A program made the position numbers and the translations under genes. Positions 1-64,000 of a stretch of 64,000 nucleotides of DNA are shown piece by piece. The DNA is taken from NCBI RefSeq assembly GCF_003003285.1, contig NZ_PVTP01000004.1:62001-126000 (forward strand), given 5' to 3'. The notes under the pieces are model-generated. The model worked only from the letters and a program-made list of their open reading frames with translations. It searched no databases and had not been told where the DNA came from. Each line of letters opens with the position of its first letter. The stretch's first letter is position 1. This DNA is from Yoonia maritima (GTDB lineage Bacteria > Pseudomonadota > Alphaproteobacteria > Rhodobacterales > Rhodobacteraceae).

Positions 1-1241
1 GTCGGGGCTAGCACCTGACCCGCGCTGCCCGCGTATTCGACAATCGCGACCTCGTCTTCGGGGCGCAGTTGATCCAGCATTAACCGGAACGATTGTTTTA
101 GCAGCGGTAGCTTGTCAGGGCTGCCCATGGATCCCGACGTGTCGATCAAAAACACGAGGTTCAGCGGTGGCCGGTCTTCGATAGCAGGCATCTGACCTTG
201 CAAGGCGATGTGTACCAATTGGGTGTTGGCATTCCACGGTGTTTCAAAGCTGGACACGGTGGTGCGGAAAGGTGCATCGCCCGCGTCGGGGGTAGGGTAG
301 TCGTATGGGAAGTAGTTAATCAATTCCTCAATACGCACGGCGTTTGCAGGCGGCAACTGACCCCGTGACAAGGACGACCGCAGCAATGAATATGCCGCAG
401 TGTCGACGTCGATCGAAAACGTTGAAACGGGTTCTTCGGACGTGATTTTCAGCGGGTTTAGAGTCGCGTTGGCATATGTCTCTGTGTTCGGCTGGGTTGC
501 GGCGGGGCTTTGGTCTGGGGCAATCCGGTCGCCGACTGAGAGCGTTGACAGCGCTTGGGCTTGCGGCTGTGCGATCTCGGCCTCCTCGACGGTTTCTATT
601 GGTGCCGTCGCGTATAGGTTAGCATTTTCACGGCTAGTATCAGCCGGGCTAGGGGCCGTTTGAGATGCTTCTGAACGATTTACTGAACGTAGCGCTGTTA
701 CCGGCGCAGCGGGCATTGGCAGTGCAGGTTCTGCCGCCATCGCCGCAGGTTCTTCTGCGGCGGTTCCCTCGACAGCAAATGCCTCGGGCGCCGGTGAATG
801 ATCGCTTTCGACGGTTGGTACAGGAGGGCTAATAGCGTCGAGAATAGCGACATCTTCGGCGATCTGCAGTTCTGCGTTCTCAGATGCACGCGTATCGTTC
901 GCTTCCGACGCCCCAGTCAATTTCGTTAGCACGGGGTCCGTCGCAGTTGGCGGCGTTAGCAAGCTTTGCCCTTGGGGCGTTAGGAACAAAAAACCGCAAG
1001 CGACAAGCGCGGTGGTTGTTCCAAGCGCGGCCTTGGATGTTAGTGCGTTCAGCATGGTTGTTACTCCTGTCCAAAGGGCGTTGCGCCCGGTTACAGGAGT
1101 AGGACGAGGCTGTTCGCGTGATCCTTGGAGGTCGTCAAAGTTTTTGCGGGCCAGCGCGAGGTTTTCGGCGCGGCGTGTTTCATCTGCGCGCGGCGTGGCC
1201 ATGTTCATCATGGATTTGAGGTCGTCGAGATCGTCGGTCAT
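1..1241 (-). CDS. VWA-domain protein (YfbK/DUF3520-like), C-terminus beyond the window
   Basis: About 413 residues are visible and the gene continues off the left edge. In order it shows a charged N-terminus, one hydrophobic segment near residues 70-88, a long Ala/Pro/Glu-rich linker, a vWF-A N-terminal-type domain (around TFSIDVDTAAYS and EELINYFPYDYP) and the start of a von Willebrand A domain whose MIDAS motif DTSGSMG begins at residue 367. Proteins of this family are membrane-anchored, bind divalent metal through MIDAS and have no established biochemical activity. The ATG overlaps the sigma-factor stop codon (ATGA), so the two genes are translationally coupled. The VWA and N-terminal families are clear; the cellular role is not. 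Confidence 0.85.
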   Translation of the reverse strand, partial: MTDDLDDLKSMMNMATPRADETRRAENLALARKNFDDLQGSREQPRPTPVTGRNALWTGVTTMLNALTSKAALGTTTALVACGFLFLTPQGQSLLTPPTATDPVLTKLTGASEANDTRASENAELQIAEDVAILDAISPPVPTVESDHSPAPEAFAVEGTAAEEPAAMAAEPALPMPAAPVTALRSVNRSEASQTAPSPADTSRENANLYATAPIETVEEAEIAQPQAQALSTLSVGDRIAPDQSPAATQPNTETYANATLNPLKITSEEPVSTFSIDVDTAAYSLLRSSLSRGQLPPANAVRIEELINYFPYDYPTPDAGDAPFRTTVSSFETPWNANTQLVHIALQGQMPAIEDRPPLNLVFLIDTSGSMGSPDKLPLLKQSFRLMLDQLRPEDEVAIVEYAGSAGQVLAP

Positions 1242-1780
1242 TCTGCGGCCTCCTTTTCTTTGATCGCGCGTAGGGCTTTTTTCGCTTCGGATATGCGCCA
1301 GCTAATTGTGCCTTCGGATACCCCAAGGATCTCAGCGGCTTGGGAATGTGTCATATCATCAAGAACAAGCGCGAGCGTATCGCGTAAATCATCGCTGAGT
1401 TGGTTCATCGCGGCGGTTAGCCAATCCAGTGCTTCGGTGGATTCCGATTGTTCGGCCTTGCGCGCGATTTCCCAATCGCCCCAGCCTGTCGTGGCTTTGG
1501 TATATGTTGCACGCTTGCGCCGGCGGTCGTGTGCAGCGTTTACCGCGACGCGGTATAACCAAGTGGTCACTTTGGCGCGGCGTTGGTAGCTGCCCAATTT
1601 GGCGGGCAGGGCGGCGCAAATATCTTGTGTCAGGTCTTCCGCTTCGGTGCGTACCCCAGTTAGTCGAAAACAAAACGCGAATAGCCTATCGTAATGGCGA
1701 TCAAGCAGGTTGGCAAAAGCCGCCCCGTCGCCATTTGCGGCTGCTGCCGCGAGGTCTTCGTCACTGGTGTTCATACGCAT
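1238..1780 (-). CDS. ECF-type RNA polymerase sigma factor
   Basis: A 180-residue sigma-70 family protein. Region 2 is recognisable around EAEDLTQDIC and the WLYRVAVNAAHDRRRKR stretch. Region 4 ends in a helix-turn-helix (SQAAEILGVSEGTISWRISEAKKAL). The open frame runs further upstream, but that part overlaps the tetR gene, so a start at 1780 or at the ATG six bases inside (1774) is preferred. Neither has a convincing Shine-Dalgarno sequence. It overlaps the downstream VWA gene by four bases. No separate anti-sigma gene is seen; the membrane-anchored VWA partner could serve in signalling, which is inference. Its regulon is unknown. Confidence 0.88.
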   Translation of the reverse strand: MRMNTSDEDLAAAAANGDGAAFANLLDRHYDRLFAFCFRLTGVRTEAEDLTQDICAALPAKLGSYQRRAKVTTWLYRVAVNAAHDRRRKRATYTKATTGWGDWEIARKAEQSESTEALDWLTAAMNQLSDDLRDTLALVLDDMTHSQAAEILGVSEGTISWRISEAKKALRAIKEKEAAE

Positions 1781-1829
1781 CACGGTGGTTGGACGCGGCA
1801 GAATGGTCAATCCTTGGCGACATTTCAAT

Positions 1830-2411
1830 TTATTTTCTTGGTGTAAGCCTTGGCAAGATGTCGCTGAACTGGATTGGTTGATTTGACGTGGGCGGGACCG
1901 TTTGATGAAATCGGCGTAGGGTGGCAAACCCGTGGACCAGCGACCAAACCATCATTTCGTTTCCCTGAGGGTGCGATGGCGACGGCTCAAACAACGCGCA
2001 AGTATCGGCAAGCACACCAAACGCCCGCTGTGCAGCGTCCGTTAATTCGGTGTCTGTGTTGTTTTTTATATCAGGTGAAAAGATTAGCTGAAACAGCGCG
2101 TCATGATCTTTGGCGAATGACAAATACCCGTGGCAAATACCCAATAGTTTAGCTTGCGGCGCAGGGCCCGCAACAGCGCGGCTTTCTTCCATGTATCGAA
2201 TAAATGTACGAAAGCCTTCTGCTGCTATGGCCAGAAGTAGCCCGTTTTTGCCGTCAAAATGATGTGCTGGGGCAGCATGTGAGACGCCTGCGATTGCTGC
2301 GACTTTGCGCAGTGACAATGCACTAAGCCCTTCGGCTTTTAACACTTCGATCCCGGCATCAATGAGAGCAGGGCGTAAGTTGCCGTGATGGTGTTGGTTT
2401 TTCTCTGCCAT
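1830..2411 (-). CDS. TetR/AcrR family transcriptional repressor
   Basis: A 193-residue regulator with an N-terminal helix-turn-helix (about residues 30-60, SLRKVAAIAGVSHAAPAHHF) and a C-terminal ligand/dimerisation domain of the WHG type (DALFQLIF...MVWSLVHGFATL). It is divergent from the DUF2306 membrane-protein gene. The 78-bp gap between them holds two near-identical 15-bp palindromes, which suggests it represses that gene and perhaps itself. The effector cannot be read from sequence. The sigma-factor gene follows about 50 bp downstream on the same strand. Confidence 0.9.
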   Translation of the reverse strand: MAEKNQHHHGNLRPALIDAGIEVLKAEGLSALSLRKVAAIAGVSHAAPAHHFDGKNGLLLAIAAEGFRTFIRYMEESRAVAGPAPQAKLLGICHGYLSFAKDHDALFQLIFSPDIKNNTDTELTDAAQRAFGVLADTCALFEPSPSHPQGNEMMVWSLVHGFATLRRFHQTVPPTSNQPIQFSDILPRLTPRK

Positions 2412-2431
2412 ATTGCTTTTTGCTCCCCCGG

Positions 2432-2472
2432 CTTGACAGTGTCAAGTTTGCTTCTATCTTTACACTGTAAAG
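2432..2472 (+). promoter_or_regulatory. Twin palindromic operator overlapping a sigma-70 promoter
   Basis: Two perfect 15-bp dyads, CTTGACAGTGTCAAG (2432-2446) and CTTTACACTGTAAAG (2458-2472), lie with centres 26 bp apart. The first contains TTGACA (2433-2438), a perfect -35. TATCTT (2455-2460) is a plausible -10 at 16-bp spacing, so the dyads flank and cover a promoter reading into the DUF2306 gene. Placement between a TetR gene and its divergent neighbour is classic for TetR control. The sequence is seen; binding by this TetR is inferred. Confidence 0.75.
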
Positions 2473-2495
2473 TTTGAGGCGGATTCGAGGTGAAA

Positions 2496-3122
2496 ATGTC
2501 CCTGACAATTATCCCGCGCACCCTATTTTGGGTGTTTAGTTTGCTCATCGCCATGGCGTCGGTGCGGTTTTTTGTATTGCCACCTGAGGTGGCTAACGAA
2601 GCACTCGCTTACCATGCGCTGGCGCGCCCAATTGCGTTTTATACCCATGTTGGGTTGGCGTCGGTTGCTCTTGGGCTGACACCGTTTCAGTTTTGGCGCG
2701 GCTTGCGCATGCGCCGTCCTGCAATGCACCGATGGATGGGGCGCGGATATGTGATTTCTGTGGTTCTTTCAGGCGTCGGTGGGTTGGTCTTGGCCATTTC
2801 GACCGAGGCGGGAAATATCGCTGCGTGGGGTTTTGGAACGCTTGCTGTGGTCTGGGTCGTCGTAACAGTGCGCTCTGTACTGCTTGCGATGAAAGGGCAG
2901 ATTGATGATCACCGTCGTTGGATGATCCGGTCGGCTGCGCTGACGTTAGCTGGTGTTACGTTGCGCATTTATCTGCCTATTGTTTTCATCGCAGGTTTGC
3001 CGTTCGATGAATACTATGCGGCTATTGCATGGGGTTGCTGGGTGCCAAATTTATTGGTCGCCGAGATATGGCTGAGACGTCACCGGGCGACAGGGATCGC
3101 ACCGCCCGGTGACGAAACTTAA
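2496..3122 (+). CDS. DUF2306 integral membrane protein
   Basis: A protein of about 208 residues with several hydrophobic segments (near residues 10-28, 50-66, 80-100, 110-125, 145-165 and 175-190) and the DUF2306 signature of conserved histidines and arginines (PAMHRWMGRGYV, DDHRRWMIRSAAL). ATG 2496 is chosen because GAGG sits five bases upstream; GTG 2490 is in frame but less well placed. The TetR operator pair controls its promoter. Members have no defined biochemical function. The stop codon overlaps the convergent pstS-like/ompA gene. Confidence 0.85.
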   Translation: MSLTIIPRTLFWVFSLLIAMASVRFFVLPPEVANEALAYHALARPIAFYTHVGLASVALGLTPFQFWRGLRMRRPAMHRWMGRGYVISVVLSGVGGLVLAISTEAGNIAAWGFGTLAVVWVVVTVRSVLLAMKGQIDDHRRWMIRSAALTLAGVTLRIYLPIVFIAGLPFDEYYAAIAWGCWVPNLLVAEIWLRRHRATGIAPPGDET

Positions 3123-4684
3123 CGCACCCAGACTTCGACGCGGCGGTTCAGGCGCTGCCCTGCAAAGTCAGAGTTGCAGGCGACAGGGTTTAGCTCTCCG
3201 TAGCTTTTAATCTGCACAATCGAAGGGTCGAACCCAGTTCCTGCGACTTGCGAAGCGATGCTATCAAGAACTGTCTCTGCACGGGCGAAGCCAAGTGTGC
3301 GGTTCGCGTCAAATGCACCATCGGCGTCGGTGAAGCCAACCAGTGCAATCTCGTTGATGTTTGATGTGTTGGACAGGTAGCTGGTCAATCGTAGCAAATC
3401 CCGACGTGATGCGTTGTCTAGATTGGATGACCCCGTTTGAAAGCGGAACGTTGGCGACAGGCGGTGCCATTCAAGCATATCGATGTAGAGTTCGCGTAGT
3501 GCCGCGAGTTCTTGACGGCTTTCGTTTCGATCAATCTCGGCGCGGATTGTTTGGGCCGAACGCGATAGGTTTCGGCTGTCGATGTTGAAACCAATGAACC
3601 CCGACTTTTCGATGATTCCGTCGGCGGCTGGTGATTTCGCGTATGCAAGCAGACCTTGGGCGCGTGAAGGTAGTTCCGCATTTGTTGTGTAAAGATACAA
3701 TGTGCGTTGCAACGGGTATTCCCCGGTTTTTGCGGCAAAGGTTGATGCCTCTGCGGCGATGCCGCAGCTGGAAATCAAACCCAAAGGTTTGTTGTCGCCA
3801 CGAAATGCAAAGCCGACGTAGCCGATGCCGCCTGCATCGCCGAACACGGATTCGGACATTGCTGAATTGCCTGAAACAATACGCGCGTGGGCGCTGAGCG
3901 ACACGTCATATGGTTCCAGAAATTTACCAGAAACAGTGGCGAAGGTGCCGGAGTTGCCATCGCGCGAATATACAGTCACGGGCAGATCGGCGCCGCCCAA
4001 TTCGGACCAATTGCTGATTTTGCCCGAAAGTAATTCTGAAATCTGGCTTTCTGTTAATGCATCTACAGGATTGTCTGGGTGTACAACGATCAAAAGCCCA
4101 TCAACTGCGATCCCGTGTTCTTGTTCAAAGCTAAGCGCGTCGCCTAAGCCTGCGTCAGAAAGCGCCTGAACTTCGGTGCCTTTGATGCGGCGAGACGACA
4201 TTCCGATTTGCGTTGATAGATCAAGCATACCGCGAAAACCCGTGCTGGATCCGCGATCTTCGATCATGGTGGTGAAAATAGGTTCGCCCAGTCCTTCATC
4301 GGCTATTACTGTGAGCAAAACCTGCCGTTCTCCGGTGGTGCGGCTGTCGACGACGGCGCGTTGGCTTTCGGCATAGCCGCGTACGAGCAGCGGCATAAGT
4401 TCCGCGCCGATAGTGTCTGACCCCTTGATCGTGAAATCGATATTTGCCTGTCCACCGGCTGGGCATGCCGCCCCTGCGCAGCTCACGAGCGACGCAGGCA
4501 CCTGAACTTCCCCAATTTCTGTACGCATGACGTAGAAACCATCGGTAAAATCGATCAATTCTCCCGATAGCGCCATTTCACCATCACTGGTCGTGAGCGA
4601 AACGTCGTCTGCGAGTGCGGGTGAGGCCATGCATAAGCATGAAACCGCTGCAAGTCGCGCTAGGAGTGTGTTTGTGGGAGACAT
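3119..4684 (-). CDS. Phosphate-binding-like periplasmic domain fused to an OmpA domain
   Basis: A 521-residue secreted protein with a signal peptide ending near ASPALA-DD. A PstS-like solute-binding region follows (FTIKGSDTIGAELMP around residue 87, GSSTGFRGM, YSRDGNSGTF, IGYVGFAF). The last ~130 residues form an OmpA/MotB-type peptidoglycan-binding domain (FQTGSSNLD, GFTDADGAFDANRTLGFARAETV, NRRVEVWVR). This architecture suggests a phosphate- or oxyanion-binding protein tethered to the cell wall instead of feeding an ABC permease; no pstCAB genes are adjacent. The ligand is inferred only. Confidence 0.85.
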   Translation of the reverse strand: MSPTNTLLARLAAVSCLCMASPALADDVSLTTSDGEMALSGELIDFTDGFYVMRTEIGEVQVPASLVSCAGAACPAGGQANIDFTIKGSDTIGAELMPLLVRGYAESQRAVVDSRTTGERQVLLTVIADEGLGEPIFTTMIEDRGSSTGFRGMLDLSTQIGMSSRRIKGTEVQALSDAGLGDALSFEQEHGIAVDGLLIVVHPDNPVDALTESQISELLSGKISNWSELGGADLPVTVYSRDGNSGTFATVSGKFLEPYDVSLSAHARIVSGNSAMSESVFGDAGGIGYVGFAFRGDNKPLGLISSCGIAAEASTFAAKTGEYPLQRTLYLYTTNAELPSRAQGLLAYAKSPAADGIIEKSGFIGFNIDSRNLSRSAQTIRAEIDRNESRQELAALRELYIDMLEWHRLSPTFRFQTGSSNLDNASRRDLLRLTSYLSNTSNINEIALVGFTDADGAFDANRTLGFARAETVLDSIASQVAGTGFDPSIVQIKSYGELNPVACNSDFAGQRLNRRVEVWVR

Positions 4685-5079
4685 GTGAGTGGTCTTTCGT
4701 TATAAGAGGCGGTGCTAGCCAGTCCTGTTGGCGGCAGCACAGATGCTCTTTCAACGCATCAAATTTGTTACAGATTGGTGACGGTTTTGTAACGAATTAC
4801 TTAAAAATCAAATTATTCCAATTGGTTAAAAATTAACAGCCGCATTGGATCTGATAAAATACTAAATAGGTATACCTGCCATATGTGAGATTTTTAGAAT
4901 TTTTGTCGTCCTAATGGCGACAATGGCGTTTGCGGTATGGGCTATTGGGGGGTGTGCATATTTTACGAACGAACCTTAAGGTTGTACTTTTCAGATAAAG
5001 TGAAGGCAGCACATACCACTAATACAGACAGAATGTCGTGTTTATGTGCCGCCCTATCGCAATAAGAAAACGTCCGCGC
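4685..5079. other. 395-bp AT-rich gap without a convincing gene
   Basis: No ORF with a good ribosome site is seen. The region must hold the promoter for the leftward pstS-like/ompA gene. It contains the inverted repeats GTTAAAAATTAAC (4825-4837) and AGGTATACCT (4868-4877), neither of which I can assign to a known regulator. A 21-codon ATG frame near 4915 lacks a Shine-Dalgarno sequence and is not called. Confidence 0.5.
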
Positions 5080-6558
5080 TTAGACGCCGACGCAAATATA
5101 CTTCATCTCAAGGTAATCTTCGATGCCGTGGGATGACCCTTCGCGGCCAAGGCCAGACTGCTTAACCCCACCAAAGGGGGCGACCTCGGTCGATATGATC
5201 CCAGTGTTCACGCCCACGATCCCATATTCCAAGGCTTCGGCGACCTTGGTCACGCGTGACAGGTCTTTAGCATAGAAATAAGAGGCCAGTCCAAAGATCG
5301 TGTCATTTGCTTGAAAGATCACGTCGTCTTCGTCTTCGAACATAAACAGGGGCGCGAATGGGCCAAAGGTTTCATCTGTGCTGACAGCCATGTCTTTGGT
5401 CGCGTTGCTGATGATTGTTGGCTCAAAGAACAATCCACCCAGATCGTGGGGTTTGCCGCCAGTCAGTACAGTTGCGCCCTTGGCAAGTGCGTCATCAAGG
5501 TGAGTTTGTACTTTATCAATCGCCTTCGCTTCGATCAGTGGGCCAAGCGTTGTGCCATCTGTCAGGCCGTCACCGACGCGTAGGGCTTCGACCGCCGCTG
5601 TGAATTTGGCCGCAAACGCATCATAGACGCCTTTTTGTACGTAGATACGGTTGGCGCAAACGCAGGTTTGACCGTTGTTGCGGAATTTGCAGGCGATTGC
5701 GCCTTCAACGGCGGCATCAAGATCAGCATCGTCAAACACGATGAACGGTGCATTGCCGCCCAGTTCCATGCTGCATTTCATGACTTGGTCAGCCGCCTGA
5801 CGCAGCAGGATGCGGCCGACTTGGGTCGACCCGGTAAAAGTCAGTTTGCGTACGATGTGATTTTCACAGAATTCCTTGCCGATTTCCTCGGCGGCGTTCG
5901 ATGTCACAACGGAAAACAGCCCCTTGGGAACGCCTGCCTCTTCTGCCAGCTTTGCCATCGCAAGCGCAGACAGCGGCGTTTGTGATGCGGGGCGGACGAC
6001 GAACGCACAGCCAGCGGCAAGGGCAGGGGCCACTTTGCGTGCGATCATCGCATTCGGGAAGTTCCAAGGCGTGATGCCCGCAGCGACACCAATTGGCTGT
6101 TTGATGACAGTGATGCGCTTGTCGGCCATGTGCCCCGGAATAGTTTCGCCATAGACGCGCTTTGCTTCTTCGCCGAACCATTCGATGAATGACGCACCAT
6201 AGGCGACTTCGCCGCGGGCCTCTGCCAATGGCTTACCCTGTTCTGCTGTCATGATGATGGCAAGGTCTTCTTGGTTCTCCATCAACAGGTCGAACCATTT
6301 GCGCATAACTTTTGAACGTTTTTTGGCGGCCAGCGCAGCCCACGGTTTTTGAGTTTTTTCAGCCGCAGAGATCGCTTTGCCGACTTCGGCGCGAGATAAA
6401 TCTGGAACCACGGCGATAACATCGCCTCGCGCTGGGTTTGTTACTTCGAAGTTCGCCCGATTTTCAGCAGACACCCATTCGCCGGAAACAAATGCGGCTT
6501 CACAGACCAGATCCGGCCGCTTGAGCATGGATTTGAGGTTGGTCGTTTCATCAAGCAT
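5080..6558 (-). CDS. gabD: NAD(P)-dependent succinate-semialdehyde dehydrogenase family
   Basis: A 492-residue aldehyde dehydrogenase with the family landmarks: TPWNFPNAMIARKVAPALAAG (cofactor site), FTGSTQVGR, catalytic-Glu motif ELGGNAPF, catalytic-Cys motif GQTCVCANR, and PFGGVKQSGLGREGS near the C-terminus. The GQTCVCANR and FGGVKQSG motifs and the length match GabD-type enzymes that oxidise succinate semialdehyde to succinate. Related semialdehydes cannot be excluded. ATG 6558 is preferred to the longer frame because AGGGAG lies about seven bases upstream. It is divergent from the alpha/beta hydrolase. Confidence 0.88.
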   Translation of the reverse strand: MLDETTNLKSMLKRPDLVCEAAFVSGEWVSAENRANFEVTNPARGDVIAVVPDLSRAEVGKAISAAEKTQKPWAALAAKKRSKVMRKWFDLLMENQEDLAIIMTAEQGKPLAEARGEVAYGASFIEWFGEEAKRVYGETIPGHMADKRITVIKQPIGVAAGITPWNFPNAMIARKVAPALAAGCAFVVRPASQTPLSALAMAKLAEEAGVPKGLFSVVTSNAAEEIGKEFCENHIVRKLTFTGSTQVGRILLRQAADQVMKCSMELGGNAPFIVFDDADLDAAVEGAIACKFRNNGQTCVCANRIYVQKGVYDAFAAKFTAAVEALRVGDGLTDGTTLGPLIEAKAIDKVQTHLDDALAKGATVLTGGKPHDLGGLFFEPTIISNATKDMAVSTDETFGPFAPLFMFEDEDDVIFQANDTIFGLASYFYAKDLSRVTKVAEALEYGIVGVNTGIISTEVAPFGGVKQSGLGREGSSHGIEDYLEMKYICVGV

Positions 6559-6620
6559 GTTAGGCTCCCTATGTTTGGCGCTATCTGACCCTGCACTTAG
6601 GGCGGCGTAAAGGGGGGACC

Positions 6621-7397
6621 ATGGAATTAGATGATGCTTTTGCAAATGCGGCCTATATCCCGAACGGTGAAACCTATCCTGATAAGTGGGCGGCTCTTGC
6701 GGGCGCGTTTCGTGATGTGACGCTATGTGAATTGGATTTGCCCTATGGAGAAGGCCGTCGTCACCGGTTCGATTTATTTCATCCTGCCCGTATGGCGCGC
6801 GGTGTAGTCATATTTGTGCACGGGGGATATTGGCTCCAGTTCGATAAATCATATTGGTCACATCTGGCGGCGGGTCCGCTTGCGCATGGATGGGCTGTTG
6901 CGATGCCTTCCTATGATTTATGCCCGCAGGCGACGATCCCAGAAATCGGTGATCAAATTGCGACTGCAATTGGCGTGATTTCCCAACGTGTGTTGGGGCC
7001 GATTCGCTTGGTTGGACATTCAGCCGGGGGCCAACTGGTTGCGCGCATGACCGCACCGCGACATTCGGTCACTTGGTTGGATCAGCTTGACCTCGTGATG
7101 CCTGTATCGCCTGTGACCGATCTGGCGCCTTTGATCCAGACGTCGATGAATGCCGATCTTAGGCTCGATATTGATACTGCCAAGGTTGAAAGCCCTGTTT
7201 TGATGGCGGCGCCCCAAACGCGTGTGTCAATTCATGTTGGTTCAAACGAACGTCCTGTTTTTATTGAGCAATCACATGATTTGGCGGCAGTATGGGCGTG
7301 TGGCCTTGGGGTTGAGGAGGGTAAAAACCATTTCGACGTTATCGAGGACCTTTCCAATCCTGATAGTAGATTAACTAATGTGCTATGTAGCCACTAA
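6621..7397 (+). CDS. Alpha/beta hydrolase, kynurenine-formamidase-like
   Basis: A 258-residue alpha/beta-hydrolase fold protein. The oxyanion motif HGGYW (about residue 67), nucleophile elbow GHSAGG (about residue 133) and a late His in NHFD fit an esterase or arylformamidase of the BD-FAE/kynurenine formamidase type. A strong GGGGGG ribosome site precedes ATG 6621. No tryptophan-catabolism genes lie beside it, so the substrate stays open. It is divergent from gabD with about 60 bp between starts. Confidence 0.8.
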   Translation: MELDDAFANAAYIPNGETYPDKWAALAGAFRDVTLCELDLPYGEGRRHRFDLFHPARMARGVVIFVHGGYWLQFDKSYWSHLAAGPLAHGWAVAMPSYDLCPQATIPEIGDQIATAIGVISQRVLGPIRLVGHSAGGQLVARMTAPRHSVTWLDQLDLVMPVSPVTDLAPLIQTSMNADLRLDIDTAKVESPVLMAAPQTRVSIHVGSNERPVFIEQSHDLAAVWACGLGVEEGKNHFDVIEDLSNPDSRLTNVLCSH

Positions 7398-7433
7398 ATA
7401 GGCGGGTTAACTCCGTATTTAGCTACTAAATAG
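7388..7433 (+). repeat. Pair of 14-bp direct repeats after the hydrolase gene
   Basis: TAGCCACTAAATAG (7388-7401) and TAGCTACTAAATAG (7420-7433) match at 13 of 14 positions and start 32 bp apart, about three helical turns. The first copy spans the hydrolase stop codon. Purpose unknown; they could be regulator half-sites for the lipoprotein gene downstream or chance. Confidence 0.4.
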
Positions 7434-7532
7434 AGTAGAGTAGTCAACGGACTGCTATAGTGATACAAAATCCTCGAGTATATGTTGAACAAGTTCAATC
7501 TGCTGCTGAACTAATCTGGTTTGAGGACAAAT

Positions 7533-7850
7533 ATGAATACAGCAAACTTTGCGAAAGTTGTGTTGCTAGCTGCCGCATCAGTATCACTTTCAGGCTGTGA
7601 GACGAGCTCCAAAGGGGGCATCACCGACGGTGGTCTTGACGGTGGAACGCTACGGGATGGTCTTGCGAATATCTGGATTGACCCCGATGGGTGTCAGCAC
7701 TGGTATATCGACGATGGCATCGAAGGGTATATGTCACCGCGCTTGCGTCGAGATGGACGACCCTATTGCCAAGAAGAACGCGGCGAAATCGTTCTGAAAG
7801 ACGGTAGCGTTATGATGGTAGAGCAAGAGCCGGTACCATCAGACACCTAA
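7533..7850 (+). CDS. Small putative lipoprotein
   Basis: A 105-residue protein with a lipoprotein signal peptide: hydrophobic core VVLLAAASVSLSGC with lipobox LSGC (Cys near residue 22). The mature part is Gly/Asp-rich and contains IWIDPDGCQHWYIDDGIEGYMSPR and a second Cys, resembling small conserved lipoproteins of Rhodobacteraceae, but I cannot name the family. ATG 7533 is chosen over an upstream TTG because GAGGA precedes it by five bases. An intrinsic terminator follows directly, so it is probably a single-gene unit. Confidence 0.78.
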   Translation: MNTANFAKVVLLAAASVSLSGCETSSKGGITDGGLDGGTLRDGLANIWIDPDGCQHWYIDDGIEGYMSPRLRRDGRPYCQEERGEIVLKDGSVMMVEQEPVPSDT

Positions 7851-7871
7851 ATGTTTTGGATACCATATTTC

Positions 7872-7902
7872 AAAAAGGCGCCGCAATTTCGGCGCCTTTT
7901 TT
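7872..7902. terminator. Bidirectional intrinsic terminator
   Basis: GGCGCCG / CGGCGCC stem with a CAATTT loop, flanked by five A on the left and six T on the right. It works in both directions, for the lipoprotein gene (+) and the convergent RNase T2 gene (-). Confidence 0.93.
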
Positions 7903-7911
7903 GCGGTTAGA

Positions 7912-8541
7912 TCAGCGCATTGGGCTGAATTGCGCATCTGTCATATTACAGTCGCGGATTACATCAGGTCCGCAGGAGCGAAACTCTAAATCGCGTGTCA
8001 TGCAGATGCGGGCTTCTTGAATGTAGTTGGATTTGCAGGTGATGGTGATCTGATCAGCCTCTAGGGTTGGGTTATCCTTCAGAAATGCTTCTTCGATCAC
8101 GCGTGCAGGCACCGTGATGTCACGGTCTATTGTACGAAATACTGGTGGCCTGACGACGTGCGCGTAAGCATCGCGTGATAATGCATAGTAGTCTTGGGCC
8201 GACAGTCCTGTGCAAACCCCATGCTTGCGCCATTGATGCCAAGCAAGGCCTGACGTCCCCATGATATCGGCCATATCACCTGTTTGGCTGCGGCTGGGTG
8301 CGCGGTAGGGTGTGTGGCAAAACGACGGATACCCTCGGTCGTATTGGGGCCAAAGGCCGTGAAGAACCCAGTCAAAATCTTCGCTTTCATCGCATTGCGG
8401 TGAATTGCGTGCATCGCCTTCCAGTTCACACCAGTTCGCCGACCACGATAGAGACAGTACGTAGTAGTCAAAGTCACCTGCCATATCCTGTGCATGGACC
8501 GGAGACGTGATAAGCAATAGTAGGGCAATAAGCCTGCGCAT
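7912..8541 (-). CDS. RNase T2 family secreted ribonuclease
   Basis: A 209-residue protein with a signal peptide (MRRLIALLLLITSPVHA-Q). Conserved active-site block CAS1 reads WVLHGLWPQ (His61) and CAS2 reads WHQWRKHGVC (His107). The acidic residue usual in CAS2 (HEWxKHG) is Gln here (Gln103). Many cysteines fit a disulfide-bonded periplasmic enzyme that cuts RNA through 2',3'-cyclic phosphates. It is divergent from trcR and ends at the shared terminator. Confidence 0.9.
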   Translation of the reverse strand: MRRLIALLLLITSPVHAQDMAGDFDYYVLSLSWSANWCELEGDARNSPQCDESEDFDWVLHGLWPQYDRGYPSFCHTPYRAPSRSQTGDMADIMGTSGLAWHQWRKHGVCTGLSAQDYYALSRDAYAHVVRPPVFRTIDRDITVPARVIEEAFLKDNPTLEADQITITCKSNYIQEARICMTRDLEFRSCGPDVIRDCNMTDAQFSPMR

Positions 8542-8678
8542 TTTGATCTTTCCTAAAATGGTTTAGCCTACTATATAGGGTTCAAGTTCCCCGACAATGC
8601 GAACCCGGCTGTTATCACAGTCTGCCCAGTTTAAGGGCGCGGGAAAGGCTTGTCTGAAATTACGATGGAGATGAAAAG

Positions 8679-9434
8679 ATGTCCGATACACCGATTATGG
8701 CCAAAGCGACCGCTGTTTGGTTGTGCGATAATACGACAATGACCTTTAAGCAGATCGCGGATTTTTGCGATCTACATGAGCTTGAAGTGCAAGGTATCGC
8801 GGATGGTGACGTTGCTGTTGGTGTCAAAGGTTTCGACCCAATCGCAAACAAACAGTTGACCCAAGAAGAAATCGATAAAGCCGAAGCAAACCCTCTTCAC
8901 AAGCTAAAGCTGCTGTTTAACCCGGCCTCTGCAGGCGAAGAAAAACGTCGCGGCCCACGGTATACGCCGCTGTCCAAACGCCAAGATCGCCCTGCGTCGA
9001 TCTATTGGTTGGTTAAGTTCCACCCCGAGCTGTCTGACGCACAAGTCAGCAAACTGGTTGGCACGACCAAGCCAACGATCCAAGCGATCCGCGAGCGGAC
9101 CCACTGGAATATTAACAATATTGATCCGATCGACCCTGTTGCGCTGGGCCTTTGTAAGCAATCAGAGTTGGACGCCGCCGTTCAAAAAGCGAATGCAAAG
9201 AAAGCTGCAGAAGGCGGCGCGATGACCGACGATGAACGTCGTAAGTTGGTGAGCACCGAGCAGTCGCTGGGAATGGAGCCTGAGCCAAAAATGCCTGCGG
9301 CGATGTCTGGGCTAGAGGCGTTCAGCCTTTCCGATCCACGTGGTGACGACGATGCCGAAGATGAAGATAATCGTGATATCACGGATGCGGATAGCTTCTT
9401 TAACCTGCCGGACACCGACGAAAAAGAAGACTGA
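8679..9434 (+). CDS. trcR: Cell-cycle transcriptional regulator TrcR (DUF1013)
   Basis: A 251-residue cytoplasmic protein of the alphaproteobacteria-specific DUF1013 family, recognisable from MAKATAVWLCDNTTMTFKQIADFC, the GVKGFDPIANKQLTQEEI stretch and a helix-turn-helix-like segment LSDAQVSKLVGTTKPTIQAIRER. The C-terminal ~60 residues are acidic and low complexity. Family members are RNA-polymerase-associated regulators linked to cell-cycle control. GGAG lies eight bases before ATG 8679, and an intrinsic terminator follows. Confidence 0.88.
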   Translation: MSDTPIMAKATAVWLCDNTTMTFKQIADFCDLHELEVQGIADGDVAVGVKGFDPIANKQLTQEEIDKAEANPLHKLKLLFNPASAGEEKRRGPRYTPLSKRQDRPASIYWLVKFHPELSDAQVSKLVGTTKPTIQAIRERTHWNINNIDPIDPVALGLCKQSELDAAVQKANAKKAAEGGAMTDDERRKLVSTEQSLGMEPEPKMPAAMSGLEAFSLSDPRGDDDAEDEDNRDITDADSFFNLPDTDEKED

Positions 9435-9457
9435 TCTATTCGAAAACTGATGAATGG

Positions 9458-9492
9458 AAAGCGCGCTACCTTAATTGGTAGCGTGCTTTTTT
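9458..9492 (+). terminator. Intrinsic terminator after trcR
   Basis: A 13-bp stem AAAGCGCGCTACC / GGTAGCGTGCTTT (one G-T pair) with a TTAATT loop and a T-rich tail. It is placed 24 bp after the trcR stop. Confidence 0.9.
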
Positions 9493-9581
9493 ATTGTCAT
9501 GATTGACGTGTTATTGCTGATCGTCATGCGGATTATATTCTGTGTCCGAAGGCGCATGAAGTGAACGCAACAAAGAAGTTT

Positions 9582-10175
9582 TTAAAGCGCTTTCCGTGCG
9601 TTCAGTGCCGCTGTGATCGTTCCGTCATCTAGGTAATCCAGTTCGCCTCCGACCGGGACGCCCTGCGCTAAGGACGTGACGCTAACATCGGGGAGTTGGT
9701 CTGCAATATAGTGTGCGGTTGTCTGTCCGTCGATCGTTGCACCAAGTGCAAGGATGACCTCGGTCACGTTTTCGGCTTTTACCCGGTCCAATAGCTGCGG
9801 GATACGTAGTTCATCTGGACCGACGGCATCCAGAGCCGATAAAGTACCGCCGAGCACGTGATATCGTCCTTTGAACACATTTGCCCGTTCCATCGCCCAA
9901 AGATCGGCCACGTCTTCGACAACGGCAATTTGCCCGATGGCGCGTTTTTCGGATTGGCAAATGTCGCAGATGTCGGCCGTGCAAACATTTCCGCAATTCA
10001 GGCATTCGCGCACAGTCGATCCGACGCGGTGCATCGCCTCGGCCAATGGGATCAGCACAAGGCTACGTTTTTTGATCAAATGCAGCACGGCGCGACGCGC
10101 TGAGCGCGGGCCAAGACCGGGAAGCTTGGCCATCAGCGCGATCAAATTATTAAGGTCTTCTGTGCCGTTAGTCAT
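9582..10175 (-). CDS. recR: Recombination mediator protein RecR
   Basis: 197 residues, the usual RecR length. The N-terminal helix-hairpin-helix ([17 protein letters not shown]) is followed by a four-Cys zinc finger (Cys58, Cys61, Cys70, Cys73 in CLNC...CDIC). A Toprim domain begins near residue 81 ([27 protein letters not shown]). With RecO/RecF it loads RecA on gapped DNA. It is the last gene of a dnaX-ybaB-recR run; two unusual palindromes separate it from ybaB. Confidence 0.96.
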
Positions 10176-10192
10176 ACGGTTCCCGGTGCCGC

Positions 10193-10216
10193 GAACAAAT
10201 TTAGTTAAATTTGTTC
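10193..10216. repeat. 24-bp palindrome between ybaB and recR
   Basis: Arms GAACAAATTTA and TAAATTTGTTC around a central GT give an 11-bp perfect inverted repeat, ending 18 bp before the recR start (10175, leftward). It lies seven bases from a second palindrome. In RNA it would form an A/U-rich hairpin inside the operon message. Confidence 0.7.
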
Positions 10217-10222
10217 TGTGTC

Positions 10223-10244
10223 ATGAATTTTCTAGAAAATTCAT
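10223..10244. repeat. 22-bp perfect palindrome, AATTTTCTAGAAAATT family
   Basis: A perfect palindrome with core AATTTTCTAGAAAATT extended to ATG/CAT at its ends. The same 16-bp core occurs inside 56359-56380, and a version with the same TTTTCTAGAAAA centre at 56401-56420. In all cases it sits between two co-directional genes of one operon. Confidence 0.8.
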
Positions 10245-10249
10245 TCGCC

Positions 10250-10594
10250 TTAGAAAGGTAGGTTCATTCCCGCAGGTAGACCCATGTCTTCGGCCATTTT
10301 TGCCATTTCTTGCTGGCTGCGCTCTGCTGCTTTGCCTTGCGCGTCTTTGATGGCGGCCAAAATCAGGTCTTCGACCACTTCTTTTTCGTCACCGTTAAAG
10401 ATGGATGGATCGATATCCAGCCCCTTCAATTCACCTTTGGCTGTTGCAGTAGCTTTTACCAAGCCTGCACCGCTGACGCCTTCGACCATGACGTTTTCGA
10501 GGTCGGCTTGCATCTGGGCAACTTTGCCCTGCATTTCTTGGGCTTGTTTCATCATCTTGGCCATGTCGCCAAGACCACCTAGTCCTTTAAGCAT
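10250..10594 (-). CDS. YbaB/EbfC nucleoid-associated protein
   Basis: A 114-residue protein with the YbaB signature: an N-terminal Met/Gln-rich helix (MAKMMKQAQEMQGKVAQMQ), then the VEGVSGAGLVKATATAKGELKGLDID core and the EDLILAAIKDAQ helix. These proteins form tweezer-like dimers that bind DNA. Position between dnaX and recR is the typical arrangement. A role in nucleoid organisation or repair is family knowledge. Confidence 0.95.
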   Translation of the reverse strand: MLKGLGGLGDMAKMMKQAQEMQGKVAQMQADLENVMVEGVSGAGLVKATATAKGELKGLDIDPSIFNGDEKEVVEDLILAAIKDAQGKAAERSQQEMAKMAEDMGLPAGMNLPF

Positions 10595-10657
10595 GTCTGT
10601 ATCTCCTGTCTTGTTGGCCTTCAGATAGGGTCTGCGCGCGGAATTGGCAACGGAGGC

Positions 10658-12412
10658 TTAGTCTTCGTCGAAAGGATCCCATTCGTCATCGACTTCGGGC
10701 AGCGCATCTTCGAGCGCGTCTTGTGCTTTGTCGGCTTCTGTGCGGATTTCGGTAATCCTTGCCTTGGGAAACGCAGCGATCACGGCTTGCACAAGCGGGT
10801 GTTCTTGGGCTTCTTGCCTGATCGCGTTTTCGGCCGCATCGCGCACCTCAGCGATTGTGGGCGCGCCACCTTCGTTCATCACGGTGATGACCCAGCGATT
10901 GCCCGTCCATGCTTGCAGTCGCGACCCAAGCCGCCCGACAAGGTCAGAGGCTGCATCAGCCGTTGGGTTCACCTCAATCCGACCGGGTTGGTAATTGACG
11001 AGCCGTAGACCGGTTTCAACTTCGACCAGCAACTTCACATCGCGGTGCGCGCGGATCAATTCGACGACATCTTCGAACCGCGCGTAGTGTTGTAAGGCGT
11101 CGGTCGACAATGCGACCGCAGTTTGTGCGCCAGATGCAGAAGGCCCGCTGGGACCGCTGTGCGTCGGGGCTGGCGTGCTCGACATTGCGTTTGTTGCGCT
11201 ACCTGCTGCCGGGGCAGGGCGGCCGCCCGATGGGCCACCGTTTGGTGGCGGCGTTGCGTTTTGTAGCTTGCGAACCAATTCATCTGGCGTCGGTAAGTCA
11301 GCGACATGGGTCAGTCGGATCACGGCCATTTCGGCGGCCATCATGGCATTGGGTGCCATTGCGACCTCTTCCAATGCTTTCAAAAGCATTTGCCACATCC
11401 GTGACATTACCCGCATGGGCAAATCGGCAGCCATCGCCTGACCGCGCGTACGTTCATCTGGGCTGATTGTGGGGTCTTCGGCAGCTTCGGGGGTGATCTT
11501 AATCACGCTGACCCAGTGACAGACTTCGGCCAAATCACGCAGAACTGCCATCGGGTCAGCCCCATTGGCGTACTGCCCGGAAAGTTCAGTCAGGGCTTCG
11601 GCGGCCTGACCACGTAGGATCATATCAAACAGATCAAGGACACGACCCCGATCAGCAAGGCCAAGCATTGCACGGACTTGATCGGCAGTAGTTTCACCAG
11701 CGCCGTGAGAAATGGCCTGATCCAACAGGGACGTTGCATCGCGGGCAGACCCTTCGGCGGCGCGGGTAATCAATGCGAGCGCGTCATCGCTGATCTCGGC
11801 GTTTTCGCCAGTGGCGATTTTGCGCAGGAGCGCAATCATGATCTCGGGCTCGATCCGCCGCAGATCAAATCGCTGACAACGTGACAGGACGGTCACGGGA
11901 ACCTGCCTAATTTCTGTCGTCGCAAAGATAAATTTGACGTGTGCGGGCGGTTCTTCAAGCGTCTTCAAAAGCGCGTTAAACGCGTTCTTGGATAGCATGT
12001 GCACTTCGTCGATGATGTAAATCTTATAGCGGGCAGAGGCCGCGCGATAGTGAACGCTGTCGATGATTTCGCGGATATCGCCCACACCTGTACGGGAAGC
12101 AGCATCCATTTCCATCACATCAACATGGCGACCTTCCATGATGGCGGTGCAGTGTTCGCATTCGCCGCAAGGTTCCGTTGTTGGCCCGCCGTTTCCATCA
12201 GGCCCGATGCAGTTCATGCCCTTGGCGATGATCCGCGCGGTCGTCGTTTTCCCGGTGCCACGAATACCCGTCATAATAAACGCCTGGGCGATCCGGTCAG
12301 CCTCGAACGCGTTTTTCAGGGTGCGGACCATTGCATCTTGGCCGACCAGATCAACAAAGGTTTCGGGCCGGTATTTGCGCGCGAGCACTTGGTAGGCTGG
12401 GGTGTCGGTCAT
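10658..12412 (-). CDS. dnaX: DNA polymerase III subunits gamma/tau
   Basis: 584 residues. The clamp-loader AAA+ module has Walker A GIRGTGKTT (residues 49-57), a Cys zinc-binding segment (MNCIGPDG...EPCGECEHC), Walker B IIDEVHML and the SRC motif SRCQRFDLR. A Pro/Ala/Gly-rich linker (about 385-425) leads to the tau-type C-terminal domain, ending in an acidic tail (DDEWDPFDED). It loads the beta clamp and bridges the replisome. Start 12412 is preferred (AAGG about eight bases upstream) over an in-frame ATG 11 codons earlier. Confidence 0.96.
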   Translation of the reverse strand: MTDTPAYQVLARKYRPETFVDLVGQDAMVRTLKNAFEADRIAQAFIMTGIRGTGKTTTARIIAKGMNCIGPDGNGGPTTEPCGECEHCTAIMEGRHVDVMEMDAASRTGVGDIREIIDSVHYRAASARYKIYIIDEVHMLSKNAFNALLKTLEEPPAHVKFIFATTEIRQVPVTVLSRCQRFDLRRIEPEIMIALLRKIATGENAEISDDALALITRAAEGSARDATSLLDQAISHGAGETTADQVRAMLGLADRGRVLDLFDMILRGQAAEALTELSGQYANGADPMAVLRDLAEVCHWVSVIKITPEAAEDPTISPDERTRGQAMAADLPMRVMSRMWQMLLKALEEVAMAPNAMMAAEMAVIRLTHVADLPTPDELVRKLQNATPPPNGGPSGGRPAPAAGSATNAMSSTPAPTHSGPSGPSASGAQTAVALSTDALQHYARFEDVVELIRAHRDVKLLVEVETGLRLVNYQPGRIEVNPTADAASDLVGRLGSRLQAWTGNRWVITVMNEGGAPTIAEVRDAAENAIRQEAQEHPLVQAVIAAFPKARITEIRTEADKAQDALEDALPEVDDEWDPFDED

Positions 12413-12690
12413 GGCGGCCTTTGACGAGTGGATTCTATCGTGCACAGCCTAAGGGCGCTGGCCGCCAACGTCCACCTGTTTGACCATGATCTTACCCTTC
12501 GCGCGCGGATCATCCGAACCGCGTTGCATCGCGCACGCTGCAGAGCTAAGCTTGGTGTGCCGATATCGGGCGGCATCCTTGGTTCGCGGAAAGCGCAGAG
12601 CACCCGGATACGATCTGAACGACCCACATATGTGGTCTTTCTCATTTGCCCGGAATAGCGAACCGGCGGGCCTATCTGGTGAGGAAGCCA

Positions 12691-14190
12691 ATGACAGACC
12701 CATTAGACGCGCTGCGTCAGCAGGCGAAAACTCTTCAAAAACTGTATCAATCCGGTGACCGTGCCGCGAATACCCGTGTGAATGCGGTAAAGCCACGTGC
12801 GGGTGAATTGAAACGCGCCGATTTTCTGCACATCATCGCCCGCGAGAATGATTTTACCAGTTGGCCGCAGCTAAAGACTGCAGTCGAAACCCAAGGCATG
12901 GATCGTGCGGCGAAACAGCAACGTCTAAAAACGGCACTGTTTCATGGGCAGACGAATGTCGTGCAACAACTGCTGTCTGATACGCCAGATTTGGCCGCGG
13001 GCGCATTTGGTTTGCAGGTCGCATTGTATGATCTGGATGCTGTGATCCAAACGCTGAAAGATGATCCACAAATCGCGACCTGCCAACTTGGTCCGCGTCG
13101 TCCAATTTTGCATTTGGCATTCTCGAAAATGCTGACGGCTTGGCCGGAAAAAGAACAAGATATGCTCGCGATTGCAGAACTGTTGCTAAGTGCTGGAGCA
13201 GACGTGAATGATGGCTATCCAGCACATCCCGGCAGCAAGCATCTGTTGTCGGCATTGTATGGTGCGGTTGGCCACGCGGGGAATATCCCAATGGCGCGCT
13301 GGCTGCTGGAGCACGGTGCGAACCCAGATGATGGTGAAAGCCTGTATCACGCCACTGAGTTAGGCCACCATGAAGGGCTAAAGCTGCTGCTTGAACATGG
13401 TGCGAATCCAGTCGGGACCAATGCGCTTTTACGAGCGATGGATTTCCATGATGTCGCTGCAGTTGAAATGCTGCTCGCGGCTGGCGCAACCCCGGACGAA
13501 GCTATGCCTGCGTTACATCACGCAGCACGCCGTCAATCACCGCCGAAGATGGTCGAATTATTGTTGAACGCTGGCGCTGACCCTAACCGAGCCTTTCATG
13601 GCGCAAGCACCTATGCGGCTGCGCGGATCTTTGGAAACCAGTCCTTAAGCGATGCGTTGGAGGCGCAGAGCATTGATACGACCCTGACCGGCATCGAACA
13701 AATTCTTGCGGATTGCGCTGAAGGCAAGGTGGTTGAGGGGCGTTGGATAGATGTCGCCAAGGTTCCGCAGGCGTTCAAAAATGTCCTGCACGAGGTTTTG
13801 GTTTTGCCGAACCGCATGGAACATATACGTGCGTTGGTCGCTGTGGGCATGCCGTGGGATGCACTGGATGGACAGGGGGTGCCGCCTGTGCAGCTTGCCG
13901 GATGGCAGGGATTGCCTGATATGACGGCCTATTTTTTAGGACTGGGGCCTGATCTTAGCTATGTGAATGGCTTCGGTGGCACATTGTTAAGCACCATTAT
14001 TCACGGGTCGGAAAACTGCCCGGATCGGTCCGAACGCGACCACCTTGCGTGTTTGGAACTTGCGTTGGAACATGGGGTCGCGTTACCCAAAAAGGCGATC
14101 AAGTTTGCGGGGAACCCAAGGGTGTCATCATTCCTAACTGACTGGGCTGTGGCACATCCGGGCCAAGTTGTGGACCACGGAATTGTCTGA
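12691..14190 (+). CDS. Ankyrin-repeat protein
   Basis: 499 residues. The N-terminal ~60 residues are basic and helical. Ankyrin repeats follow from about residue 90, with clear units such as MLAIAELLLSAGADVNDG, IPMARWLLEHGANPDDGES, HEGLKLLLEHGANPVGTN, VAAVEMLLAAGATPDEA and PKMVELLLNAGADPNRA. A second half (about 320-499) carries weaker repeats. There is no signal peptide, so it is probably a cytoplasmic protein-protein interaction scaffold. GAGG precedes ATG 12691. The following phosphatase gene overlaps its end, suggesting joint translation and function. Confidence 0.88.
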   Translation: MTDPLDALRQQAKTLQKLYQSGDRAANTRVNAVKPRAGELKRADFLHIIARENDFTSWPQLKTAVETQGMDRAAKQQRLKTALFHGQTNVVQQLLSDTPDLAAGAFGLQVALYDLDAVIQTLKDDPQIATCQLGPRRPILHLAFSKMLTAWPEKEQDMLAIAELLLSAGADVNDGYPAHPGSKHLLSALYGAVGHAGNIPMARWLLEHGANPDDGESLYHATELGHHEGLKLLLEHGANPVGTNALLRAMDFHDVAAVEMLLAAGATPDEAMPALHHAARRQSPPKMVELLLNAGADPNRAFHGASTYAAARIFGNQSLSDALEAQSIDTTLTGIEQILADCAEGKVVEGRWIDVAKVPQAFKNVLHEVLVLPNRMEHIRALVAVGMPWDALDGQGVPPVQLAGWQGLPDMTAYFLGLGPDLSYVNGFGGTLLSTIIHGSENCPDRSERDHLACLELALEHGVALPKKAIKFAGNPRVSSFLTDWAVAHPGQVVDHGIV

Positions 14191-14656
14191 CTTTGCGGTA
14201 TATAGTTTGGCTGTGGGCGGGGGCGAACTTGCGCTCGCCCCAGTCCCGGGGACAAGCGGCTCGTATCCCTGCGACTTAGCTGTGGTGCAGGCGTGGGGGC
14301 CTGCGATTGTCCTAAGCATGACGACCATGAGCGAGCTAGAGCAGTTTGGCGCAGGGCAATTCGGTGAAGATCTCTTGGATGCAGGCATCGCTTGGCTGCA
14401 TTTGCCCGTTCCGGATTTTGGCGTTCCTCGTCAGCTCGATTGGTCCAAAGTGCGCGACAGTGTTTTTGAACACCTAAGCGCCGGTAGAAGGGTTCTGGTC
14501 CACTGCAAAGGTGGCTGCGGCAGGTCCGGGATGATTGTTCTGCGGCTTATGATTGCGGCAGGAGAAGACCCAGACGCTGCACTGATGCGATTGCGGCGGG
14601 CGCGGCTTTGCGCGGTTGAAACGCTTGCCCAATTGGAATGGGCGCGGCGTGGTTAA
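14168..14656 (+). CDS. Small dual-specificity/tyrosine phosphatase-like protein
   Basis: About 162 residues with the Cys-based phosphatase P-loop HCKGGCGRSG (Cys113 to Arg119, Ser120) and an upstream general-acid candidate Asp83 in LPVPDFGVP. This matches CDKN3-like bacterial phosphatases that act on phospho-Tyr/Ser/Thr. Both available starts in this frame (14168 and 14183) are TTG, and both overlap the ankyrin gene, implying translational coupling. The start is unresolved; the catalytic motif is unambiguous. Confidence 0.82.
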   Translation: MWTTELSDFAVYSLAVGGGELALAPVPGTSGSYPCDLAVVQAWGPAIVLSMTTMSELEQFGAGQFGEDLLDAGIAWLHLPVPDFGVPRQLDWSKVRDSVFEHLSAGRRVLVHCKGGCGRSGMIVLRLMIAAGEDPDAALMRLRRARLCAVETLAQLEWARRG

Positions 14657-14658
14657 TA

Positions 14659-15060
14659 TTATTCTGTCTGCGTACCGACATTGGCCACTACTCTGATTTC
14701 GATAATTGCACCTTCACGACGTAGACCTGCGGCCTCAATGGCCGTCCATGCAGGGTAGGGTGGCTGTAAGTATTCAAGCCTGATCTGATCGAACAGCTCG
14801 AAATGGTCGCGCAGCCCTATGTGGTACGTCGTCATTTCTGCAATCGCAGCAAAGGGCAGGTTCGCTTCGCTAAGGATTAAGCCGATCTTATCAAATGCAT
14901 TCCGCATTTGCTTGGCGGGGTCCGAGGGCATTTGACCATCTGGATCGCCGCCCGTCATGCCCGTCAGAAAAAGGTGGTCGCCCGATAGGACACCGGGCGA
15001 CATTTTGATTTGCTCATAAGCCGTTTGGAAAGCAGGAGGGATAACGGGTGTAATCGCCAT
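14659..15060 (-). CDS. RidA family (Rid/YER057c/UK114) deaminase
   Basis: 133 residues with the RidA core: LSGDHLFLTGMTGGDPDG, QMRNAFDKIGLILSEA, MTTYHIGLRDHFELF, and the Arg-containing EIRVVA near the C-terminus that corresponds to the catalytic Arg of RidA. RidA enzymes hydrolyse reactive enamine/imine intermediates from PLP enzymes. It lies 18 bp downstream of rsgA on the same strand. Which Rid subfamily it belongs to is not certain. Confidence 0.85.
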   Translation of the reverse strand: MAITPVIPPAFQTAYEQIKMSPGVLSGDHLFLTGMTGGDPDGQMPSDPAKQMRNAFDKIGLILSEANLPFAAIAEMTTYHIGLRDHFELFDQIRLEYLQPPYPAWTAIEAAGLRREGAIIEIRVVANVGTQTE

Positions 15061-15078
15061 TTTCGTTTCCTCGATTGG

Positions 15079-16110
15079 TTAGCGGCCCTTTTTCTTCATG
15101 ACGCTTTTGATGTGTTTACCCAGTTTTTTTGACCGGTCGCGGGCTTGGGCAATCGTTTCTGTTGCCTGGATGTTTTCGCGCTTCAGCTTTTTGAACCGCT
15201 TTAGTCGATCTGGATCGATTTCTCCTGCTGCGATAGCTGCCTGCACTTTGCAGCCCGGTTCGCTATCGTGGGCGCAATCCCGGAATTTGCAGTTTTCAGC
15301 GAGTTCCGAGATTTCCGGGAATGTTGCATCGATGCCAAATGACACTTCGGCCAATCCCAATCCGCGCATACCGGGTGTATCGATCAACCAACCACCTGAC
15401 GGCATCGCATGCAGCGAACGCCCAGTTGTCGTGTGGCGACCGCGTGCGTCGTCTTCTCGGATGTCGCGCGTTAGGGCGTTACCGCCAGTCAGCGCATTGG
15501 CGATGGTGGTTTTGCCAACGCCAGATGATCCGGTCAGCGCCACGGTTTGCCCTTGCCCACACCAAGGTGCCAACGTTGCGATGACGTCGTCTGACTTTGC
15601 ATCAAAGGCTATCACTTCAAGTCCACGACCAAGTGCGCGCGCTTGATCGACGTAGTCATCTGGATCGTCACATTGATCTGCTTTGGTCAGCAAAATCACG
15701 GGGGTGATCATCGCATCATGCGCCAGCGCAAGGTACCGTTCGAGCCGCGCAGGGTTAAAGTCATTGTTGCAGGATGTCGTGATAAACAGCGTGTCGATAT
15801 TCGCTGCGATCAGTTGCTTTTCGCCCGTATGGAATTCGGTGCCGCGCGACAATTCTGTCTTGCGATCCAATACCCTGATCAAGCGGTATTGCTGAGGCGC
15901 CGCGAGAACCCAGTCGCCAACTGCTACGGCAGCCGTCGTGATCCCGGGATCAAGCGTCAGTTCAAGCGTTCCGATTTCAGAAAAGCCCACGACACGGTCA
16001 CGATGGACAGTAGCAATGCGGGCAGGGGTAAGTGTTTCAAGCTCATCAATATCGAGCTGAGACATAAAGAATGGCGACCAGCCAAGGGCGTCGCGAGTAA
16101 AATCTGTCAA
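15079..16110 (-). CDS. rsgA: Ribosome small-subunit GTPase RsgA
   Basis: 343 residues with circularly permuted G motifs: G4 TKAD first, then G1 GSSGVGKTT and G3 DTPGMRGL. An N-terminal OB-like region precedes them. A C-terminal zinc finger follows (CKFRDCAHDSEPGC), then a basic tail. It assists late 30S subunit maturation. It shares a transcript with ridA. Confidence 0.95.
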   Translation of the reverse strand: MTDFTRDALGWSPFFMSQLDIDELETLTPARIATVHRDRVVGFSEIGTLELTLDPGITTAAVAVGDWVLAAPQQYRLIRVLDRKTELSRGTEFHTGEKQLIAANIDTLFITTSCNNDFNPARLERYLALAHDAMITPVILLTKADQCDDPDDYVDQARALGRGLEVIAFDAKSDDVIATLAPWCGQGQTVALTGSSGVGKTTIANALTGGNALTRDIREDDARGRHTTTGRSLHAMPSGGWLIDTPGMRGLGLAEVSFGIDATFPEISELAENCKFRDCAHDSEPGCKVQAAIAAGEIDPDRLKRFKKLKRENIQATETIAQARDRSKKLGKHIKSVMKKKGR

Positions 16111-16261
16111 TGAAGTGTCCTCGTCAAAGGAAATACGTTGGCTGGTAGCGTTGTTCTACCAGTGGAAACCGGACGAGGGAACGGAATTCGTTTCAGCGCA
16201 CCCAAACCGGGAGAGGAGATAGTACAATCATGAATGTTCTCCTTGTTCACGGCTTGCCTTT

Positions 16262-16329
16262 GCGGACTCCACAAAACGGCGTCGCCGTTTCGCGGAGTCC
16301 GTGTTCGCAAAATCGCTGGGCGATTTCGC
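16262..16329. repeat. Two adjacent hairpins downstream of the SRP RNA
   Basis: Hairpin A pairs CGGACTCC (16263-16270) with GGAGTCCG (16294-16301), with an inner stem AAACGGC/GCCGTTT. Hairpin B pairs GCAAAATCGC (16307-16316) with GCGATTTCGC (16320-16329), with one mismatch. They lie just 3' of the leftward SRP RNA and could help 3'-end formation or be a mobile extragenic palindrome. No T-run follows on the minus strand. Confidence 0.55.
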
Positions 16330-16333
16330 TTTA

Positions 16334-16437
16334 GGTGAGAGGCTGGACATCGACCCAAGTGGGGCTCGTTGTGGCTGCTTCCTTCCGGACCTGACCAGGT
16401 TGGCGAGGCACTTGCCCGCGCCAACCTCTCAATGCCC
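16334..16437 (-). ncRNA. ffs: Signal recognition particle RNA (small, 4.5S type)
   Basis: Read on the minus strand, the RNA contains the universal SRP domain IV core CCTGGTCAGGTCCGGAAGG followed by AAGCAGCC. The ends pair as GAGAGG/CCTCTC, giving the ~100-nt bacterial hairpin. It binds Ffh and FtsY for co-translational targeting. Ends are approximate. It lies upstream of the rsgA-ridA genes on the same strand and downstream of cpdB. Confidence 0.93.
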
Positions 16438-16468
16438 ATATATGACCAGTGACGCATCAGTGCAAGCG

Positions 16469-18343
16469 TCAGAACGTAAAACGATAAAGATCGAAGCCGT
16501 TATCGCCTGGGCCAATGTGTGAAATTGGGCCTGTGGCGTATTTTTGCGCTGCGGGTGCAGACGCGAAGATGCCGCTTGTATCTTTGAGGTGGCTGAACTT
16601 CCAACATCGAGGTGAAAACGTGTCTAGCCCATTTTGCTGCTGGACCGATTGGATCAGAACTTCGCGTACGGAATGTTTGCTGGCGTAGATCAGATCAACG
16701 TCAGGGCATCTTGCATATCCGCCCCCGCCATTAATCCGATAGCGGTTTGCTGCGACGATGAACACATCGTTATCTTTAACCGGTTTTCCATTGTGCATAA
16801 GATTGCGCACCCGGCTGTGTGTTGTGTCAATAACGACGCCAGTCACATCAAAGCGCGCGGGCTGACTTAGGTCGATTTCATAGGATAGGCCGTGCAGGAC
16901 ATCACAATTATATCCGGGACTACATGCGTTGATAAGTGGTTGATCATGCTTGCCGATTGTAACCTGCAAGTAGTGCGACGCAGCGCGTTCGATCCAGTTT
17001 CGCAGTTCTTCTCCGGTGCGACGGACCGCGCATAGCTTGTCTGCGAAGGGGAATATTGCTGCTGCGTCACGTCTCGCAATTGGTCCTGATGAGATGTCGA
17101 TATAATGCCCCGGTCCTGCCCAGCCACCAAATAGATAGGGCGCCGTTGCCGAAATGACGGGTAGCGCTTCGTATGGGGTGTTGGTCAGCGCTTTGATGAC
17201 ATGCGCGCGTTGGGCCTGTCCAAGGAGCCGTTGGCTTAGGTCTGTCCCAATTGTGGTAAAGTAGCTGTGCAGCGGATTTTTTGTTTCAGCAATAGGTTCG
17301 CGGATATGCGCGAGCGTTGCCAAATGTGCGGCGCAAACCTCTTCTTTTAGCCGCTCAGGTAATGCGCTTTCTGGTGCGAGGCCGGGATCACCTTTGGCGA
17401 GCCGGCTAGAGTGCTGATTGATTACCCAAGTGCCATCGTGCCAGCTGACGGTTAGGTCAACGACGCCAAGTCGACTGCCATAAAAGCCGGGCATGACCGT
17501 TGGCTTGCCATGCAATGTCCCTGCGATCGGATCAACAAGGTTGCTGGATTTTCGGTCGGGGTCTGGGAAAAATTCATGGGTATGCCCGGTAAGGATGACA
17601 TCAATGCCATCAACGCCAGCAAGCGGCACAGCCGCGTTTTCCATGCCATAAACATGATCGCTTGGTCCAATGCCAGAGTGGCAAAGCGCAACAACAATAT
17701 CAGCCCCTTCTGACTTTAACTGAGGCACGATTTGCACAGCGCAATCGACAATATCAGTCGTATCCGCGGCACGGCCCAGCGTATCAGGGTTCCAGTGTGT
17801 GACTTGCGGTGGAAGGAAGCCAACGACTCCAATGTTAATGGGGCGTGATATGCCGTCGCTGCATGTGATTTCGCGGGCCAATATCGCGTATGGCTGCGCG
17901 ACCTGCGGCCTGTCGTGAAGACGCAAGTTCGCACAGGTGATCGGAAACTGTGCATTTGACAGTGCGCTGCGCAGAAACGAAATCCCATAGTCAAACTCGT
18001 GATTCCCCAAAGCCACCGCATCATAACCAAGCACATTCATAGCTGCGATCATCGGGTGTGTGTTGTTATCATCCGAGTGTGTTGAGAGATAGTCAGCGAG
18101 CGGGTTCCCCTGCAAGAAATCCCCGTTATCCATCAGTAACGATGTTACATGAGGCTCAGCGCGTAGTGCTGCAATTTTGTTCGCCAGCCGGATAAGCCCC
18201 GTGGTTTTGTCGGGGTGATCTGCGAAATAGTCGTAGTCAAGGATCTGCATATGCAGGTCCGTTGTCTCCATGATGCGCAGGTGTCCCGTCGGCATGGCGT
18301 TCCTTTGACTGCGTTGGGGTAAAGCGGCAAGTTTTGTATTCAT
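16469..18343 (-). CDS. cpdB: 2',3'-cyclic-nucleotide 2'-phosphodiesterase/3'-nucleotidase
   Basis: 624 residues. The metallophosphoesterase domain shows RIMETTDLHMQI, MDNGDFLQGNPL, ALGNHEFDYG, LCHSGIG and LTGHTHEFF. The C-terminal 5'-nucleotidase domain has FPFADKLCAVRRTGEELRNWIERAA, a PGYNCDVLHGLSYEID substrate pocket and AANRYRINGGGGYAR. This fits CpdB, which frees nucleosides from cyclic and 3'-nucleotides. CpdB is usually periplasmic, yet no typical signal peptide is visible here, so its location is uncertain. It could pair with the RNase T2 of this window in RNA scavenging (inference). Confidence 0.9.
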   Translation of the reverse strand: MNTKLAALPQRSQRNAMPTGHLRIMETTDLHMQILDYDYFADHPDKTTGLIRLANKIAALRAEPHVTSLLMDNGDFLQGNPLADYLSTHSDDNNTHPMIAAMNVLGYDAVALGNHEFDYGISFLRSALSNAQFPITCANLRLHDRPQVAQPYAILAREITCSDGISRPINIGVVGFLPPQVTHWNPDTLGRAADTTDIVDCAVQIVPQLKSEGADIVVALCHSGIGPSDHVYGMENAAVPLAGVDGIDVILTGHTHEFFPDPDRKSSNLVDPIAGTLHGKPTVMPGFYGSRLGVVDLTVSWHDGTWVINQHSSRLAKGDPGLAPESALPERLKEEVCAAHLATLAHIREPIAETKNPLHSYFTTIGTDLSQRLLGQAQRAHVIKALTNTPYEALPVISATAPYLFGGWAGPGHYIDISSGPIARRDAAAIFPFADKLCAVRRTGEELRNWIERAASHYLQVTIGKHDQPLINACSPGYNCDVLHGLSYEIDLSQPARFDVTGVVIDTTHSRVRNLMHNGKPVKDNDVFIVAANRYRINGGGGYARCPDVDLIYASKHSVREVLIQSVQQQNGLDTFSPRCWKFSHLKDTSGIFASAPAAQKYATGPISHIGPGDNGFDLYRFTF

Positions 18344-18432
18344 TTCATGACTATAGGCCGTGCGCGGGTGGGCGCCAGCGCCGAATTGCGGAATGAATTG
18401 AACTTCTTAAGGCGTCATGGCATTTCAGTATT

Positions 18433-19380
18433 ATGAAAATTGCAGAGACAGTGACATTTGGTGGGTCTGGATTAAACCGCGCAGCCCATTTACGTGCTCA
18501 GGCGGCGGAACTTGTTCAAGATAGACGTGCACGTGCGATTCTTTTGTGGCGTGGGAAACCGATGCTGATGGGTGATGCGCTGACGCGTGTGCCTTTGGAT
18601 CATCCGATGTTAACCGACGCTGGTGCCGATATGGTGTTTTTGGGGCAGGACCCGGACGCCGTGTTCGCGGCAGATTTGTCGGGGTGGACCCCGCAAGGTT
18701 TAGCTGACGAAACTTTAGATAGTTTCCTTGATGCGTCCGAGCAACGTCATCCCGCAGCGCCCGAAGACGCCAGTTTTCGTGAATTGCGCACAGTGATGAC
18801 GCAGCTTAGCCCTTGTGACGCTGAATTAGCAGCGACAGCGCGCGCGATTTTCGGATGGCACCTGTCCCACCGGTTTTGCGCGCGGTGTGGTCAGGAAAGC
18901 CAGTTCTCTATGGGGGGGTGGCAAAGGGACTGCCCGGCATGCGGCGGCCACCATTTCCCGCGCACAGACCCCGTTGTCATTATGCTTATTACACATGGGA
19001 ATTCTGTTTTGCTGGGGCGCTCTCCGGGGTGGCCAGAGGGGATGTATTCTTTACTGGCAGGGTTCGTGGAGCCGGGCGAAACAATGGAGGCGGCGGTGCG
19101 TCGCGAAGTGCTGGAGGAGGCTGGGATTGAAGTTGGCGAAGTCTCATATCTTGCTAGCCAGCCTTGGCCATTCCCATCGTCTTTAATGTTTGGTTGTGCC
19201 GGAACCGCGACGAGCACAGACATTACAATTGACCCAGTCGAAATTGAGGATGCAAAATGGGTGTCACGCGAAGATATCGCGCGTTCCTTTTCCGGGCAGC
19301 ACTCAGAGATACTTCCGGCACGAAAGGGCGCGATCGCGCATTTTTTGCTGGAAAACTGGTTGGCAGATCGACTTGATTAA
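18433..19380 (+). CDS. nudC: NAD(+) diphosphatase / NAD-cap RNA hydrolase NudC
   Basis: 315 residues. A zinc ribbon (CARCGQ...CPACGGHHFPRTDP) precedes a Nudix domain with the box GFVEPGETMEAAVRREVLEEAGIEV (given here in segments around residues 212-236) and the NudC-type SQPWPFPSSLMFG motif. NudC hydrolyses NAD(H) and removes NAD caps from RNA. It is followed 39 bp later by an SRPBCC gene on the same strand. Confidence 0.94.
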   Translation: MKIAETVTFGGSGLNRAAHLRAQAAELVQDRRARAILLWRGKPMLMGDALTRVPLDHPMLTDAGADMVFLGQDPDAVFAADLSGWTPQGLADETLDSFLDASEQRHPAAPEDASFRELRTVMTQLSPCDAELAATARAIFGWHLSHRFCARCGQESQFSMGGWQRDCPACGGHHFPRTDPVVIMLITHGNSVLLGRSPGWPEGMYSLLAGFVEPGETMEAAVRREVLEEAGIEVGEVSYLASQPWPFPSSLMFGCAGTATSTDITIDPVEIEDAKWVSREDIARSFSGQHSEILPARKGAIAHFLLENWLADRLD

Positions 19381-19419
19381 CTAATAAGCGTTAAGAACGT
19401 CCCTAAAAGGATCCCAATT

Positions 19420-19890
19420 ATGAAATTCAGCACTCGAGAGGACATTGAAGCACCTGCTGATTATGTTTTCGCGCATGTCACTGATTTTGCTGGATTTGAG
19501 CGGCGTGCGTTGCGTTATGGGGCGCAAGTGTCACGCGTGGGACAGGACCAAGGTGCGCCAACCGCAGGCACTGAATGGGAAATTGCGTTCAAGTTCCGCG
19601 GCCGAAACCGAACGCTTGATGCTAAGTTGACCGAATTTTCCGCCCCCGTTGGGTATCAGGTTACTGGCGTGACAGACGGTATGCACATTGTCACTGACAT
19701 TGAATTGGTCTCGCTGTCGCCGACGCGCACACGTCTTTTGGTTGGCGTCGATTTGCGGTCGAAATCATTCACCGCGCGCCTTGTCATTCAATCAATGAAA
19801 CTCGCGAAGGCCAAGCTGAACAAGCGGTTTCGTGCCCGCGTTCTAGAGTTTTCCGAAGATATTGAAGAAGGTTACCGCAAGGGGCAGTAA
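19420..19890 (+). CDS. SRPBCC-fold protein
   Basis: 156 residues starting with the START/Bet v1-like pattern (MKFSTREDIEAPADYVFAHVTDF) and ending in a long amphipathic helix (FRARVLEFSEDIEEGYRKG). It belongs to the polyketide-cyclase/dehydrase type of ligand-binding folds, with no catalytic residues to define an activity. AAAGGA precedes the start. The stop is one base from the convergent pheA stop. Confidence 0.8.
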   Translation: MKFSTREDIEAPADYVFAHVTDFAGFERRALRYGAQVSRVGQDQGAPTAGTEWEIAFKFRGRNRTLDAKLTEFSAPVGYQVTGVTDGMHIVTDIELVSLSPTRTRLLVGVDLRSKSFTARLVIQSMKLAKAKLNKRFRARVLEFSEDIEEGYRKGQ

Positions 19891-19891
19891 C

Positions 19892-20731
19892 CTATTTTTC
19901 GTGCCGTCGTGCAGCCGCTGGGTAAACGCCCATCACGTGTAGCTTGTCGGTAAAGTAGTTCAGTTCTTCTAGCGCAAGCTGCACACTGCGATCATCGGGA
20001 TGGCCTTCGATCTCGGCGTAGAATTGGGTCGCGGTAAAGTGGCCGTCTACCATGTAGCTTTCCAGCTTGGTCATGTTCACGCCGTTGGTCGCGAAACCGC
20101 CCATCGCCTTATAAAGTGCGGCGGGAATGTTGCGGACGCGAAAAACGAAGCTTGTCATCATACCATGCTTGCCGCGTTTACGATAATCCGGTTCACGGGA
20201 CATAATCAAAAATCGTGTTGTATTTCGGTCATGATCCTCGATGTGGCGGGCCAGCACCTTTAAGTCATAGATTTCAGCAGCCAATTCTGAGGCAAGTGCC
20301 GCCACAGTTACATCATTGCCTTCAGATACTTCGCGCGCGGCGCGCGCGTTATCAGTACTAGTATGGCCATGGATTCGATTTTCGCGCAAAAAACCGGCGC
20401 ATTGTGGTAAAATAACCGGGTGACCATAGGCATCAGTTATATCGTCTAACTTAGCAGTTTTTTTGCCTAGCAAGTTCACGTGCACACGAACAAAGGTTTC
20501 GTCAACGATATGTAAACCGCTTTCAGGCAGAAGTGAGTGAACATCTGCGACACGGCCATAGGTCGAATTTTCAACAGCAATCATGCCCAGCGTTGCGTCG
20601 CCTTTGCGTACGGCTTCGATGGCGTCTTCAAACGTCCGGCAGGGAAGGGGATCAAAATCGGGGCGTGCAGCGGCACAAGCCTCGTGTCCGTATGCGCCAA
20701 GTTCTCCTTGGAATGCGATTTTTTGCGTCAT
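19892..20731 (-). CDS. pheA: Prephenate dehydratase
   Basis: 279 residues. The prephenate dehydratase domain (IAFQGELGAYGHEA, GMIAVENSTYGRVADVHSLL, HNTTRF-like DRNTTRFLIMSR) is followed by an ACT regulatory domain (TSFVFRVRNIPAALYKAMGGFATNGVNMTKLES). It makes phenylpyruvate for phenylalanine synthesis and is probably feedback-inhibited through ACT. Start 20731 has GGAGGG seven bases upstream; the longer open frame is not coding. Divergent from the cytochrome gene. Confidence 0.95.
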   Translation of the reverse strand: MTQKIAFQGELGAYGHEACAAARPDFDPLPCRTFEDAIEAVRKGDATLGMIAVENSTYGRVADVHSLLPESGLHIVDETFVRVHVNLLGKKTAKLDDITDAYGHPVILPQCAGFLRENRIHGHTSTDNARAAREVSEGNDVTVAALASELAAEIYDLKVLARHIEDHDRNTTRFLIMSREPDYRKRGKHGMMTSFVFRVRNIPAALYKAMGGFATNGVNMTKLESYMVDGHFTATQFYAEIEGHPDDRSVQLALEELNYFTDKLHVMGVYPAAARRHEK

Positions 20732-20853
20732 AAACGTGCCCTCCGAACGGCACCCGTAAAAAAAATGGGCGATTGGTCGCGGCAGTATACCTTGCAACCG
20801 GGTATGGGAAGCGGATACATAGCCTGAAAACTGTGAACTGAATGGAACGCGAC

Positions 20854-21369
20854 ATGTTCGACACAATGACTTTGACCAAAGTAATCGGCGGCCTGTGCGG
20901 CACCTTTCTGGTTTTCTTGCTCGGCTCTTGGGCTGGCGACCTAATTTACGCGACTGGCGGTGGCCACGGCGATCATGCGCAAGCATATGTGATCGAAGTC
21001 GCAAGCGCAGATGCGTCTGAAGAAGTTGTCGAAGAAGTCGACTTTTCACTGATTATGGCATCCGCCAGCGCTGCAGACGGCGAGGGTGTATGGCGCAACT
21101 GTCGTTCTTGCCACTCTCTTGAACCTGGTGTGAACTCGACTGGTCCGTCGCTTTACGGCGTTGTTGGTCGCCCTGTTGGCGCCGCAGAAGGCTTTAACTA
21201 CTCTGGCTCTCTTGTTGCTGTGGCTGACGTTTGGGACGCAGATCACCTAAACGGCTTCCTTGAGAACCCGAAAGGTTATGCGCCGGGTACTGCCATGGGG
21301 TACAACGGTCTGCGTAAAATCGAAGATCGGGCAAACCTGATCGCGTATTTGGATAGCCTTGACGATTAA
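20854..21369 (+). CDS. Membrane-anchored c-type cytochrome, cytochrome c(y) type
   Basis: About 171 residues with an uncleaved N-terminal anchor (LTKVIGGLCGTFLVFLLGSW). An acidic linker follows, then a class I cytochrome c domain with haem motif CRSCH (near residues 83-87) and axial Met in PGTAMGYNG. The MFDTMT start, chosen over an ATG four codons upstream, matches known cytochrome c(y) proteins, which carry electrons between bc1 and cbb3/aa3 oxidases at the membrane. A strong terminator follows. Confidence 0.9.
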   Translation: MFDTMTLTKVIGGLCGTFLVFLLGSWAGDLIYATGGGHGDHAQAYVIEVASADASEEVVEEVDFSLIMASASAADGEGVWRNCRSCHSLEPGVNSTGPSLYGVVGRPVGAAEGFNYSGSLVAVADVWDADHLNGFLENPKGYAPGTAMGYNGLRKIEDRANLIAYLDSLDD

Positions 21370-21388
21370 TTACGAAAACATGCGTATT

Positions 21389-21422
21389 TAAAGGGCCGCT
21401 CCGTTAACGGGCGGCCTTTTTT
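21389..21422 (+). terminator. Intrinsic terminator after the cytochrome gene
   Basis: Stem AAAGGGCCGC-CCG / CGG-GCGGCCTTT with a TTAA loop and a run of six T. It begins about 20 bp after the stop codon. Confidence 0.9.
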
Positions 21423-21536
21423 GTTGCCGAATTCTTGGTGAACACGGCGTGATCGCGTATTCTCAACTTGAATGTTTACCAGACTGTCACGTAGCCTTGT
21501 GGTTAATAAATTGCTTTGCCGTAACCGGAGATAAGA

Positions 21537-23453
21537 ATGCAGAAGCGACCCCAAGCCCGTGCTATTGCCTTAAAACGTGAAAATGAAACGGGTCGGTTAA
21601 TTTATCTTATTGCAGGGTCTTCCATTTGCTTTGCTGGGCTTATGTTCGGAAGTGCTGGCTTCGCAGAAACCCAAGAAACAGTGATCGAAAGCCACGGGTA
21701 CAACGAATACGGTGACCTGAAATATGGCCCAAACTTTACGCATTTGGATTACGTCACCCCCGATGCCCCCGTCGGGGGTGAAGTAAGCATTTCATGGAGC
21801 GGCACATTCGACAATATGAACCCATTCGCCACGTTAAGTGGAACGCCCGGGTTGATGTCGTCAATGATGTGGGAAACCTTGATGACCGGCACTGACGATG
21901 AAGTTGGTTCTTCGTATTGTCTGTTGTGCACCACGATTGAATATCCTGAAGATCAATCTTGGGTCATCTTTAATCTACGTGATGATGTCGTTTTTTCCGA
22001 CGGAACACCCATGACTGCGGATGATGTAATTTACACGCATGAACTTATACGTGAACAGTCGACCCCTTCGTATCGCGCCGGAATGATCCAGCTTGTTGAA
22101 AGCTACGAAGCAATTGGCGACTATACAGTTAAGTTTTCGTTTTCCGATGACGCACCCGTTCGTGGCCGGATTTCCCAGATGGGCGGACAGCCAATTATGT
22201 CTAAGGCGTGGTTTGAAGAAACGGGTGCACGATTGGACGAACCATTAATGGAAACATCGCCAGGTACAGGCGAATATATGATCGGTTCGGTCGACCCGGG
22301 ACGTCAAATTATTTATTCACGCAACCCCGATTACTGGGGTGAGAACGTTCCAATCAATGTGGGGCGCGGCAATTACGATTCGATTCGGATTGAATATTTT
22401 GCGGATTCTTCTGCCGCGTTTGAGGCGTTTAAGGCAGGTGAATTTACATTCCGGCGGGAAACGAGCTCTTTGAACTGGGCAACAGCATACGATTTTCCTG
22501 CGTTGGAAAATGGTTCAGTCGTTCGTGATACGTTGGACGATGGGACGCTGGCTGCAGCAACCGGCTTTGTCTTCAATTTGCGTCGTGCGAAGTTCCAAGA
22601 TCGCAACGTGCGTCGTGCGTTGGGTTTGATGTTCAATTTCACGTGGACGAATGAAAACTTACAGTACGGATTATTTCAACAGCGCGAGAGTTTTTGGGAA
22701 AATGATCGCTTAAAAGCGACTGGGCTACCCGAAGGCCGTGAGCTTGAAATACTCGAAAGTGTCCGCGAATTTCTTCCGACCGAGATTTTCACCGAAGAGG
22801 CTTTCTTGCCCCATCAAAGCGGTGAACGCGCACTTGATCGTAACAACCTTCGGCAGGCGCTCGTGTTGATGGAAGCGGGCGGGTACACAAACGGCGATGA
22901 CGGGCTTTTGCGGGACGCAAACGGTAATACACTCGACGTTGAGTTCTTAGAGACACGTCAAAGTTTTGATCGTGTTATCACCCCTTATATCGAAAATTTG
23001 GAACGTCTCGGTGTTAACATCACCTATAACCGTGTTGATCCGTCGCAGTATCAGGCGCGTACGCAAGAAAATGATTTCGACATGATCTTCAGCTATTACC
23101 TTAATGGCCTGCAAGAAGGCCGCGGGCTGGATCAGCGGTATGGGTGTGAAGACAAAGATGACATCTTTAACCCTGCTGGACATTGCTCAGAGGCAGTCGA
23201 TGCGATCGCGAAACTTGTCGCTGATGCAAAAGATTACGACGAAATGTCAGCAGGGGTACGCGCGGTTGATCGCATTATGCGCCATGACTACTTCATGGTT
23301 CCCGTGTGGACACAAAGCAAGAATTGGGTCGCCTATTACGACATGTATGAATACCCAAGCAACCTACCCGAATTTGGTTTGGGCTATTTAGATTACTGGT
23401 GGATCAATCAAGACAAAGCAGACGCGTTGACCGCGGCTGGCGCGTTCCAGTAA
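21537..23453 (+). CDS. yejA: ABC transporter substrate-binding protein YejA
   Basis: 638 residues, family 5 extracellular solute-binding protein with an N-terminal signal region ending near GSAGFAE. SHGYNEYGDLKYGP and DAPVGGEVSISWSGTFDNMNPF are typical of YejA, as is the late GLGYLDYWWINQDKAD. In the YejABEF importer it captures oligopeptides (microcin C in E. coli) in the periplasm. GGAG precedes the ATG. It is the first gene of a four-gene operon. Confidence 0.93.
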   Translation: MQKRPQARAIALKRENETGRLIYLIAGSSICFAGLMFGSAGFAETQETVIESHGYNEYGDLKYGPNFTHLDYVTPDAPVGGEVSISWSGTFDNMNPFATLSGTPGLMSSMMWETLMTGTDDEVGSSYCLLCTTIEYPEDQSWVIFNLRDDVVFSDGTPMTADDVIYTHELIREQSTPSYRAGMIQLVESYEAIGDYTVKFSFSDDAPVRGRISQMGGQPIMSKAWFEETGARLDEPLMETSPGTGEYMIGSVDPGRQIIYSRNPDYWGENVPINVGRGNYDSIRIEYFADSSAAFEAFKAGEFTFRRETSSLNWATAYDFPALENGSVVRDTLDDGTLAAATGFVFNLRRAKFQDRNVRRALGLMFNFTWTNENLQYGLFQQRESFWENDRLKATGLPEGRELEILESVREFLPTEIFTEEAFLPHQSGERALDRNNLRQALVLMEAGGYTNGDDGLLRDANGNTLDVEFLETRQSFDRVITPYIENLERLGVNITYNRVDPSQYQARTQENDFDMIFSYYLNGLQEGRGLDQRYGCEDKDDIFNPAGHCSEAVDAIAKLVADAKDYDEMSAGVRAVDRIMRHDYFMVPVWTQSKNWVAYYDMYEYPSNLPEFGLGYLDYWWINQDKADALTAAGAFQ

Positions 23454-23462
23454 AGAACTGAC

Positions 23463-24542
23463 ATGGGCGCCTATATTCTCCGACGTTTACTGCTCGTTAT
23501 TCCCACGCTTTTGGGAATTATGATTATTAACTTTGCATTGATTCAGTTTGTGCCCGGTGGCCCGATTGAGCAAATCCTCGCGAACCTCGAAGGGAACGGT
23601 GACGTTTTCGAGGGAATTTCAGGTGGGGGCGGGGACGCCAGTTTTGGTGGCGAAGCTGAAAGCGAATACATCGGTGGCCGCGGCCTGCCGCCTGAGTTCA
23701 TCGCTGAGCTAGAGCGCGAATTCGGTTTTGATAAACCGCCGCTCGAACGCTTTTTGAACATGATGTGGAACTACATGCGTTTTGATTTCGGCGAGAGCTA
23801 CTTTCGCTCGATCAGCGTGTTCGATCTGGTGATGGAGAAAATGCCAGTGTCCATAACGCTTGGGCTTTGGTCGACCTTGATCGCCTATTTCGTGTCGATC
23901 CCACTGGGAATCAAAAAGGCGGTACGCGATGGGTCATCCTTTGATACGTGGACATCTGGTGCGATTATCGTTGGCTATGCGATCCCCGGTTTCTTATTCG
24001 CGATCTTGTTAATCGTGCTTTTTGCAGGCGGTTCATACTGGCGTTTGTTCCCGCTGCGTGGCCTGACATCTTCGGATTTCGACCAACTCAGCCTGATCGG
24101 CAAAGCGGCTGATTACCTGTGGCACATCGCTCTGCCAGTCTTTGCCTCAACGATTTCCGCATTCGCCACATTGACGTTGCTGACCAAGAACAGCTTTTTG
24201 GACGAGATCAAAAAGCAATATGTGATCACCGCCAAGGCAAAAGGCCTGTCAGAGCGCAAAGTGCTGTATGGCCATGTCTTCCGGAACGCGATGCTGATCG
24301 TGATTTCCGGATTTCCAGCGTTGTTCATCGGCGTGTTCTTTGGTGGCTCGCTGATTATCGAAACGCTGTTTTCGCTGGATGGGCTAGGGCGTTTGGGCTT
24401 TGAAGCCGCCGTTGCGCGCGACTATCCCGTTGTCTTCGGAACACTTTTTGCGTTCTCGTTGATTGGTCTTGTGGTTGGGATTATCACCGATCTGACTTAC
24501 GTTTTCATCGATCCGCGTATCAATTTTGAGGCTCGCGGATGA
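23463..24542 (+). CDS. yejB: ABC transporter permease YejB
   Basis: 359 residues, DppB-type inner-membrane permease: [20 protein letters not shown] start, a large periplasmic loop rich in Gly (about residues 50-85), and the EAA-type cytoplasmic loop near [23 protein letters not shown]. It ends with the family C-terminus [14 protein letters not shown]. It overlaps yejE by four bases. Confidence 0.93.
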
Positions 24543-25705
24543 AGATGCTATCGCCCCTAAACCAACGCCGCTGGCGGAATTTCAAGCGGAACCGTCGTGC
24601 GGTCTGGTCGCTGATTATCTTTAGCATACTCTTTGGATTGTCGCTCATGGCCGAGTTCATCGCCAATGATAAGCCGATCGCCGTCAGCTATCGCGGCGAA
24701 ATTCGGATGCCAATCTTTAGCTTCTATTCAGAGCGTGACTTTGGCGGCGATTTCCCGACCGAGGCGGTCTACAAAGATGCCGAAGTTGAATGCCTGATCG
24801 TGACGGGTGGGTTGGACAGCTGTTTCGACGACCCTGAAAGTCTGATCCAAGCCGTTGATGATGGGCAGACGCTCGAGGGCGATTTCGATAAGGGCTGGGT
24901 CATTTGGCCGCTGATCCCCTATTCCTATAAGACAATCGTGGATGTGAAGGGCGTTGCCCCAGCCCCACCAAGCGCAGACAATTGGCTAGGGACAGATGAT
25001 ACGAAGCGCGATGTTGTGGCACGTGTCATCTATGGTTTCCGCCTTTCCATCGCTTTTGCGTTGATGGTGACAGTTGCATCGTCGCTGATCGGGATCGTCG
25101 CTGGTGCTGTTCAGGGTTATTTTGGCGGTTGGACTGACCTGATTTTCCAGCGTTTCATCGAAATATGGACAGGAACCCCATCGCTGTATGTGATCATTAT
25201 CGTGTTCGCGATCTTGGGGCGAAGTTTCTGGCTGCTTGTGTTTTTGACGGTGCTGTTCGGCTGGCCTGCTTTGGTCGGCGTTGTCCGGGCGGAATTTTTG
25301 CGTGCGCGTAACCTTGAATACGTGCGTGCCGCCAAGGCGCTTGGCGTAAGGGATCGCACGATCATGTTCCGCCACATGCTGCCAAACGCAATGGTCGCAA
25401 CGGTGACGATGCTGCCTTTCTTGGTGACCGGTGCAATCGCGACCCTGGCATCACTAGATTTCTTGGGCTTTGGTTTGCCTTCATCGGCGCCGTCCTTGGG
25501 CGAGATGACATTGCAGGCCAAGCAGAACTTGCAGGCCCCTTGGTTGGGGTTCACGGCTTTCTTTACCTTTGCGATTATGTTGTCGCTGCTGGTGTTTATC
25601 TTTGAAGGCGTGCGCGACGCGTTTGACCCGCGCAAAACCTTTGTCGCTGACGGCAAGGTTGATGCGGCTGATCTGCCCTTTGGCAACGAAAACGGGGCAG
25701 AATAA
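24539..25705 (+). CDS. yejE: ABC transporter permease YejE
   Basis: 388 residues, DppC-type permease with the YejE-specific N-terminal insertion after the first membrane segment ([20 protein letters not shown] and a Cys-containing periplasmic part). The binding-protein-dependent transport domain with EAA loop [25 protein letters not shown] follows. Start overlaps yejB (ATGA); stop overlaps yejF (TAATG). Confidence 0.93.
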
Positions 25706-27300
25706 TGACTGCGGTATTAGATGTGCGCGACCTGCGCGTGGCGTTTCGCCAAGATGGCGGTGTGACACATGCGGTGCGCGGCGTGTCGTTTCAGGTCCAC
25801 AAAGGTGAAACCGTTGCCTTGGTCGGTGAATCCGGTTCGGGAAAGTCTGTCACTGCTTTGTCTACGGTGCAGTTGCTAGACGACAGCGCGGTCATGGCCG
25901 GGTCGATCAAATACAACGCTGAGGAAATGGTTGGCGCAGATGAAAGCGCCCTGCGCCGCGTGCGTGGGAATGACATCAGCTTTATCTTCCAAGAGCCGAT
26001 GACATCGCTCAACCCGCTGCACACGCTTGAAAAACAGCTCGCGGAAAGCATCGAACTGCACCAAGGCATTCGCGGTCCGGCGGTGCGTGAACGCATTTTA
26101 GAATTACTTAAACGAGTTGGTATCCGCGATGCTGAAAGCCGCCTAAATGCCTATCCACATCAGCTGTCCGGTGGGCAACGCCAGCGTGTCATGATCGCGA
26201 TGGCGCTCGCGAATGGACCTGAACTGCTGATCGCGGATGAGCCGACGACAGCGTTGGATGTCACCATTCAGGCGCAAATTCTGGAGCTGCTTGCTGAACT
26301 CAAGCGTGACGAAGGCATGTCGATGCTTTTCATCACACACGACCTCACGATCGTGCGCAAAATCGCAGATCGTGTTTGTGTGATGAAAGATGGCGAAATT
26401 GTTGAGGCTGGCCCCACAGCCGAGATTTTCGCGAACCCACAGCATCCTTATACACAAACGCTTTTGGCGGCGGAATCGACTGGTCTGCCAGAGCCCGTCG
26501 CGCCGGATGCTCCGATTATTTTAAGCACGGACAAAACACGAATTTGGTTTCCGATCCACGCCGGGCTGTTGAAACGTACTGTCGGCCACGTGAAAGCGGT
26601 GAACGAGGCGACGCTGAACATCAGGGCAGGGGAAACGCTGGGCGTTGTCGGCGAAAGCGGGTCGGGTAAAACGACGCTCGCGCTTGCTGTGATGCGATTG
26701 ATCCGGTCTGAAGGACAGATCGCGTTTCAAGGCAAGGATATTCATGGGCTGAGCCCCAAACAAATGCGCCCATTGCGCAGCGAAATGCAAATTGTGTTTC
26801 AAGATCCCTATGGCTCGCTTAGTCCGCGCATGACAGTGGCCGAGATCATTGCCGAAGGGCTGGGGGTTCACGGCGTTGATCCGGGCCGCAACCGTCGCGA
26901 CATGGTGTCCGAGATCATGGGCGAGGTTGGTTTGGATCCGGCCACGATGGACCGCTATCCACATGAGTTTTCAGGCGGTCAACGCCAGCGGATCGCGATT
27001 GCACGCGCAATGATCCTGCGTCCTAAATTGCTGATTTTGGACGAACCCACCAGCGCATTGGATATGACCGTGCAGGTGCAGATCGTGCAGCTGCTTCGTG
27101 ACCTCCAGCAAAAATACGGGCTGGCCTATTTGTTCATCAGTCACGACCTAAAGGTCGTGCGTGCTCTGTCACATAAGGTGATGGTGATGAAACAAGGTGA
27201 CGTGGTCGAGGCCGGTGACGCCGATGCGATTTTCGATGCACCGCAAACCGAATACACGCGCGCGCTGATGGCGGCAGCGTTTGAGGGTAAGGTGGTTTGA
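25705..27300 (+). CDS. yejF: ABC transporter ATP-binding protein YejF (two nucleotide-binding domains)
   Basis: 531 residues with two ABC ATPase domains in one chain. Domain 1 has Walker A GESGSGKS, signature LSGGQRQRV and Walker B LLIADEP. Domain 2 has Walker [10 protein letters not shown], signature FSGGQRQRI and Walker B LLILDEP. Each is followed by an oligopeptide-transporter C-terminal segment. It powers the YejABEF peptide importer. The four genes are tightly spaced and surely one operon. Confidence 0.95.
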
Positions 27301-27373
27301 AAGGGCGAAACCTTGGAGCTAATTCCTTGAATGTGGAGTTAACAACCGTTCACCCACGGACCATTTTGGTGAT

Positions 27374-27799
27374 TTAGCCTTTGTACAGAGCGACAGCTTC
27401 GAGCATGTTTTGAAACTCCATTTGATTGACCGCTGGCCAATGCAAATCCTCGTTGCGTGAATTGTAGAAGCTTTTGAGTGAACGATAAATTGGAAGAATA
27501 ACTTCTTTGAAGTCTCCGGAGGCTTGGTAATACACTACGTTTGAAGCTGATACGCCCTTATCGATAGTGATTGTGAAGACGTCAGTTTGACGTGCTATCG
27601 ACATCAGGTAGTAAGCTGGCTCGAGGCTCAACCAGACCTGTCGCTTGTTCTCATAAGTGAGAAGCTGTGAAAGGGCGATCATGGTGTCGTTGATGAAGTC
27701 ATTTGGAACATTAGATACGATCACTTCGAAGCGATGTATGTCGTCAGTAATCGTGAGTTCGACCCAACCATGTTCTGGTGTGCCCAGAGAAAATTTCAT
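27374..27799 (-). CDS. Hypothetical protein, no recognised family
   Basis: About 141 residues, start chosen at 27799 because AGGAG lies six bases upstream. There is no signal peptide or membrane segment, and it has a mixed alpha/beta appearance (MKFSLGTPEHGWVELTI, VNQMEFQNMLEAVALYKG at the end). Base composition is somewhat more AT-rich than the neighbours and it stands alone between yejF and a carboxypeptidase gene, so it may have been acquired. The shape recalls orphan immunity-type proteins, but nothing proves that. Confidence 0.65.
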   Translation of the reverse strand: MKFSLGTPEHGWVELTITDDIHRFEVIVSNVPNDFINDTMIALSQLLTYENKRQVWLSLEPAYYLMSIARQTDVFTITIDKGVSASNVVYYQASGDFKEVILPIYRSLKSFYNSRNEDLHWPAVNQMEFQNMLEAVALYKG

Positions 27800-27902
27800 T
27801 TTAACTCCTGCACCAAAAGATGCGAGCAACTAGGTTATCTACCAGTATGGCCGATTGGTCACGGTGAGATGTGACCCACTTCGAGTTTTATGCTGGCTTT
27901 CA

Positions 27903-27932
27903 TCTTTCCACACGCAAGTGCGTGTGGAAAGA
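27903..27932. repeat. Perfect 13-bp stem hairpin
   Basis: Arms TCTTTCCACACGC and GCGTGTGGAAAGA enclose a four-base AAGT loop. It sits just after the carboxypeptidase stop (leftward) and before the hypothetical gene. There is no T-run on either side, so it is not a standard terminator, though it may still end or protect the upstream transcript. Confidence 0.65.
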
Positions 27933-27942
27933 GAACTTATAA

Positions 27943-29490
27943 TTAACCCTCAGATCCAATCATAAAACATGTCGTGCCACGTGCTTGTAGGCGGCGGCAG
28001 GCTAGATCGGCACCTTCGCGGCTTAGTCCCATAAAGTTGGCATCAAACCCACCTGAGCGTTGCACGACCCGGCGGAGTGCGCCGTCTAATGTGCTCATCT
28101 CGTTCAAGGCTACGCGTAGCAAGACGCGTTCGGCGTCATAGCGGCTGTTATAACGCCCAACGTTCACGCCCCAGTGGCGGCCGCCGGAGGTTGAAATACG
28201 CGTCACCACTTCTGGCCCGGCATCTGCGACAACGGCTACAGGTGCAGCAGGTTTGGCTGCGGGTGCTTCGACCGCTGCAACCGCTGTCGTTTGCAGGCTC
28301 GCTGGGCGAAGGTGCGGCGTTACCACTGGTGTGTCGGTGGCGATCTGAGTGGCAACTGCTGGTGCTGTTGTTGCAATTGCTTGAGGCGCGGCTTCGGCGA
28401 CGACAACCGTTTCTGTTTGTGGTTTAGGCTCGGCCATTGCTTCGGCCAGTGCGGCGTTAATGGCGTCGTTTAGCACGTCATCAACTACGGCGGTTTCGGC
28501 TGCTGCGACAAGAATTTCGGCGACTGGTGCAGTTGGCACCGGTCGCGCAACCGGTCGCAAGCTGCGGCTCACAAGCCCAGATTGACGGGTGGCAGAACGG
28601 CCTTGTGTCGCAGGGGCGCTTGTCAGCATTGCTGCTGGCGGGTTTGGTCGACGGATCGTCGCGCGTGATGGCGCACGGTTAAAGCCCATATCCATGAGCT
28701 CTGTGACCCGAGCGTTACGTGCCGTCGTTGACGACCCGCCAAACACGGTCACGATGATCCGTTCTTGGCCACGCTGCGCGGATGCAACAAGGTTAAAACC
28801 TGCCGCACGGGTGTAACCTGTTTTGATGCCGTCCCCGCCATCGTAGCTGTCCAGCCAGCGACGATTGGTATGGCGAACGGTTGCAATCCCGGCGTCTGCG
28901 GTGCGGCGCGAGAACAGGTTATAATACTGCGGGAAGTCATAGATCACGTGGCGACCTAGCACCGACATATCGCGTGCGGTCGACATGTGGCCTGACTGGG
29001 TCAGCCCGTGCGCGTTCACAAACGTTGTGTTGCGCATACCCATTGCGCGCGCGGTCCGGTTCATGCGTGTGGCAAACGCTTCTTCGGATCCGGCGATGGC
29101 TTCGCCTATGGCGGTGGCCGCGTCGTTGGCAGATTTCACAGCTGCGGCGCGTAGCAAATAGCGCAGGCGGATCGTTTGCCCTGCACGCACACCCAGCTTG
29201 GAAGGCGGCTCTGACGCAGCGTTTCGGCTGATCCGTACTTCGGTGTCCAACGTGATTTCGCCGCGTTCGATCGCTTGGAATGCGATGTAGAGCGTCATCA
29301 TTTTGGTCAACGACGCTGGATGGAGCCGGGTGTCAGCATTGCGTGAATGCAGAACCTCACCTGTGCGAGCGTCCATCACCATCGCTGCATAGGGTGCAGC
29401 AGATGCGCTGATGGGCGCAATCAAAGTTACGATTAAGAATGCGAATAGATACAGCCCCTTTAGGGCCAATTGTCCCGGACGACTTGCCAC
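27943..29490 (-). CDS. D-alanyl-D-alanine carboxypeptidase with C-terminal SPOR domain
   Basis: 515 residues: signal peptide (to about residue 32), penicillin-binding peptidase S11 domain with SxxK (Ser60-Lys63), SxN (Ser120-Asn122) and KTG (Lys223), then a ~150-residue Ala/Pro/Val-rich linker. A SPOR-like domain (about 435-515, HWGVNVGRYNSRYDAERVL...LACRRLQARGTTCFMIG) follows. It trims peptidoglycan pentapeptides in the periplasm; the SPOR domain should bring it to denuded septal glycans. Confidence 0.93.
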   Translation of the reverse strand: MASRPGQLALKGLYLFAFLIVTLIAPISASAAPYAAMVMDARTGEVLHSRNADTRLHPASLTKMMTLYIAFQAIERGEITLDTEVRISRNAASEPPSKLGVRAGQTIRLRYLLRAAAVKSANDAATAIGEAIAGSEEAFATRMNRTARAMGMRNTTFVNAHGLTQSGHMSTARDMSVLGRHVIYDFPQYYNLFSRRTADAGIATVRHTNRRWLDSYDGGDGIKTGYTRAAGFNLVASAQRGQERIIVTVFGGSSTTARNARVTELMDMGFNRAPSRATIRRPNPPAAMLTSAPATQGRSATRQSGLVSRSLRPVARPVPTAPVAEILVAAAETAVVDDVLNDAINAALAEAMAEPKPQTETVVVAEAAPQAIATTAPAVATQIATDTPVVTPHLRPASLQTTAVAAVEAPAAKPAAPVAVVADAGPEVVTRISTSGGRHWGVNVGRYNSRYDAERVLLRVALNEMSTLDGALRRVVQRSGGFDANFMGLSREGADLACRRLQARGTTCFMIGSEG

Positions 29491-29752
29491 GTCGTTTTGC
29501 CTCTTATATTTACTGCCTCTGGTCCCGAATTTTTTCGGTGACCTTATTTTTATGAAATGACGCTAACATAAGATGACTTTTCAGAAAATACCCTAAATTC
29601 AAAGACTTTTCTGGTGATCATAATGCAGTATTTAGCACATGTTGTGTCGTTGTAAGGGTTCACCCCTAAATGGCCGATTTGCCTTTCGAAGGAGGGGGTT
29701 TTCACATCCGACTCCGATCCTATATATGATGTTCACCAAACAGGGCGATGCG

Positions 29753-30097
29753 ATGTTGGCTGATTTTTACATGATGGCAGATAAAAGGGGCGACGATGAT
29801 GGCGGCGACCTTGGGGTTGCGCTTGAGACAAAGCCAAAGACCAAACGCCCCCCGATGTACAAGGTCATGATCCTGAACGACGATTTCACGCCTATGGAAT
29901 TTGTGGTCATGGTGTTGGAACGGTTTTTTGGCCTGTCCCATGCCCAAGCGTTTGAAATCATGTTGACCGTCCACAAGAAGGGTATTGCAGTCGTTGGTGT
30001 CTTTAGTCATGAGATCGCGGAAACCAAGGTTGCGCAGGTGATGGATTTCGCCCAGCGTCACCAGCACCCTTTGCAATGCACGATGGAGAAAGAATAA
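29753..30097 (+). CDS. clpS: ATP-dependent Clp protease adaptor ClpS
   Basis: About 114 residues. The ClpS core is complete: [25 protein letters not shown]-type entry (here [20 protein letters not shown]), [22 protein letters not shown] and [17 protein letters not shown]. It delivers N-degron substrates to ClpA. The start is uncertain: ATGs at 29726, 29753 and 29771 are all in frame, and 29753 has the best, though weak, upstream GGG. A TATATAT box near 29721 may be its -10 region. The clpA gene is not adjacent. Confidence 0.9.
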
Positions 30098-30121
30098 CGC
30101 CTGGTCGTTATTCGAAATAAC

Positions 30122-31093
30122 ATGTCACAGTCTCGTTTAAGTACCGCCCTTGATGACGGCCTTTTGGTAGTGCCTGACGGTAAGATCGCAATCATGCGTC
30201 CGTCAGCCACTTATGATGTTTCCGGGCTTGAGCGCGATGCAGTTCAGATCGTGCATGGCTTTTACCCAGATTATACTGCTTGGGAAAATGCGGGTTATCC
30301 CGTGTCGCAAGAGTTGGGTAAAGTTGCGGTCGCCATTGTGGTTGTCCCACGCGCAAAGGCGCTGGCTCGTGCGATGGTGGCAAAGGCATGTGAGATGGCC
30401 GATGTGGTTGTCGTTGACGGGCAAAAGACGGATGGCGTTGATAGTGTTTTCAAAGAATGCCGCAAGCGCCTAGGCGCGTTGCCTTCGATCACCAAAGGGC
30501 ACGGACGTATCTTTTGGTTTGCTGCGACGGATGCTTTCGCTGATTGGGCTGCCCCGCCACCAGAAAAGGGCGAGCACGAGTATTTCACCACGGCTGGCGT
30601 GTTCTCAGATGGGGCGATCGATGTTGGATCTGCGTTGCTTGCCGCTGCGCTGCCAACGAAATTGCCCGCGCGGGTGGCCGATCTTGGGGCCGGCTGGGGA
30701 TACCTAGCAGGGCCAGTTCTTGAGCGTGCAGGCGTGCAATCACTTGATATGATCGAAGCAGAAGCGCTGTCAGTTGCTTGCGCCAAGATGAATGTGACGG
30801 ATCCGCGTGCGACCTTGCACTGGGCCGATGCCACGCAATTCCAACCTGATGCCGCCTATGACGGTGTCGTTATGAACCCACCGTTTCACACGGGCCGGGC
30901 CTCTGATCCGTCGCTTGGCCGTGCCTTTATCCAATCTGCTGCCCGTATGCTTGCCCCGCATGGCAAGCTGTGGATGGTTGCGAACCGCCATCTTCCTTAT
31001 GAAACAACCTTGTCCGAATGTTTCCGTAATGTGGACATGATTGGCGGGAATGGTGCGTTCAAGATTTTTCATGCCAATCGGCCACTGCGCTAG
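30122..31093 (+). CDS. Class I SAM methyltransferase, RsmC-like
   Basis: 323 residues in two halves, as in RsmC. The N-terminal half is a degenerate methyltransferase-like domain. The C-terminal half has motif I VADLGAGWGYLA (about residue 181), acidic IEAE and the catalytic NPPFH motif. RsmC modifies the exocyclic amine of 16S rRNA G1207; NPPF supports an N-methyltransferase acting on guanine. It follows clpS by 24 bp. Confidence 0.87.
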   Translation: MSQSRLSTALDDGLLVVPDGKIAIMRPSATYDVSGLERDAVQIVHGFYPDYTAWENAGYPVSQELGKVAVAIVVVPRAKALARAMVAKACEMADVVVVDGQKTDGVDSVFKECRKRLGALPSITKGHGRIFWFAATDAFADWAAPPPEKGEHEYFTTAGVFSDGAIDVGSALLAAALPTKLPARVADLGAGWGYLAGPVLERAGVQSLDMIEAEALSVACAKMNVTDPRATLHWADATQFQPDAAYDGVVMNPPFHTGRASDPSLGRAFIQSAARMLAPHGKLWMVANRHLPYETTLSECFRNVDMIGGNGAFKIFHANRPLR

Positions 31094-31113
31094 CAAGGCC
31101 AAGGAGTAACGCG

Positions 31114-31917
31114 ATGTCCTTTTCTATCTCTGGCAAAACCGCCATTGTCACGGGCGCTGCCAATGGTGTCGGTCTCGCGATCGGTCGCCATTTCGTGCAA
31201 GAAGGCGCGAACGTTGTATTCGCTGATATGGACGAAAAAGCCCTGTGTCACGAAATGGGCGACGCCGCTGATAAAGAAGAGAACGTGCGCACATTTGCGG
31301 GCGATCTACGCAAAAAGCTGACGATCGCGAACCTGCTTTCTGCGACGATTGACGCGTTCGAGCGTGTCGACATTTTGGTGAACGCATCGCGGCAGGTTCT
31401 AAAGACAGACCCGCTTGATCCCGATGATAATAGTGTCGAAGAACTGTTGCAGCAGAATACATTGACAGCGTTGCGCGTCAGTCAAGCTGTTGCGCGAAAG
31501 ATGATTAAACAAGCTGGCGATGAGGCAAGCGGGCATGTTGGTTCAATCGTGAACATCAGTTCAATTGCGGCACGGCGTACCCACCCTGAATTGCTGGCCT
31601 ATTCGGTCAGTTCGGCGGCGCTAGAACAGATGACACGGTCAATGGCTGTTGCTTTGGCACCGAATGGTATCCGCGTGAATGCTGTCGCATTCGGAAGCGT
31701 CATGAGCGCGAGCTTGAAAGGGTCTCTCAAGGGGTGCGATGAAGACCGTGAGGCAATCGTGGACAGTACACCATTGCACCGCATCGCAAGTCCCGGCGAA
31801 GTATCAGATGCCGTGCAATATCTGTCGTCTGATGCGTCCAGCTTTGTGACTGGACAGATCATCACGGTTGACGGTGGCCGGACCTTGTTGGACCCAGCCG
31901 CCGTTTCTTGTCACTAA
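31114..31917 (+). CDS. Short-chain dehydrogenase/reductase
   Basis: 267 residues with the classical SDR pattern: cofactor motif TGAANGVGLAIG (residues ~12-23), NAS in place of the usual NNAG (ILVNASRQV), active Ser in NISSIAARR, a YxxxS (YSVSSAA) where the normal YxxxK Lys is replaced, and the C-terminal SFVTGQIITVDGG. The YxxxK Lys and NNAG changes could mean reduced or altered activity. Substrate unknown. It follows rsmC-like by 20 bp. Confidence 0.85.
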   Translation: MSFSISGKTAIVTGAANGVGLAIGRHFVQEGANVVFADMDEKALCHEMGDAADKEENVRTFAGDLRKKLTIANLLSATIDAFERVDILVNASRQVLKTDPLDPDDNSVEELLQQNTLTALRVSQAVARKMIKQAGDEASGHVGSIVNISSIAARRTHPELLAYSVSSAALEQMTRSMAVALAPNGIRVNAVAFGSVMSASLKGSLKGCDEDREAIVDSTPLHRIASPGEVSDAVQYLSSDASSFVTGQIITVDGGRTLLDPAAVSCH

Positions 31918-32304
31918 TTATTCAGGATGGATCGCGATACACTGCGCGACCATCCGGTCAGAATTTGTCTCGGCTTGGGTCAATCGGCGCTCTAGCTGGT
32001 TCAGCTTCGTCTGTTCAGCGTTCAGATCAATTGAAATCGGACGTGTTGTCGTGAATGTCTCTGTCTCATTGCACGGATAAGTGAACGTTTCGTCGTCTTT
32101 ATTGCGCCCTCTGCAGGTTTTTGTCAGCGTGCGCACATCTGTGCTTTCGGCCAGTGCATAACCCCGTGCTAAATTGCCACGTGCTTCGCTGATGAGGTTG
32201 CGAAGTACGTAAACATCACGGTTTGCATCGCTTATGCATTGTTCGCGTGGCGTTGCGCAGGCAGTGAGCGCAAGAAGCGGTAGTATGATGAGAGCAGGGC
32301 GCAT
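31918..32304 (-). CDS. Putative small lipoprotein
   Basis: 128 residues with a lipoprotein signal (MRPALIILPLLALTAC, lipobox LTAC at about residue 16), four more Cys and a C-terminal helical segment (NAEQTKLNQLERRLTQAE, likely coiled coil). No family recognised. It is divergent from hemF; the gap between them carries an FnrL-like box. Confidence 0.78.
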   Translation of the reverse strand: MRPALIILPLLALTACATPREQCISDANRDVYVLRNLISEARGNLARGYALAESTDVRTLTKTCRGRNKDDETFTYPCNETETFTTTRPISIDLNAEQTKLNQLERRLTQAETNSDRMVAQCIAIHPE

Positions 32305-32319
32305 GGTATTCTCCGAGTG

Positions 32320-32333
32320 TTGATCTAGATCAT
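32320..32333. promoter_or_regulatory. FNR/FnrL-type binding site
   Basis: TTGATCTAGATCAT matches the TTGAT-N4-ATCAA consensus at nine of ten defined positions. It sits between a lipoprotein gene and hemF, about 80 bp before the hemF ATG. FnrL control of haem genes by oxygen is established in Rhodobacter. Use of this site is inferred. Confidence 0.6.
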
Positions 32334-32406
32334 CGTTAGCTGATTGATATCCTGCAAAGAAGCTAAGATAGACTGTTATTCAATATCACAGCGCGAAGGA
32401 GCGGGC

Positions 32407-33285
32407 ATGTCAAACGGGTTTGAAGCAGAAAAGAGCAAGGCATCGGCTTGGTTTCGCACGTTACGTGATGAGATTGTCGCCGCCTTTGAGGCGCTAGAAG
32501 ACCGCCAACACAGCGATGCGCCCGCAGGCCGGTTCGAAGTAACCGCGACTAAGCGCGCATCTGATAACGGTGCGGATGCTGGCGGCGGGCTAATGTCCGT
32601 GATGCGCGGTGGTCGCGTGTTTGAAAAGGTCGGTGTGAACGTTTCGACTGTATATGGCCAGCTTGGTGAGGCCGCGCAGAAATCTATGGCTGCACGCGGT
32701 GTTCCCGGTATGGATGAAGATCCGCGTTTTTGGGCCTCGGGAATTTCCTTAGTTGCGCATATGCAAAACCCGCATGCTCCGGCAGTGCACATGAACACCC
32801 GCATGTTCTGGACACCCCACGCATGGTGGTTTGGCGGCGGCTCCGATCTGAATCCATGCATCGAATACGACGAGGATACCGCCCATTTCCATGCTGTGCA
32901 GCAGGAATACCTCGATCCGCATGGCGATGATCTTTATCCACGCCTAAAGGAATGGGCCGACGAATATTTCTACATCCCGCATCGCAACCGCGCGCGTGGA
33001 GTGGGGGGCATATTCATGGATGATCGTTGCACAGGTGACTGGGAAGCAGATTTTGCACTTACCCAAGACATCGGGCGCGCGTTCTTGCCCGCCTATGTGC
33101 CTTTGGTTGATAAGCGTCGTGAAACCGTTTGGACCGACGCTGACAAAGATACGCAACTGATACATCGCGGGCTTTATGCGGAATATAACCTTGTCTACGA
33201 TCGTGGTACTAAATTTGGCCTAGCGACCGGGCACGATGCAAACGCTGTACTGATGAGCCTACCCCCGATGGCCAAATGGGTCTGA
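32407..33285 (+). CDS. hemF: Oxygen-dependent coproporphyrinogen III oxidase
   Basis: 292 residues. Strong HemF signatures: GGGLMSVMRGGRVFEKVGVN, HMNTRMFW, WWFGGGSDLNP, FYIPHRNRARGVGGIFMDD and the C-terminal EYNLVYDRGTKFGL. It decarboxylates coproporphyrinogen III to protoporphyrinogen IX with O2 in the cytoplasm. GAAGGAG lies before ATG 32407; the longer frame is rejected. The 3' end overlaps the lysE-like gene by ten bases. Confidence 0.96.
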   Translation: MSNGFEAEKSKASAWFRTLRDEIVAAFEALEDRQHSDAPAGRFEVTATKRASDNGADAGGGLMSVMRGGRVFEKVGVNVSTVYGQLGEAAQKSMAARGVPGMDEDPRFWASGISLVAHMQNPHAPAVHMNTRMFWTPHAWWFGGGSDLNPCIEYDEDTAHFHAVQQEYLDPHGDDLYPRLKEWADEYFYIPHRNRARGVGGIFMDDRCTGDWEADFALTQDIGRAFLPAYVPLVDKRRETVWTDADKDTQLIHRGLYAEYNLVYDRGTKFGLATGHDANAVLMSLPPMAKWV

Positions 33286-33917
33286 GCGGCATCGACCCTG
33301 CGGCGCTGCTTGCCTTTGCGGGTACTGCGATGCTGATTGAATTAACCCCCGGTCCCAATATGGTTTATCTGGCTGTTGTCGCAGCTAGTCAGGGGCGTAG
33401 GTTAGGGTTTGCTGCTGTTGCGGGTGTCGCGCTTGGCCTCGCGCTGGTCGGGGTCGCTGCGGCACTTGGTTTGGCGGCGATCATCAATGCTTCTCCTACT
33501 TTATTTCAGGCACTGCGGTTTGGTGGCGTGGCTTACATGCTATGGTTGGCGTGGGATGCCTGGCGCGATGCAGACGAACCGGTGAAAGAGGTGGCAGGCG
33601 GAATCGCTGCGCGTACCTATTTTCGACGTGGGATGATTACTAACCTGCTGAACCCAAAGGCGGCGGTGTTTTACGTCGCGATTCTTCCTAGCTTTGTGAG
33701 CCCAGGAACGACGGTGATGTCCCAGACGCTTGCGCTATCCGCTGTGTTCGTTCTCGTTGCAACCACGATCCATGCAATAATTGTCGCTATGGCGGGGACG
33801 GCGCAGGTTTTGTTAGAAGACGAAAAGCGTAGCCAATTTATTCGACGCGCACTTGCGCTTGCGCTTGTTGGTGTCGCGCTGTGGTTTGGCTGGTCGACGA
33901 CCCTTAGTCAACCGTAA
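33276..33917 (+). CDS. LysE family amino-acid/metabolite exporter
   Basis: 213 residues with about six membrane segments and the LysE/RhtB signature ELTPGPNMVYL near the N-terminus, plus GMITNLLNPKAAVFYVAILPSFV. These export amino acids or homoserine-like compounds. Start overlaps hemF, giving a coupled pair although the functions seem unrelated. Substrate not predictable. Its end overlaps the convergent hypothetical gene by 14 bases. Confidence 0.88.
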   Translation: MGLSGIDPAALLAFAGTAMLIELTPGPNMVYLAVVAASQGRRLGFAAVAGVALGLALVGVAAALGLAAIINASPTLFQALRFGGVAYMLWLAWDAWRDADEPVKEVAGGIAARTYFRRGMITNLLNPKAAVFYVAILPSFVSPGTTVMSQTLALSAVFVLVATTIHAIIVAMAGTAQVLLEDEKRSQFIRRALALALVGVALWFGWSTTLSQP

Positions 33918-34284
33918 CAAATTTGGGCCCGTCGATGCTGCGCCCTTGCGTTTCGAGCGGCGGCGCAACCTCTGCTGGGTTACCTTTCGCTATCTGCCGC
34001 AGCATCATCCCAGCCAATTCTGGAGAAATCTCTCCATTTGTTGAATCGCTAAGCATCCGCGCGGCGCGGTCTGGGGCAAAGTGAACCATGGCGCGCGCAA
34101 TGCGCATCGATGTTAGCCCCTCTGGACGCTCCACGCCAAGCGGCGCAGAAAGTGCTGACCGTTCAACAGCGGTTGCAGGCACAAGCCCAATCCAACCAAT
34201 GACCATGATCATCAGGCCGACCCAAGCGCTGCGTATGCCATGAAAAACGAGGCGCAGCGTCAGAGGCAATTGCAGCCTAGCCAC
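33904..34284 (-). CDS. Hypothetical membrane-anchored protein downstream of hemE
   Basis: 126 residues. A basic N-terminus and one membrane segment ([21 protein letters not shown], about residues 19-39), then a soluble helical part ([33 protein letters not shown]). Its start overlaps the hemE end by eight bases, so it is co-translated with hemE. It is not HemJ, which has four membrane segments. Function unknown. Confidence 0.7.
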
Positions 34285-35311
34285 CGCGCACAGTGTCTAT
34301 CATCAGTTGGACGTTGTCTGGGTTTGCATCAGGTGTGATCCCATGCCCAAGGTTAAAGATATGTGGACCTTTGCTAAAGGCATCGCAAATACGGCGCGTT
34401 TCGTTGACCAAATCTTGGCCGCCTGTGACCATGTGTGATGATTTCAAGTTGCCTTGAACGCAGCCGTCAACTTGTACATGTTCAGCGGCCCACGCCGCAT
34501 CAACGCCGTCATCCACCGCGACACAATCAGCGCCTGTTGCAGCGTGAACGCCCGTATATCTTTCGCCTGCACCGCGTGGGAAGGCGATGACCGGAATGCC
34601 GGGGTGCTTTTCGTTCAGCGCCGCAGTGATCCGCTGCATCGGTTTGATTGAAAATTCGGTAAAGTCTTCGCCTTGTAGCGATCCTGCCCAGCTATCGAAT
34701 AGTTTCACGACTTCGGCGCCTGCTTCGATTTGCTTGGACAGATAAGCGATAGTGCCTTCGGTGATCCGGTCCGTGATACCTTCGAAAACCGCACGGTTTT
34801 CTGCCTTAAGCGCGTGGGCTGGTCCTTGATCTGGGGTGCCTTGGCCGGCGATCATATAAGTTGCGACTGTCCATGGTGCCCCGGCAAAACCAATGAGCGT
34901 CGTTTCCTTTGGCAATTCTTGCGACAGGATTTTGACGGTTTCATAAACAGGGTTCAGCGTATCGTGGATGGCCTCAAGGGGTTTAAGCTGGGCCAGTTCA
35001 TCCGCGCTGGTGATGGTCGACAGCCGTGGGCCTTCGCCAGTAACGAACCAAAGGTCCGCACCCAATGCTTGGGGCAGCAGCAGAATGTCTGCGAACAGGA
35101 TCGCGGCATCAAATCCGTAACGGCGAATTGGCTGAAGCGTGACTTCGGCCGCGAGTTCAGGATTGTAGCACAGCGACAAAAAGTCGCCCGCCTGCGCACG
35201 GGTTGCTTTGTATTCTGGCAGGTATCGTCCAGCCTGACGCATCATCCAAATGGGTGGGGTATCCAAAGTTTCACCCGCAAGGGCGCGAAGGATGGTTTTT
35301 TGCTGCGTCAT
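34277..35311 (-). CDS. hemE: Uroporphyrinogen decarboxylase
   Basis: 344 residues with the HemE hallmarks [16 protein letters not shown] near the N-terminus, [19 protein letters not shown], and NLGHGI near the end. It converts uroporphyrinogen III to coproporphyrinogen III. Divergent from hemC across 81 bp, the common alphaproteobacterial arrangement, so both may share control. Confidence 0.96.
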
Positions 35312-35392
35312 AGGGTGGTCCTTTATATTGCAACGGTGGTCCCAATTGCATGGCTTATTGTCAAGCTAGATCGCGGTCGCTAACAAACCACC

Positions 35393-36334
35393 ATGACATT
35401 TGAAATGCCCACACCCGCCCAGACCTTTAAGATCGGAACCCGTGGTTCGCCGCTTGCATTGGCGCAAGCGCATGAGACGCGCGACCGCCTGATGGCAGCG
35501 TTCGATCTGCCCAAGGATGCGTTTGAAATCTGCGTGATCAAGGTCACTGGTGACCAGATCCAAGATAAGCCCTTGCGCGAGATCGACGGTAAGGGGCTAT
35601 TCACCCGCGAAATCGAAGAAGCATTGTTGGATGGCGGTATCGATATCGCTGTGCATTCAACCAAAGACATGCCCGTCGCACAGCCGGGTGGGCTTGTGAT
35701 GGATACGTTTTTGCCGCGCGAAGATGTCCGTGATGCGTTTGTTTCGCTCAAGTACCAAAGCCTGTCTGACCTGCCTGACGGGGCCGTTGTTGGTACATCC
35801 TCAACCCGTCGCCGGGCGCAGCTTGCAGCGCGCTTTCCAAAGCTGAAAGTGGTAGAGTTTCGTGGCAATGTTCAGACCCGCCTTAAGAAGCTGGCTGATG
35901 GTGTGGCCGATGCAACGTTCCTTGCGACTGCGGGTTTGCGCCGCTTGGGCATGGATGACGTGGCTTACACCCCAATTTCACCTGACGATATGCTACCTGC
36001 CATCGCGCAGGGTGCGATTGGGATCGAACGGCGGCTAGAGGATGCGCGTGCCCAAGCCATGCTTGCTGCCATTCACGATGAGCCGACCGGCCATCGCATC
36101 GCAGCAGAACGTGCTTTTCTGGGGCGTCTGGATGGATCGTGCGAAACGCCGATTGGGGCGTTGGCCGAACTTGATGGTGATCAGTTACGCCTGCGCGGCG
36201 AGATCCTAAGCGAAGATGGATCGCGCGTTCTAACGGACGAAGCGACCGGGCATGTCGCAACTGGCCCTGATATGGGGAACGCGATGGCGCTGCGATTGTT
36301 GTCTCGTGCAGGGCCTGATTTCTTTACGCACTAA
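35393..36334 (+). CDS. hemC: Hydroxymethylbilane synthase (porphobilinogen deaminase)
   Basis: 313 residues: KIGTRGSPLALAQA start, VHSTKDMP, GTSSTRRRAQLAARFP, FRGNVQTRLKKL, and the cofactor-attachment Cys in LDGSCETPIGAL. It joins four porphobilinogens via a dipyrromethane cofactor. Convergent with an MFS gene, with a four-base overlap at the stops. Confidence 0.96.
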   Translation: MTFEMPTPAQTFKIGTRGSPLALAQAHETRDRLMAAFDLPKDAFEICVIKVTGDQIQDKPLREIDGKGLFTREIEEALLDGGIDIAVHSTKDMPVAQPGGLVMDTFLPREDVRDAFVSLKYQSLSDLPDGAVVGTSSTRRRAQLAARFPKLKVVEFRGNVQTRLKKLADGVADATFLATAGLRRLGMDDVAYTPISPDDMLPAIAQGAIGIERRLEDARAQAMLAAIHDEPTGHRIAAERAFLGRLDGSCETPIGALAELDGDQLRLRGEILSEDGSRVLTDEATGHVATGPDMGNAMALRLLSRAGPDFFTH

Positions 36335-37518
36335 GCGTTCTGACGGTCGAGCCACAAAAGACTAACCGCGCCAGCGACAATCACAAACGCCCCCATTAAT
36401 GCAGCGAGGTGGTAACCGCCGAGCCACGTGCCGAGCGCAAAGATCAGGGCAGCCAGTCCTTCGGAGACAAGCCGTTGTAGTGCGACCAGAGATGCACCAG
36501 CGCCTGCGCGTGAGCCTAGTAGGTCCTGAAGGTATGTGATGGTCAGCCCGTACAGCAAGCCCCCACCAATCGCGACTGGTAGGATTAAAACCCAGACAAG
36601 CGCGAATGGCGCAAGCACTGGCAGTAGCCCAAGGAAAACCGCATAGAATGCTGCGCCCATAGCGATGATATGTAGGCGACGCATATAACGAAGTAACGGG
36701 CTTACCGTGAACATCACGACCACTTCTAGCGCGACAAATGTCCCAAAGAACAAACCAACATCACCCGGTCCGCGCCCGCTGGCCTCGCTAAACACAAGCG
36801 CAAGTAACACGCCCATCAGCGTTGAACCTGTATGGATCGCGCCCATCCAAAACAGCCGCCAAACGATATTGGACGCCAAAACCTCGCGTAGGGATTGGGT
36901 AAAGCTGAGCGTGGATTTTTCTTCTGTCCATGGGGCGTTAGCGTCTGCGGGCCATTCAAAATAGACCAGCGCGGTCATGGCGAGCATGATCAGAAAAACA
37001 ACCGGGTAGAGCGTGGTCAGTTGAACGCCACTGTCAAACGCCCATCCCCATATGGGGAGGACGATGATAAATGGCACGGCAAATAATGCGCGTATCGTTG
37101 ATGTCAGGCTATCACGTGTCGATGCGGGTAAATGCGACGTGTATAGGCGCATGACAGCGAAGACTTGGCCAAAGATGGTCCCACCCAACGGCATGATCAG
37201 CACATGTGCGATTAAGAATGCGGTGAGGTTGCCAAATGTCCAAACTAGGAAAAGTGCAAAACAGATTGCGCCCATAGCGATAAGAGCAAAGACGCGCCTT
37301 AATGGGTGCCGGTCCGTCAAAATGCCGACCCCAACAGAGGTTGCCACCGAAACCAGCAAGGTAGCGGTCATCTGTAGCGCAAACATTTGGTCGCTAAGGC
37401 CGAAAAATGTGATCCCTAGTAACGAAACATAGGGTGCGAACGACGCAACGAAGACGCCAAAAAGCACGGCGCACGCGCTGAAAAATCGTAGCGTGCGATT
37501 ATGCCATAGCTGCATCAT
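36331..37518 (-). CDS. MFS transporter
   Basis: 395 residues with twelve predicted membrane segments, and the MFS loop motif near GILTDRHPLRRVFAL (about residues 64-78). It resembles sugar-efflux-type MFS proteins but no substrate can be assigned. Its start codon overlaps the stop of the FAD-linked oxidase (ATGA), so the two are an operon; a carboxylate or sugar-acid transporter paired with the oxidase is a reasonable guess only. Confidence 0.85.
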   Translation of the reverse strand: MMQLWHNRTLRFFSACAVLFGVFVASFAPYVSLLGITFFGLSDQMFALQMTATLLVSVATSVGVGILTDRHPLRRVFALIAMGAICFALFLVWTFGNLTAFLIAHVLIMPLGGTIFGQVFAVMRLYTSHLPASTRDSLTSTIRALFAVPFIIVLPIWGWAFDSGVQLTTLYPVVFLIMLAMTALVYFEWPADANAPWTEEKSTLSFTQSLREVLASNIVWRLFWMGAIHTGSTLMGVLLALVFSEASGRGPGDVGLFFGTFVALEVVVMFTVSPLLRYMRRLHIIAMGAAFYAVFLGLLPVLAPFALVWVLILPVAIGGGLLYGLTITYLQDLLGSRAGAGASLVALQRLVSEGLAALIFALGTWLGGYHLAALMGAFVIVAGAVSLLWLDRQNA

Positions 37519-38927
37519 GTCGGTGGGATTACCTTACCGGGGTTTAAGATGCCTTTGGGATCTAATGCAGCCTTGATCGCGCGCATTGCATCAAGCGCGA
37601 CGGGGTCTTTGCGGCGGCGCATCGTGTCGAGCTTGGAAATACCGACGCCGTGTTCTGCACTGAATGACCCGCCCAATTCTTGCACGACATCTTCGACAGC
37701 TTCGACCATGGCTTTCATTGCATCAGGGTCGTTGCGGCTAACGAATGTGGTGTGGTGAATGTTGCCGTCACCCAAATGGGACACGATGACCTCGACACAG
37801 TTTGGATCGATTGCCTTTAGGCGTGGGGTGATTTCGCGTTCAAATGTCGCGACCTTGTCCAATGGTACGGCAATGTCAGTGTTCACAAAGGGATCACCCT
37901 TAACAAGGATTTCGCCAGCTTCTTCACGACGACGCCACATCTCTTTCCGTTGAGATTCGTTTTGGGCAATGACGGCATCAAGTACGCGACCATCCTCTAA
38001 CATGGTGCCTAGCGCTTCTTCGAGATTCGCAACCACGGGTATTTGGCCGTCTGGGCCGGGCGTGGCGTCGCGCTGTGCTGTTGCACCGATTTCTATCAAG
38101 ATATTAACGTCATAGCTGTTCTCGAATGGGGGCTTTGCTCCTTCCATGATCGCGACGTGACGGTCGATATAGTTGCGGGGCATATATTCGAACGCCTCGA
38201 CTGCGCCGCCAGTGCTGTCTTGCATGGTGTGTAGCAATGACAGGGCGTCATCTAGCGATGGTACTGCGATCATGGCTGTCGCATAGGCGCGGGGCTTTGG
38301 CTTTAGCTTCATGACCGCTGCGGTGATGATGCCCAATGTCCCTTCGGCCCCGATCATCAGGTGGCGTAGGTTAAGGCCAGAGTTATCTTTGTGCAGTGCG
38401 CTCATCAAATTCATGATGCGACCGTCGGCCATGACGATTTCTAGTCCCAAACACAAATCGCGGGTGTTGCCATAGCGCAGAACGTTTGACCCACCAGCGT
38501 TTGTGGAAAGCACACCACCGATCATTGCCGATCCCCGTGCACCAAATGTCAGCGGAAAGATAAGATCATGCGCGTCAGCCGCGTCATGCAAGCTGGATAG
38601 AATGACGCCAGCGCCAACAGTCGCAGTGCGGCCCGCGACGTCGATGTCATCGATTTTGTTGAGGCGATCAACTGACAAGACCAGAGCATCAGTCGCCAAG
38701 GTCGCCCCAGTCAGCCCCGTATGCCCGGACACAGGAACCACAGGCGTTCCCGTAGCATAAGCGAGCTTCATAATCGCGGAGATTTCTTGTGCAGAGCCGG
38801 GGCGTAGAACGGCCAATGGTGCGCCTTTGTATTGACCGGTCCAATCCGTCGCATAGGGGGCAGCATCCGTCCCTGTTAGTACGCGGTTGCTCCCGATAAT
38901 GGCGGCGATTTCATTGCAAATATCCAT
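37515..38927 (-). CDS. FAD-binding oxidase, D-lactate/glycolate dehydrogenase (GlcD/DLD) family
   Basis: 470 residues. A PCMH-type FAD domain (AVLRPGSAQEISAIMKLAY, PVVPVSGHTGLTGA, GGVLSTNAGGSNVLRYGNTRD) and a FAD-oxidase C-terminal domain (HLGDGNIHHT, SAEHGVGISKL, IKAALDPKGILNPGKV). It oxidises a 2-hydroxy acid such as D-lactate or D-2-hydroxyglutarate. Start 38927 has AAGGAA upstream; the longer frame is unlikely. Confidence 0.9.
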   Translation of the reverse strand: MDICNEIAAIIGSNRVLTGTDAAPYATDWTGQYKGAPLAVLRPGSAQEISAIMKLAYATGTPVVPVSGHTGLTGATLATDALVLSVDRLNKIDDIDVAGRTATVGAGVILSSLHDAADAHDLIFPLTFGARGSAMIGGVLSTNAGGSNVLRYGNTRDLCLGLEIVMADGRIMNLMSALHKDNSGLNLRHLMIGAEGTLGIITAAVMKLKPKPRAYATAMIAVPSLDDALSLLHTMQDSTGGAVEAFEYMPRNYIDRHVAIMEGAKPPFENSYDVNILIEIGATAQRDATPGPDGQIPVVANLEEALGTMLEDGRVLDAVIAQNESQRKEMWRRREEAGEILVKGDPFVNTDIAVPLDKVATFEREITPRLKAIDPNCVEVIVSHLGDGNIHHTTFVSRNDPDAMKAMVEAVEDVVQELGGSFSAEHGVGISKLDTMRRRKDPVALDAMRAIKAALDPKGILNPGKVIPPT

Positions 38928-39015
38928 GCATAAGTTCCTTCCCTCGTCACTACGAATAGCTAGCGCTAAACGCCGGTCAACGAAAGGTGGAGATGTGTCA
39001 TGGAAAAGTTGTGGT

Positions 39016-39378
39016 TTATTGATCCTGACCTGTTGTGCCGGGGGTGACACTAATTGTTACGACAAACGTCAAAAGCAGGCACAGAGCGACAGTAATCGTA
39101 AGTGGGACCCACCCATTGATCACAATCATTTTGAAGAGAACCATCGCTAATGCCGCTCCTGCGGCCGCTCTGGCCCAAACAAATAGTATTAGCCAAAACC
39201 CGATGACCATAAGGCCTTTAAAGTAGTTTGCATCAAAGAGCGGGCCAAACCCTGACGGTTCGAGGAGGATCGTTAATGAAGCGATCGGGGATGCGGGTAT
39301 ATTATAAATGCCAATAAAGCTAATTGCGCAAAGAATGAGCCCTGAAATGGTGCACGCAATATATGAAACGTAGTTCAT
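39016..39378 (-). CDS. Hypothetical four-helix membrane protein
   Basis: 120 residues, very hydrophobic, with about four membrane segments (near residues 4-26, 28-42, 52-72, 80-112). No family recognised. It has lower GC content than its neighbours and marks the left edge of the AT-rich stretch that runs to the tRNA-Met gene. Confidence 0.65.
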   Translation of the reverse strand: MNYVSYIACTISGLILCAISFIGIYNIPASPIASLTILLEPSGFGPLFDANYFKGLMVIGFWLILFVWARAAAGAALAMVLFKMIVINGWVPLTITVALCLLLTFVVTISVTPGTTGQDQ

Positions 39379-39864
39379 GCAAAAACCTGCGGAAATGAAT
39401 AAATTATTGTTGGTGCAAGGTAGGGTATTTCTTTAAGTAAATAAACCCTTGTCAAAATTAAAATTAAAAATCAGTTTATTAGCTGATATTTCGGTGTGTG
39501 CGACGCAATTTTCATCACTCTGCATGCGATGGTCGCAATGCTAAGCCATAGTGGGGGTGATTGCCCAAGATTTTAACGTCTTTTAGTGGAGTGATCCGGA
39601 ATGTGCTGGATTAACGGATGCTTAGATAATCATGTTTTGTTCTATACTTGACCAGTGTGCGGCGCTTTTTCTTATTATAGATTAACTATTAAAGCTCATA
39701 TCTAGCGTGCTCCGGGCTTGTAATTGTCCAATGCTAAAGCTGTCAGTTTTATTGTGTGATTGTCGATCTATTGTTTATATAAAATCAATTAATGATTATT
39801 ATTGTTGTAATTTAAAATGGTAAAGTGTGTTTTTTTGATTAGGTGGATGATTGTACGTTTCTTA
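39379..39864. other. 486-bp AT-rich gap without a gene
   Basis: Markedly AT-rich, with no ORF of convincing quality and no RNA gene recognised. It must include the promoter of the leftward membrane-protein gene and the 3' end of the small gene at 39865. No third copy of the duplicated small gene is visible. Confidence 0.55.
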
Positions 39865-40023
39865 TTAGGGTTGTCTGTTTTTGCAGCGAGGAAAGGCTGC
39901 ATTTGCGCCATTCCGCGCATTCTTAACAATCAATTGTACGGCCGCCTGACCACGCGCATTTGAGAGAGGAGAGCCGATAACAACTACAACACTTAACAAA
40001 GCAATCAATACAACATCTAACAT
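39865..40023 (-). CDS. Tiny membrane protein, copy A of a tandem pair
   Basis: 52 codons encoding MLDVVLIALLSVVVVIGSPL then SNARGQAAVQ and a basic C-terminus. One membrane segment (residues 3-18). The paralogue at 40412-40561 shares almost all of the first 29 residues. Most base differences over those codons are synonymous third-position or Leu TTG/CTG changes, which is strong evidence that both are translated and under selection. The C-terminal halves differ. Upstream ~150 bp are also duplicated. Function unknown; candidates are a membrane-stress peptide or a toxin-like peptide, neither shown. Confidence 0.72.
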   Translation of the reverse strand: MLDVVLIALLSVVVVIGSPLSNARGQAAVQLIVKNARNGANAAFPRCKNRQP

Positions 40024-40172
40024 TCGGCTCTCGCTTCTCTTTCTTGCAGCGCTACAAACATGCCGCATTCAACCTTATGGAGATATATCTACCGTATTTT
40101 CACGTTAATGAAATATGCCCTTAAGTGCAGTCTGTCGGTATCCGTACTACTCAGACTATCCGTTCGGGTAGG
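39935..40172. repeat. Tandem duplication, copy A (gene start plus upstream region)
   Basis: About 240 bp matching 40473-40711 at an offset of 538-539 bp. It covers the first ~29 codons of the small gene, its leader and the CTATCC dyad. Conserved leader blocks include GCGAAATATGC-like, CTTAAGT and CGTACTA segments on the plus strand. Confidence 0.85.
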
Positions 40173-40411
40173 ATTGCGAATATCGATTGCAAAATTGTTG
40201 CAATAAAAAGTTTTTAAGTCGTGAATGACGGGTGGTTTTGTTTGTTGCGCGATAGGCTTTTACGCGGCGCAGTTGCGTTTGCCTCTTGCTGCAAAAAAGT
40301 GTTGCTAAACGGCAAACGAAGTCTCTGCAGCATATCTAATTTTTCAGGTAATGATCGTGCTGCAGCTGCTGATTTTCAAGCGTTGCTGAGACCACAGAAG
40401 TGAATGCTAAA
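40024..40411. other. 388-bp leader/intergenic region between the two small genes
   Basis: The left 150 bp are the conserved leader and dyad of copy A. Next to it is an inverted repeat ATTGCAA-AATTG-TTGCAAT (40186-40204). The remaining ~200 bp hold a 60-codon rightward frame with no ribosome site, which I do not accept as a gene. Confidence 0.5.
40156..40171 (-). promoter_or_regulatory. Dyad CTATCC-N4-GGGTAG upstream of copy A
   Basis: A six-base inverted repeat around GTTC, 140 bp before the copy A start codon. The copy B counterpart sits at the same distance, and the sequence differs by a change that keeps pairing (G-T for G-C/A-T), suggesting conserved symmetry. LuxR-type or other dimer-binding sites have this form; the regulator is unknown. 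Confidence 0.45.
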
Positions 40412-40561
40412 TTAGCTCCGGTTTGGAAGCTGAATCCGCCGCGCATAAAGTTTCACAGTGTTCTGGAGCCAATCTACAGCGGCCTTTCCACGTGCGTTTG
40501 AGAGCGGAGAGCCGATAATAACTACAACACTTAACAGGGCAATCAGTACAACATCTAACAT
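40412..40561 (-). CDS. Tiny membrane protein, copy B of a tandem pair
   Basis: 49 codons: MLDVVLIALLSVVVIIGSPL, SNARGKAAVDW, then a basic amphipathic end (LYARRIQLPNRS). One membrane segment. It differs from copy A (39865-40023) only at V15I and Q26K in the first 29 residues, with most nucleotide changes silent. The start context GCGAGAGCCGAATG is identical in both copies. It lies immediately downstream of a tRNA-Met gene. No known family recognised. Confidence 0.72.
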   Translation of the reverse strand: MLDVVLIALLSVVVIIGSPLSNARGKAAVDWLQNTVKLYARRIQLPNRS

Positions 40562-40711
40562 TCGGCTCTCGCTTCTCTTTTTTGTGGCGTTAAAAACATG
40601 CCACGCTCAACTTTACAGATACATACTTGCCCGATTTTTCCCGTCAGCGAAATATGCGCTTAAGTACAGTGTGTTAGTATTCGTACTAATAGCCCTATCC
40701 TTTCGGATAGG
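40473..40711. repeat. Tandem duplication, copy B (gene start plus upstream region)
   Basis: Counterpart of 39935-40172. The similarity ends at the dyad on the right and within the small gene after about codon 29 on the left. Confidence 0.85.
40694..40711 (-). promoter_or_regulatory. Dyad CCTATCC-N4-GGATAGG upstream of copy B
   Basis: A perfect seven-base inverted repeat around TTTC, 142 bp before the copy B start. Same element and spacing as at 40156-40171, so it is likely functional as a protein-binding operator or RNA hairpin. Confidence 0.5.
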
Positions 40712-40780
40712 TTTATCATGCACAGCATCAATTCGCTGCAGCACGGGCTGAGTCTTCTTGAGAGGAAGTGAGATTGGTGG

Positions 40781-40857
<77 letters not shown>

Positions 40858-41014
40858 TAACCACGAAGGACCGATTAAGCAATGGGGCGCGGGGTGTCAA
40901 ACCGATTCTTGGTGCATTTGTCGGATTTTTGTCCTGAACCTTCAGTGCGGCGAAAATCGCGTGACAATGAAGGTCGTTTTTTGCAACATCCTCAAAGGCT
41001 AACGAGGGTAAAAT

Positions 41015-41359
41015 ATGACCGGTTTTCTGACCACACACGTTCTTGACACAGCAAGCGGCCTGCCGGCGGCTGGGATGACCGTTGATCTTTATTGTTTGGA
41101 CGATGGTCAGCGCGAACATGTAGTTACGATGGTGACCAACGGTGATGGCCGCACAGATAGCGCCATCTTGCCCGCTGACACGTTTAAAACCGGCAAGTAC
41201 GAACTGGTTTTTCAAGCTGGCGCGTATTTTTCCCGAATCGAAGAAATCAGCTTCCTCGATGATATCCCGATCCGGTTTGGCATAAACGATCCAGCGTCAC
41301 ACTATCATGTACCGCTGCTGGTTTCTCCGTTCAGCTTTTCGACCTATCGCGGTAGCTAA
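41015..41359 (+). CDS. 5-hydroxyisourate hydrolase (transthyretin-like)
   Basis: 114 residues with the HIUase signatures: THVLDTASGLPAAGM at the N-terminus, TNGDGRTD, FPEI-like FSRIEEISF, and the terminal YRGS tetrapeptide that defines the enzyme versus vertebrate transthyretin. It converts 5-hydroxyisourate to OHCU in uric-acid breakdown. No other purine-degradation genes are adjacent. Convergent overlap of four bases with galM. Confidence 0.94.
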   Translation: MTGFLTTHVLDTASGLPAAGMTVDLYCLDDGQREHVVTMVTNGDGRTDSAILPADTFKTGKYELVFQAGAYFSRIEEISFLDDIPIRFGINDPASHYHVPLLVSPFSFSTYRGS

Positions 41360-42321
41360 GCGCTGAACGTCCACCGCGTTGTTTGGCGGTAGGGTGCATC
41401 AGGCGTGATGGCGATTGAGGGGAACGTACTATTGTTTGGCGCGTCGGGCCAGCGCTGAGGCTCAATCGCCAGTCCCTCATAGGTGCTTTTTCCGGGCCGT
41501 TGCGCGCCGCGCCCATCATAGACTTGAATGCCGGGCTCTGTTGTTGCGATGGTCATAGACACACCACTGGTCCCAGTCAGTGTAAGCACATCACGCAAAT
41601 TCGTTGGGCTGTCGGAAAGGCAAAAGTTGTGGTCCAGCGCAGGGGAACCCTTATCAAAGCTGTGGGCTGTGCGGAAATCCATCTCGGTCGCAGTCACGTT
41701 TAGTTGGTCGCCGGTCGGTGCAGTCATGTCATTGATAGGCAGGTAACTGTCGGCTGCAATCTGCAGTGTGTGCCCTTCCCATGTTTCGGCCCCATCCATG
41801 TTCCAATAACTGTGGTTGGCAAAACTCATCACTGTTTTGGTGTCCGTACACCCTGTGACGTCAAGCGTGAGGCTGGCAGGCGCGGCCACAGTAAACGTGG
41901 CAGTGATTTTGCGCCTGCCGGGCAGGCCATTGACGCCGTCGCGTAGATCAAGCGTAAGCGTCACGCTGCTTTCGCTGCGTTCAGTAATTTCCCAGATTTG
42001 GGCATGTGTTCCGTCGCTGCCGGAATGAAGGTGACAGGTTCCGTTCTCGTTGCGCTCTAGTTCGTACATCATGCCTTCAAGCCGGACGCGTGCGTTGCTG
42101 ATCCGGTTCGCGATCGGCCCAACCAGTGCGCCGTGATATCCCATGCCGTTTTGGTAGTCTGCCAAATTGTCAGAGCCGAGTGTCAACGGATGGGGGACAC
42201 CTGCCAGACGTACATCTTGCACGATTGCGCCTAGCGTCAGGATGTTCACGGTTAGATCACCTGCGCTAAGCGTGACTTTTTCAATCGCGTCGCCGTTTTT
42301 CGTCGTGCCGAAGGCTGTCAT
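41356..42321 (-). CDS. galM: Aldose 1-epimerase (mutarotase)
   Basis: 321 residues, galactose-mutarotase fold: GALVGPIANRISNARV, HLHSGSDG with the catalytic His region, a second His in FANHSYWNM, and an acidic residue late in the chain (GLAIEPQRWPDAPN, catalytic Glu). It interconverts alpha and beta sugar anomers. It is the last gene after the lactonase and dgoA genes, so it likely serves D-galactose or L-arabinose oxidation. Confidence 0.92.
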   Translation of the reverse strand: MTAFGTTKNGDAIEKVTLSAGDLTVNILTLGAIVQDVRLAGVPHPLTLGSDNLADYQNGMGYHGALVGPIANRISNARVRLEGMMYELERNENGTCHLHSGSDGTHAQIWEITERSESSVTLTLDLRDGVNGLPGRRKITATFTVAAPASLTLDVTGCTDTKTVMSFANHSYWNMDGAETWEGHTLQIAADSYLPINDMTAPTGDQLNVTATEMDFRTAHSFDKGSPALDHNFCLSDSPTNLRDVLTLTGTSGVSMTIATTEPGIQVYDGRGAQRPGKSTYEGLAIEPQRWPDAPNNSTFPSIAITPDAPYRQTTRWTFSA

Positions 42322-42384
42322 GGAACAATCCTGTTTCGATCCGCTTGCGCGGAGTTTTGAGTATTTAGAGCAAGATGATGCGGT

Positions 42385-43209
42385 CTAGAGAATAACCCGA
42401 TGTTCAGCTTGGCCTTTGATGTCGGTCTCGGTTTGGAAGGTTTTGCCGTTTGTGTCGTTGTCGGGCAGGCCTGTTGCGGCTGACGTACAAAACAGCGTTG
42501 ACAGGTCTTTTCCGCCAAACGAGGGGCAGGTGGTTTGTGGGGCAGGGAATTCAAAGGCTTTGATAAAGGTGCCGTCTGGTTTGTAACCGGCGACACGACC
42601 GCGACCCCACTGTGCGTTCCACATGTTGCCGTCTTGGTCGATGACGGCGCCATCGGGCCTGTCATCCGTTCCGCGCAGGTCAAGGTGGAGTTCAGGCTCG
42701 CCGTTTGGCCAGCCGTCAGCATCGAGGCTGACACGCATGATTTTCTGAGTTGGGGTATCGGTGAAGTAAGCCGTTTTGCCATCGGGTGCAAAGCAGATGG
42801 CATTTGAGATCGTGATTGGCGTGAACAGCTGGCGCAGTTCACCTTTGTAGTAGCGGTAGATGGCGCCAGCGTTTTCTTCGGCGTTGATGCCCATGGTGCC
42901 GATCCAGAACCCACCCTGCGGGTCGGCGCGGCCGTCGTTGGAACGTGTGATGTTGTTGTCAGCGTCGAGCGCGCAGATTTCGCTATGCTCTCCGCTGGTG
43001 ATATCGAAGCGATTGAGCGCCTTGGCAGAGGCAACGATCAGCGTGTCATCGTCTACCCAACTTGCGGCACTGACGTAAGTGTCGAACTGCCAATGCTTCC
43101 CTTTCGTGTGGAGCCGGTGCCCGAGGATATCGAACCAGAAAAGCTGATTGCGTGTTGGGTGCCAAAGTGGGCCTTCGCCAAGCTGGCATTGGATGTCGTC
43201 GAAAATCAT
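42385..43209 (-). CDS. SMP-30/gluconolactonase family sugar lactonase
   Basis: 274 residues of the six-bladed propeller SMP-30 family: [11 protein letters not shown] with the metal-binding Glu, [34 protein letters not shown] and [14 protein letters not shown]. These carry the divalent-metal ligands Glu, Asn and Asp. It would hydrolyse an aldonolactone (galactono- or arabinono-lactone). It overlaps dgoA by four bases. Confidence 0.9.
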
Positions 43210-43811
43210 GATGATGCCTCGTCAAATGCGGCGACAATGTCGATGGCGCGGGCGCTAATATCCGCAATCGACATGCCGGGTTTATAAAGTGCGGAGCCAA
43301 TGCCGAATCCATCGGCGCTGGCGTCCAGCCATTGTTTGAAATTTTCAGGGCCTGCGCCACCAACGGCGTAGACGAGCGTACCTTGAGGAAGGACAGCGCG
43401 GAACGCTTTGATCCCGTCAGGACCGATCAGGTTTGCCGGGAATACCTTTAACCCATCTGCGCCTGCTTTGAGTGCTGTGAAGCATTCGGTTGGTGTCATG
43501 ACGCCCGGCCAACTATGCATGCCTGCTGTTTTGCTGGCGAAGATGACGCGCTGATCGCAGTTTGGCGAAACGATGAGTTTGCCGCCCGCCTGGGCGACAC
43601 GGCCAACATCGTCGGGCGATAGAACTGTACCGGCACCGATCAATGCCGTTTCGCCGTAGGCATCGGCCATTGCCTTAATACTATCGAACGGATCAGGAGA
43701 GTTGAGCGGGACTTCGATCTGGGTGATCCCCGCGTCGATAAGCGCGGCCGCCGCAGGTGCTGCCTCATTAGGTGATATGCCGCGCAAAATGGCGATGATG
43801 GGACGTTGCAT
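43206..43811 (-). CDS. dgoA: 2-dehydro-3-deoxy-6-phosphogalactonate aldolase
   Basis: 201 residues, KDPG/KDPGal aldolase family. [12 protein letters not shown], catalytic Glu in QIEVPLNSP, phosphate-site GAGTVL, and Schiff-base Lys in DGLKVFPA. The NSPDPF and NCDQRVI variants favour KDPGal aldolase (DgoA) over Eda. It yields pyruvate and glyceraldehyde 3-phosphate in the De Ley-Doudoroff galactose path. First gene of the leftward dgoA-lactonase-galM unit. Confidence 0.9.
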
Positions 43812-43941
43812 GGAATATCCTTAAGTATGACAGATCGGCGTAGTGCGGTAACCCAATGGCGTGATCCGCCCCTAGGTTTTATCAGGCAAGAGTTTGGTAG
43901 ATTACCGTGCCCTAAAGTTAAAGTGCGACTTGTCGCGTAAT

Positions 43942-44814
43942 TCAACGTTTGCCGTAATATAGGCCGACGACGTGCTCTGTTTGGGCAAAGAACAGCCAGC
44001 GCAGGCAAAGGACCCCGGCAATGTGGCAAAGCACAGCAAGCGCCGCAAAGATGTGGTTAAACGGTAGGATGAACAGAATGATTGGGGCAATGAAGCCCAA
44101 GGCTGTCGCGATGATTTGCAGCCGTTTTGCGTGCTTGCGCCCTACAACGTAGATGAATTCACGCATGAGGTAGTTACTGCCAGTATGTGGTGGTTCAAAC
44201 GCGCGGACCTTGCCGATGTGACCTAGCCCTGTGGCCGTTTGCATATCACTGCCCGAGTTAAGGAACCGCTGATCGCCGGCTATCCACGCATATGCCTGAA
44301 GCACGCCAGCCAAAGCCAGTAACACGATTGCATTGGTGACCTGACCGGCCAGCAATGCGCCGCCACCGAAGGATAGCCCCAAGAAGAGTACCGGTGTTGT
44401 CCAATGGTGCCAGCGGGGTACTGTCTTTAGCTGCGTATAGATCATTGACGTTGTGAATACGGTCGCGATTGCGCCGAACGCGCCAAGCCACCCGAGAAAC
44501 GCGACGCGCGTTCCCGTAAATACCAAACCTGCACCGTAGATCGCCATGATCACCAAGGCGAGGACTGCGGCGATGCCTTCGCGGCTTAGCCAGCTTGTTT
44601 TCCATTGGCTGAATGCTTTGATGGCGCGTTCAGGGCGACCAAGGTGAAAGGTGGATGCAAGCAACCCACCGACCGCGCAAGCATAAGCGCTTGTGAACCA
44701 GATAAATGCCGATAGTCCCGTTGGTACGATTGCCCCGATGCCGAGCCAAAAAAGCAGCCCAAAGCCCAGACCTGAAAACGTGGTGAAAATGATAACCGAT
44801 GGCGCTGGGTGCAT
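43942..44814 (-). CDS. DmsC/SoeC-type membrane anchor subunit
   Basis: 290 residues with about eight membrane segments and the DMSO-reductase-anchor motifs STFHLGRPERAIKAFSQWKTSWLSREG and GDQRFLNSGSDMQTATGLG. It would pass electrons between quinone and the FeS subunit. Given the taurine/Xsc/sulfite context, SoeC of a sulfite dehydrogenase is more likely than DmsC. Start overlaps the FeS-subunit stop (TAATG). The gene is intact although the catalytic subunit is not. Confidence 0.88.
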   Translation of the reverse strand: MHPAPSVIIFTTFSGLGFGLLFWLGIGAIVPTGLSAFIWFTSAYACAVGGLLASTFHLGRPERAIKAFSQWKTSWLSREGIAAVLALVIMAIYGAGLVFTGTRVAFLGWLGAFGAIATVFTTSMIYTQLKTVPRWHHWTTPVLFLGLSFGGGALLAGQVTNAIVLLALAGVLQAYAWIAGDQRFLNSGSDMQTATGLGHIGKVRAFEPPHTGSNYLMREFIYVVGRKHAKRLQIIATALGFIAPIILFILPFNHIFAALAVLCHIAGVLCLRWLFFAQTEHVVGLYYGKR

Positions 44815-45563
44815 TAATTGGTTCTCCCCGGCAGGGCAGACAGCGCCCGATCAAGCCACGCAACAAAACCTTTTCCGTTGTGTGCGACAGGTTCTAGATG
44901 CTGGGCAGGCACCGCCACGTCTTTGGGCCGTGGTGGTAGGTATTTGTTGACCGGCTTGGTGCCTAATTCTGGCATCAAATCAAACCCGCCGCGTTCGGCG
45001 ACCAATTGCGAAACTTCACTTGTTTCATCCGCCAAGTCACCAAAATGGCGCGCGCCTGATGGGCAGGTCCGAACGCAAGCAGGTTGGCAGTCTTCCTCGG
45101 GTAGGTTTTCGTTATAGATACGATCAACGCAAAGGGTGCATTTCTTCATCACGCCCGCGTCCGCATCCAATTCGCGCGCGCCATAGGGACAGGCCCAAGC
45201 GCAAAGCCCGCAGCCGATACAGTCCTTTTCGTTTACCAACACGATGCCATCTTCGGACCGCTTATAACTCGCCCCGGTAGGGCAAACGGTCACGCAGGGC
45301 GCATCTTCGCAGTGTAAACAGGATTTGGGAAAGTGGACCAGTTGCGCTGGGCCCGCTTCGGGTTGGACTTCATAGGAATGTACCCGGTTGAGGAATGTTC
45401 CGGATGGTTCCGCGCCATACGGGTCTTGGTCAGATAGGGGCGCACCGTAGTTTTCGGTGTTCCAGCCTTTGCAGGACACAACGCAGGCATGGCAGCCCAC
45501 ACAGGTATCCAGATCAATGACCAACCCGAGCTTTTTGGCGGAGGGCGGAGGAAGTTGGGTCAT
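44814..45563 (-). CDS. 4Fe-4S ferredoxin-type subunit (SoeB/DmsB-like)
   Basis: 249 residues with four Cys clusters: CVGCHACVVSCK, CLHCEDAPCVTVCPTGA, CIGCGLCAWACPYGA and CTLCVDRI...CQPACVRTCPSGA, giving four 4Fe-4S centres as in DmsB/SoeB. It is the electron-transfer subunit between molybdopterin enzyme and membrane anchor, on the cytoplasmic side (no Tat signal). ATG 45563 overlaps the stop of the 49-codon gene upstream (ATGA). Confidence 0.92.
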   Translation of the reverse strand: MTQLPPPSAKKLGLVIDLDTCVGCHACVVSCKGWNTENYGAPLSDQDPYGAEPSGTFLNRVHSYEVQPEAGPAQLVHFPKSCLHCEDAPCVTVCPTGASYKRSEDGIVLVNEKDCIGCGLCAWACPYGARELDADAGVMKKCTLCVDRIYNENLPEEDCQPACVRTCPSGARHFGDLADETSEVSQLVAERGGFDLMPELGTKPVNKYLPPRPKDVAVPAQHLEPVAHNGKGFVAWLDRALSALPGRTN

Positions 45564-45709
45564 GCGATGGCCCTTTCGATTTGTGCTGGCGTGAGCTGGC
45601 CAATCGGTTGTTCTTTGGCTGGATCCCATGTGACGATGAACCAGATAAAACTACCGAGTGTGAGCGTCACGAATGCAGCGATAAGGAGAAGTGTTTTTGT
45701 CTTGTTCAT
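45560..45709 (-). CDS. 49-residue single-span membrane peptide in the soe operon
   Basis: A short gene starting MNKTKTLLLIAAF with a hydrophobic span LLLIAAFVTLTLGSFIWFIV (about residues 7-26), followed by a soluble tail with LTPAQIERAIA. A potential GGGA lies about ten bases before the ATG. Its stop overlaps the soeB start by four bases and it begins four bases after the preceding ORF, so the operon packing itself argues it is translated. Likely an accessory membrane subunit or assembly peptide of the oxidoreductase; function not known. Confidence 0.78.
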   Translation of the reverse strand: MNKTKTLLLIAAFVTLTLGSFIWFIVTWDPAKEQPIGQLTPAQIERAIA

Positions 45710-45713
45710 CGCT

Positions 45714-46079
45714 TCATTCCCTAACTGGTACGCCTGCAGCGCGGCAAATTTGCCGTAACCCGTCCAGAGCCACTGCTCGCCCTGATACTTGCGGCGGTAT
45801 ATCGATCCGTAATAGGTTCTGTTCGTCGGTACCGGCGATATTGGCCACGGCTAATGTGGCGCCCTTTGGGTCAAGACTGACAGACATGAGGCAATCGTAA
45901 CTGCCATTGGACTGCTCATTCACTTCTATGTACAGCCCATTCAGCCCCAGCGCATGGTCCTGCGCGTCAGCCTCGTCGGAACGCGAAAGGATGACATAGT
46001 GAGTTTGGCCATTATCATTGGCGAAACTGACATAGCTCGCCCCACATTCTGCGTAAGTTGACACCACGTTCGCAATCAT
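45714..46079 (-). CDS. Hypothetical soluble protein in the soe operon
   Basis: 121 residues starting MIANVVSTYAECGASYVSF, with no signal peptide or membrane span. ATG 46079 overlaps the stop of the soeA remnant (ATGA), so its translation was coupled to soeA. I recognise no family. Position suggests an assembly factor or chaperone for the molybdoenzyme, but TorD/DmsD-type motifs are absent. Confidence 0.72.
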   Translation of the reverse strand: MIANVVSTYAECGASYVSFANDNGQTHYVILSRSDEADAQDHALGLNGLYIEVNEQSNGSYDCLMSVSLDPKGATLAVANIAGTDEQNLLRIDIPPQVSGRAVALDGLRQICRAAGVPVRE

Positions 46080-46962
46080 GCCCCGACCTTCCATTCTAAA
46101 GAGGTCGGTCCTTTGCCTACGGGCGATTTTATCTCGGGCAATTCTGGCTGCACTTCTGTTGGTGGGGTGGTTTTGGCAATTTTCACACGCAGATCAAACC
46201 ACGCGGCTTGGCCGGTGATCGGGTCAGAGTTCGCCCAGCGCAACCCGTCGCCTTTGGGCGGCAATAGTTCGTGGATCAGGTGATTAAGCAGGAACCCTTT
46301 GGTTGCTTCAGGTGCGTCTTTGTCTAAGCCCCAAGTGCCCTTGCGTTTGCCGATGGCGTTCCATGTCCAGATCGTATTCTCGTTCAGGCTGGCCTGATGG
46401 GCAACGGGTACGGTGATTGTGCCGTGTGCAGACGTCACCTTGGCCCAGTCACCGTCCTTGAAATTCTTTTCGTTCCAAATTTTAGTCGGCAGGTACAGCG
46501 GGTTCACCCCATGGATTTGCCTGAGCCAAGCATTCTGCGAACCCCATGAATGATACATCGCCATCGGGCGTTGTGTTAATGCATGGATGGGGTATTCATT
46601 TTGGTCGATGTGATCATCTTCGATCGGGGCATACCAGATAGGCAGCGGGTCCATTGTTCGTTGGATTTGTTTGCGCAGGTGGTCTGGGGGCTGGCGTAAT
46701 CCGTTGCCTTCAGCGGCGGCTTGGAATTTGCGCATTGGTTCGACGTAAAGCTGAAAGATATAAGGCTGGACCACATCGTAGCAGCCTATTTTCACCGCCC
46801 ATTCCTGATAGGCCATGTTGAAGGGTTTGTAATAGGCGGCCTCTTCGGGAACATGTGAAACCCAAAAACCACCGTTGTCGATGTAGTTCTGTAGCAGGTC
46901 GTTTTGCGCACCTCGTCTGATACAAAGGGGGACGTGTCGACGCTGGGCTGGTCTAGTGACAT
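46076..46962 (-). pseudogene. soeA: Internally deleted molybdopterin oxidoreductase, sulfite dehydrogenase SoeA-like
   Basis: The 5' end is intact: AAGGAAG ribosome site, ATG 46962, then MSLDQPSVDTSPFVSDEVRK and TTCY, where intact family members continue with the Cys-rich FeS motif. Instead the sequence jumps, in another frame, to a C-terminal region readable from NDLLQNYIDNGGFWVSHV to the end (~270 residues, including the MGD-binding-fold part PLYLPTKIWNEKNFKDGDWAKV). Roughly two thirds of a ~950-residue protein are missing, including FeS and most cofactor-binding parts. The start frame stops after 56 codons. A 14-bp stretch at 46890-46903 fits both sides, as expected for deletion between short repeats. 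Confidence 0.88.
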
Positions 46963-46973
46963 GTGTCTTCCTT

Positions 46974-47234
46974 TCACGCGATTTGGGTTCGGATTAAGCC
47001 GATAAGAGCGAGGCCGACCAATAAGATAAGGCAAAACGGCCGATAGTAAGGGACAAGCCTTTCAGTGACTAAACGCTGCCGGATCAGGAAACCCATGGTC
47101 GTTGGGGCCGCAAATAATAGGCCACATGCAAACCCCGAAAACCCGCGCACGACCCCGGCAAGAAGAACGATAACCCCAAGGATTATGAACGCTTGGCTGG
47201 TAAGGTTCGTTACGCTGAGCAGGGTATCAATCAT
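46974..47234 (-). pseudogene. Internally deleted TauE/SafE sulfite-exporter-like gene
   Basis: 86 codons, against ~250 for the family. The N-terminus (LLAGVVRGFSGFACGLLFAAP) matches the start of TauE proteins, and the rest (IRQRLVTERLVPYYRPFCL then LILLVGLALIGLI) matches the extreme C-terminus of the intact copy at 49242-49985. The middle ~150 residues are gone, in frame. It begins directly at the ackA stop and precedes the soeA remnant. A functional mini-protein cannot be excluded but is unlikely. Confidence 0.72.
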
Positions 47235-48296
47235 TCAGGGCCTATTCATTAGGGCAAGCGCATCACGAGCGATCTGTTTTTCCTCGTCTGCGGCGATCAC
47301 ATGGATAGGTGGCGCGCCAAAGCATGTGAGATGCGCCATGATTTTATCACGAATGGGGGCCGCGTTTTCACCTATACCACCCGTAAAGGCTACGGCGTCG
47401 ACACCGCCCATCGCGACAATCGCTGACCCGGCTTGCCGTGCGGCCCAATAGCAAAAGTGATCAACCGCAAAGCGCGCGTCATCATCGTCGCGTTCTAGCA
47501 GGTTTTTCATATTGTTGTCGCCAGCCAGACCTTTCAGCCCACTTTGTTTGTTTAACAGCCTATCTGCGCCTGCCAGCCCCAGTTCATCCGCGATCCGCAA
47601 AACGGCGGCCCCGTCGATTTCACCGCAGCGGGTGCCCATCACCAGCCCTGACATGGGCGAATAACCCATCGAGCTTGCGACGGATTTCCCATCTTTGATC
47701 GCGCAAAGGCTGGCCCCATTGCCAAGATGCAGCGCCAATAGACGGGGAGGAAGGTCATCCCCAAACTCTGAAACCATGTTGGCATAGGACGATCCGTGAA
47801 ATCCATAGCGTTGAATGCCCGCGGCGTATTGCGCATCAGGAATGGCATAGCGCGTGGCGACATCGGGGTTCGTCGCGTGAAATGCAGTATCAAAGCTCAC
47901 AAACTGTGGCAGGTCTGGGTGGGTCTTGGCCAAAGCCTCGATCCCGAGCAGGTTCACCGGGTTGTGCAGTGGGGCGAGCGGAATGCAGGCACGGATCGCA
48001 TCGATGACCTGCGGTGTCACGCGTGCGGGTTCTGTAAAATATGTGCCACCATGTACAACACGGTGCCCCACGGCGGTAATATCTGTTGTTTTATGACCCG
48101 CGTCGTCAAGCGCCGTCATCATTTGCGCAAGTGCACTGGCGTGATCTGGGGCGTCGACGTTGGATTTGTTCTCGCCCAGATTCAATGTGCTATTCGTGCC
48201 AATCTCGCTCACGATTCCATCGGCGATTTGCGTAAGGTCGGCCTGAAACAGGCTGACCTTTAACGATGATGATCCGGCGTTGACGACTAGGATCAT
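47235..48296 (-). CDS. ackA: Acetate kinase
   Basis: 353 residues with the AckA motifs VVNAGSSSLKVSL, GHRVVHGG, APLHNP, FDTAFHATNP, LHLGNGASL, SGLVMGTRCGEID and FTGGIGENA. It makes ATP and acetate from acetyl phosphate, here the product of Xsc. Start 48296 overlaps the pta stop (ATGA). It is slightly shorter than many homologues but has every catalytic motif. Confidence 0.94.
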   Translation of the reverse strand: MILVVNAGSSSLKVSLFQADLTQIADGIVSEIGTNSTLNLGENKSNVDAPDHASALAQMMTALDDAGHKTTDITAVGHRVVHGGTYFTEPARVTPQVIDAIRACIPLAPLHNPVNLLGIEALAKTHPDLPQFVSFDTAFHATNPDVATRYAIPDAQYAAGIQRYGFHGSSYANMVSEFGDDLPPRLLALHLGNGASLCAIKDGKSVASSMGYSPMSGLVMGTRCGEIDGAAVLRIADELGLAGADRLLNKQSGLKGLAGDNNMKNLLERDDDDARFAVDHFCYWAARQAGSAIVAMGGVDAVAFTGGIGENAAPIRDKIMAHLTCFGAPPIHVIAADEEKQIARDALALMNRP

Positions 48297-49228
48297 GATG
48301 CCGCCGCCACGATTGCACCTAAGGCGGCCGAACAGATGCGTGCGGGTGCCTGTTGACTGCGCGAGGTAAGAAGGACCGGAACCTTTAGCCCCATAACTAG
48401 CCCGCCGGCGCAGCACCCCATGCCAAGCACCATAAGTTTGAACAGCGCGTTCCCGGACGTGATATTTGGCGTCAGCATAATGTCAGCGTCGCCCGCCACG
48501 TCAGAGGCATAGTTCTTTGCCTTGGCTGCAGCCGCGCTGAATATCAGGTCGAGCGCCATTGGCCCTTGGACCGTTGCGTTCGGCAATGCATCTTTGGCCC
48601 ATTCTGCGATTTCTGCGGCTTCCATCGTGTTTGGGATCGACGGGATTGGATCCTCGGTGGGGGCAAGAATGCCCGCTTTGACCTGTGTATCGCCTAATAT
48701 TTCGGCCAACCGTACAGCGTGGCTAAGGCAGGCTTTACGTGTGTCTACGTCGGGATCCACGTTTAGCGCGGCATCGGTCAAGAATAGTGGCCGTTCCGAT
48801 CCGGGGCGCGTGATGTGAAAAATATGACCGCAACGCGTCCCTTTTTCACGCAGGCCTGCCGCCGAAGGCAGCAACCCTTTCAGAAACGTAGACGTATGAA
48901 TTTGGCCCTTCATGATGCTATCGACCTCGCCAGCGCGGGCAAGCTCTGCCGCTCGCGAGGCGGCAGCAGCATGGGGTGCGTGCTCAATCCGATAGGGGCT
49001 GATGTCCCAACCGATTTGTTTCGCAGTATCGTTGATCTTGTCAGCGTCCCCAATCAGTACAGGGTCGGCAAGGCCCAGATCAGCGGCTTCGCGGATACCT
49101 TGCAGTGGGTTCACTGAACCCGCGTTGACCAAGGCAACTTTTGGCGCTGGAAGGCTTTGTGCTTTGGCGAGCAGCCCTGCTGGGCAGGGCGCTGTTTCGG
49201 TGGCAAGAAACGGGAAGGGGAGGGTCAT
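48293..49228 (-). CDS. pta: Phosphate acetyltransferase (Pta, phosphate acetyl/butyryltransferase family)
   Basis: 311 residues of the short single-domain type. SIMKGQIHTSTFLKGLL, HIFHITRPG, FLTDAALNVDPD and ADIMLTPNITSGN are family motifs. It converts acetyl phosphate plus CoA to acetyl-CoA, the usual final step in Xsc pathways. It lies between an intact tauE (13 bp upstream) and ackA. Confidence 0.93.
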   Translation of the reverse strand: MTLPFPFLATETAPCPAGLLAKAQSLPAPKVALVNAGSVNPLQGIREAADLGLADPVLIGDADKINDTAKQIGWDISPYRIEHAPHAAAASRAAELARAGEVDSIMKGQIHTSTFLKGLLPSAAGLREKGTRCGHIFHITRPGSERPLFLTDAALNVDPDVDTRKACLSHAVRLAEILGDTQVKAGILAPTEDPIPSIPNTMEAAEIAEWAKDALPNATVQGPMALDLIFSAAAAKAKNYASDVAGDADIMLTPNITSGNALFKLMVLGMGCCAGGLVMGLKVPVLLTSRSQQAPARICSAALGAIVAAAS

Positions 49229-49241
49229 TCGGCTATGCCTT

Positions 49242-49985
49242 TCATGTCATCATCGGCCTAAGTAGGCCAAGCGCTGACAAGATCAGCAAGAGAAAAACGG
49301 CAAACCGACGAAAGGTAAGCGGGGAAGCGGCCAAAAACTGGCGACCGCCCAACCAGACGCCTAATCCCAGAATAGGAAAGGCCAAAGCCGCAGCCCGCAC
49401 AGTATCCCCACTGACAAGGCCACCATGCCACATCAGCGGTAGTGTCATCATATCGAGCCCCGTCAGGAACACGATCATCGTCGCTCGAAACTGCGGGGCT
49501 TGCATGGGCTGCGCCGATAGGAATGCCGCGACAGGTAGTCCGCCAACACCCGCGCTATTGCAAACGCCAGAGATTACGCCAACGCCAGCATGCCCAATGG
49601 GGCCGATGATGCGTTGAAGCGTCCATCCAGAAAGCAAAACCAGCGATAGCGTAAGGATAATCGCCGAGATCACCATCCGCACCGTTTCGTCCCCGACCGA
49701 AAGAACGATGCTAACCGCAAAGGGAAGCGCAACAGCCGCCCCAACAAGCAGAGGTATGACCCGGCGCCAGTCGATCTGGCCACGAATGCCACGCGCTTGG
49801 AACCCGGTCATCATCATTTCGCAAGCAAAGACGACGGGGATCAACGGCAGCGGGTTGGTCAGCAGTGCCGCAAAAGCGATGAAAATTGCCGAAAACCCAA
49901 ACCCAGAATAGCCTCGCACAAACGCTGCCCCAAGCAATGCAATTGCAAGGGCCGCGGTTGTGCCAAGGCTTAAGTCAAATGGCAA
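49242..49985 (-). CDS. TauE/SafE family sulfite/organosulfonate exporter
   Basis: 247 residues, seven to eight membrane segments, with the two family repeats seen as FVRGYSGFGFSAIF and GVISGVCNSAGVGGLPV. In taurine degraders such proteins (TauE/TauZ type) are thought to export sulfite. Located three bases after xsc and 13 bases before pta, so in the core operon. This copy is full length, unlike the one at 46974-47234. Confidence 0.9.
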   Translation of the reverse strand: MPFDLSLGTTAALAIALLGAAFVRGYSGFGFSAIFIAFAALLTNPLPLIPVVFACEMMMTGFQARGIRGQIDWRRVIPLLVGAAVALPFAVSIVLSVGDETVRMVISAIILTLSLVLLSGWTLQRIIGPIGHAGVGVISGVCNSAGVGGLPVAAFLSAQPMQAPQFRATMIVFLTGLDMMTLPLMWHGGLVSGDTVRAAALAFPILGLGVWLGGRQFLAASPLTFRRFAVFLLLILSALGLLRPMMT

Positions 49986-49988
49986 AGC

Positions 49989-51761
49989 TTACTCGGCAGC
50001 CATGTCATCAGAAGATACGCCCGCGACGCGCACAGGTTTCTTCATTGCGTCACGACGGAATGGTTCACCGAGTTCTTGGTTCAAGATAACTTCGATCAGG
50101 GTGGTTTCGTTGTTTTCCATCTGATCCTTGATCGCTTGGTTTAGAACAGCGGTCAGTTCGTCCATTGTTTTCGCCTGAACGCCCTTCAAACCACAGGCCT
50201 GCGCGATACCAGCATAGCTGACCTTCATGTCCAGTTCGGTACCAACAAAGTTATCGTCGAACCAAAGGGTCGAATTCCGCTTTTCGGCGCCCCACTGGTA
50301 GTTGCGGAAAACGATCTGCGTGATGGCGGGCCATTCGTCACGGCCGATCGCGGTCAGTTCATTCACCGAAATACCAAACGCACCGTCACCGGCGAACCCA
50401 ATCACAGGAACATCCGGCTGGCCAATCTTTGCGCCTACGATGGACGGCAGGCCATAACCACATGGGCCGAATAGGCCGGGGGCCAGATATTTGCGACCTG
50501 TTGGGAAGGATGGATAGGCATTGCCGATGGCACAGTTGTTGCCGATGTCAGAGCTGATGATCGCGTTCTCTGGCATCGCGGATTGGATCGCGCGCCACGC
50601 CATGCGCGGGCTCATCCAATCGGGGCGGGCCGCACGGGCGCGTTCGTTCCAAGTGGTGCCCGGATCGTCTTCTTCGTGGTCAAGGCTGGTCAGTTCTTGT
50701 GCCCACGCGGATTTCAGGTTTCCAATCAGCGCTTTGCGTTCATCGCGGCCTGGATCGCCTGCGTCATCTGATAGTTGCTCCAGAATACCAGTTGCTGCTT
50801 TGGCTGCATCAGCGACAATACCGACACTGACCTTTTTGGTCAGACCAATCCGGTCGGGGTTAATATCCACCTGAATAACTTTGGCGTTTTCAGGCCAATA
50901 GTCGATGCCATAGCCCGGCAGGGTCGAGAATGGGTTCAAGCGTGTGCCCAGTGCCAGCACAACATCTGCCTTGCTGATCAGCTCCATCCCTGCTTTTGAT
51001 CCGTTATATCCCAATGGGCCTGCGAACAACGGGTGGGTGCCGGGAAATGCGTCGTTGTGCTGGTAGCCAACGCAAACAGGGGCATCTAGACGTTCGGCCA
51101 ATGCCTTGGACGCTGCAATGCCACCTTCGGCCAGAACCACACCGGCGCCGTTTAGGATCACTGGGAACTTAGCGTTTGATAGTAGCTCGGCAGCCTTGGT
51201 AATCGCGGTCTCGCCGCCTGCAGGGCGTTCGAAATCAACGATCATCGGTAGTTCGATGTCGATGACTTGTGTCCAGAAATCACGCGGAACATTGATTTGC
51301 GCGGGCGCACTGGCACGTTTGGCTTTCATGATAACGCGGTTCAGCACTTCGGCGACGCGGGATGGGTCGCGCACCTCTTCTTGATAGGCGACCATGTCTT
51401 CGAACAGTTTCATCTGCTCGACCTCTTGGAAACCACCCTGACCGATTGTCTTGTTCGCGGCTTGTGGCGTGACCAACAGCAGTGGTGTGTGGTTCCAATA
51501 TGCTGTCTTCACGGCCGTCACAAAGTTAGTGATCCCCGGCCCGTTTTGCGCGATCATCATCGACATTTCACCAGTGGCACGGGTGTAACCGTCTGCCATC
51601 ATGCCTGCGGACCCTTCGTGCGCACAGTCCCAGAAACTGATTCCTGCCTTCGGAAAGATATCCGAGATCGGCATCATCGCGGATCCGATGATCCCGAAAG
51701 CATGCTTAATCCCGTGCATTTGCAGGGTTTTGACGAATGCTTCTTCGGTGGTCATTTTCAT
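49989..51761 (-). CDS. xsc: Sulfoacetaldehyde acetyltransferase
   Basis: 590 residues, thiamin-diphosphate enzyme. N-terminal MTTEEAFVKTLQMHGIKHAFGIIGSAMMP, HEGSAGMMADGYTRATG (catalytic Glu region), and the ThDP-Mg motif near GFAGDGAFGISVNEL with a downstream Asn. The sequence matches Xsc rather than acetolactate synthase in its start and ending. It cleaves sulfoacetaldehyde with phosphate into acetyl phosphate and sulfite. TauR-like boxes lie upstream between it and tauR. Confidence 0.95.
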   Translation of the reverse strand: MKMTTEEAFVKTLQMHGIKHAFGIIGSAMMPISDIFPKAGISFWDCAHEGSAGMMADGYTRATGEMSMMIAQNGPGITNFVTAVKTAYWNHTPLLLVTPQAANKTIGQGGFQEVEQMKLFEDMVAYQEEVRDPSRVAEVLNRVIMKAKRASAPAQINVPRDFWTQVIDIELPMIVDFERPAGGETAITKAAELLSNAKFPVILNGAGVVLAEGGIAASKALAERLDAPVCVGYQHNDAFPGTHPLFAGPLGYNGSKAGMELISKADVVLALGTRLNPFSTLPGYGIDYWPENAKVIQVDINPDRIGLTKKVSVGIVADAAKAATGILEQLSDDAGDPGRDERKALIGNLKSAWAQELTSLDHEEDDPGTTWNERARAARPDWMSPRMAWRAIQSAMPENAIISSDIGNNCAIGNAYPSFPTGRKYLAPGLFGPCGYGLPSIVGAKIGQPDVPVIGFAGDGAFGISVNELTAIGRDEWPAITQIVFRNYQWGAEKRNSTLWFDDNFVGTELDMKVSYAGIAQACGLKGVQAKTMDELTAVLNQAIKDQMENNETTLIEVILNQELGEPFRRDAMKKPVRVAGVSSDDMAAE

Positions 51762-51850
51762 GAGGAAAGGTCCTTTGGGTTTGATCAGTCACAGCGCGCG
51801 CGGTGCCCGATATACATTGGGGTCACATTAGAAACTGGGTGGGGCTTCCA

Positions 51851-51893
51851 ATAGGGCCAGTTGTGTTGAGTTCTTATGGCCAATTAAGGCCGG
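51851..51893 (-). promoter_or_regulatory. TauR-type boxes upstream of xsc
   Basis: On the minus strand: CTGGCCCTAT (51860-51851), TTGGCCATAA (51883-51874) and CCGGCCTTAA (51893-51884), all related to the published TauR half-site CTGGACYTAA. The first two start 23 bp apart, in the orientation of xsc. Located 90-130 bp before the xsc ATG. Confidence 0.6.
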
Positions 51894-51902
51894 TTGTCTG
51901 AC

Positions 51903-53363
51903 TTAACGCTCTGCGAGCGCTCGTGCAATTAATCGCACGCCCGGCGCAATTTTCGATGACGGGATCGAAGAATAGGCAAGGCGAAAATATTCGGTCGGTG
52001 GTGTTTCCGACGCAAAGAACGGCGCGCCGGGTTCCATTAATACGCGATCCTCGCGCAGCTGGGCAGATAGTTGCGCTGTGTCTGTGCCATCTGGTGCACG
52101 TAACCATACCGCTGATCCGCCGTAGGTTCCGTGCCCAGCAACGTTTAGGCCATATTCCTTTAGAGCTGCATCCATGACCTGACGCCGCGCATGGTAGGCC
52201 TTGCTCATGCGTCGGATCAGCGCGTCATAATGCCCAAGCGACAGGTAATAGCTAACTGTGCGCTGAATGTGCCCCGGTGGGTGGCGCAATATAGTCGCCC
52301 GCAGCGCGCGCGCCTCGCGGATGAATGGGGCAGGTCCGACAAGGTATCCCAGCCGTAGTCCCGGAAATAACGACTTTGAGAATGATCCGACGTAGATCAC
52401 CCGCCCGTTCTGATCGAGCGATTTGAGCGACGGAGAGGGCGGCTTTAGAAATGACATCTCGAATTCATAGTCATCTTCAACGATCAGAAAATCGTCTTCT
52501 TCGGCCTTACGCAGCAGGGCTTTGCGACGGTCCACGGACATTGTCGATGTTGTTGGGCATTGGTGACTAGGGGTCGCAAACACGACATCTGTATCATCAG
52601 GAAGCGCATCTGGCGGAAGCCCATCCCCATCCACCGGCACGGGCGTGTATTGGCAGCGCGATTGGTCCAGAATATTGCGAAGTGCTGGATAGCAGGGGTC
52701 TTCGATTGCGGCCATCCGTCGGCTATTCAGCAGTACCTGCGCCGAAAGCCAGAGCGCGTTTTGTGCGCCCATCGTGACAAGAATTTCGTCTTCGTCCGCT
52801 AGAATCCCACGTCGAGGTAACGTTTGGCGCGCGATGAACTCAATCAACTGTGGATCGTCGCCATCGTAATAATCAGCGGTCATCGCACTGAAATCACGCA
52901 TCCCAAGCGCCCGCAGCGCGCATAGTCGCCAGTTGGCAGTATCAAATAAGGTTTTGTCGGCTTGGCCGTAGATGAAAGGATATTTATAACTGGCCCAATC
53001 TGCGGGCTTGTCCATATTCAGCCCCGGCGCAAACCGTTGCCCGATCGCACGGCTCCAATCGACAGTGCCGACTTGGGCGCGTTTTGCGGGAAAAGCTGGC
53101 GGTTCAGGCGCGTTTTCGGATACGAAAAAACCAGATCGTCCGCGCGATGTTAGATAGTCATCGGCGACCAATTCAGTATAGGCAAGCGTGACTGTAATCC
53201 GGCTAACCCCTAGATGGGCAGCCATTTTCCGCGACGAAGGAAGCCGTTCGCCTGCCCGAAACCGTCCGGCAAGGATGCCTTGCGCGACCATCTGTTGCAC
53301 GCGCGCCTGCAACGTGCCTACGGCAGATGGGTCAAGAAAGAAAGTATCGACAGCGATTGACAT
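51903..53363 (-). CDS. tauR: MocR/PdxR-type transcriptional regulator TauR
   Basis: 486 residues: an N-terminal GntR winged helix (GILAGRFRAGERLPSSRKMAAHLGVSRITVTLAYTELVADDYL) and a C-terminal aminotransferase-like PLP domain with the Lys site YVGSFSKSLFPGLRLGYL. TauR proteins activate taurine genes in response to taurine and PLP. It lies between tpa and xsc on the same strand. Two boxes directly precede its ATG, which suggests autoregulation. Confidence 0.92.
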   Translation of the reverse strand: MSIAVDTFFLDPSAVGTLQARVQQMVAQGILAGRFRAGERLPSSRKMAAHLGVSRITVTLAYTELVADDYLTSRGRSGFFVSENAPEPPAFPAKRAQVGTVDWSRAIGQRFAPGLNMDKPADWASYKYPFIYGQADKTLFDTANWRLCALRALGMRDFSAMTADYYDGDDPQLIEFIARQTLPRRGILADEDEILVTMGAQNALWLSAQVLLNSRRMAAIEDPCYPALRNILDQSRCQYTPVPVDGDGLPPDALPDDTDVVFATPSHQCPTTSTMSVDRRKALLRKAEEDDFLIVEDDYEFEMSFLKPPSPSLKSLDQNGRVIYVGSFSKSLFPGLRLGYLVGPAPFIREARALRATILRHPPGHIQRTVSYYLSLGHYDALIRRMSKAYHARRQVMDAALKEYGLNVAGHGTYGGSAVWLRAPDGTDTAQLSAQLREDRVLMEPGAPFFASETPPTEYFRLAYSSIPSSKIAPGVRLIARALAER

Positions 53364-53366
53364 AAA

Positions 53367-53398
53367 TTGGCCCTAAGTTGTCTCAATTTTGGACTTAA
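53367..53398 (+). promoter_or_regulatory. TauR-type boxes in the tauR promoter
   Basis: TTGGCCCTAA (53367-53376) and TTGGACTTAA (53389-53398) are direct repeats 22 bp apart; the second matches CTGGACYTAA at nine of ten positions. They start four bases upstream of the tauR start codon, so binding would likely repress it. Confidence 0.65.
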
Positions 53399-53447
53399 CA
53401 AAGGGCCAAGGCAAGCGCCAATGCGGCACCTGCAAAGTTCTGCGGTG

Positions 53448-54830
53448 TTAGCCAAGCACGCGTTTGATCGCGTTCCCGACCGCCTCTGTGACTTGGTTCA
53501 TATCGTCTTTTGTTGCGACCAAAGATGGGGCAAACAAAATTGTGTTGTTATAGCCAGGTACAGATCTGTTTGTGCCACCGACAATCACGCCTTGGTTCAT
53601 GCAATCCGCAACGATAGCCGCGATGTATTTTTCATCAACGGGTTCTTTGGTGTCACGGTCTGTGACCAGTTCCGCACCTGCGAACAGTCCCATGCCGCGA
53701 ATGTCGCCGATCCATTTGTGTTCATCCATCAGGCCCGCAAGGTTACCCATCAGATGTTCGCCCATAGCGGTTGAGTTCGTAAGTAAGTCTTCTTCGACAA
53801 GAATATTCATGTTTTCGATCGCAGCAGCAGGGCCACCTGTACAGCCGCCAAAAGTCGAAATATCACGGAAGTAGCTCAGTTTATCAGTGTCGTCTTTGAA
53901 CTGCTCAAAGACAGCATTCGTTGTGACACAGCATGAAATTGCGGCATATCCAGACGCAACGCCTTTGGCCATCGTGACAATATCTGGCTTGATCCCAAAT
54001 TGCTGATAACCGAACCAAGTCCCGGTACGCCCCATGCCGCAGACGACTTCATCGATGTGCAAAAGGATATCGTATTTTTCGCAAATCTCTTGCACGCGCT
54101 CCCAGTATCCTTTGGGTGGAACAATAATACCACCGCCCGCTGTAATGGGTTCTAGGCACAGCGCACCAACAGTGTCTGGACCTTCGCGTAGGATCACATC
54201 TTCGATCGCTTGGGCGGCGGCATGGCCGTATGCTTCGCCTGTCAGGCCGTTTTCAGCGCGGTATTCAAGGCAATGCGGTACGCGCACGAATCCGGGCGCA
54301 AATGGGCCGTACTGTGCATTGCGTTCGTCCTGTCCGCCCGCAGACAGCGCACCTAGCGTTGTGCCGTGATAGTCGCGGTCGCGGTACAGAATTTTGTATT
54401 TCTTGCCGCCATGATGCTTGTGGCTGATCTGGCGAACCATTTTAAAGGCTTTCTCGTTCGCTTCGGAACCAGAGTTAGCATAGTAAACACGATCAAGACC
54501 GGGCATCTTGTCGACCAGCATCTCTGCAAATTGTGCACCTGGGATGGTTCCGGCAGTTCCGCCGAAGAAACACATCTTGGTCACGGCCTCGGCAATCGCG
54601 GTACCGATGCGTTCGCGGCCATAGCCGACATTAACGGTCCAAACGCCACCGGACACGGCATCTAGATGTTCTTTGCCTTTGATATCCCAAACGCGTAGGC
54701 CTTTGCCTTCGACCATGATGCGCGGGTCAGCGGTTTCATAAGTCTTATGCTGGCTTAGGTGATGCCAGATGTGCGCGCGGTCTGCCTCGATCACATGGCC
54801 GGGATCATTAAAGAAATTGGTGGTGTCCAT
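53448..54830 (-). CDS. tpa: Taurine-pyruvate aminotransferase
   Basis: 460 residues, class III aminotransferase. ANSGSEANEKAFKM (PLP phosphate site), YHGTTLGALSAGGQ, LLHIDEVVCGMGRTG and the PLP-Lys in TMAKGVASG (Lys289). It transfers the amino group of taurine to pyruvate, giving sulfoacetaldehyde and alanine. Context (tauR, tauABC, xsc) fixes the substrate. Divergent from tauA across 479 bp. Confidence 0.93.
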   Translation of the reverse strand: MDTTNFFNDPGHVIEADRAHIWHHLSQHKTYETADPRIMVEGKGLRVWDIKGKEHLDAVSGGVWTVNVGYGRERIGTAIAEAVTKMCFFGGTAGTIPGAQFAEMLVDKMPGLDRVYYANSGSEANEKAFKMVRQISHKHHGGKKYKILYRDRDYHGTTLGALSAGGQDERNAQYGPFAPGFVRVPHCLEYRAENGLTGEAYGHAAAQAIEDVILREGPDTVGALCLEPITAGGGIIVPPKGYWERVQEICEKYDILLHIDEVVCGMGRTGTWFGYQQFGIKPDIVTMAKGVASGYAAISCCVTTNAVFEQFKDDTDKLSYFRDISTFGGCTGGPAAAIENMNILVEEDLLTNSTAMGEHLMGNLAGLMDEHKWIGDIRGMGLFAGAELVTDRDTKEPVDEKYIAAIVADCMNQGVIVGGTNRSVPGYNNTILFAPSLVATKDDMNQVTEAVGNAIKRVLG

Positions 54831-54928
54831 GTCGGAGGCTCCATCTATGTAACGAAAAACGGACAGCGCGAATCTAATTCGCGACTGCCTCTGTCCTTTG
54901 CACTTTGCCTATAGAATTTGCAATGTCA

Positions 54929-54961
54929 GTAGGGCCAGTTTCCGCATATGCATATAGCCAG
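54929..54961 (-). promoter_or_regulatory. TauR-type boxes between tpa and tauA
   Basis: On the minus strand CTGGCCCTAC (54938-54929) and CTGGCTATAT (54961-54952) are direct repeats 23 bp apart, the same spacing as at xsc. Located about 100 bp before the tpa ATG, where a MocR activator could serve both divergent units. Confidence 0.6.
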
Positions 54962-55055
54962 AAAACGCAAGGTGGCCTTGTTCTTTGGCAAGGTGATTGA
55001 TTATAGTGCATTGAATAAAATGAATAAAATTTCATATAGGTGTGTTTGGCGATAT

Positions 55056-55292
55056 AGCCCCTTGAAAATAAGGGCTGTTTGTTATGATTGACGCAGCGGG
55101 CCGAATTTCTTTGGCTTTGGATAACTTGTCGTATGCCGCACAAGGCGCGGCCCTGCAGGGGCATATGAAAGCCTTGGGGCGAACATGCCGCTGATCTTTC
55201 TTGGGGCTATGAACCTAGGGTGAAACATGGTCAGCTAATAATGGTCGAGGCAGGGTAAACCTGCCCAACTCATGGTCTTATTTGCTAAGACC
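55056..55292 (+). other. Three inverted repeats in the tauA leader
   Basis: AGCCCCTT...AAGGGCT (55056-55076, one bulge), GGCAGG-GTAAA-CCTGCC (55249-55265 region) and GGTCTTA-TTTGC-TAAGACC (55274-55292). The last two sit just before the ribosome site and could influence translation or stability of tauA mRNA. No known riboswitch matches. Confidence 0.4.
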
Positions 55293-55309
55293 CAACACGG
55301 GAGACGAAA

Positions 55310-56317
55310 ATGAAACTCAAAACAGTATTCATGGGTGCCGCCGCTGGCATGGCGATGATGACCGGCGCCACATCTGCAGTCGCAGAAGGACACGGGGAAA
55401 TTACCGTTGGCTATTTCCTCGAATGGCCGATGCCGTTCCAATACGCTAAGGTGAATGGCACCTATGACGAAGCGCTTGGTATGAAGGTGAATTGGGTCAG
55501 CTTTGACGCGGGTACCGCGATGTCGGCAGCGATGGCATCTGGCGACGTCCAGATTTCAGTCAGCCAAGGCGTGCCACCATTCGTGGTTGCCGCATCCGCC
55601 GGGCAAGACCTGCAAATTCTGGACGTAGCGGTGTCTTATGCCGAGAACGACAACTGCGTCGTTGCGTCCGGGCTTGAGATCGACAAAGACAGCGCTGACG
55701 AACTGGCAGGCAAGAAAGTAGCTGTGCCGCTGGGTACGGCAGCGCACTATGGCTTCCTGCGTCAGATGGAACACTTCGGCGTCGATCTTGCCTCGCTTGA
55801 TATCGTCGATATGGCGCCGCCGGATGGTGCCGCTGCAATCGCACAGGGTTCAGTTGATATGGCTTGTGGCTGGGGCGGTTCGCTGCGCCGCATGAAGGAA
55901 TATGGGAACGTCCTGTTGACCGGCGCGGAGAAAGAGGAGCTTGGCATTCTTGTGTTCGATGTCACATCTGCACCCGCAAGTTTTGTCGCTGAGAATCCAG
56001 AACTGGTTGCTAAATTCCTTGCCGTCACTGCCGAGGCAAACGCTGCATGGAACGACGGTTCTGGTGTCGAGGCAATGCTGCCCGTGATCGCCAATGACGC
56101 CGGTATGGACGAAGACGCGACGGCTGAAACGATGGCGACATTTGTGTTTCCATCGGTCGCCGAACAATTGTCTGACGCTTGGCTAGGTGCCGCCGCACCA
56201 GCGTTCATGAAGGGCGTCGCCGATGTGTTCGTTGAATCAGGATCAATTGACAGCGCGCTAGATAGCTATGCTGGCAATGTGAACACTGGGCCACTGGCGA
56301 CACTGAACGACATGTAA
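55310..56317 (+). CDS. tauA: Taurine ABC transporter substrate-binding protein
   Basis: 335 residues with a signal peptide (MKLKTVFMGAAAGMAMMTGA, cleavage after AVAEG-like AVA). The SsuA/TauA fold shows ITVGYFLEWPMPFQYAK and GKKVAVPLGTAAHYGFLRQM. It captures taurine in the periplasm. It is followed by tauB and tauC; the tauA-tauB gap carries two TTTTCTAGAAAA palindromes. Confidence 0.92.
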   Translation: MKLKTVFMGAAAGMAMMTGATSAVAEGHGEITVGYFLEWPMPFQYAKVNGTYDEALGMKVNWVSFDAGTAMSAAMASGDVQISVSQGVPPFVVAASAGQDLQILDVAVSYAENDNCVVASGLEIDKDSADELAGKKVAVPLGTAAHYGFLRQMEHFGVDLASLDIVDMAPPDGAAAIAQGSVDMACGWGGSLRRMKEYGNVLLTGAEKEELGILVFDVTSAPASFVAENPELVAKFLAVTAEANAAWNDGSGVEAMLPVIANDAGMDEDATAETMATFVFPSVAEQLSDAWLGAAAPAFMKGVADVFVESGSIDSALDSYAGNVNTGPLATLNDM

Positions 56318-56358
56318 ATCCTTTGTTCCCGGCGCGGTCAGTTTACCCGCGCCGGGGC

Positions 56359-56380
56359 AAGAATTTTCTAGAAAATTCTT
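56359..56380. repeat. 22-bp perfect palindrome, AATTTTCTAGAAAATT family
   Basis: Core AATTTTCTAGAAAATT extended by AAG/CTT. It lies 42 bp after the tauA stop. Same core as at 10223-10244. Confidence 0.8.
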
Positions 56381-56400
56381 ATGCATGATGCGACGTGCAA

Positions 56401-56420
56401 ATAATTTTCTAGAAAATTAT
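56401..56420. repeat. 20-bp perfect palindrome, TTTTCTAGAAAA centre
   Basis: ATAATTTTCTAGAAAATTAT, with centre 41 bp from the preceding palindrome (about four helical turns), ending 11 bp before the tauB ATG and next to its AGGAG ribosome site. Confidence 0.8.
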
Positions 56421-56431
56421 AGGAGCGGGAT

Positions 56432-57235
56432 ATGTCAGGACTTCAGATAGACAAACTCTCAATGCGGTTTGATCTGCCGAATGGGTCATCAGTGCAGGCG
56501 TTAAAAGATGTCTCGATTGATCTAAAAGCCGGCGAATTATTGTCGGTGCTTGGCCCATCGGGTTGCGGAAAAACGACCCTGTTGAACATTGTCGCGGGGT
56601 TTCTTGCACCGACTGACGGGAAGATCGTCTTAAACGGCAAGAAAGTCACCGGGCCAGGCGCAGAGCGAGGCATGGTCTTTCAACAAGGGGCGCTGTTTGA
56701 ATGGATGAGCGTACGCGAAAACGTTGGCTTTGGCCCGTCGATGAAGGGCATGGCAAAAGCCGAGAAGGCACAGATCGTTGATCACCTGTTGGATGTGGTT
56801 GGGCTACAGGATTTCAAAGAAAAGGCTGTCTACGAATTGTCTGGCGGGATGCAGCAGCGCGTGGCACTTGCCCGTTGTCTGGCTAATGAGCCGGACGTCA
56901 TTCTGATGGATGAACCGCTTGGCGCGCTTGATGCCTTGACCCGCGAAAAGATGCAGGGCCTTGTTCTGAAACTGTGGAAAGAGACCGGCAAGACGATCAT
57001 CTTGATCACCCATTCCGTCGAGGAAGCACTGCTACTGGGTGAGCGACTGATCGTGATGGCCCCGCGTCCGGGTCGTATCCACCGTGAATACAACCTGCCT
57101 TTCGCTGAAATGGGCGTAAATCAAGACCTCAGAGAGGTCAAAAAGGATCCACGGTTCAATGAAACCCGCGAAGAAATCCTCGCGATGATTTGGGACATGG
57201 AAGAAGAAATCATGGGCCGGACGGAGAACGCGTAA
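56432..57235 (+). CDS. tauB: Taurine ABC transporter ATP-binding protein
   Basis: 267 residues, NitT/SsuB/TauB type. Walker A GPSGCGKTT, signature LSGGMQQRVALARCL, Walker B VILMDEPLGALD and switch His in ITHSVEEA. It powers TauABC. AGGAG precedes the start. Its stop overlaps the tauC start (TAATG). Confidence 0.94.
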   Translation: MSGLQIDKLSMRFDLPNGSSVQALKDVSIDLKAGELLSVLGPSGCGKTTLLNIVAGFLAPTDGKIVLNGKKVTGPGAERGMVFQQGALFEWMSVRENVGFGPSMKGMAKAEKAQIVDHLLDVVGLQDFKEKAVYELSGGMQQRVALARCLANEPDVILMDEPLGALDALTREKMQGLVLKLWKETGKTIILITHSVEEALLLGERLIVMAPRPGRIHREYNLPFAEMGVNQDLREVKKDPRFNETREEILAMIWDMEEEIMGRTENA

Positions 57236-58569
57236 TGGAGCTGCTTTCAGACTTAGGTTCAGAACTTTGGGCCGTTCTTTCTACCCTGTTCAAAGCGGCA
57301 CCATACATTATCGGCTATGTCGTTCTGATCTTGGTGATGATGGCAATCTGGAGTGGTATCAAACGGCTTTTGACGCCGAAACATGACTATAGCTCGCTCA
57401 AAACAGTGACCTTTGGTGACGAAAGCGCAGTGACATCAAACACAGTCGCTTCTGTTGTGTCAGTGGTGCTGATCTTTGTGCTGTGGGGCGCGTTTACTGG
57501 GTCAAAGTTATTGCCGGGCTTCATGCATGCGCCCGGCGCATTTACCGGGAATGGTTCGTTTACCTATACTATCACAACGCCCGACGGGCAGACCGATGAT
57601 GCGACGGTGTCGGTCATCGTGCACCCTGCAACGATTGAAACCGAAGCACCCGAGGTTAGCCCGGGAGACGGCATCGCCAAAGACGATTCCATTGCAATTG
57701 CTAGCTATCGCAGCGCGCTGCTACGGGTTGATCGCAATGATGAAATGGGACGCGACGAAGATACCTTTATTACGGCGGTCAACGGCCAGCCAATTACCCC
57801 GGAAGGGTCGGTTAAGGTTGATTTTGGCACTGTCGCGATGTCAGCGAAGGGGACGCTGAACATTATCCCCGCGACAGGTATACAAATGGAGCCCATATGG
57901 TTGCCCGCGCCAGAAGCTGTCTGGAAACGCATGACCGAAATCGCGACTGATGGGTTTCGAAACTCAACATTGATGGAACATTTGGGGTATTCTTTGTTTC
58001 GTGTCGTCGTTGGTTTCCTACTTGGTGCGATTGTCGGGATCCCCTTGGGCTATGCGATGGGATTGTCGAACTGGTTCCGTGGTTGGTTTGATCCAATTGT
58101 CGAATTCATGCGCCCAGTGCCGCCGCTTGCGTTGATCCCGCTCGTGATCATATGGGCGGGCATTGGCGAGGTCGGAAAAATCATCCTGCTGTTCCTAGCT
58201 GCGCTGTGGATCATGGCGATTGCTGCCCGTTCCGGCGTGTCAGGGGTTCGGATATCCAAGGTGCATGCGGCCTATTCCCTAGGTGCTTCGAAATGGCAGA
58301 TCATGCGTTATGTTATCATCCCGAATTCATTGCCTGAAATCTTTACAGGTGCGCGTGTCGCAATGGGCGTATGTTGGGGGACTGTTGTTGCCGCCGAACT
58401 GGTCGCCGCCGAAAATGGCGCGGGCATGATGATTATGGTCGCGTCTAAATTTCAAAGCACGGACATTGTTCTAATGGGTATCATCTTGATCGGGATAATT
58501 GGCTTTAGCATCGACATGCTGATGCGCTGGATCGAGCGCGTCTTGGTACCATGGAAGGGCAAAGGTTAA
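57235..58569 (+). CDS. tauC: Taurine ABC transporter permease with extra N-terminal domain
   Basis: 444 residues, much longer than the ~270 of ordinary TauC/SsuC. Two N-terminal membrane segments (about 20-41 and 71-88) bracket a cytoplasmic stretch. A ~130-residue, probably periplasmic beta-rich segment (90-215, e.g. FTYTITTPDGQTDDATVSV) precedes the normal permease (about 220-444) with EAA loop AAYSLGASKWQIMRYVIIPN. The extra domain could dock TauA or sense substrate; this is inference. A terminator follows. Confidence 0.9.
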   Translation: MELLSDLGSELWAVLSTLFKAAPYIIGYVVLILVMMAIWSGIKRLLTPKHDYSSLKTVTFGDESAVTSNTVASVVSVVLIFVLWGAFTGSKLLPGFMHAPGAFTGNGSFTYTITTPDGQTDDATVSVIVHPATIETEAPEVSPGDGIAKDDSIAIASYRSALLRVDRNDEMGRDEDTFITAVNGQPITPEGSVKVDFGTVAMSAKGTLNIIPATGIQMEPIWLPAPEAVWKRMTEIATDGFRNSTLMEHLGYSLFRVVVGFLLGAIVGIPLGYAMGLSNWFRGWFDPIVEFMRPVPPLALIPLVIIWAGIGEVGKIILLFLAALWIMAIAARSGVSGVRISKVHAAYSLGASKWQIMRYVIIPNSLPEIFTGARVAMGVCWGTVVAAELVAAENGAGMMIMVASKFQSTDIVLMGIILIGIIGFSIDMLMRWIERVLVPWKGKG

Positions 58570-58606
58570 GCCTTTCCGAAGAATGCTTTTGATGAAGTAA
58601 AACAAG

Positions 58607-58638
58607 AAAGGCAAAGGGTCGCTAACCCTTTGCCTTTT
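58607..58638 (+). terminator. Intrinsic terminator after tauC
   Basis: A 13-bp stem AAAGGCAAAGGGT / ACCCTTTGCCTTT with a five-base loop and T-rich tail, 37 bp after the tauC stop. It separates tauABC from the following dehydrogenase gene. Confidence 0.88.
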
Positions 58639-58684
58639 AAAATTTTTAGCGCCAAATCAAACCTGTGCCACAATAGGTTTTGAA

Positions 58685-59983
58685 ATGGTTGAATACCTTA
58701 AACGCGCGGTCCGTACCGCCCAGACGGATCAAAATGATGTGGCACCTGCCGTACAGGCATTGCTTGCTGAAATCGCGCAGAGCGGTGAAGCTGCCGCAAT
58801 CGCCATGGCGCAGCGGTTTGATCATTGGAAGGGCGAGACAATCGTCTCGCGAACCGCGCTTGATTACGCGATAGACCAGGTTTCAGAGCAAACGAAGGCG
58901 GATATTCAATTTGCCCACGCCAATATTTTGCGATTTGCACAGGCGCAGCGCGACACGATCGTGGATACCGAGGTCGAAATTCTACCGGGTTTGTTAGCAG
59001 GCCAACGTCAAATCCCTGTCGGTGCCGCTGGGTGTTACGTACCCGGCGGTCGCTACGCGCATATCGCCAGCGCCATGATGACAATCACCACGGCGAAGGC
59101 TGCCGGGGTTAAACATATTACCGCGTGTTCTCCGCCATCTGGCCCTGACGGTATTCCGCCCGCGATCCTGTATGCGATGGATTTGTGTGGGGCTGATACC
59201 ATCTTGAACATGGGCGGCGTACAGGCTGTTGCAGCTATGGCCAAGGGGCTGTTCGGCTTGCCACGCGTGGATATTCTTGTTGGTCCGGGCAATCAATATG
59301 TGGCCGAGGCAAAGCGGATTCTGTTCGGCGAAGTCGGCATTGATATGGTCGCGGGGCCAACCGATTCACTCGTGCTCGCTGATGCTGGTGCTGACCCGGC
59401 CATTGTTGCCGCTGATCTTGTTGGACAGGCAGAGCATGGACCGAATTCGCCCGTTTGGCTGGTAACTGATGACCGGGCGCTGGCCGACGACGTGATAGCA
59501 CGTGTTCCGGCCCTGATCGCGACCTTGCCTGATATGAACGCAGCCAATGCCGCCGCCGCATGGAACGATTATGCCGAGGTGATCCTTTGTGCTGACCGTG
59601 AAGAGATGGCGCATACGTCTGATACTATCGCGCCTGAGCATCTGACTGTGCAATGCGATGATCTTGACTGGTGGCTTGATCGGCTCACGACCTATGGATC
59701 GCTGTTTTTAGGCGAAGAAACGACGGTCGCCTTCGGGGACAAAGCGGCAGGACCGAATCATGTTCTGCCAACATCAGGCGCGGCGCGCTATACGGGTGGC
59801 CTATCTGTCGGTAAATTCATGAAAACAGTGACTTGGCAGCGCGCAACGCGTGACGCGACAAGATCAGTCGCCGAAGCAACCGCCCGCATTTCGCGTATCG
59901 AAGGCATGGAAGGACATGCCCGCACTGCCGACATTCGGCTAGCAAAGTATTTTCCTGACGAAGTTTTCAATCTAGGTTCTTGA
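58685..59983 (+). CDS. hpsN: Histidinol-dehydrogenase-family enzyme, probably sulfopropanediol 3-dehydrogenase
   Basis: 432 residues with all HisD-family zinc ligands and catalytic residues recognisable: GQAEHGPNSP (Gln and His), APEHL (Glu-His pair), FGDKAAGPNHVLPT (Asp) and EGMEGHARTADIR (His). The start (MVEYLKRAVRTAQ) and context favour HpsN, which oxidises (R)-2,3-dihydroxypropane-1-sulfonate to sulfolactate with two NAD+. It sits beside taurine genes, not with his genes. A true HisD cannot be excluded from sequence alone. It has its own transcription unit after the tauC terminator. Confidence 0.8.
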   Translation: MVEYLKRAVRTAQTDQNDVAPAVQALLAEIAQSGEAAAIAMAQRFDHWKGETIVSRTALDYAIDQVSEQTKADIQFAHANILRFAQAQRDTIVDTEVEILPGLLAGQRQIPVGAAGCYVPGGRYAHIASAMMTITTAKAAGVKHITACSPPSGPDGIPPAILYAMDLCGADTILNMGGVQAVAAMAKGLFGLPRVDILVGPGNQYVAEAKRILFGEVGIDMVAGPTDSLVLADAGADPAIVAADLVGQAEHGPNSPVWLVTDDRALADDVIARVPALIATLPDMNAANAAAAWNDYAEVILCADREEMAHTSDTIAPEHLTVQCDDLDWWLDRLTTYGSLFLGEETTVAFGDKAAGPNHVLPTSGAARYTGGLSVGKFMKTVTWQRATRDATRSVAEATARISRIEGMEGHARTADIRLAKYFPDEVFNLGS

Positions 59984-60010
59984 CCTTCCCGTGACTGGAA
60001 CCCCTATGTA
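59980..60010 (+). promoter_or_regulatory. CueR-type copA promoter
   Basis: TTGACC (59980-59985) and TATGTA (60005-60010) are separated by exactly 19 bp. The spacer carries the dyad ACCTTCC-N7-GGAA. An overlong 19-bp spacer with this dyad is the hallmark of MerR/CueR promoters. The -35 overlaps the hpsN stop codon. The CueR gene lies at the end of the same operon. Confidence 0.8.
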
Positions 60011-60038
60011 AGGGGTCTGATTAATCACGGGGCATGTC

Positions 60039-62462
60039 ATGGGACATACTGCAGAACTTAGATTTGGCGTCGACGGGATGAGCTGCGCAAGCTGCGTTGG
60101 CCGCGCCGAAAAGGCGATTTCGGCCGTATCTGGCGTAACGCAAGCGCGCGTCAACTTGGCGAATGCATCGGCAACTGTGGATTTGAACGGTGCCGATGCT
60201 GGTCGCGCAATGGTGAGCGCGTTGCGGGCCGCTGGCTATCCAGCTTTGCCAAGCAAGCTTCGGTTTGAAATAATCGGTATGACATGTGCGTCATGTGTGG
60301 GCCGGGTCGAGCGTGCTTTGCTGGAAACGCCCGGTGTCATCACGGCGTCGGTCAATTTGGCGAATGGCACCGCGACCGTCACGACATTGACCGATGCTGC
60401 GACTTTGCAGCAGGCTGTCAGTAACGCTGGTTACGAGGCCAAGGTCCTTGAGGGTGCATCGCGTACTGACGACCGCCAAGGCAAAGAAGCGACACAGGTT
60501 TTTCGCAACTTCCTGATCGCTGCAGCGCTGACGATTCCGGTGTTCGTTCTTGAAATGGGCGGGCATATGTTCCCGGCATTTCATCATTTCATCGCCCGTA
60601 CAATTGGTACGCAAACGAGTTGGGCTATCCAGTTCATCCTCGCGACTGTTGTTCTAATGGGACCGGGCCGTGTGTTCTTTGCCAAGGGAATTCCAGCGTT
60701 ACGGCGGCTTTCGCCGGATATGAATTCGCTTGTTGTAATGGGGGCGGGTGCTGCCTGGGTTTATTCGACAGTCGCGCTTTTCGCCCCGGCGCTTTTGCCT
60801 GCAACGGCGCGGTCAGTCTATTTTGAAGCGGCGGCCGTGATTGTAACCTTGATCCTGCTTGGCCGTTGGTTAGAGGCACGGGCAAAGGGCCAGACGGGTA
60901 ATGCGATCAAGCGGCTAATCAATCTGCGCCCCAGTACCGCCCGACTGCTACGCAATGCCGAAGAGGTCGATGTACCCGTCGACGAAATCGTTCGGGATGA
61001 CACCATCGTGTTGCGCCCCGGCGAACGTGTGGCGACTGACGGTGTTGTGCAAAGCGGTACGTCTTTTGTGGACGAAAGCATGGTCACTGGCGAACCTATT
61101 CCGGTGGAGAAATCCAAAGGCGACACTGTCGTTGGGGGCACTGTAAACGGGAATGGCGCGCTTCAAATTCGGGCGACCGCTGTGGGCGCTGAAACCATGC
61201 TGTCGCAGATCATCGCGATGGTCGAAGATGCCCAAAGCGCGCGGCTACCAGTACAAGACCTCGTCAACAAAATCACACAGTGGTTCGTTCCGGGGATTAT
61301 GGCCATTGCTGTGTTGACCGTTATCGTTTGGCTGATCTTTGGCCCTTCGCCTGTCTTGTCTTACGCATTGGTTGCAGGTGTGTCGGTTCTGATTATCGCT
61401 TGTCCCTGCGCAATGGGTTTGGCCACACCAACGTCGATTATGGTGGGCACGGGTAGGGCGGCTGACCTTGGCGTTTTGTTCCGCCAAGGTGACGCGCTTC
61501 AGGCGTTGCAGGGAGTTGGTGTCGTTGCCTTTGATAAGACAGGGACGCTAACCATGGGCAAGCCTGTGCTCACGGATATTCAGCCAGTAACGGGTGATAA
61601 AGCCGAGTTTTTGCAAACCGTTGCCGCGGTCGAATCCCTTTCCGAACACCCCTTGGCCCAAGCAATTGTCGCCGGGGCGTCGCGCCCGCTGCCTGCCGTG
61701 ACTGACTTTGCGTCCATTCCGGGACATGGCCTGCGAGCGGTGGTTGAAGGCCGGGTTGTCCTGGTCGGTGCTGCCCGTCTGTTAACGCGCGAAGGCATCG
61801 ATCCGTCACCACTTGAACAAGCCGCCCAAGAGCTTGCTAGCGCTGGCAAGACCCCGATTATGGTCGCGATTGATGGTGCGCCTGCGGGTGTGATTGGAGT
61901 CGCGGACACCGTGCGGCCCTCTGCCAAAGCAACAGTTGCGGGGCTGAATGCGCGGGGTATCCGCGTTGTGATGATCACTGGCGACGCAGAGCGGACAGCA
62001 AAAGCGATTGGTGCCGAATTGGAGGTCACTGACGTTTTTGCTGAGGTCCTGCCCGAAGGTAAGGGCGACGTGATCCGCCAGTTGCAGGAAAACGGCAGCA
62101 AGGTTGCCTTTGTCGGTGACGGCATCAATGACGCGCCTGCGCTGGCGACCGCCGAGGTCGGTATCGCGATTGGTACGGGAACGGATGTGGCCGTCGAAAG
62201 TGCGGATGTTGTTCTCATGTCTGGCGATCCGGCTGGGGTACTGAATGGAATCGTCATTAGCCGGGCGACCATGGCCAATATCAAAGAAAACCTCGTTTGG
62301 GCGTTTGGTTATAACGTGCTGCTGGTTCCGGTCGCGGCTGGAGTGCTTTACCCCATTTGGGGTGTGCTTTTGTCGCCGGGGTTAGCGGCCGGGGCAATGG
62401 CGCTGTCGAGCGTGCTGGTCGTAACAAACGCGCTCCGCTTGCGCTGGGTGAAAGGAGCATAA
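60039..62462 (+). CDS. copA: Copper-exporting P1B-type ATPase
   Basis: 807 residues. Two N-terminal heavy-metal domains (Cys16/Cys19 in GMSCASC, Cys83/Cys86 in GMTCASC), eight membrane segments, transmembrane metal site CPC (455-457), phosphatase motif TGE (MVTGEPIPV), phosphorylation site DKTGT (Asp499), ATP-binding HP in SEHPLAQ, and [10 protein letters not shown]. It expels Cu(I) from the cytoplasm. Transcribed from a CueR-type promoter with cueR two bases downstream. Confidence 0.96.
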
Positions 62463-62463
62463 G

Positions 62464-62850
62464 ATGAATATCTCTGAGGTCGAAACCCGTACCGGGCTGC
62501 CTGCAAAGACCATCCGGTATTACGAAGAAATCGGCCTGGTGACACCAGCGCGTAGGCCAAATGGATACCGTGATTTTCAGGACAGTGACGCGCATAAATT
62601 GGCGTTCTTAGGCAGGGCGCGGGCGCTTGGTTTTTCGATTGAGGATTGCCGTAACTTATTGGCATTATGGGAAGATCAGGCGCGGGCGAGCGGTGATGTT
62701 CGTCGTATTGCGAAACAGCATTTGGTGGAGATTGAGGATAAGATCGCTGGGTTAATTGCGATGCGGGATACGTTGTCGGAATTGGTTAAGGATTGCGCGG
62801 GCGATAACCGACCTGACTGCCCGATCTTGAAGGGATTAGAAGGGTCATAA
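62464..62850 (+). CDS. cueR: Cu(I)-responsive MerR-family regulator CueR
   Basis: 128 residues. Winged helix-turn-helix (ISEVETRTGLPAKTIRYYEEIGLV), dimerisation helix, and the metal-binding loop CAGDNRPDCP with the Cys-x7-Cys spacing of Cu(I) sensors. It activates copA by underwinding the 19-bp-spaced promoter. Co-transcription with copA gives autoregulation. Confidence 0.94.
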   Translation: MNISEVETRTGLPAKTIRYYEEIGLVTPARRPNGYRDFQDSDAHKLAFLGRARALGFSIEDCRNLLALWEDQARASGDVRRIAKQHLVEIEDKIAGLIAMRDTLSELVKDCAGDNRPDCPILKGLEGS

Positions 62851-62924
62851 AAACGTCCTGATGTTGCCTTGTGGTTGTGGAAATTCTGCGTGATATCCAC
62901 CCAGCACAAACATGAGAGCTAGGC

Positions 62925-63545
62925 ATGCGCATACTTCGGGGGCTACTGATTTGCACGTTGATCGCGTTGGTGGTCTGCGCTGTTTTGTTGCCCGAAGGCG
63001 GTGAAAAACCGCGTGTGATTGATGCCTTAGGTAAAGCGATTTTTGGGGCCTTTGGCCTGCTTGCGCTTGGCTATGCCCTAAAGCTTCGCCGTTGGCTAAA
63101 GCGCGGCAAGCGACCAGCTGAAAAACCGCGTGAACGGGCCGGAAAGCCAATAATTGTTGATGGTTCCAACGTCATGCACTGGGGCGGGGACCCGTCCATA
63201 TTGGTGCTGAAACGTGTGATGGATGCACTACATAACCGTGGTTATGAACCCATCGTCTATTTCGATGCGAACGTTGGTTATAAGCTGGCTGATCAGCATT
63301 TGGGCGCACGGGATATGGCGGTGCAATTGGGGCTGCCCAAAGGCGATGTGACGCTTGCGCCTAGTGGTACACCTGCCGATCCGATCTTGCTAAAACACGC
63401 GGCTGACGAAGGGCTGCGCGTTGTGACGAACGACCGCTTTTTAGACTGGAAACAAGAGTTCCCAAAAATTGGTGACAAAGGATTCTTGGTTAAGGGACGC
63501 TGGCAAGAAGGCAGTGTTATCCTGCTGGGATTGGGCCGGGGATAG
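62925..63545 (+). CDS. Membrane-anchored NYN/Zc3h12a-type ribonuclease
   Basis: 206 residues. Two N-terminal membrane segments (about 3-22 and 38-53) and a basic linker (KLRRWLKRGKRPAEKPRERAG) lead to a PIN/NYN nuclease domain. That domain has acidic residues IIVDGSNVMHWGG (Asp79), VIYFDAN-like IVYFDANVG, ADPILLKHA and VVTNDRFLDW. This is the Zc3h12a-like RNase family, and an RNA target at the inner membrane is implied. No partner genes identify its role. Confidence 0.85.
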   Translation: MRILRGLLICTLIALVVCAVLLPEGGEKPRVIDALGKAIFGAFGLLALGYALKLRRWLKRGKRPAEKPRERAGKPIIVDGSNVMHWGGDPSILVLKRVMDALHNRGYEPIVYFDANVGYKLADQHLGARDMAVQLGLPKGDVTLAPSGTPADPILLKHAADEGLRVVTNDRFLDWKQEFPKIGDKGFLVKGRWQEGSVILLGLGRG

Positions 63546-63598
63546 GGGCACCGCCTGTGCACATCGCGTACACACAGCGTATGTACGGCGGCCGCACG

Positions 63599-64000
63599 TT
63601 AGTTTTTGGCCAAATCGGCACTGGTTAGACGGAACGCTTTGCCAAAACCGCCGTTCAGGTGGAAGGCGGTTGGCGTTAGCCGGAACATGATGAAATCTGG
63701 GAAATCGTAGTAGAGCTTTGCCTTTGGGATTTGGGCAAGCCATGTGGGTTTATGCGCGGGTTTGTCGACCTGCGCGGCGGTGCATTGCACGGTTAGGCGC
63801 GGGTGCGTCAGCGGGTCACCTTTGTCGCCGGGTTCGCCGACGAGAACGGCGCATTGGGGTGCAGCCAATAGTGCGGTGGTGTGGGTCGATAGTCGCGAGA
63901 CCAAGGTTAGGAAACCATCCCCATCCCAGATCAAACCAACCCGCGTCACATAGGGTGCGCCATCGAGATCAACGACCGCCAAGGCCCCAAACCGCGTGGC
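63599..64000 (-). CDS. Pyridoxamine 5'-phosphate oxidase-like (HugZ-type) flavoprotein, N-terminus beyond the window
   Basis: 134 residues visible; the open frame continues past the right edge, so the true start is not here. The FMN-binding split-barrel pattern is seen: GALAVVDLDGAPYVTRVGLIWDGDGFLTL, STHTTALLAAPQCAVLVGEP, and a C-terminal FIMFRLTPTAFHLNGGFGKAFRL. The last motif (NGGFGKA) is typical of haem-utilisation HugZ-like proteins. Flavin or haem substrate cannot be fixed. Confidence 0.82.
   Translation of the reverse strand, partial: ATRFGALAVVDLDGAPYVTRVGLIWDGDGFLTLVSRLSTHTTALLAAPQCAVLVGEPGDKGDPLTHPRLTVQCTAAQVDKPAHKPTWLAQIPKAKLYYDFPDFIMFRLTPTAFHLNGGFGKAFRLTSADLAKN

Follow-up and report, generated by a model that had tools for sequence, protein, structure and literature searches.

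Evidence for a recent internal deletion in soeA, beside the taurine genes of Yoonia maritima

Introduction

The genes soeC, soeB and soeA of Ruegeria pomeroyi DSS-3 correspond to SPO3557-3559 and lie beside pta (SPO3560) and tauR (SPO3562), according to the available part of PMC4334477. The absence of soeABC from some members of the group is already in print: in the available part of PMC11034169, which gives presence and absence only, the type strains of Sulfitobacter pontiacus and S. litoralis are without soeABC and their congeners possess it. Sulfite release from a sulfosugar has been described for a Paracoccus (PMC12421959, available as an excerpt).

Here, a stretch of 64,000 nucleotides of Yoonia maritima (contig NZ_PVTP01000004.1, positions 62,001 to 126,000), called the window, was analysed. 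It carries a soe locus next to a set of taurine genes, and sulfite is assigned as the SoeABC substrate on the basis of homologues and of the taurine context. A preliminary description of this DNA had reported that soeA, the gene for the catalytic subunit, was destroyed by an internal deletion. In this work the locus was compared with its counterparts in 56 Yoonia genomes.

Results

The soeA locus of the window is the remnant of a SoeABC sulfite dehydrogenase member (Table 1). On the minus strand, an ATG at 46962, preceded by GGAAG resembling a ribosome site, opens 24 native codons (46962-46891, MSLDQPSVDTSPFVSDEVRKTTCY), the last residues of which are TTCY. Past codon 24 the frame shifts to the native C-terminus, which comprises the last ~275 codons and stops at 46076; the out-of-frame first ORF has 56 codons and ends at the stop in 46794-46792. 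The counterparts found at the same position start with MSLDQPxLDTSPxVSDEVRKTTCYMCACRCG and show, ~640 codons further on, NPDQLQNYIDNGGFW or variants of it. Among the 33 relatives with both soeA ends, the spacing between TTCY and the Q(L/I)..YI motif was 641-646 codons (L049, interrupted by a contig end, was excluded from the count). Therefore, ~1.9 kb is missing here, corresponding to codons 25 to ~667, or ~68% of a SoeA of 935-942 aa.

In the SoeA of relative L042 (934 aa), PF04879 was located at residues 18-67 and PF00384 at 73-579. Compared with this map, the window copy has lost most of the Fe4S4 domain and the entire molybdopterin domain, and a PF01568 match, below the cut-off, is all that remains. 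The C-terminal piece displayed 78-83% identity to same-genus relatives. The locus has the structure of a pseudogene formed by internal deletion, with native ends joined, the middle and the frame lost, and complete orthologues in relatives. These results are in agreement with the preliminary description, in which the start and ~24 native codons up to TTCY were joined out of frame to the C-terminus, about two thirds of the gene were missing together with its FeS and most molybdopterin-binding regions, and soeB, soeC and two small ORFs were intact; all four were found to be open.

The same description had included a 14-bp tract (46890-46903) that would read naturally on both sides of the junction. 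This part had to be given up, since the C-terminal reading fails: the residue aligned with the first L (CTG) of the window was Q in 33 of 33 relatives, and the codon just before D encodes N in the window and in none of the relatives displayed in the alignment. Both observations indicate that these bases derive from the N-terminal side, and a perfect repeat of 14 bp was ruled out. The tract possibly common to both sides is GCTACA or CTACA (46895-46890), which is 5-6 bp long with an imperfect extension beyond it. Such a tract would fit a microhomology deletion, as weaker evidence than first claimed.

Table 1. Features of the soe locus and of the adjoining taurine genes (window positions)
Feature	Position	Strand	Evidence
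KDPG-type aldolase gene, next after soeC; right flank in YPC211 (G005) and S4079 (G063)	43206..43811	-	PF01081
soeC, DmsC-like membrane anchor	43942..44814	-	PF04976 DmsC, E 8.4e-7, above cut-off
soeB, iron-sulfur subunit	44814..45563	-	PF13247, E 3.5e-23; other 4Fe-4S families
Small conserved ORF, 49 aa, before soeB	45560..45709	-	relatives
Small ORF, weak Imm10-like match below cut-off	45714..46079	-	Pfam; relatives
soeA remnant, whole	46076..46962	-	both terminal pieces native but in different frames
soeA C-terminal piece; holds 246-codon ORF from ATG 46816	46076..46895	-	identity to relatives; ORF list
Deletion junction, 5-6 bp assignable to either side	46890..46895	-	relatives compared
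soeA N-terminal piece, 24 codons ending TTCY	46891..46962	-	start position common to relatives
tauE remnant, 86 codons, in-frame deletion, junction near 47126	46974..47234	-	comparison with relatives
ackA, acetate kinase	47235..48296	-	PF00871
pta, phosphate acetyltransferase	48293..49228	-	PF01515
Complete TauE-type gene adjoining xsc	49242..49985	-	PF01925, above cut-off
xsc, sulfoacetaldehyde acetyltransferase	49989..51761	-	TIGR03457 and NF005713, above cut-off
MocR-type regulator, named tauR by position	51903..53363	-	NCBIfam: PdxR, above cut-off
Aminotransferase, named tpa by position	53448..54830	-	aminotransferase families, best one below its cut-off
ABC transporter, probably TauABC	55310..58569	+	NMT1/OpuAC, BPD_transp_1; taurine ATP-binding subunit the best family, below cut-off

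A second deletion was found ~230 bp from the soeA junction, in the tauE gene directly upstream. The remaining 86 aa, compared with ~254 aa in relatives that have tauE, consist of 36 residues of the start and 50 of the end of a TauE-family protein, so that ~168 codons (~500 bp) were deleted in frame. The residue at the junction is C, versus R in the eight relatives displayed. No Pfam match was obtained for the remnant at 0.01, while the G021 copy matched PF01925. The nearest soe-bearing relatives (G022, G030, G064 and G070) have no tauE at this place, and the deletion was for this reason judged from more distant ones. It seems that tauE is often dispensable at this position.

The rest of the cluster is well preserved. 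The soeB product is a ferredoxin-like protein with several 4Fe-4S sites, 81-91% identical to the proteins encoded in the same position in relatives, and that of soeC is a DmsC/NrfD-like membrane anchor. The taurine genes and one TauE-type exporter gene are open; the names tpa, tauR and TauABC are partly positional, since the family matches were below cut-off or to PdxR. Pta shares 82-99% identity with the window copy in a few close relatives, whereas most Yoonia loci have a Pta with 41-48% and some one with 65-73%. This spread at the same place suggests that pta may have been replaced in part of the genus.

A small ORF before soeB was present at 32 of 37 loci, mostly with ~47-67 aa and the hydrophobic stretch LLLIAAF..LT.GSFIWFIATWD. 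No Pfam match was detected for the window copy, and its product might be a component of the Soe complex that has no name yet. What lies between soeA and this ORF differs between relatives. In this genome it is the weak Imm10-like ORF, which has homologues in G022 and G011. G030 encodes a DUF6882 protein there, with similar ORFs in G064 and G070, and L044, L070 and L075 have ORFs of 208 aa or 167 aa; the remaining loci lack a large ORF there.

In order to place the lesion, full-length SoeA was searched in the 56 Yoonia genomes (E <= 1e-20). A match was found in 54, and it was complete in 50. Three more were cut by contig ends, namely G072 (residues 2-905 of 935), G001 (two pieces at two ends) and G075 (one piece, where a contig starts), and the genome under study (G000) yielded a fragment only. 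The full-length form is the normal one among these genomes, and the short form is not. No SoeA match was obtained at this threshold in Y. maritima YPC211 (G005) and Loktanella sp. S4079 (G063).

The match of YPC211 to the window covers 9.9 kb at 91.7% and breaks off at 47126; it resumes from 43966 downwards at 85.7%, this flank beyond the lost block being the more divergent one. In between, a 3.16-kb part of the window comprising soeABC, both small ORFs and the end of tauE is replaced by ~100 bp. The remainder of tauE in YPC211 contains stops and extends into residues that are deleted in G000. In S4079, 114 bp separate the matches to ackA and to the aldolase gene. All three genomes keep the taurine genes and the TauE-type exporter gene adjoining xsc.

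G000 and YPC211 were sisters with a support of 0.999-1.000 in the rpoB tree (built without G022, which gave no rpoB match, and G033, with a partial one) and in the six locus-gene trees that contain both. As soeB, soeC and the C-terminal part of soeA are still in their native place in G000, the loss in YPC211 postdates the split of these genomes; since YPC211 retains tauE sequence that is absent from G000, the losses are not a single event. The position of S4079 was variable: outside this group with rpoB (0.999), with G000 and YPC211 in the xsc tree (0.966) and weakly in the tauR tree (0.77), and elsewhere in those of ackA, tauE2 and tpa. On any of these trees its loss would be separate from that of YPC211, unless DNA was exchanged. 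A loss shared by both through exchanged flanking DNA was considered and is not favoured, because on neither flank was YPC211 closer to S4079 than G000 was (72.9 vs 73.1% and 75.8 vs 75.6%). The separate loss of the same module in two close relatives indicates that soe seems to be dispensable or disfavoured in this small clade.

The age of the lesion was estimated from residues unchanged across the other 36 loci and covered by at least 90% of the loci. G000 showed changes at 1 of 156 such residues in the C-terminal part of soeA, at 1 of 171 in soeB and at 2 of 117 in soeC; private changes in these genes in other single genomes amounted to up to 5. Under neutrality, 50.7, 55.6 and 37.5 changes, respectively, would be expected after the divergence from YPC211. 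This expectation was calculated from a mean dS between G000 and YPC211 of 0.30 over six genes that all flank the locus on one side (tpa, tauR, xsc, tauE2, pta and ackA), with ~0.15 assigned to the G000 branch; the tauE remnant (dS 0.59) and the aldolase gene (dS 0.63) were kept outside the mean, and their inclusion would raise it. For a single change, the upper 95% Poisson bound is 4.7; set against 50.7, this estimate allows the soeA piece to have been unconstrained for at most ~9% of the G000 branch. Pairwise dN/dS values of the C-terminal part of soeA from G000 against four intact relatives were 0.08-0.09, and 0.05-0.10 among those relatives.

Other sulfite-oxidizing enzymes were sought in the genome. 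No second SoeA was found in G000 at E <= 1e-20. Four PF00384 proteins were detected, of which NuoG and a formate dehydrogenase alpha subunit were above their NCBIfam cut-off and two FdhA/Nas-like proteins below. The sole PF00174 protein of G000 is MsrP (equivalog NF003767, above cut-off), and no replacement of the SorA/SorT/SoxC type was found through this family. Taken together, the families searched gave no known sulfite dehydrogenase in G000; such searches detect known enzyme types, and sulfite-oxidizing enzymes of unknown type are invisible to them. In YPC211 and S4079, PF00174 was represented by MsrP and one weak short match each, that of YPC211 just above the Pfam cut-off. No AprA above the cut-off was found in G000, YPC211 or S4079, a weak negative because none was found in the 14 control genomes either. 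A search of a plasmid collection returned 13 records, all with less than 60% identity. Yoonia sp. I 8.24 (G070, L184) encodes, in addition to a complete soe set, a protein of 428 aa that matches PF00174, PF03404 and, weakly, a TAT signal, an architecture like that of SorT/SoxC-type enzymes.

Discussion

Judged from sequence comparison, the soeA lesion of this strain is very probably real, recent and ordinary in kind. We favour, with a probability of roughly 0.8, the reading that soeA is a very young pseudogene, produced by a ~1.9 kb microhomology deletion, accompanied by a second deletion in tauE and by the loss of the Soe route, with parallel losses in the clade. The recent deletion of the catalytic subunit, as put forward in the preliminary description, is borne out by the complete SoeA of 50 of the 56 genomes, by the constraint on the orphan pieces, in which the C-terminal part of soeA changed at 1 of 156 residues against ~51 expected since the split from YPC211, and by the lack of a second SoeA at E <= 1e-20 and of any PF00174 protein besides MsrP. 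Its picture of gene loss has to be amended in one respect: the soeA deletion stands, but as an isolated event it does not, given the overlooked in-frame deletion of tauE and the two relatives without the whole block. This is ordinary gene loss, unusually repeated in one small branch.

Among the other explanations, the most serious is a genuine deletion that occurred while the strain was isolated or passaged in the laboratory, a complete soeA persisting in the wild population. The near-zero decay of the orphan pieces (1 of 156 in the C-terminal part of soeA) is compatible with an age near zero. However, two neighbouring genes carry deletions and two related species have lost the block, which points to natural dispensability in the clade, and we consider an origin in culture unlikely.

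An assembly error, with cells that carry a complete soeA, is still less probable, even though this draft genome consists of 26 contigs. The common tract measures 5-6 bp, too short for the usual assembly collapse; the site lies well within a contig of 381,621 bases, the missing part was found nowhere else in the genome at E <= 1e-20, and a second junction is located ~230 bp away. An old loss, with relaxed selection eroding the operon from a time before the sister species diverged, could account for a sister without the block and with a tauE remnant decayed by stops. This is very improbable, since soeB, soeC and the C-terminal part of soeA are at full constraint in G000 and the tauE sequence lost from G000 is still present in the sister, so the losses were not one event. 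Finally, the short form might be functional, the open 246-aa C-terminal ORF being translated by re-initiation at ATG 46816, with the stop of the first ORF 22 bases further on, and serving a new role with SoeB and SoeC, but the absence of the Fe4S4 and PF00384 regions and of this form from every other one of the 56 genomes, apart from G075, whose match ends at a contig end, makes this the least credible alternative.

In the favoured reading of a very young pseudogene, a ~1.9 kb deletion between 5-6 bp of microhomology would have removed codons 25 to ~667 of soeA, predicted to encode the catalytic Mo/FeS subunit of SoeABC, a membrane-bound sulfite dehydrogenase, and another would have taken ~500 bp in frame from the adjoining tauE. 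SoeB and SoeC would now be orphan subunits. Taurine would still be cleaved to acetyl phosphate and sulfite via TauABC, Tpa and Xsc. The sulfite would be exported, either by the complete TauE-type protein encoded next to xsc or by one of four further ones; alternatively, it could be assimilated or chemically oxidized, and would not enter the Soe respiratory route. The strain probably exports it, with the expected phenotype that sulfite from taurine is released without oxidation by Soe.

A broader suggestion is that three lineages (G000, YPC211 and S4079) have repeatedly switched from oxidizing to releasing taurine sulfite because the loss is favoured, with G000 at the first step. This is put forward tentatively and we would sooner expect it to be wrong. 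If true, soe loss would be favoured, for example, where neighbours use the exported sulfite or where the yield of the Mo/FeS enzyme falls short of its cost.

Genes are commonly lost by deletion, and the useful part of this finding is its timing: a sulfite-producing pathway from which the oxidizing step has been freshly removed. The second deletion, in tauE, and the parallel loss in close relatives raise its interest. Together with relatives in which this loss has advanced further and others in which the step is intact, the strain forms a natural set for asking whether taurine degraders can live by sulfite export. It is also a warning that soeB or soeC alone is insufficient to predict sulfite oxidation. 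A literature search retrieved no report of a soe lesion in Yoonia, nor of a locus at so early a stage of soe loss.

Compared with the described systems, the window shares pta and tauR as neighbours with the SoeABC genes of R. pomeroyi DSS-3 (SPO3559-3557), a likeness of gene neighbourhood as far as the available part of that source goes; it differs in its broken soeA and in having ackA, two tauE genes and two small ORFs in the cluster. The missing soeABC of S. pontiacus and S. litoralis amid soe-bearing congeners is similar, in the available text, by presence and absence only. The closest parallels are YPC211 and S4079, which have the same taurine module and no soe genes. There the block was removed outright, leaving a decayed tauE remnant in YPC211, whereas in the present strain it is broken in place.
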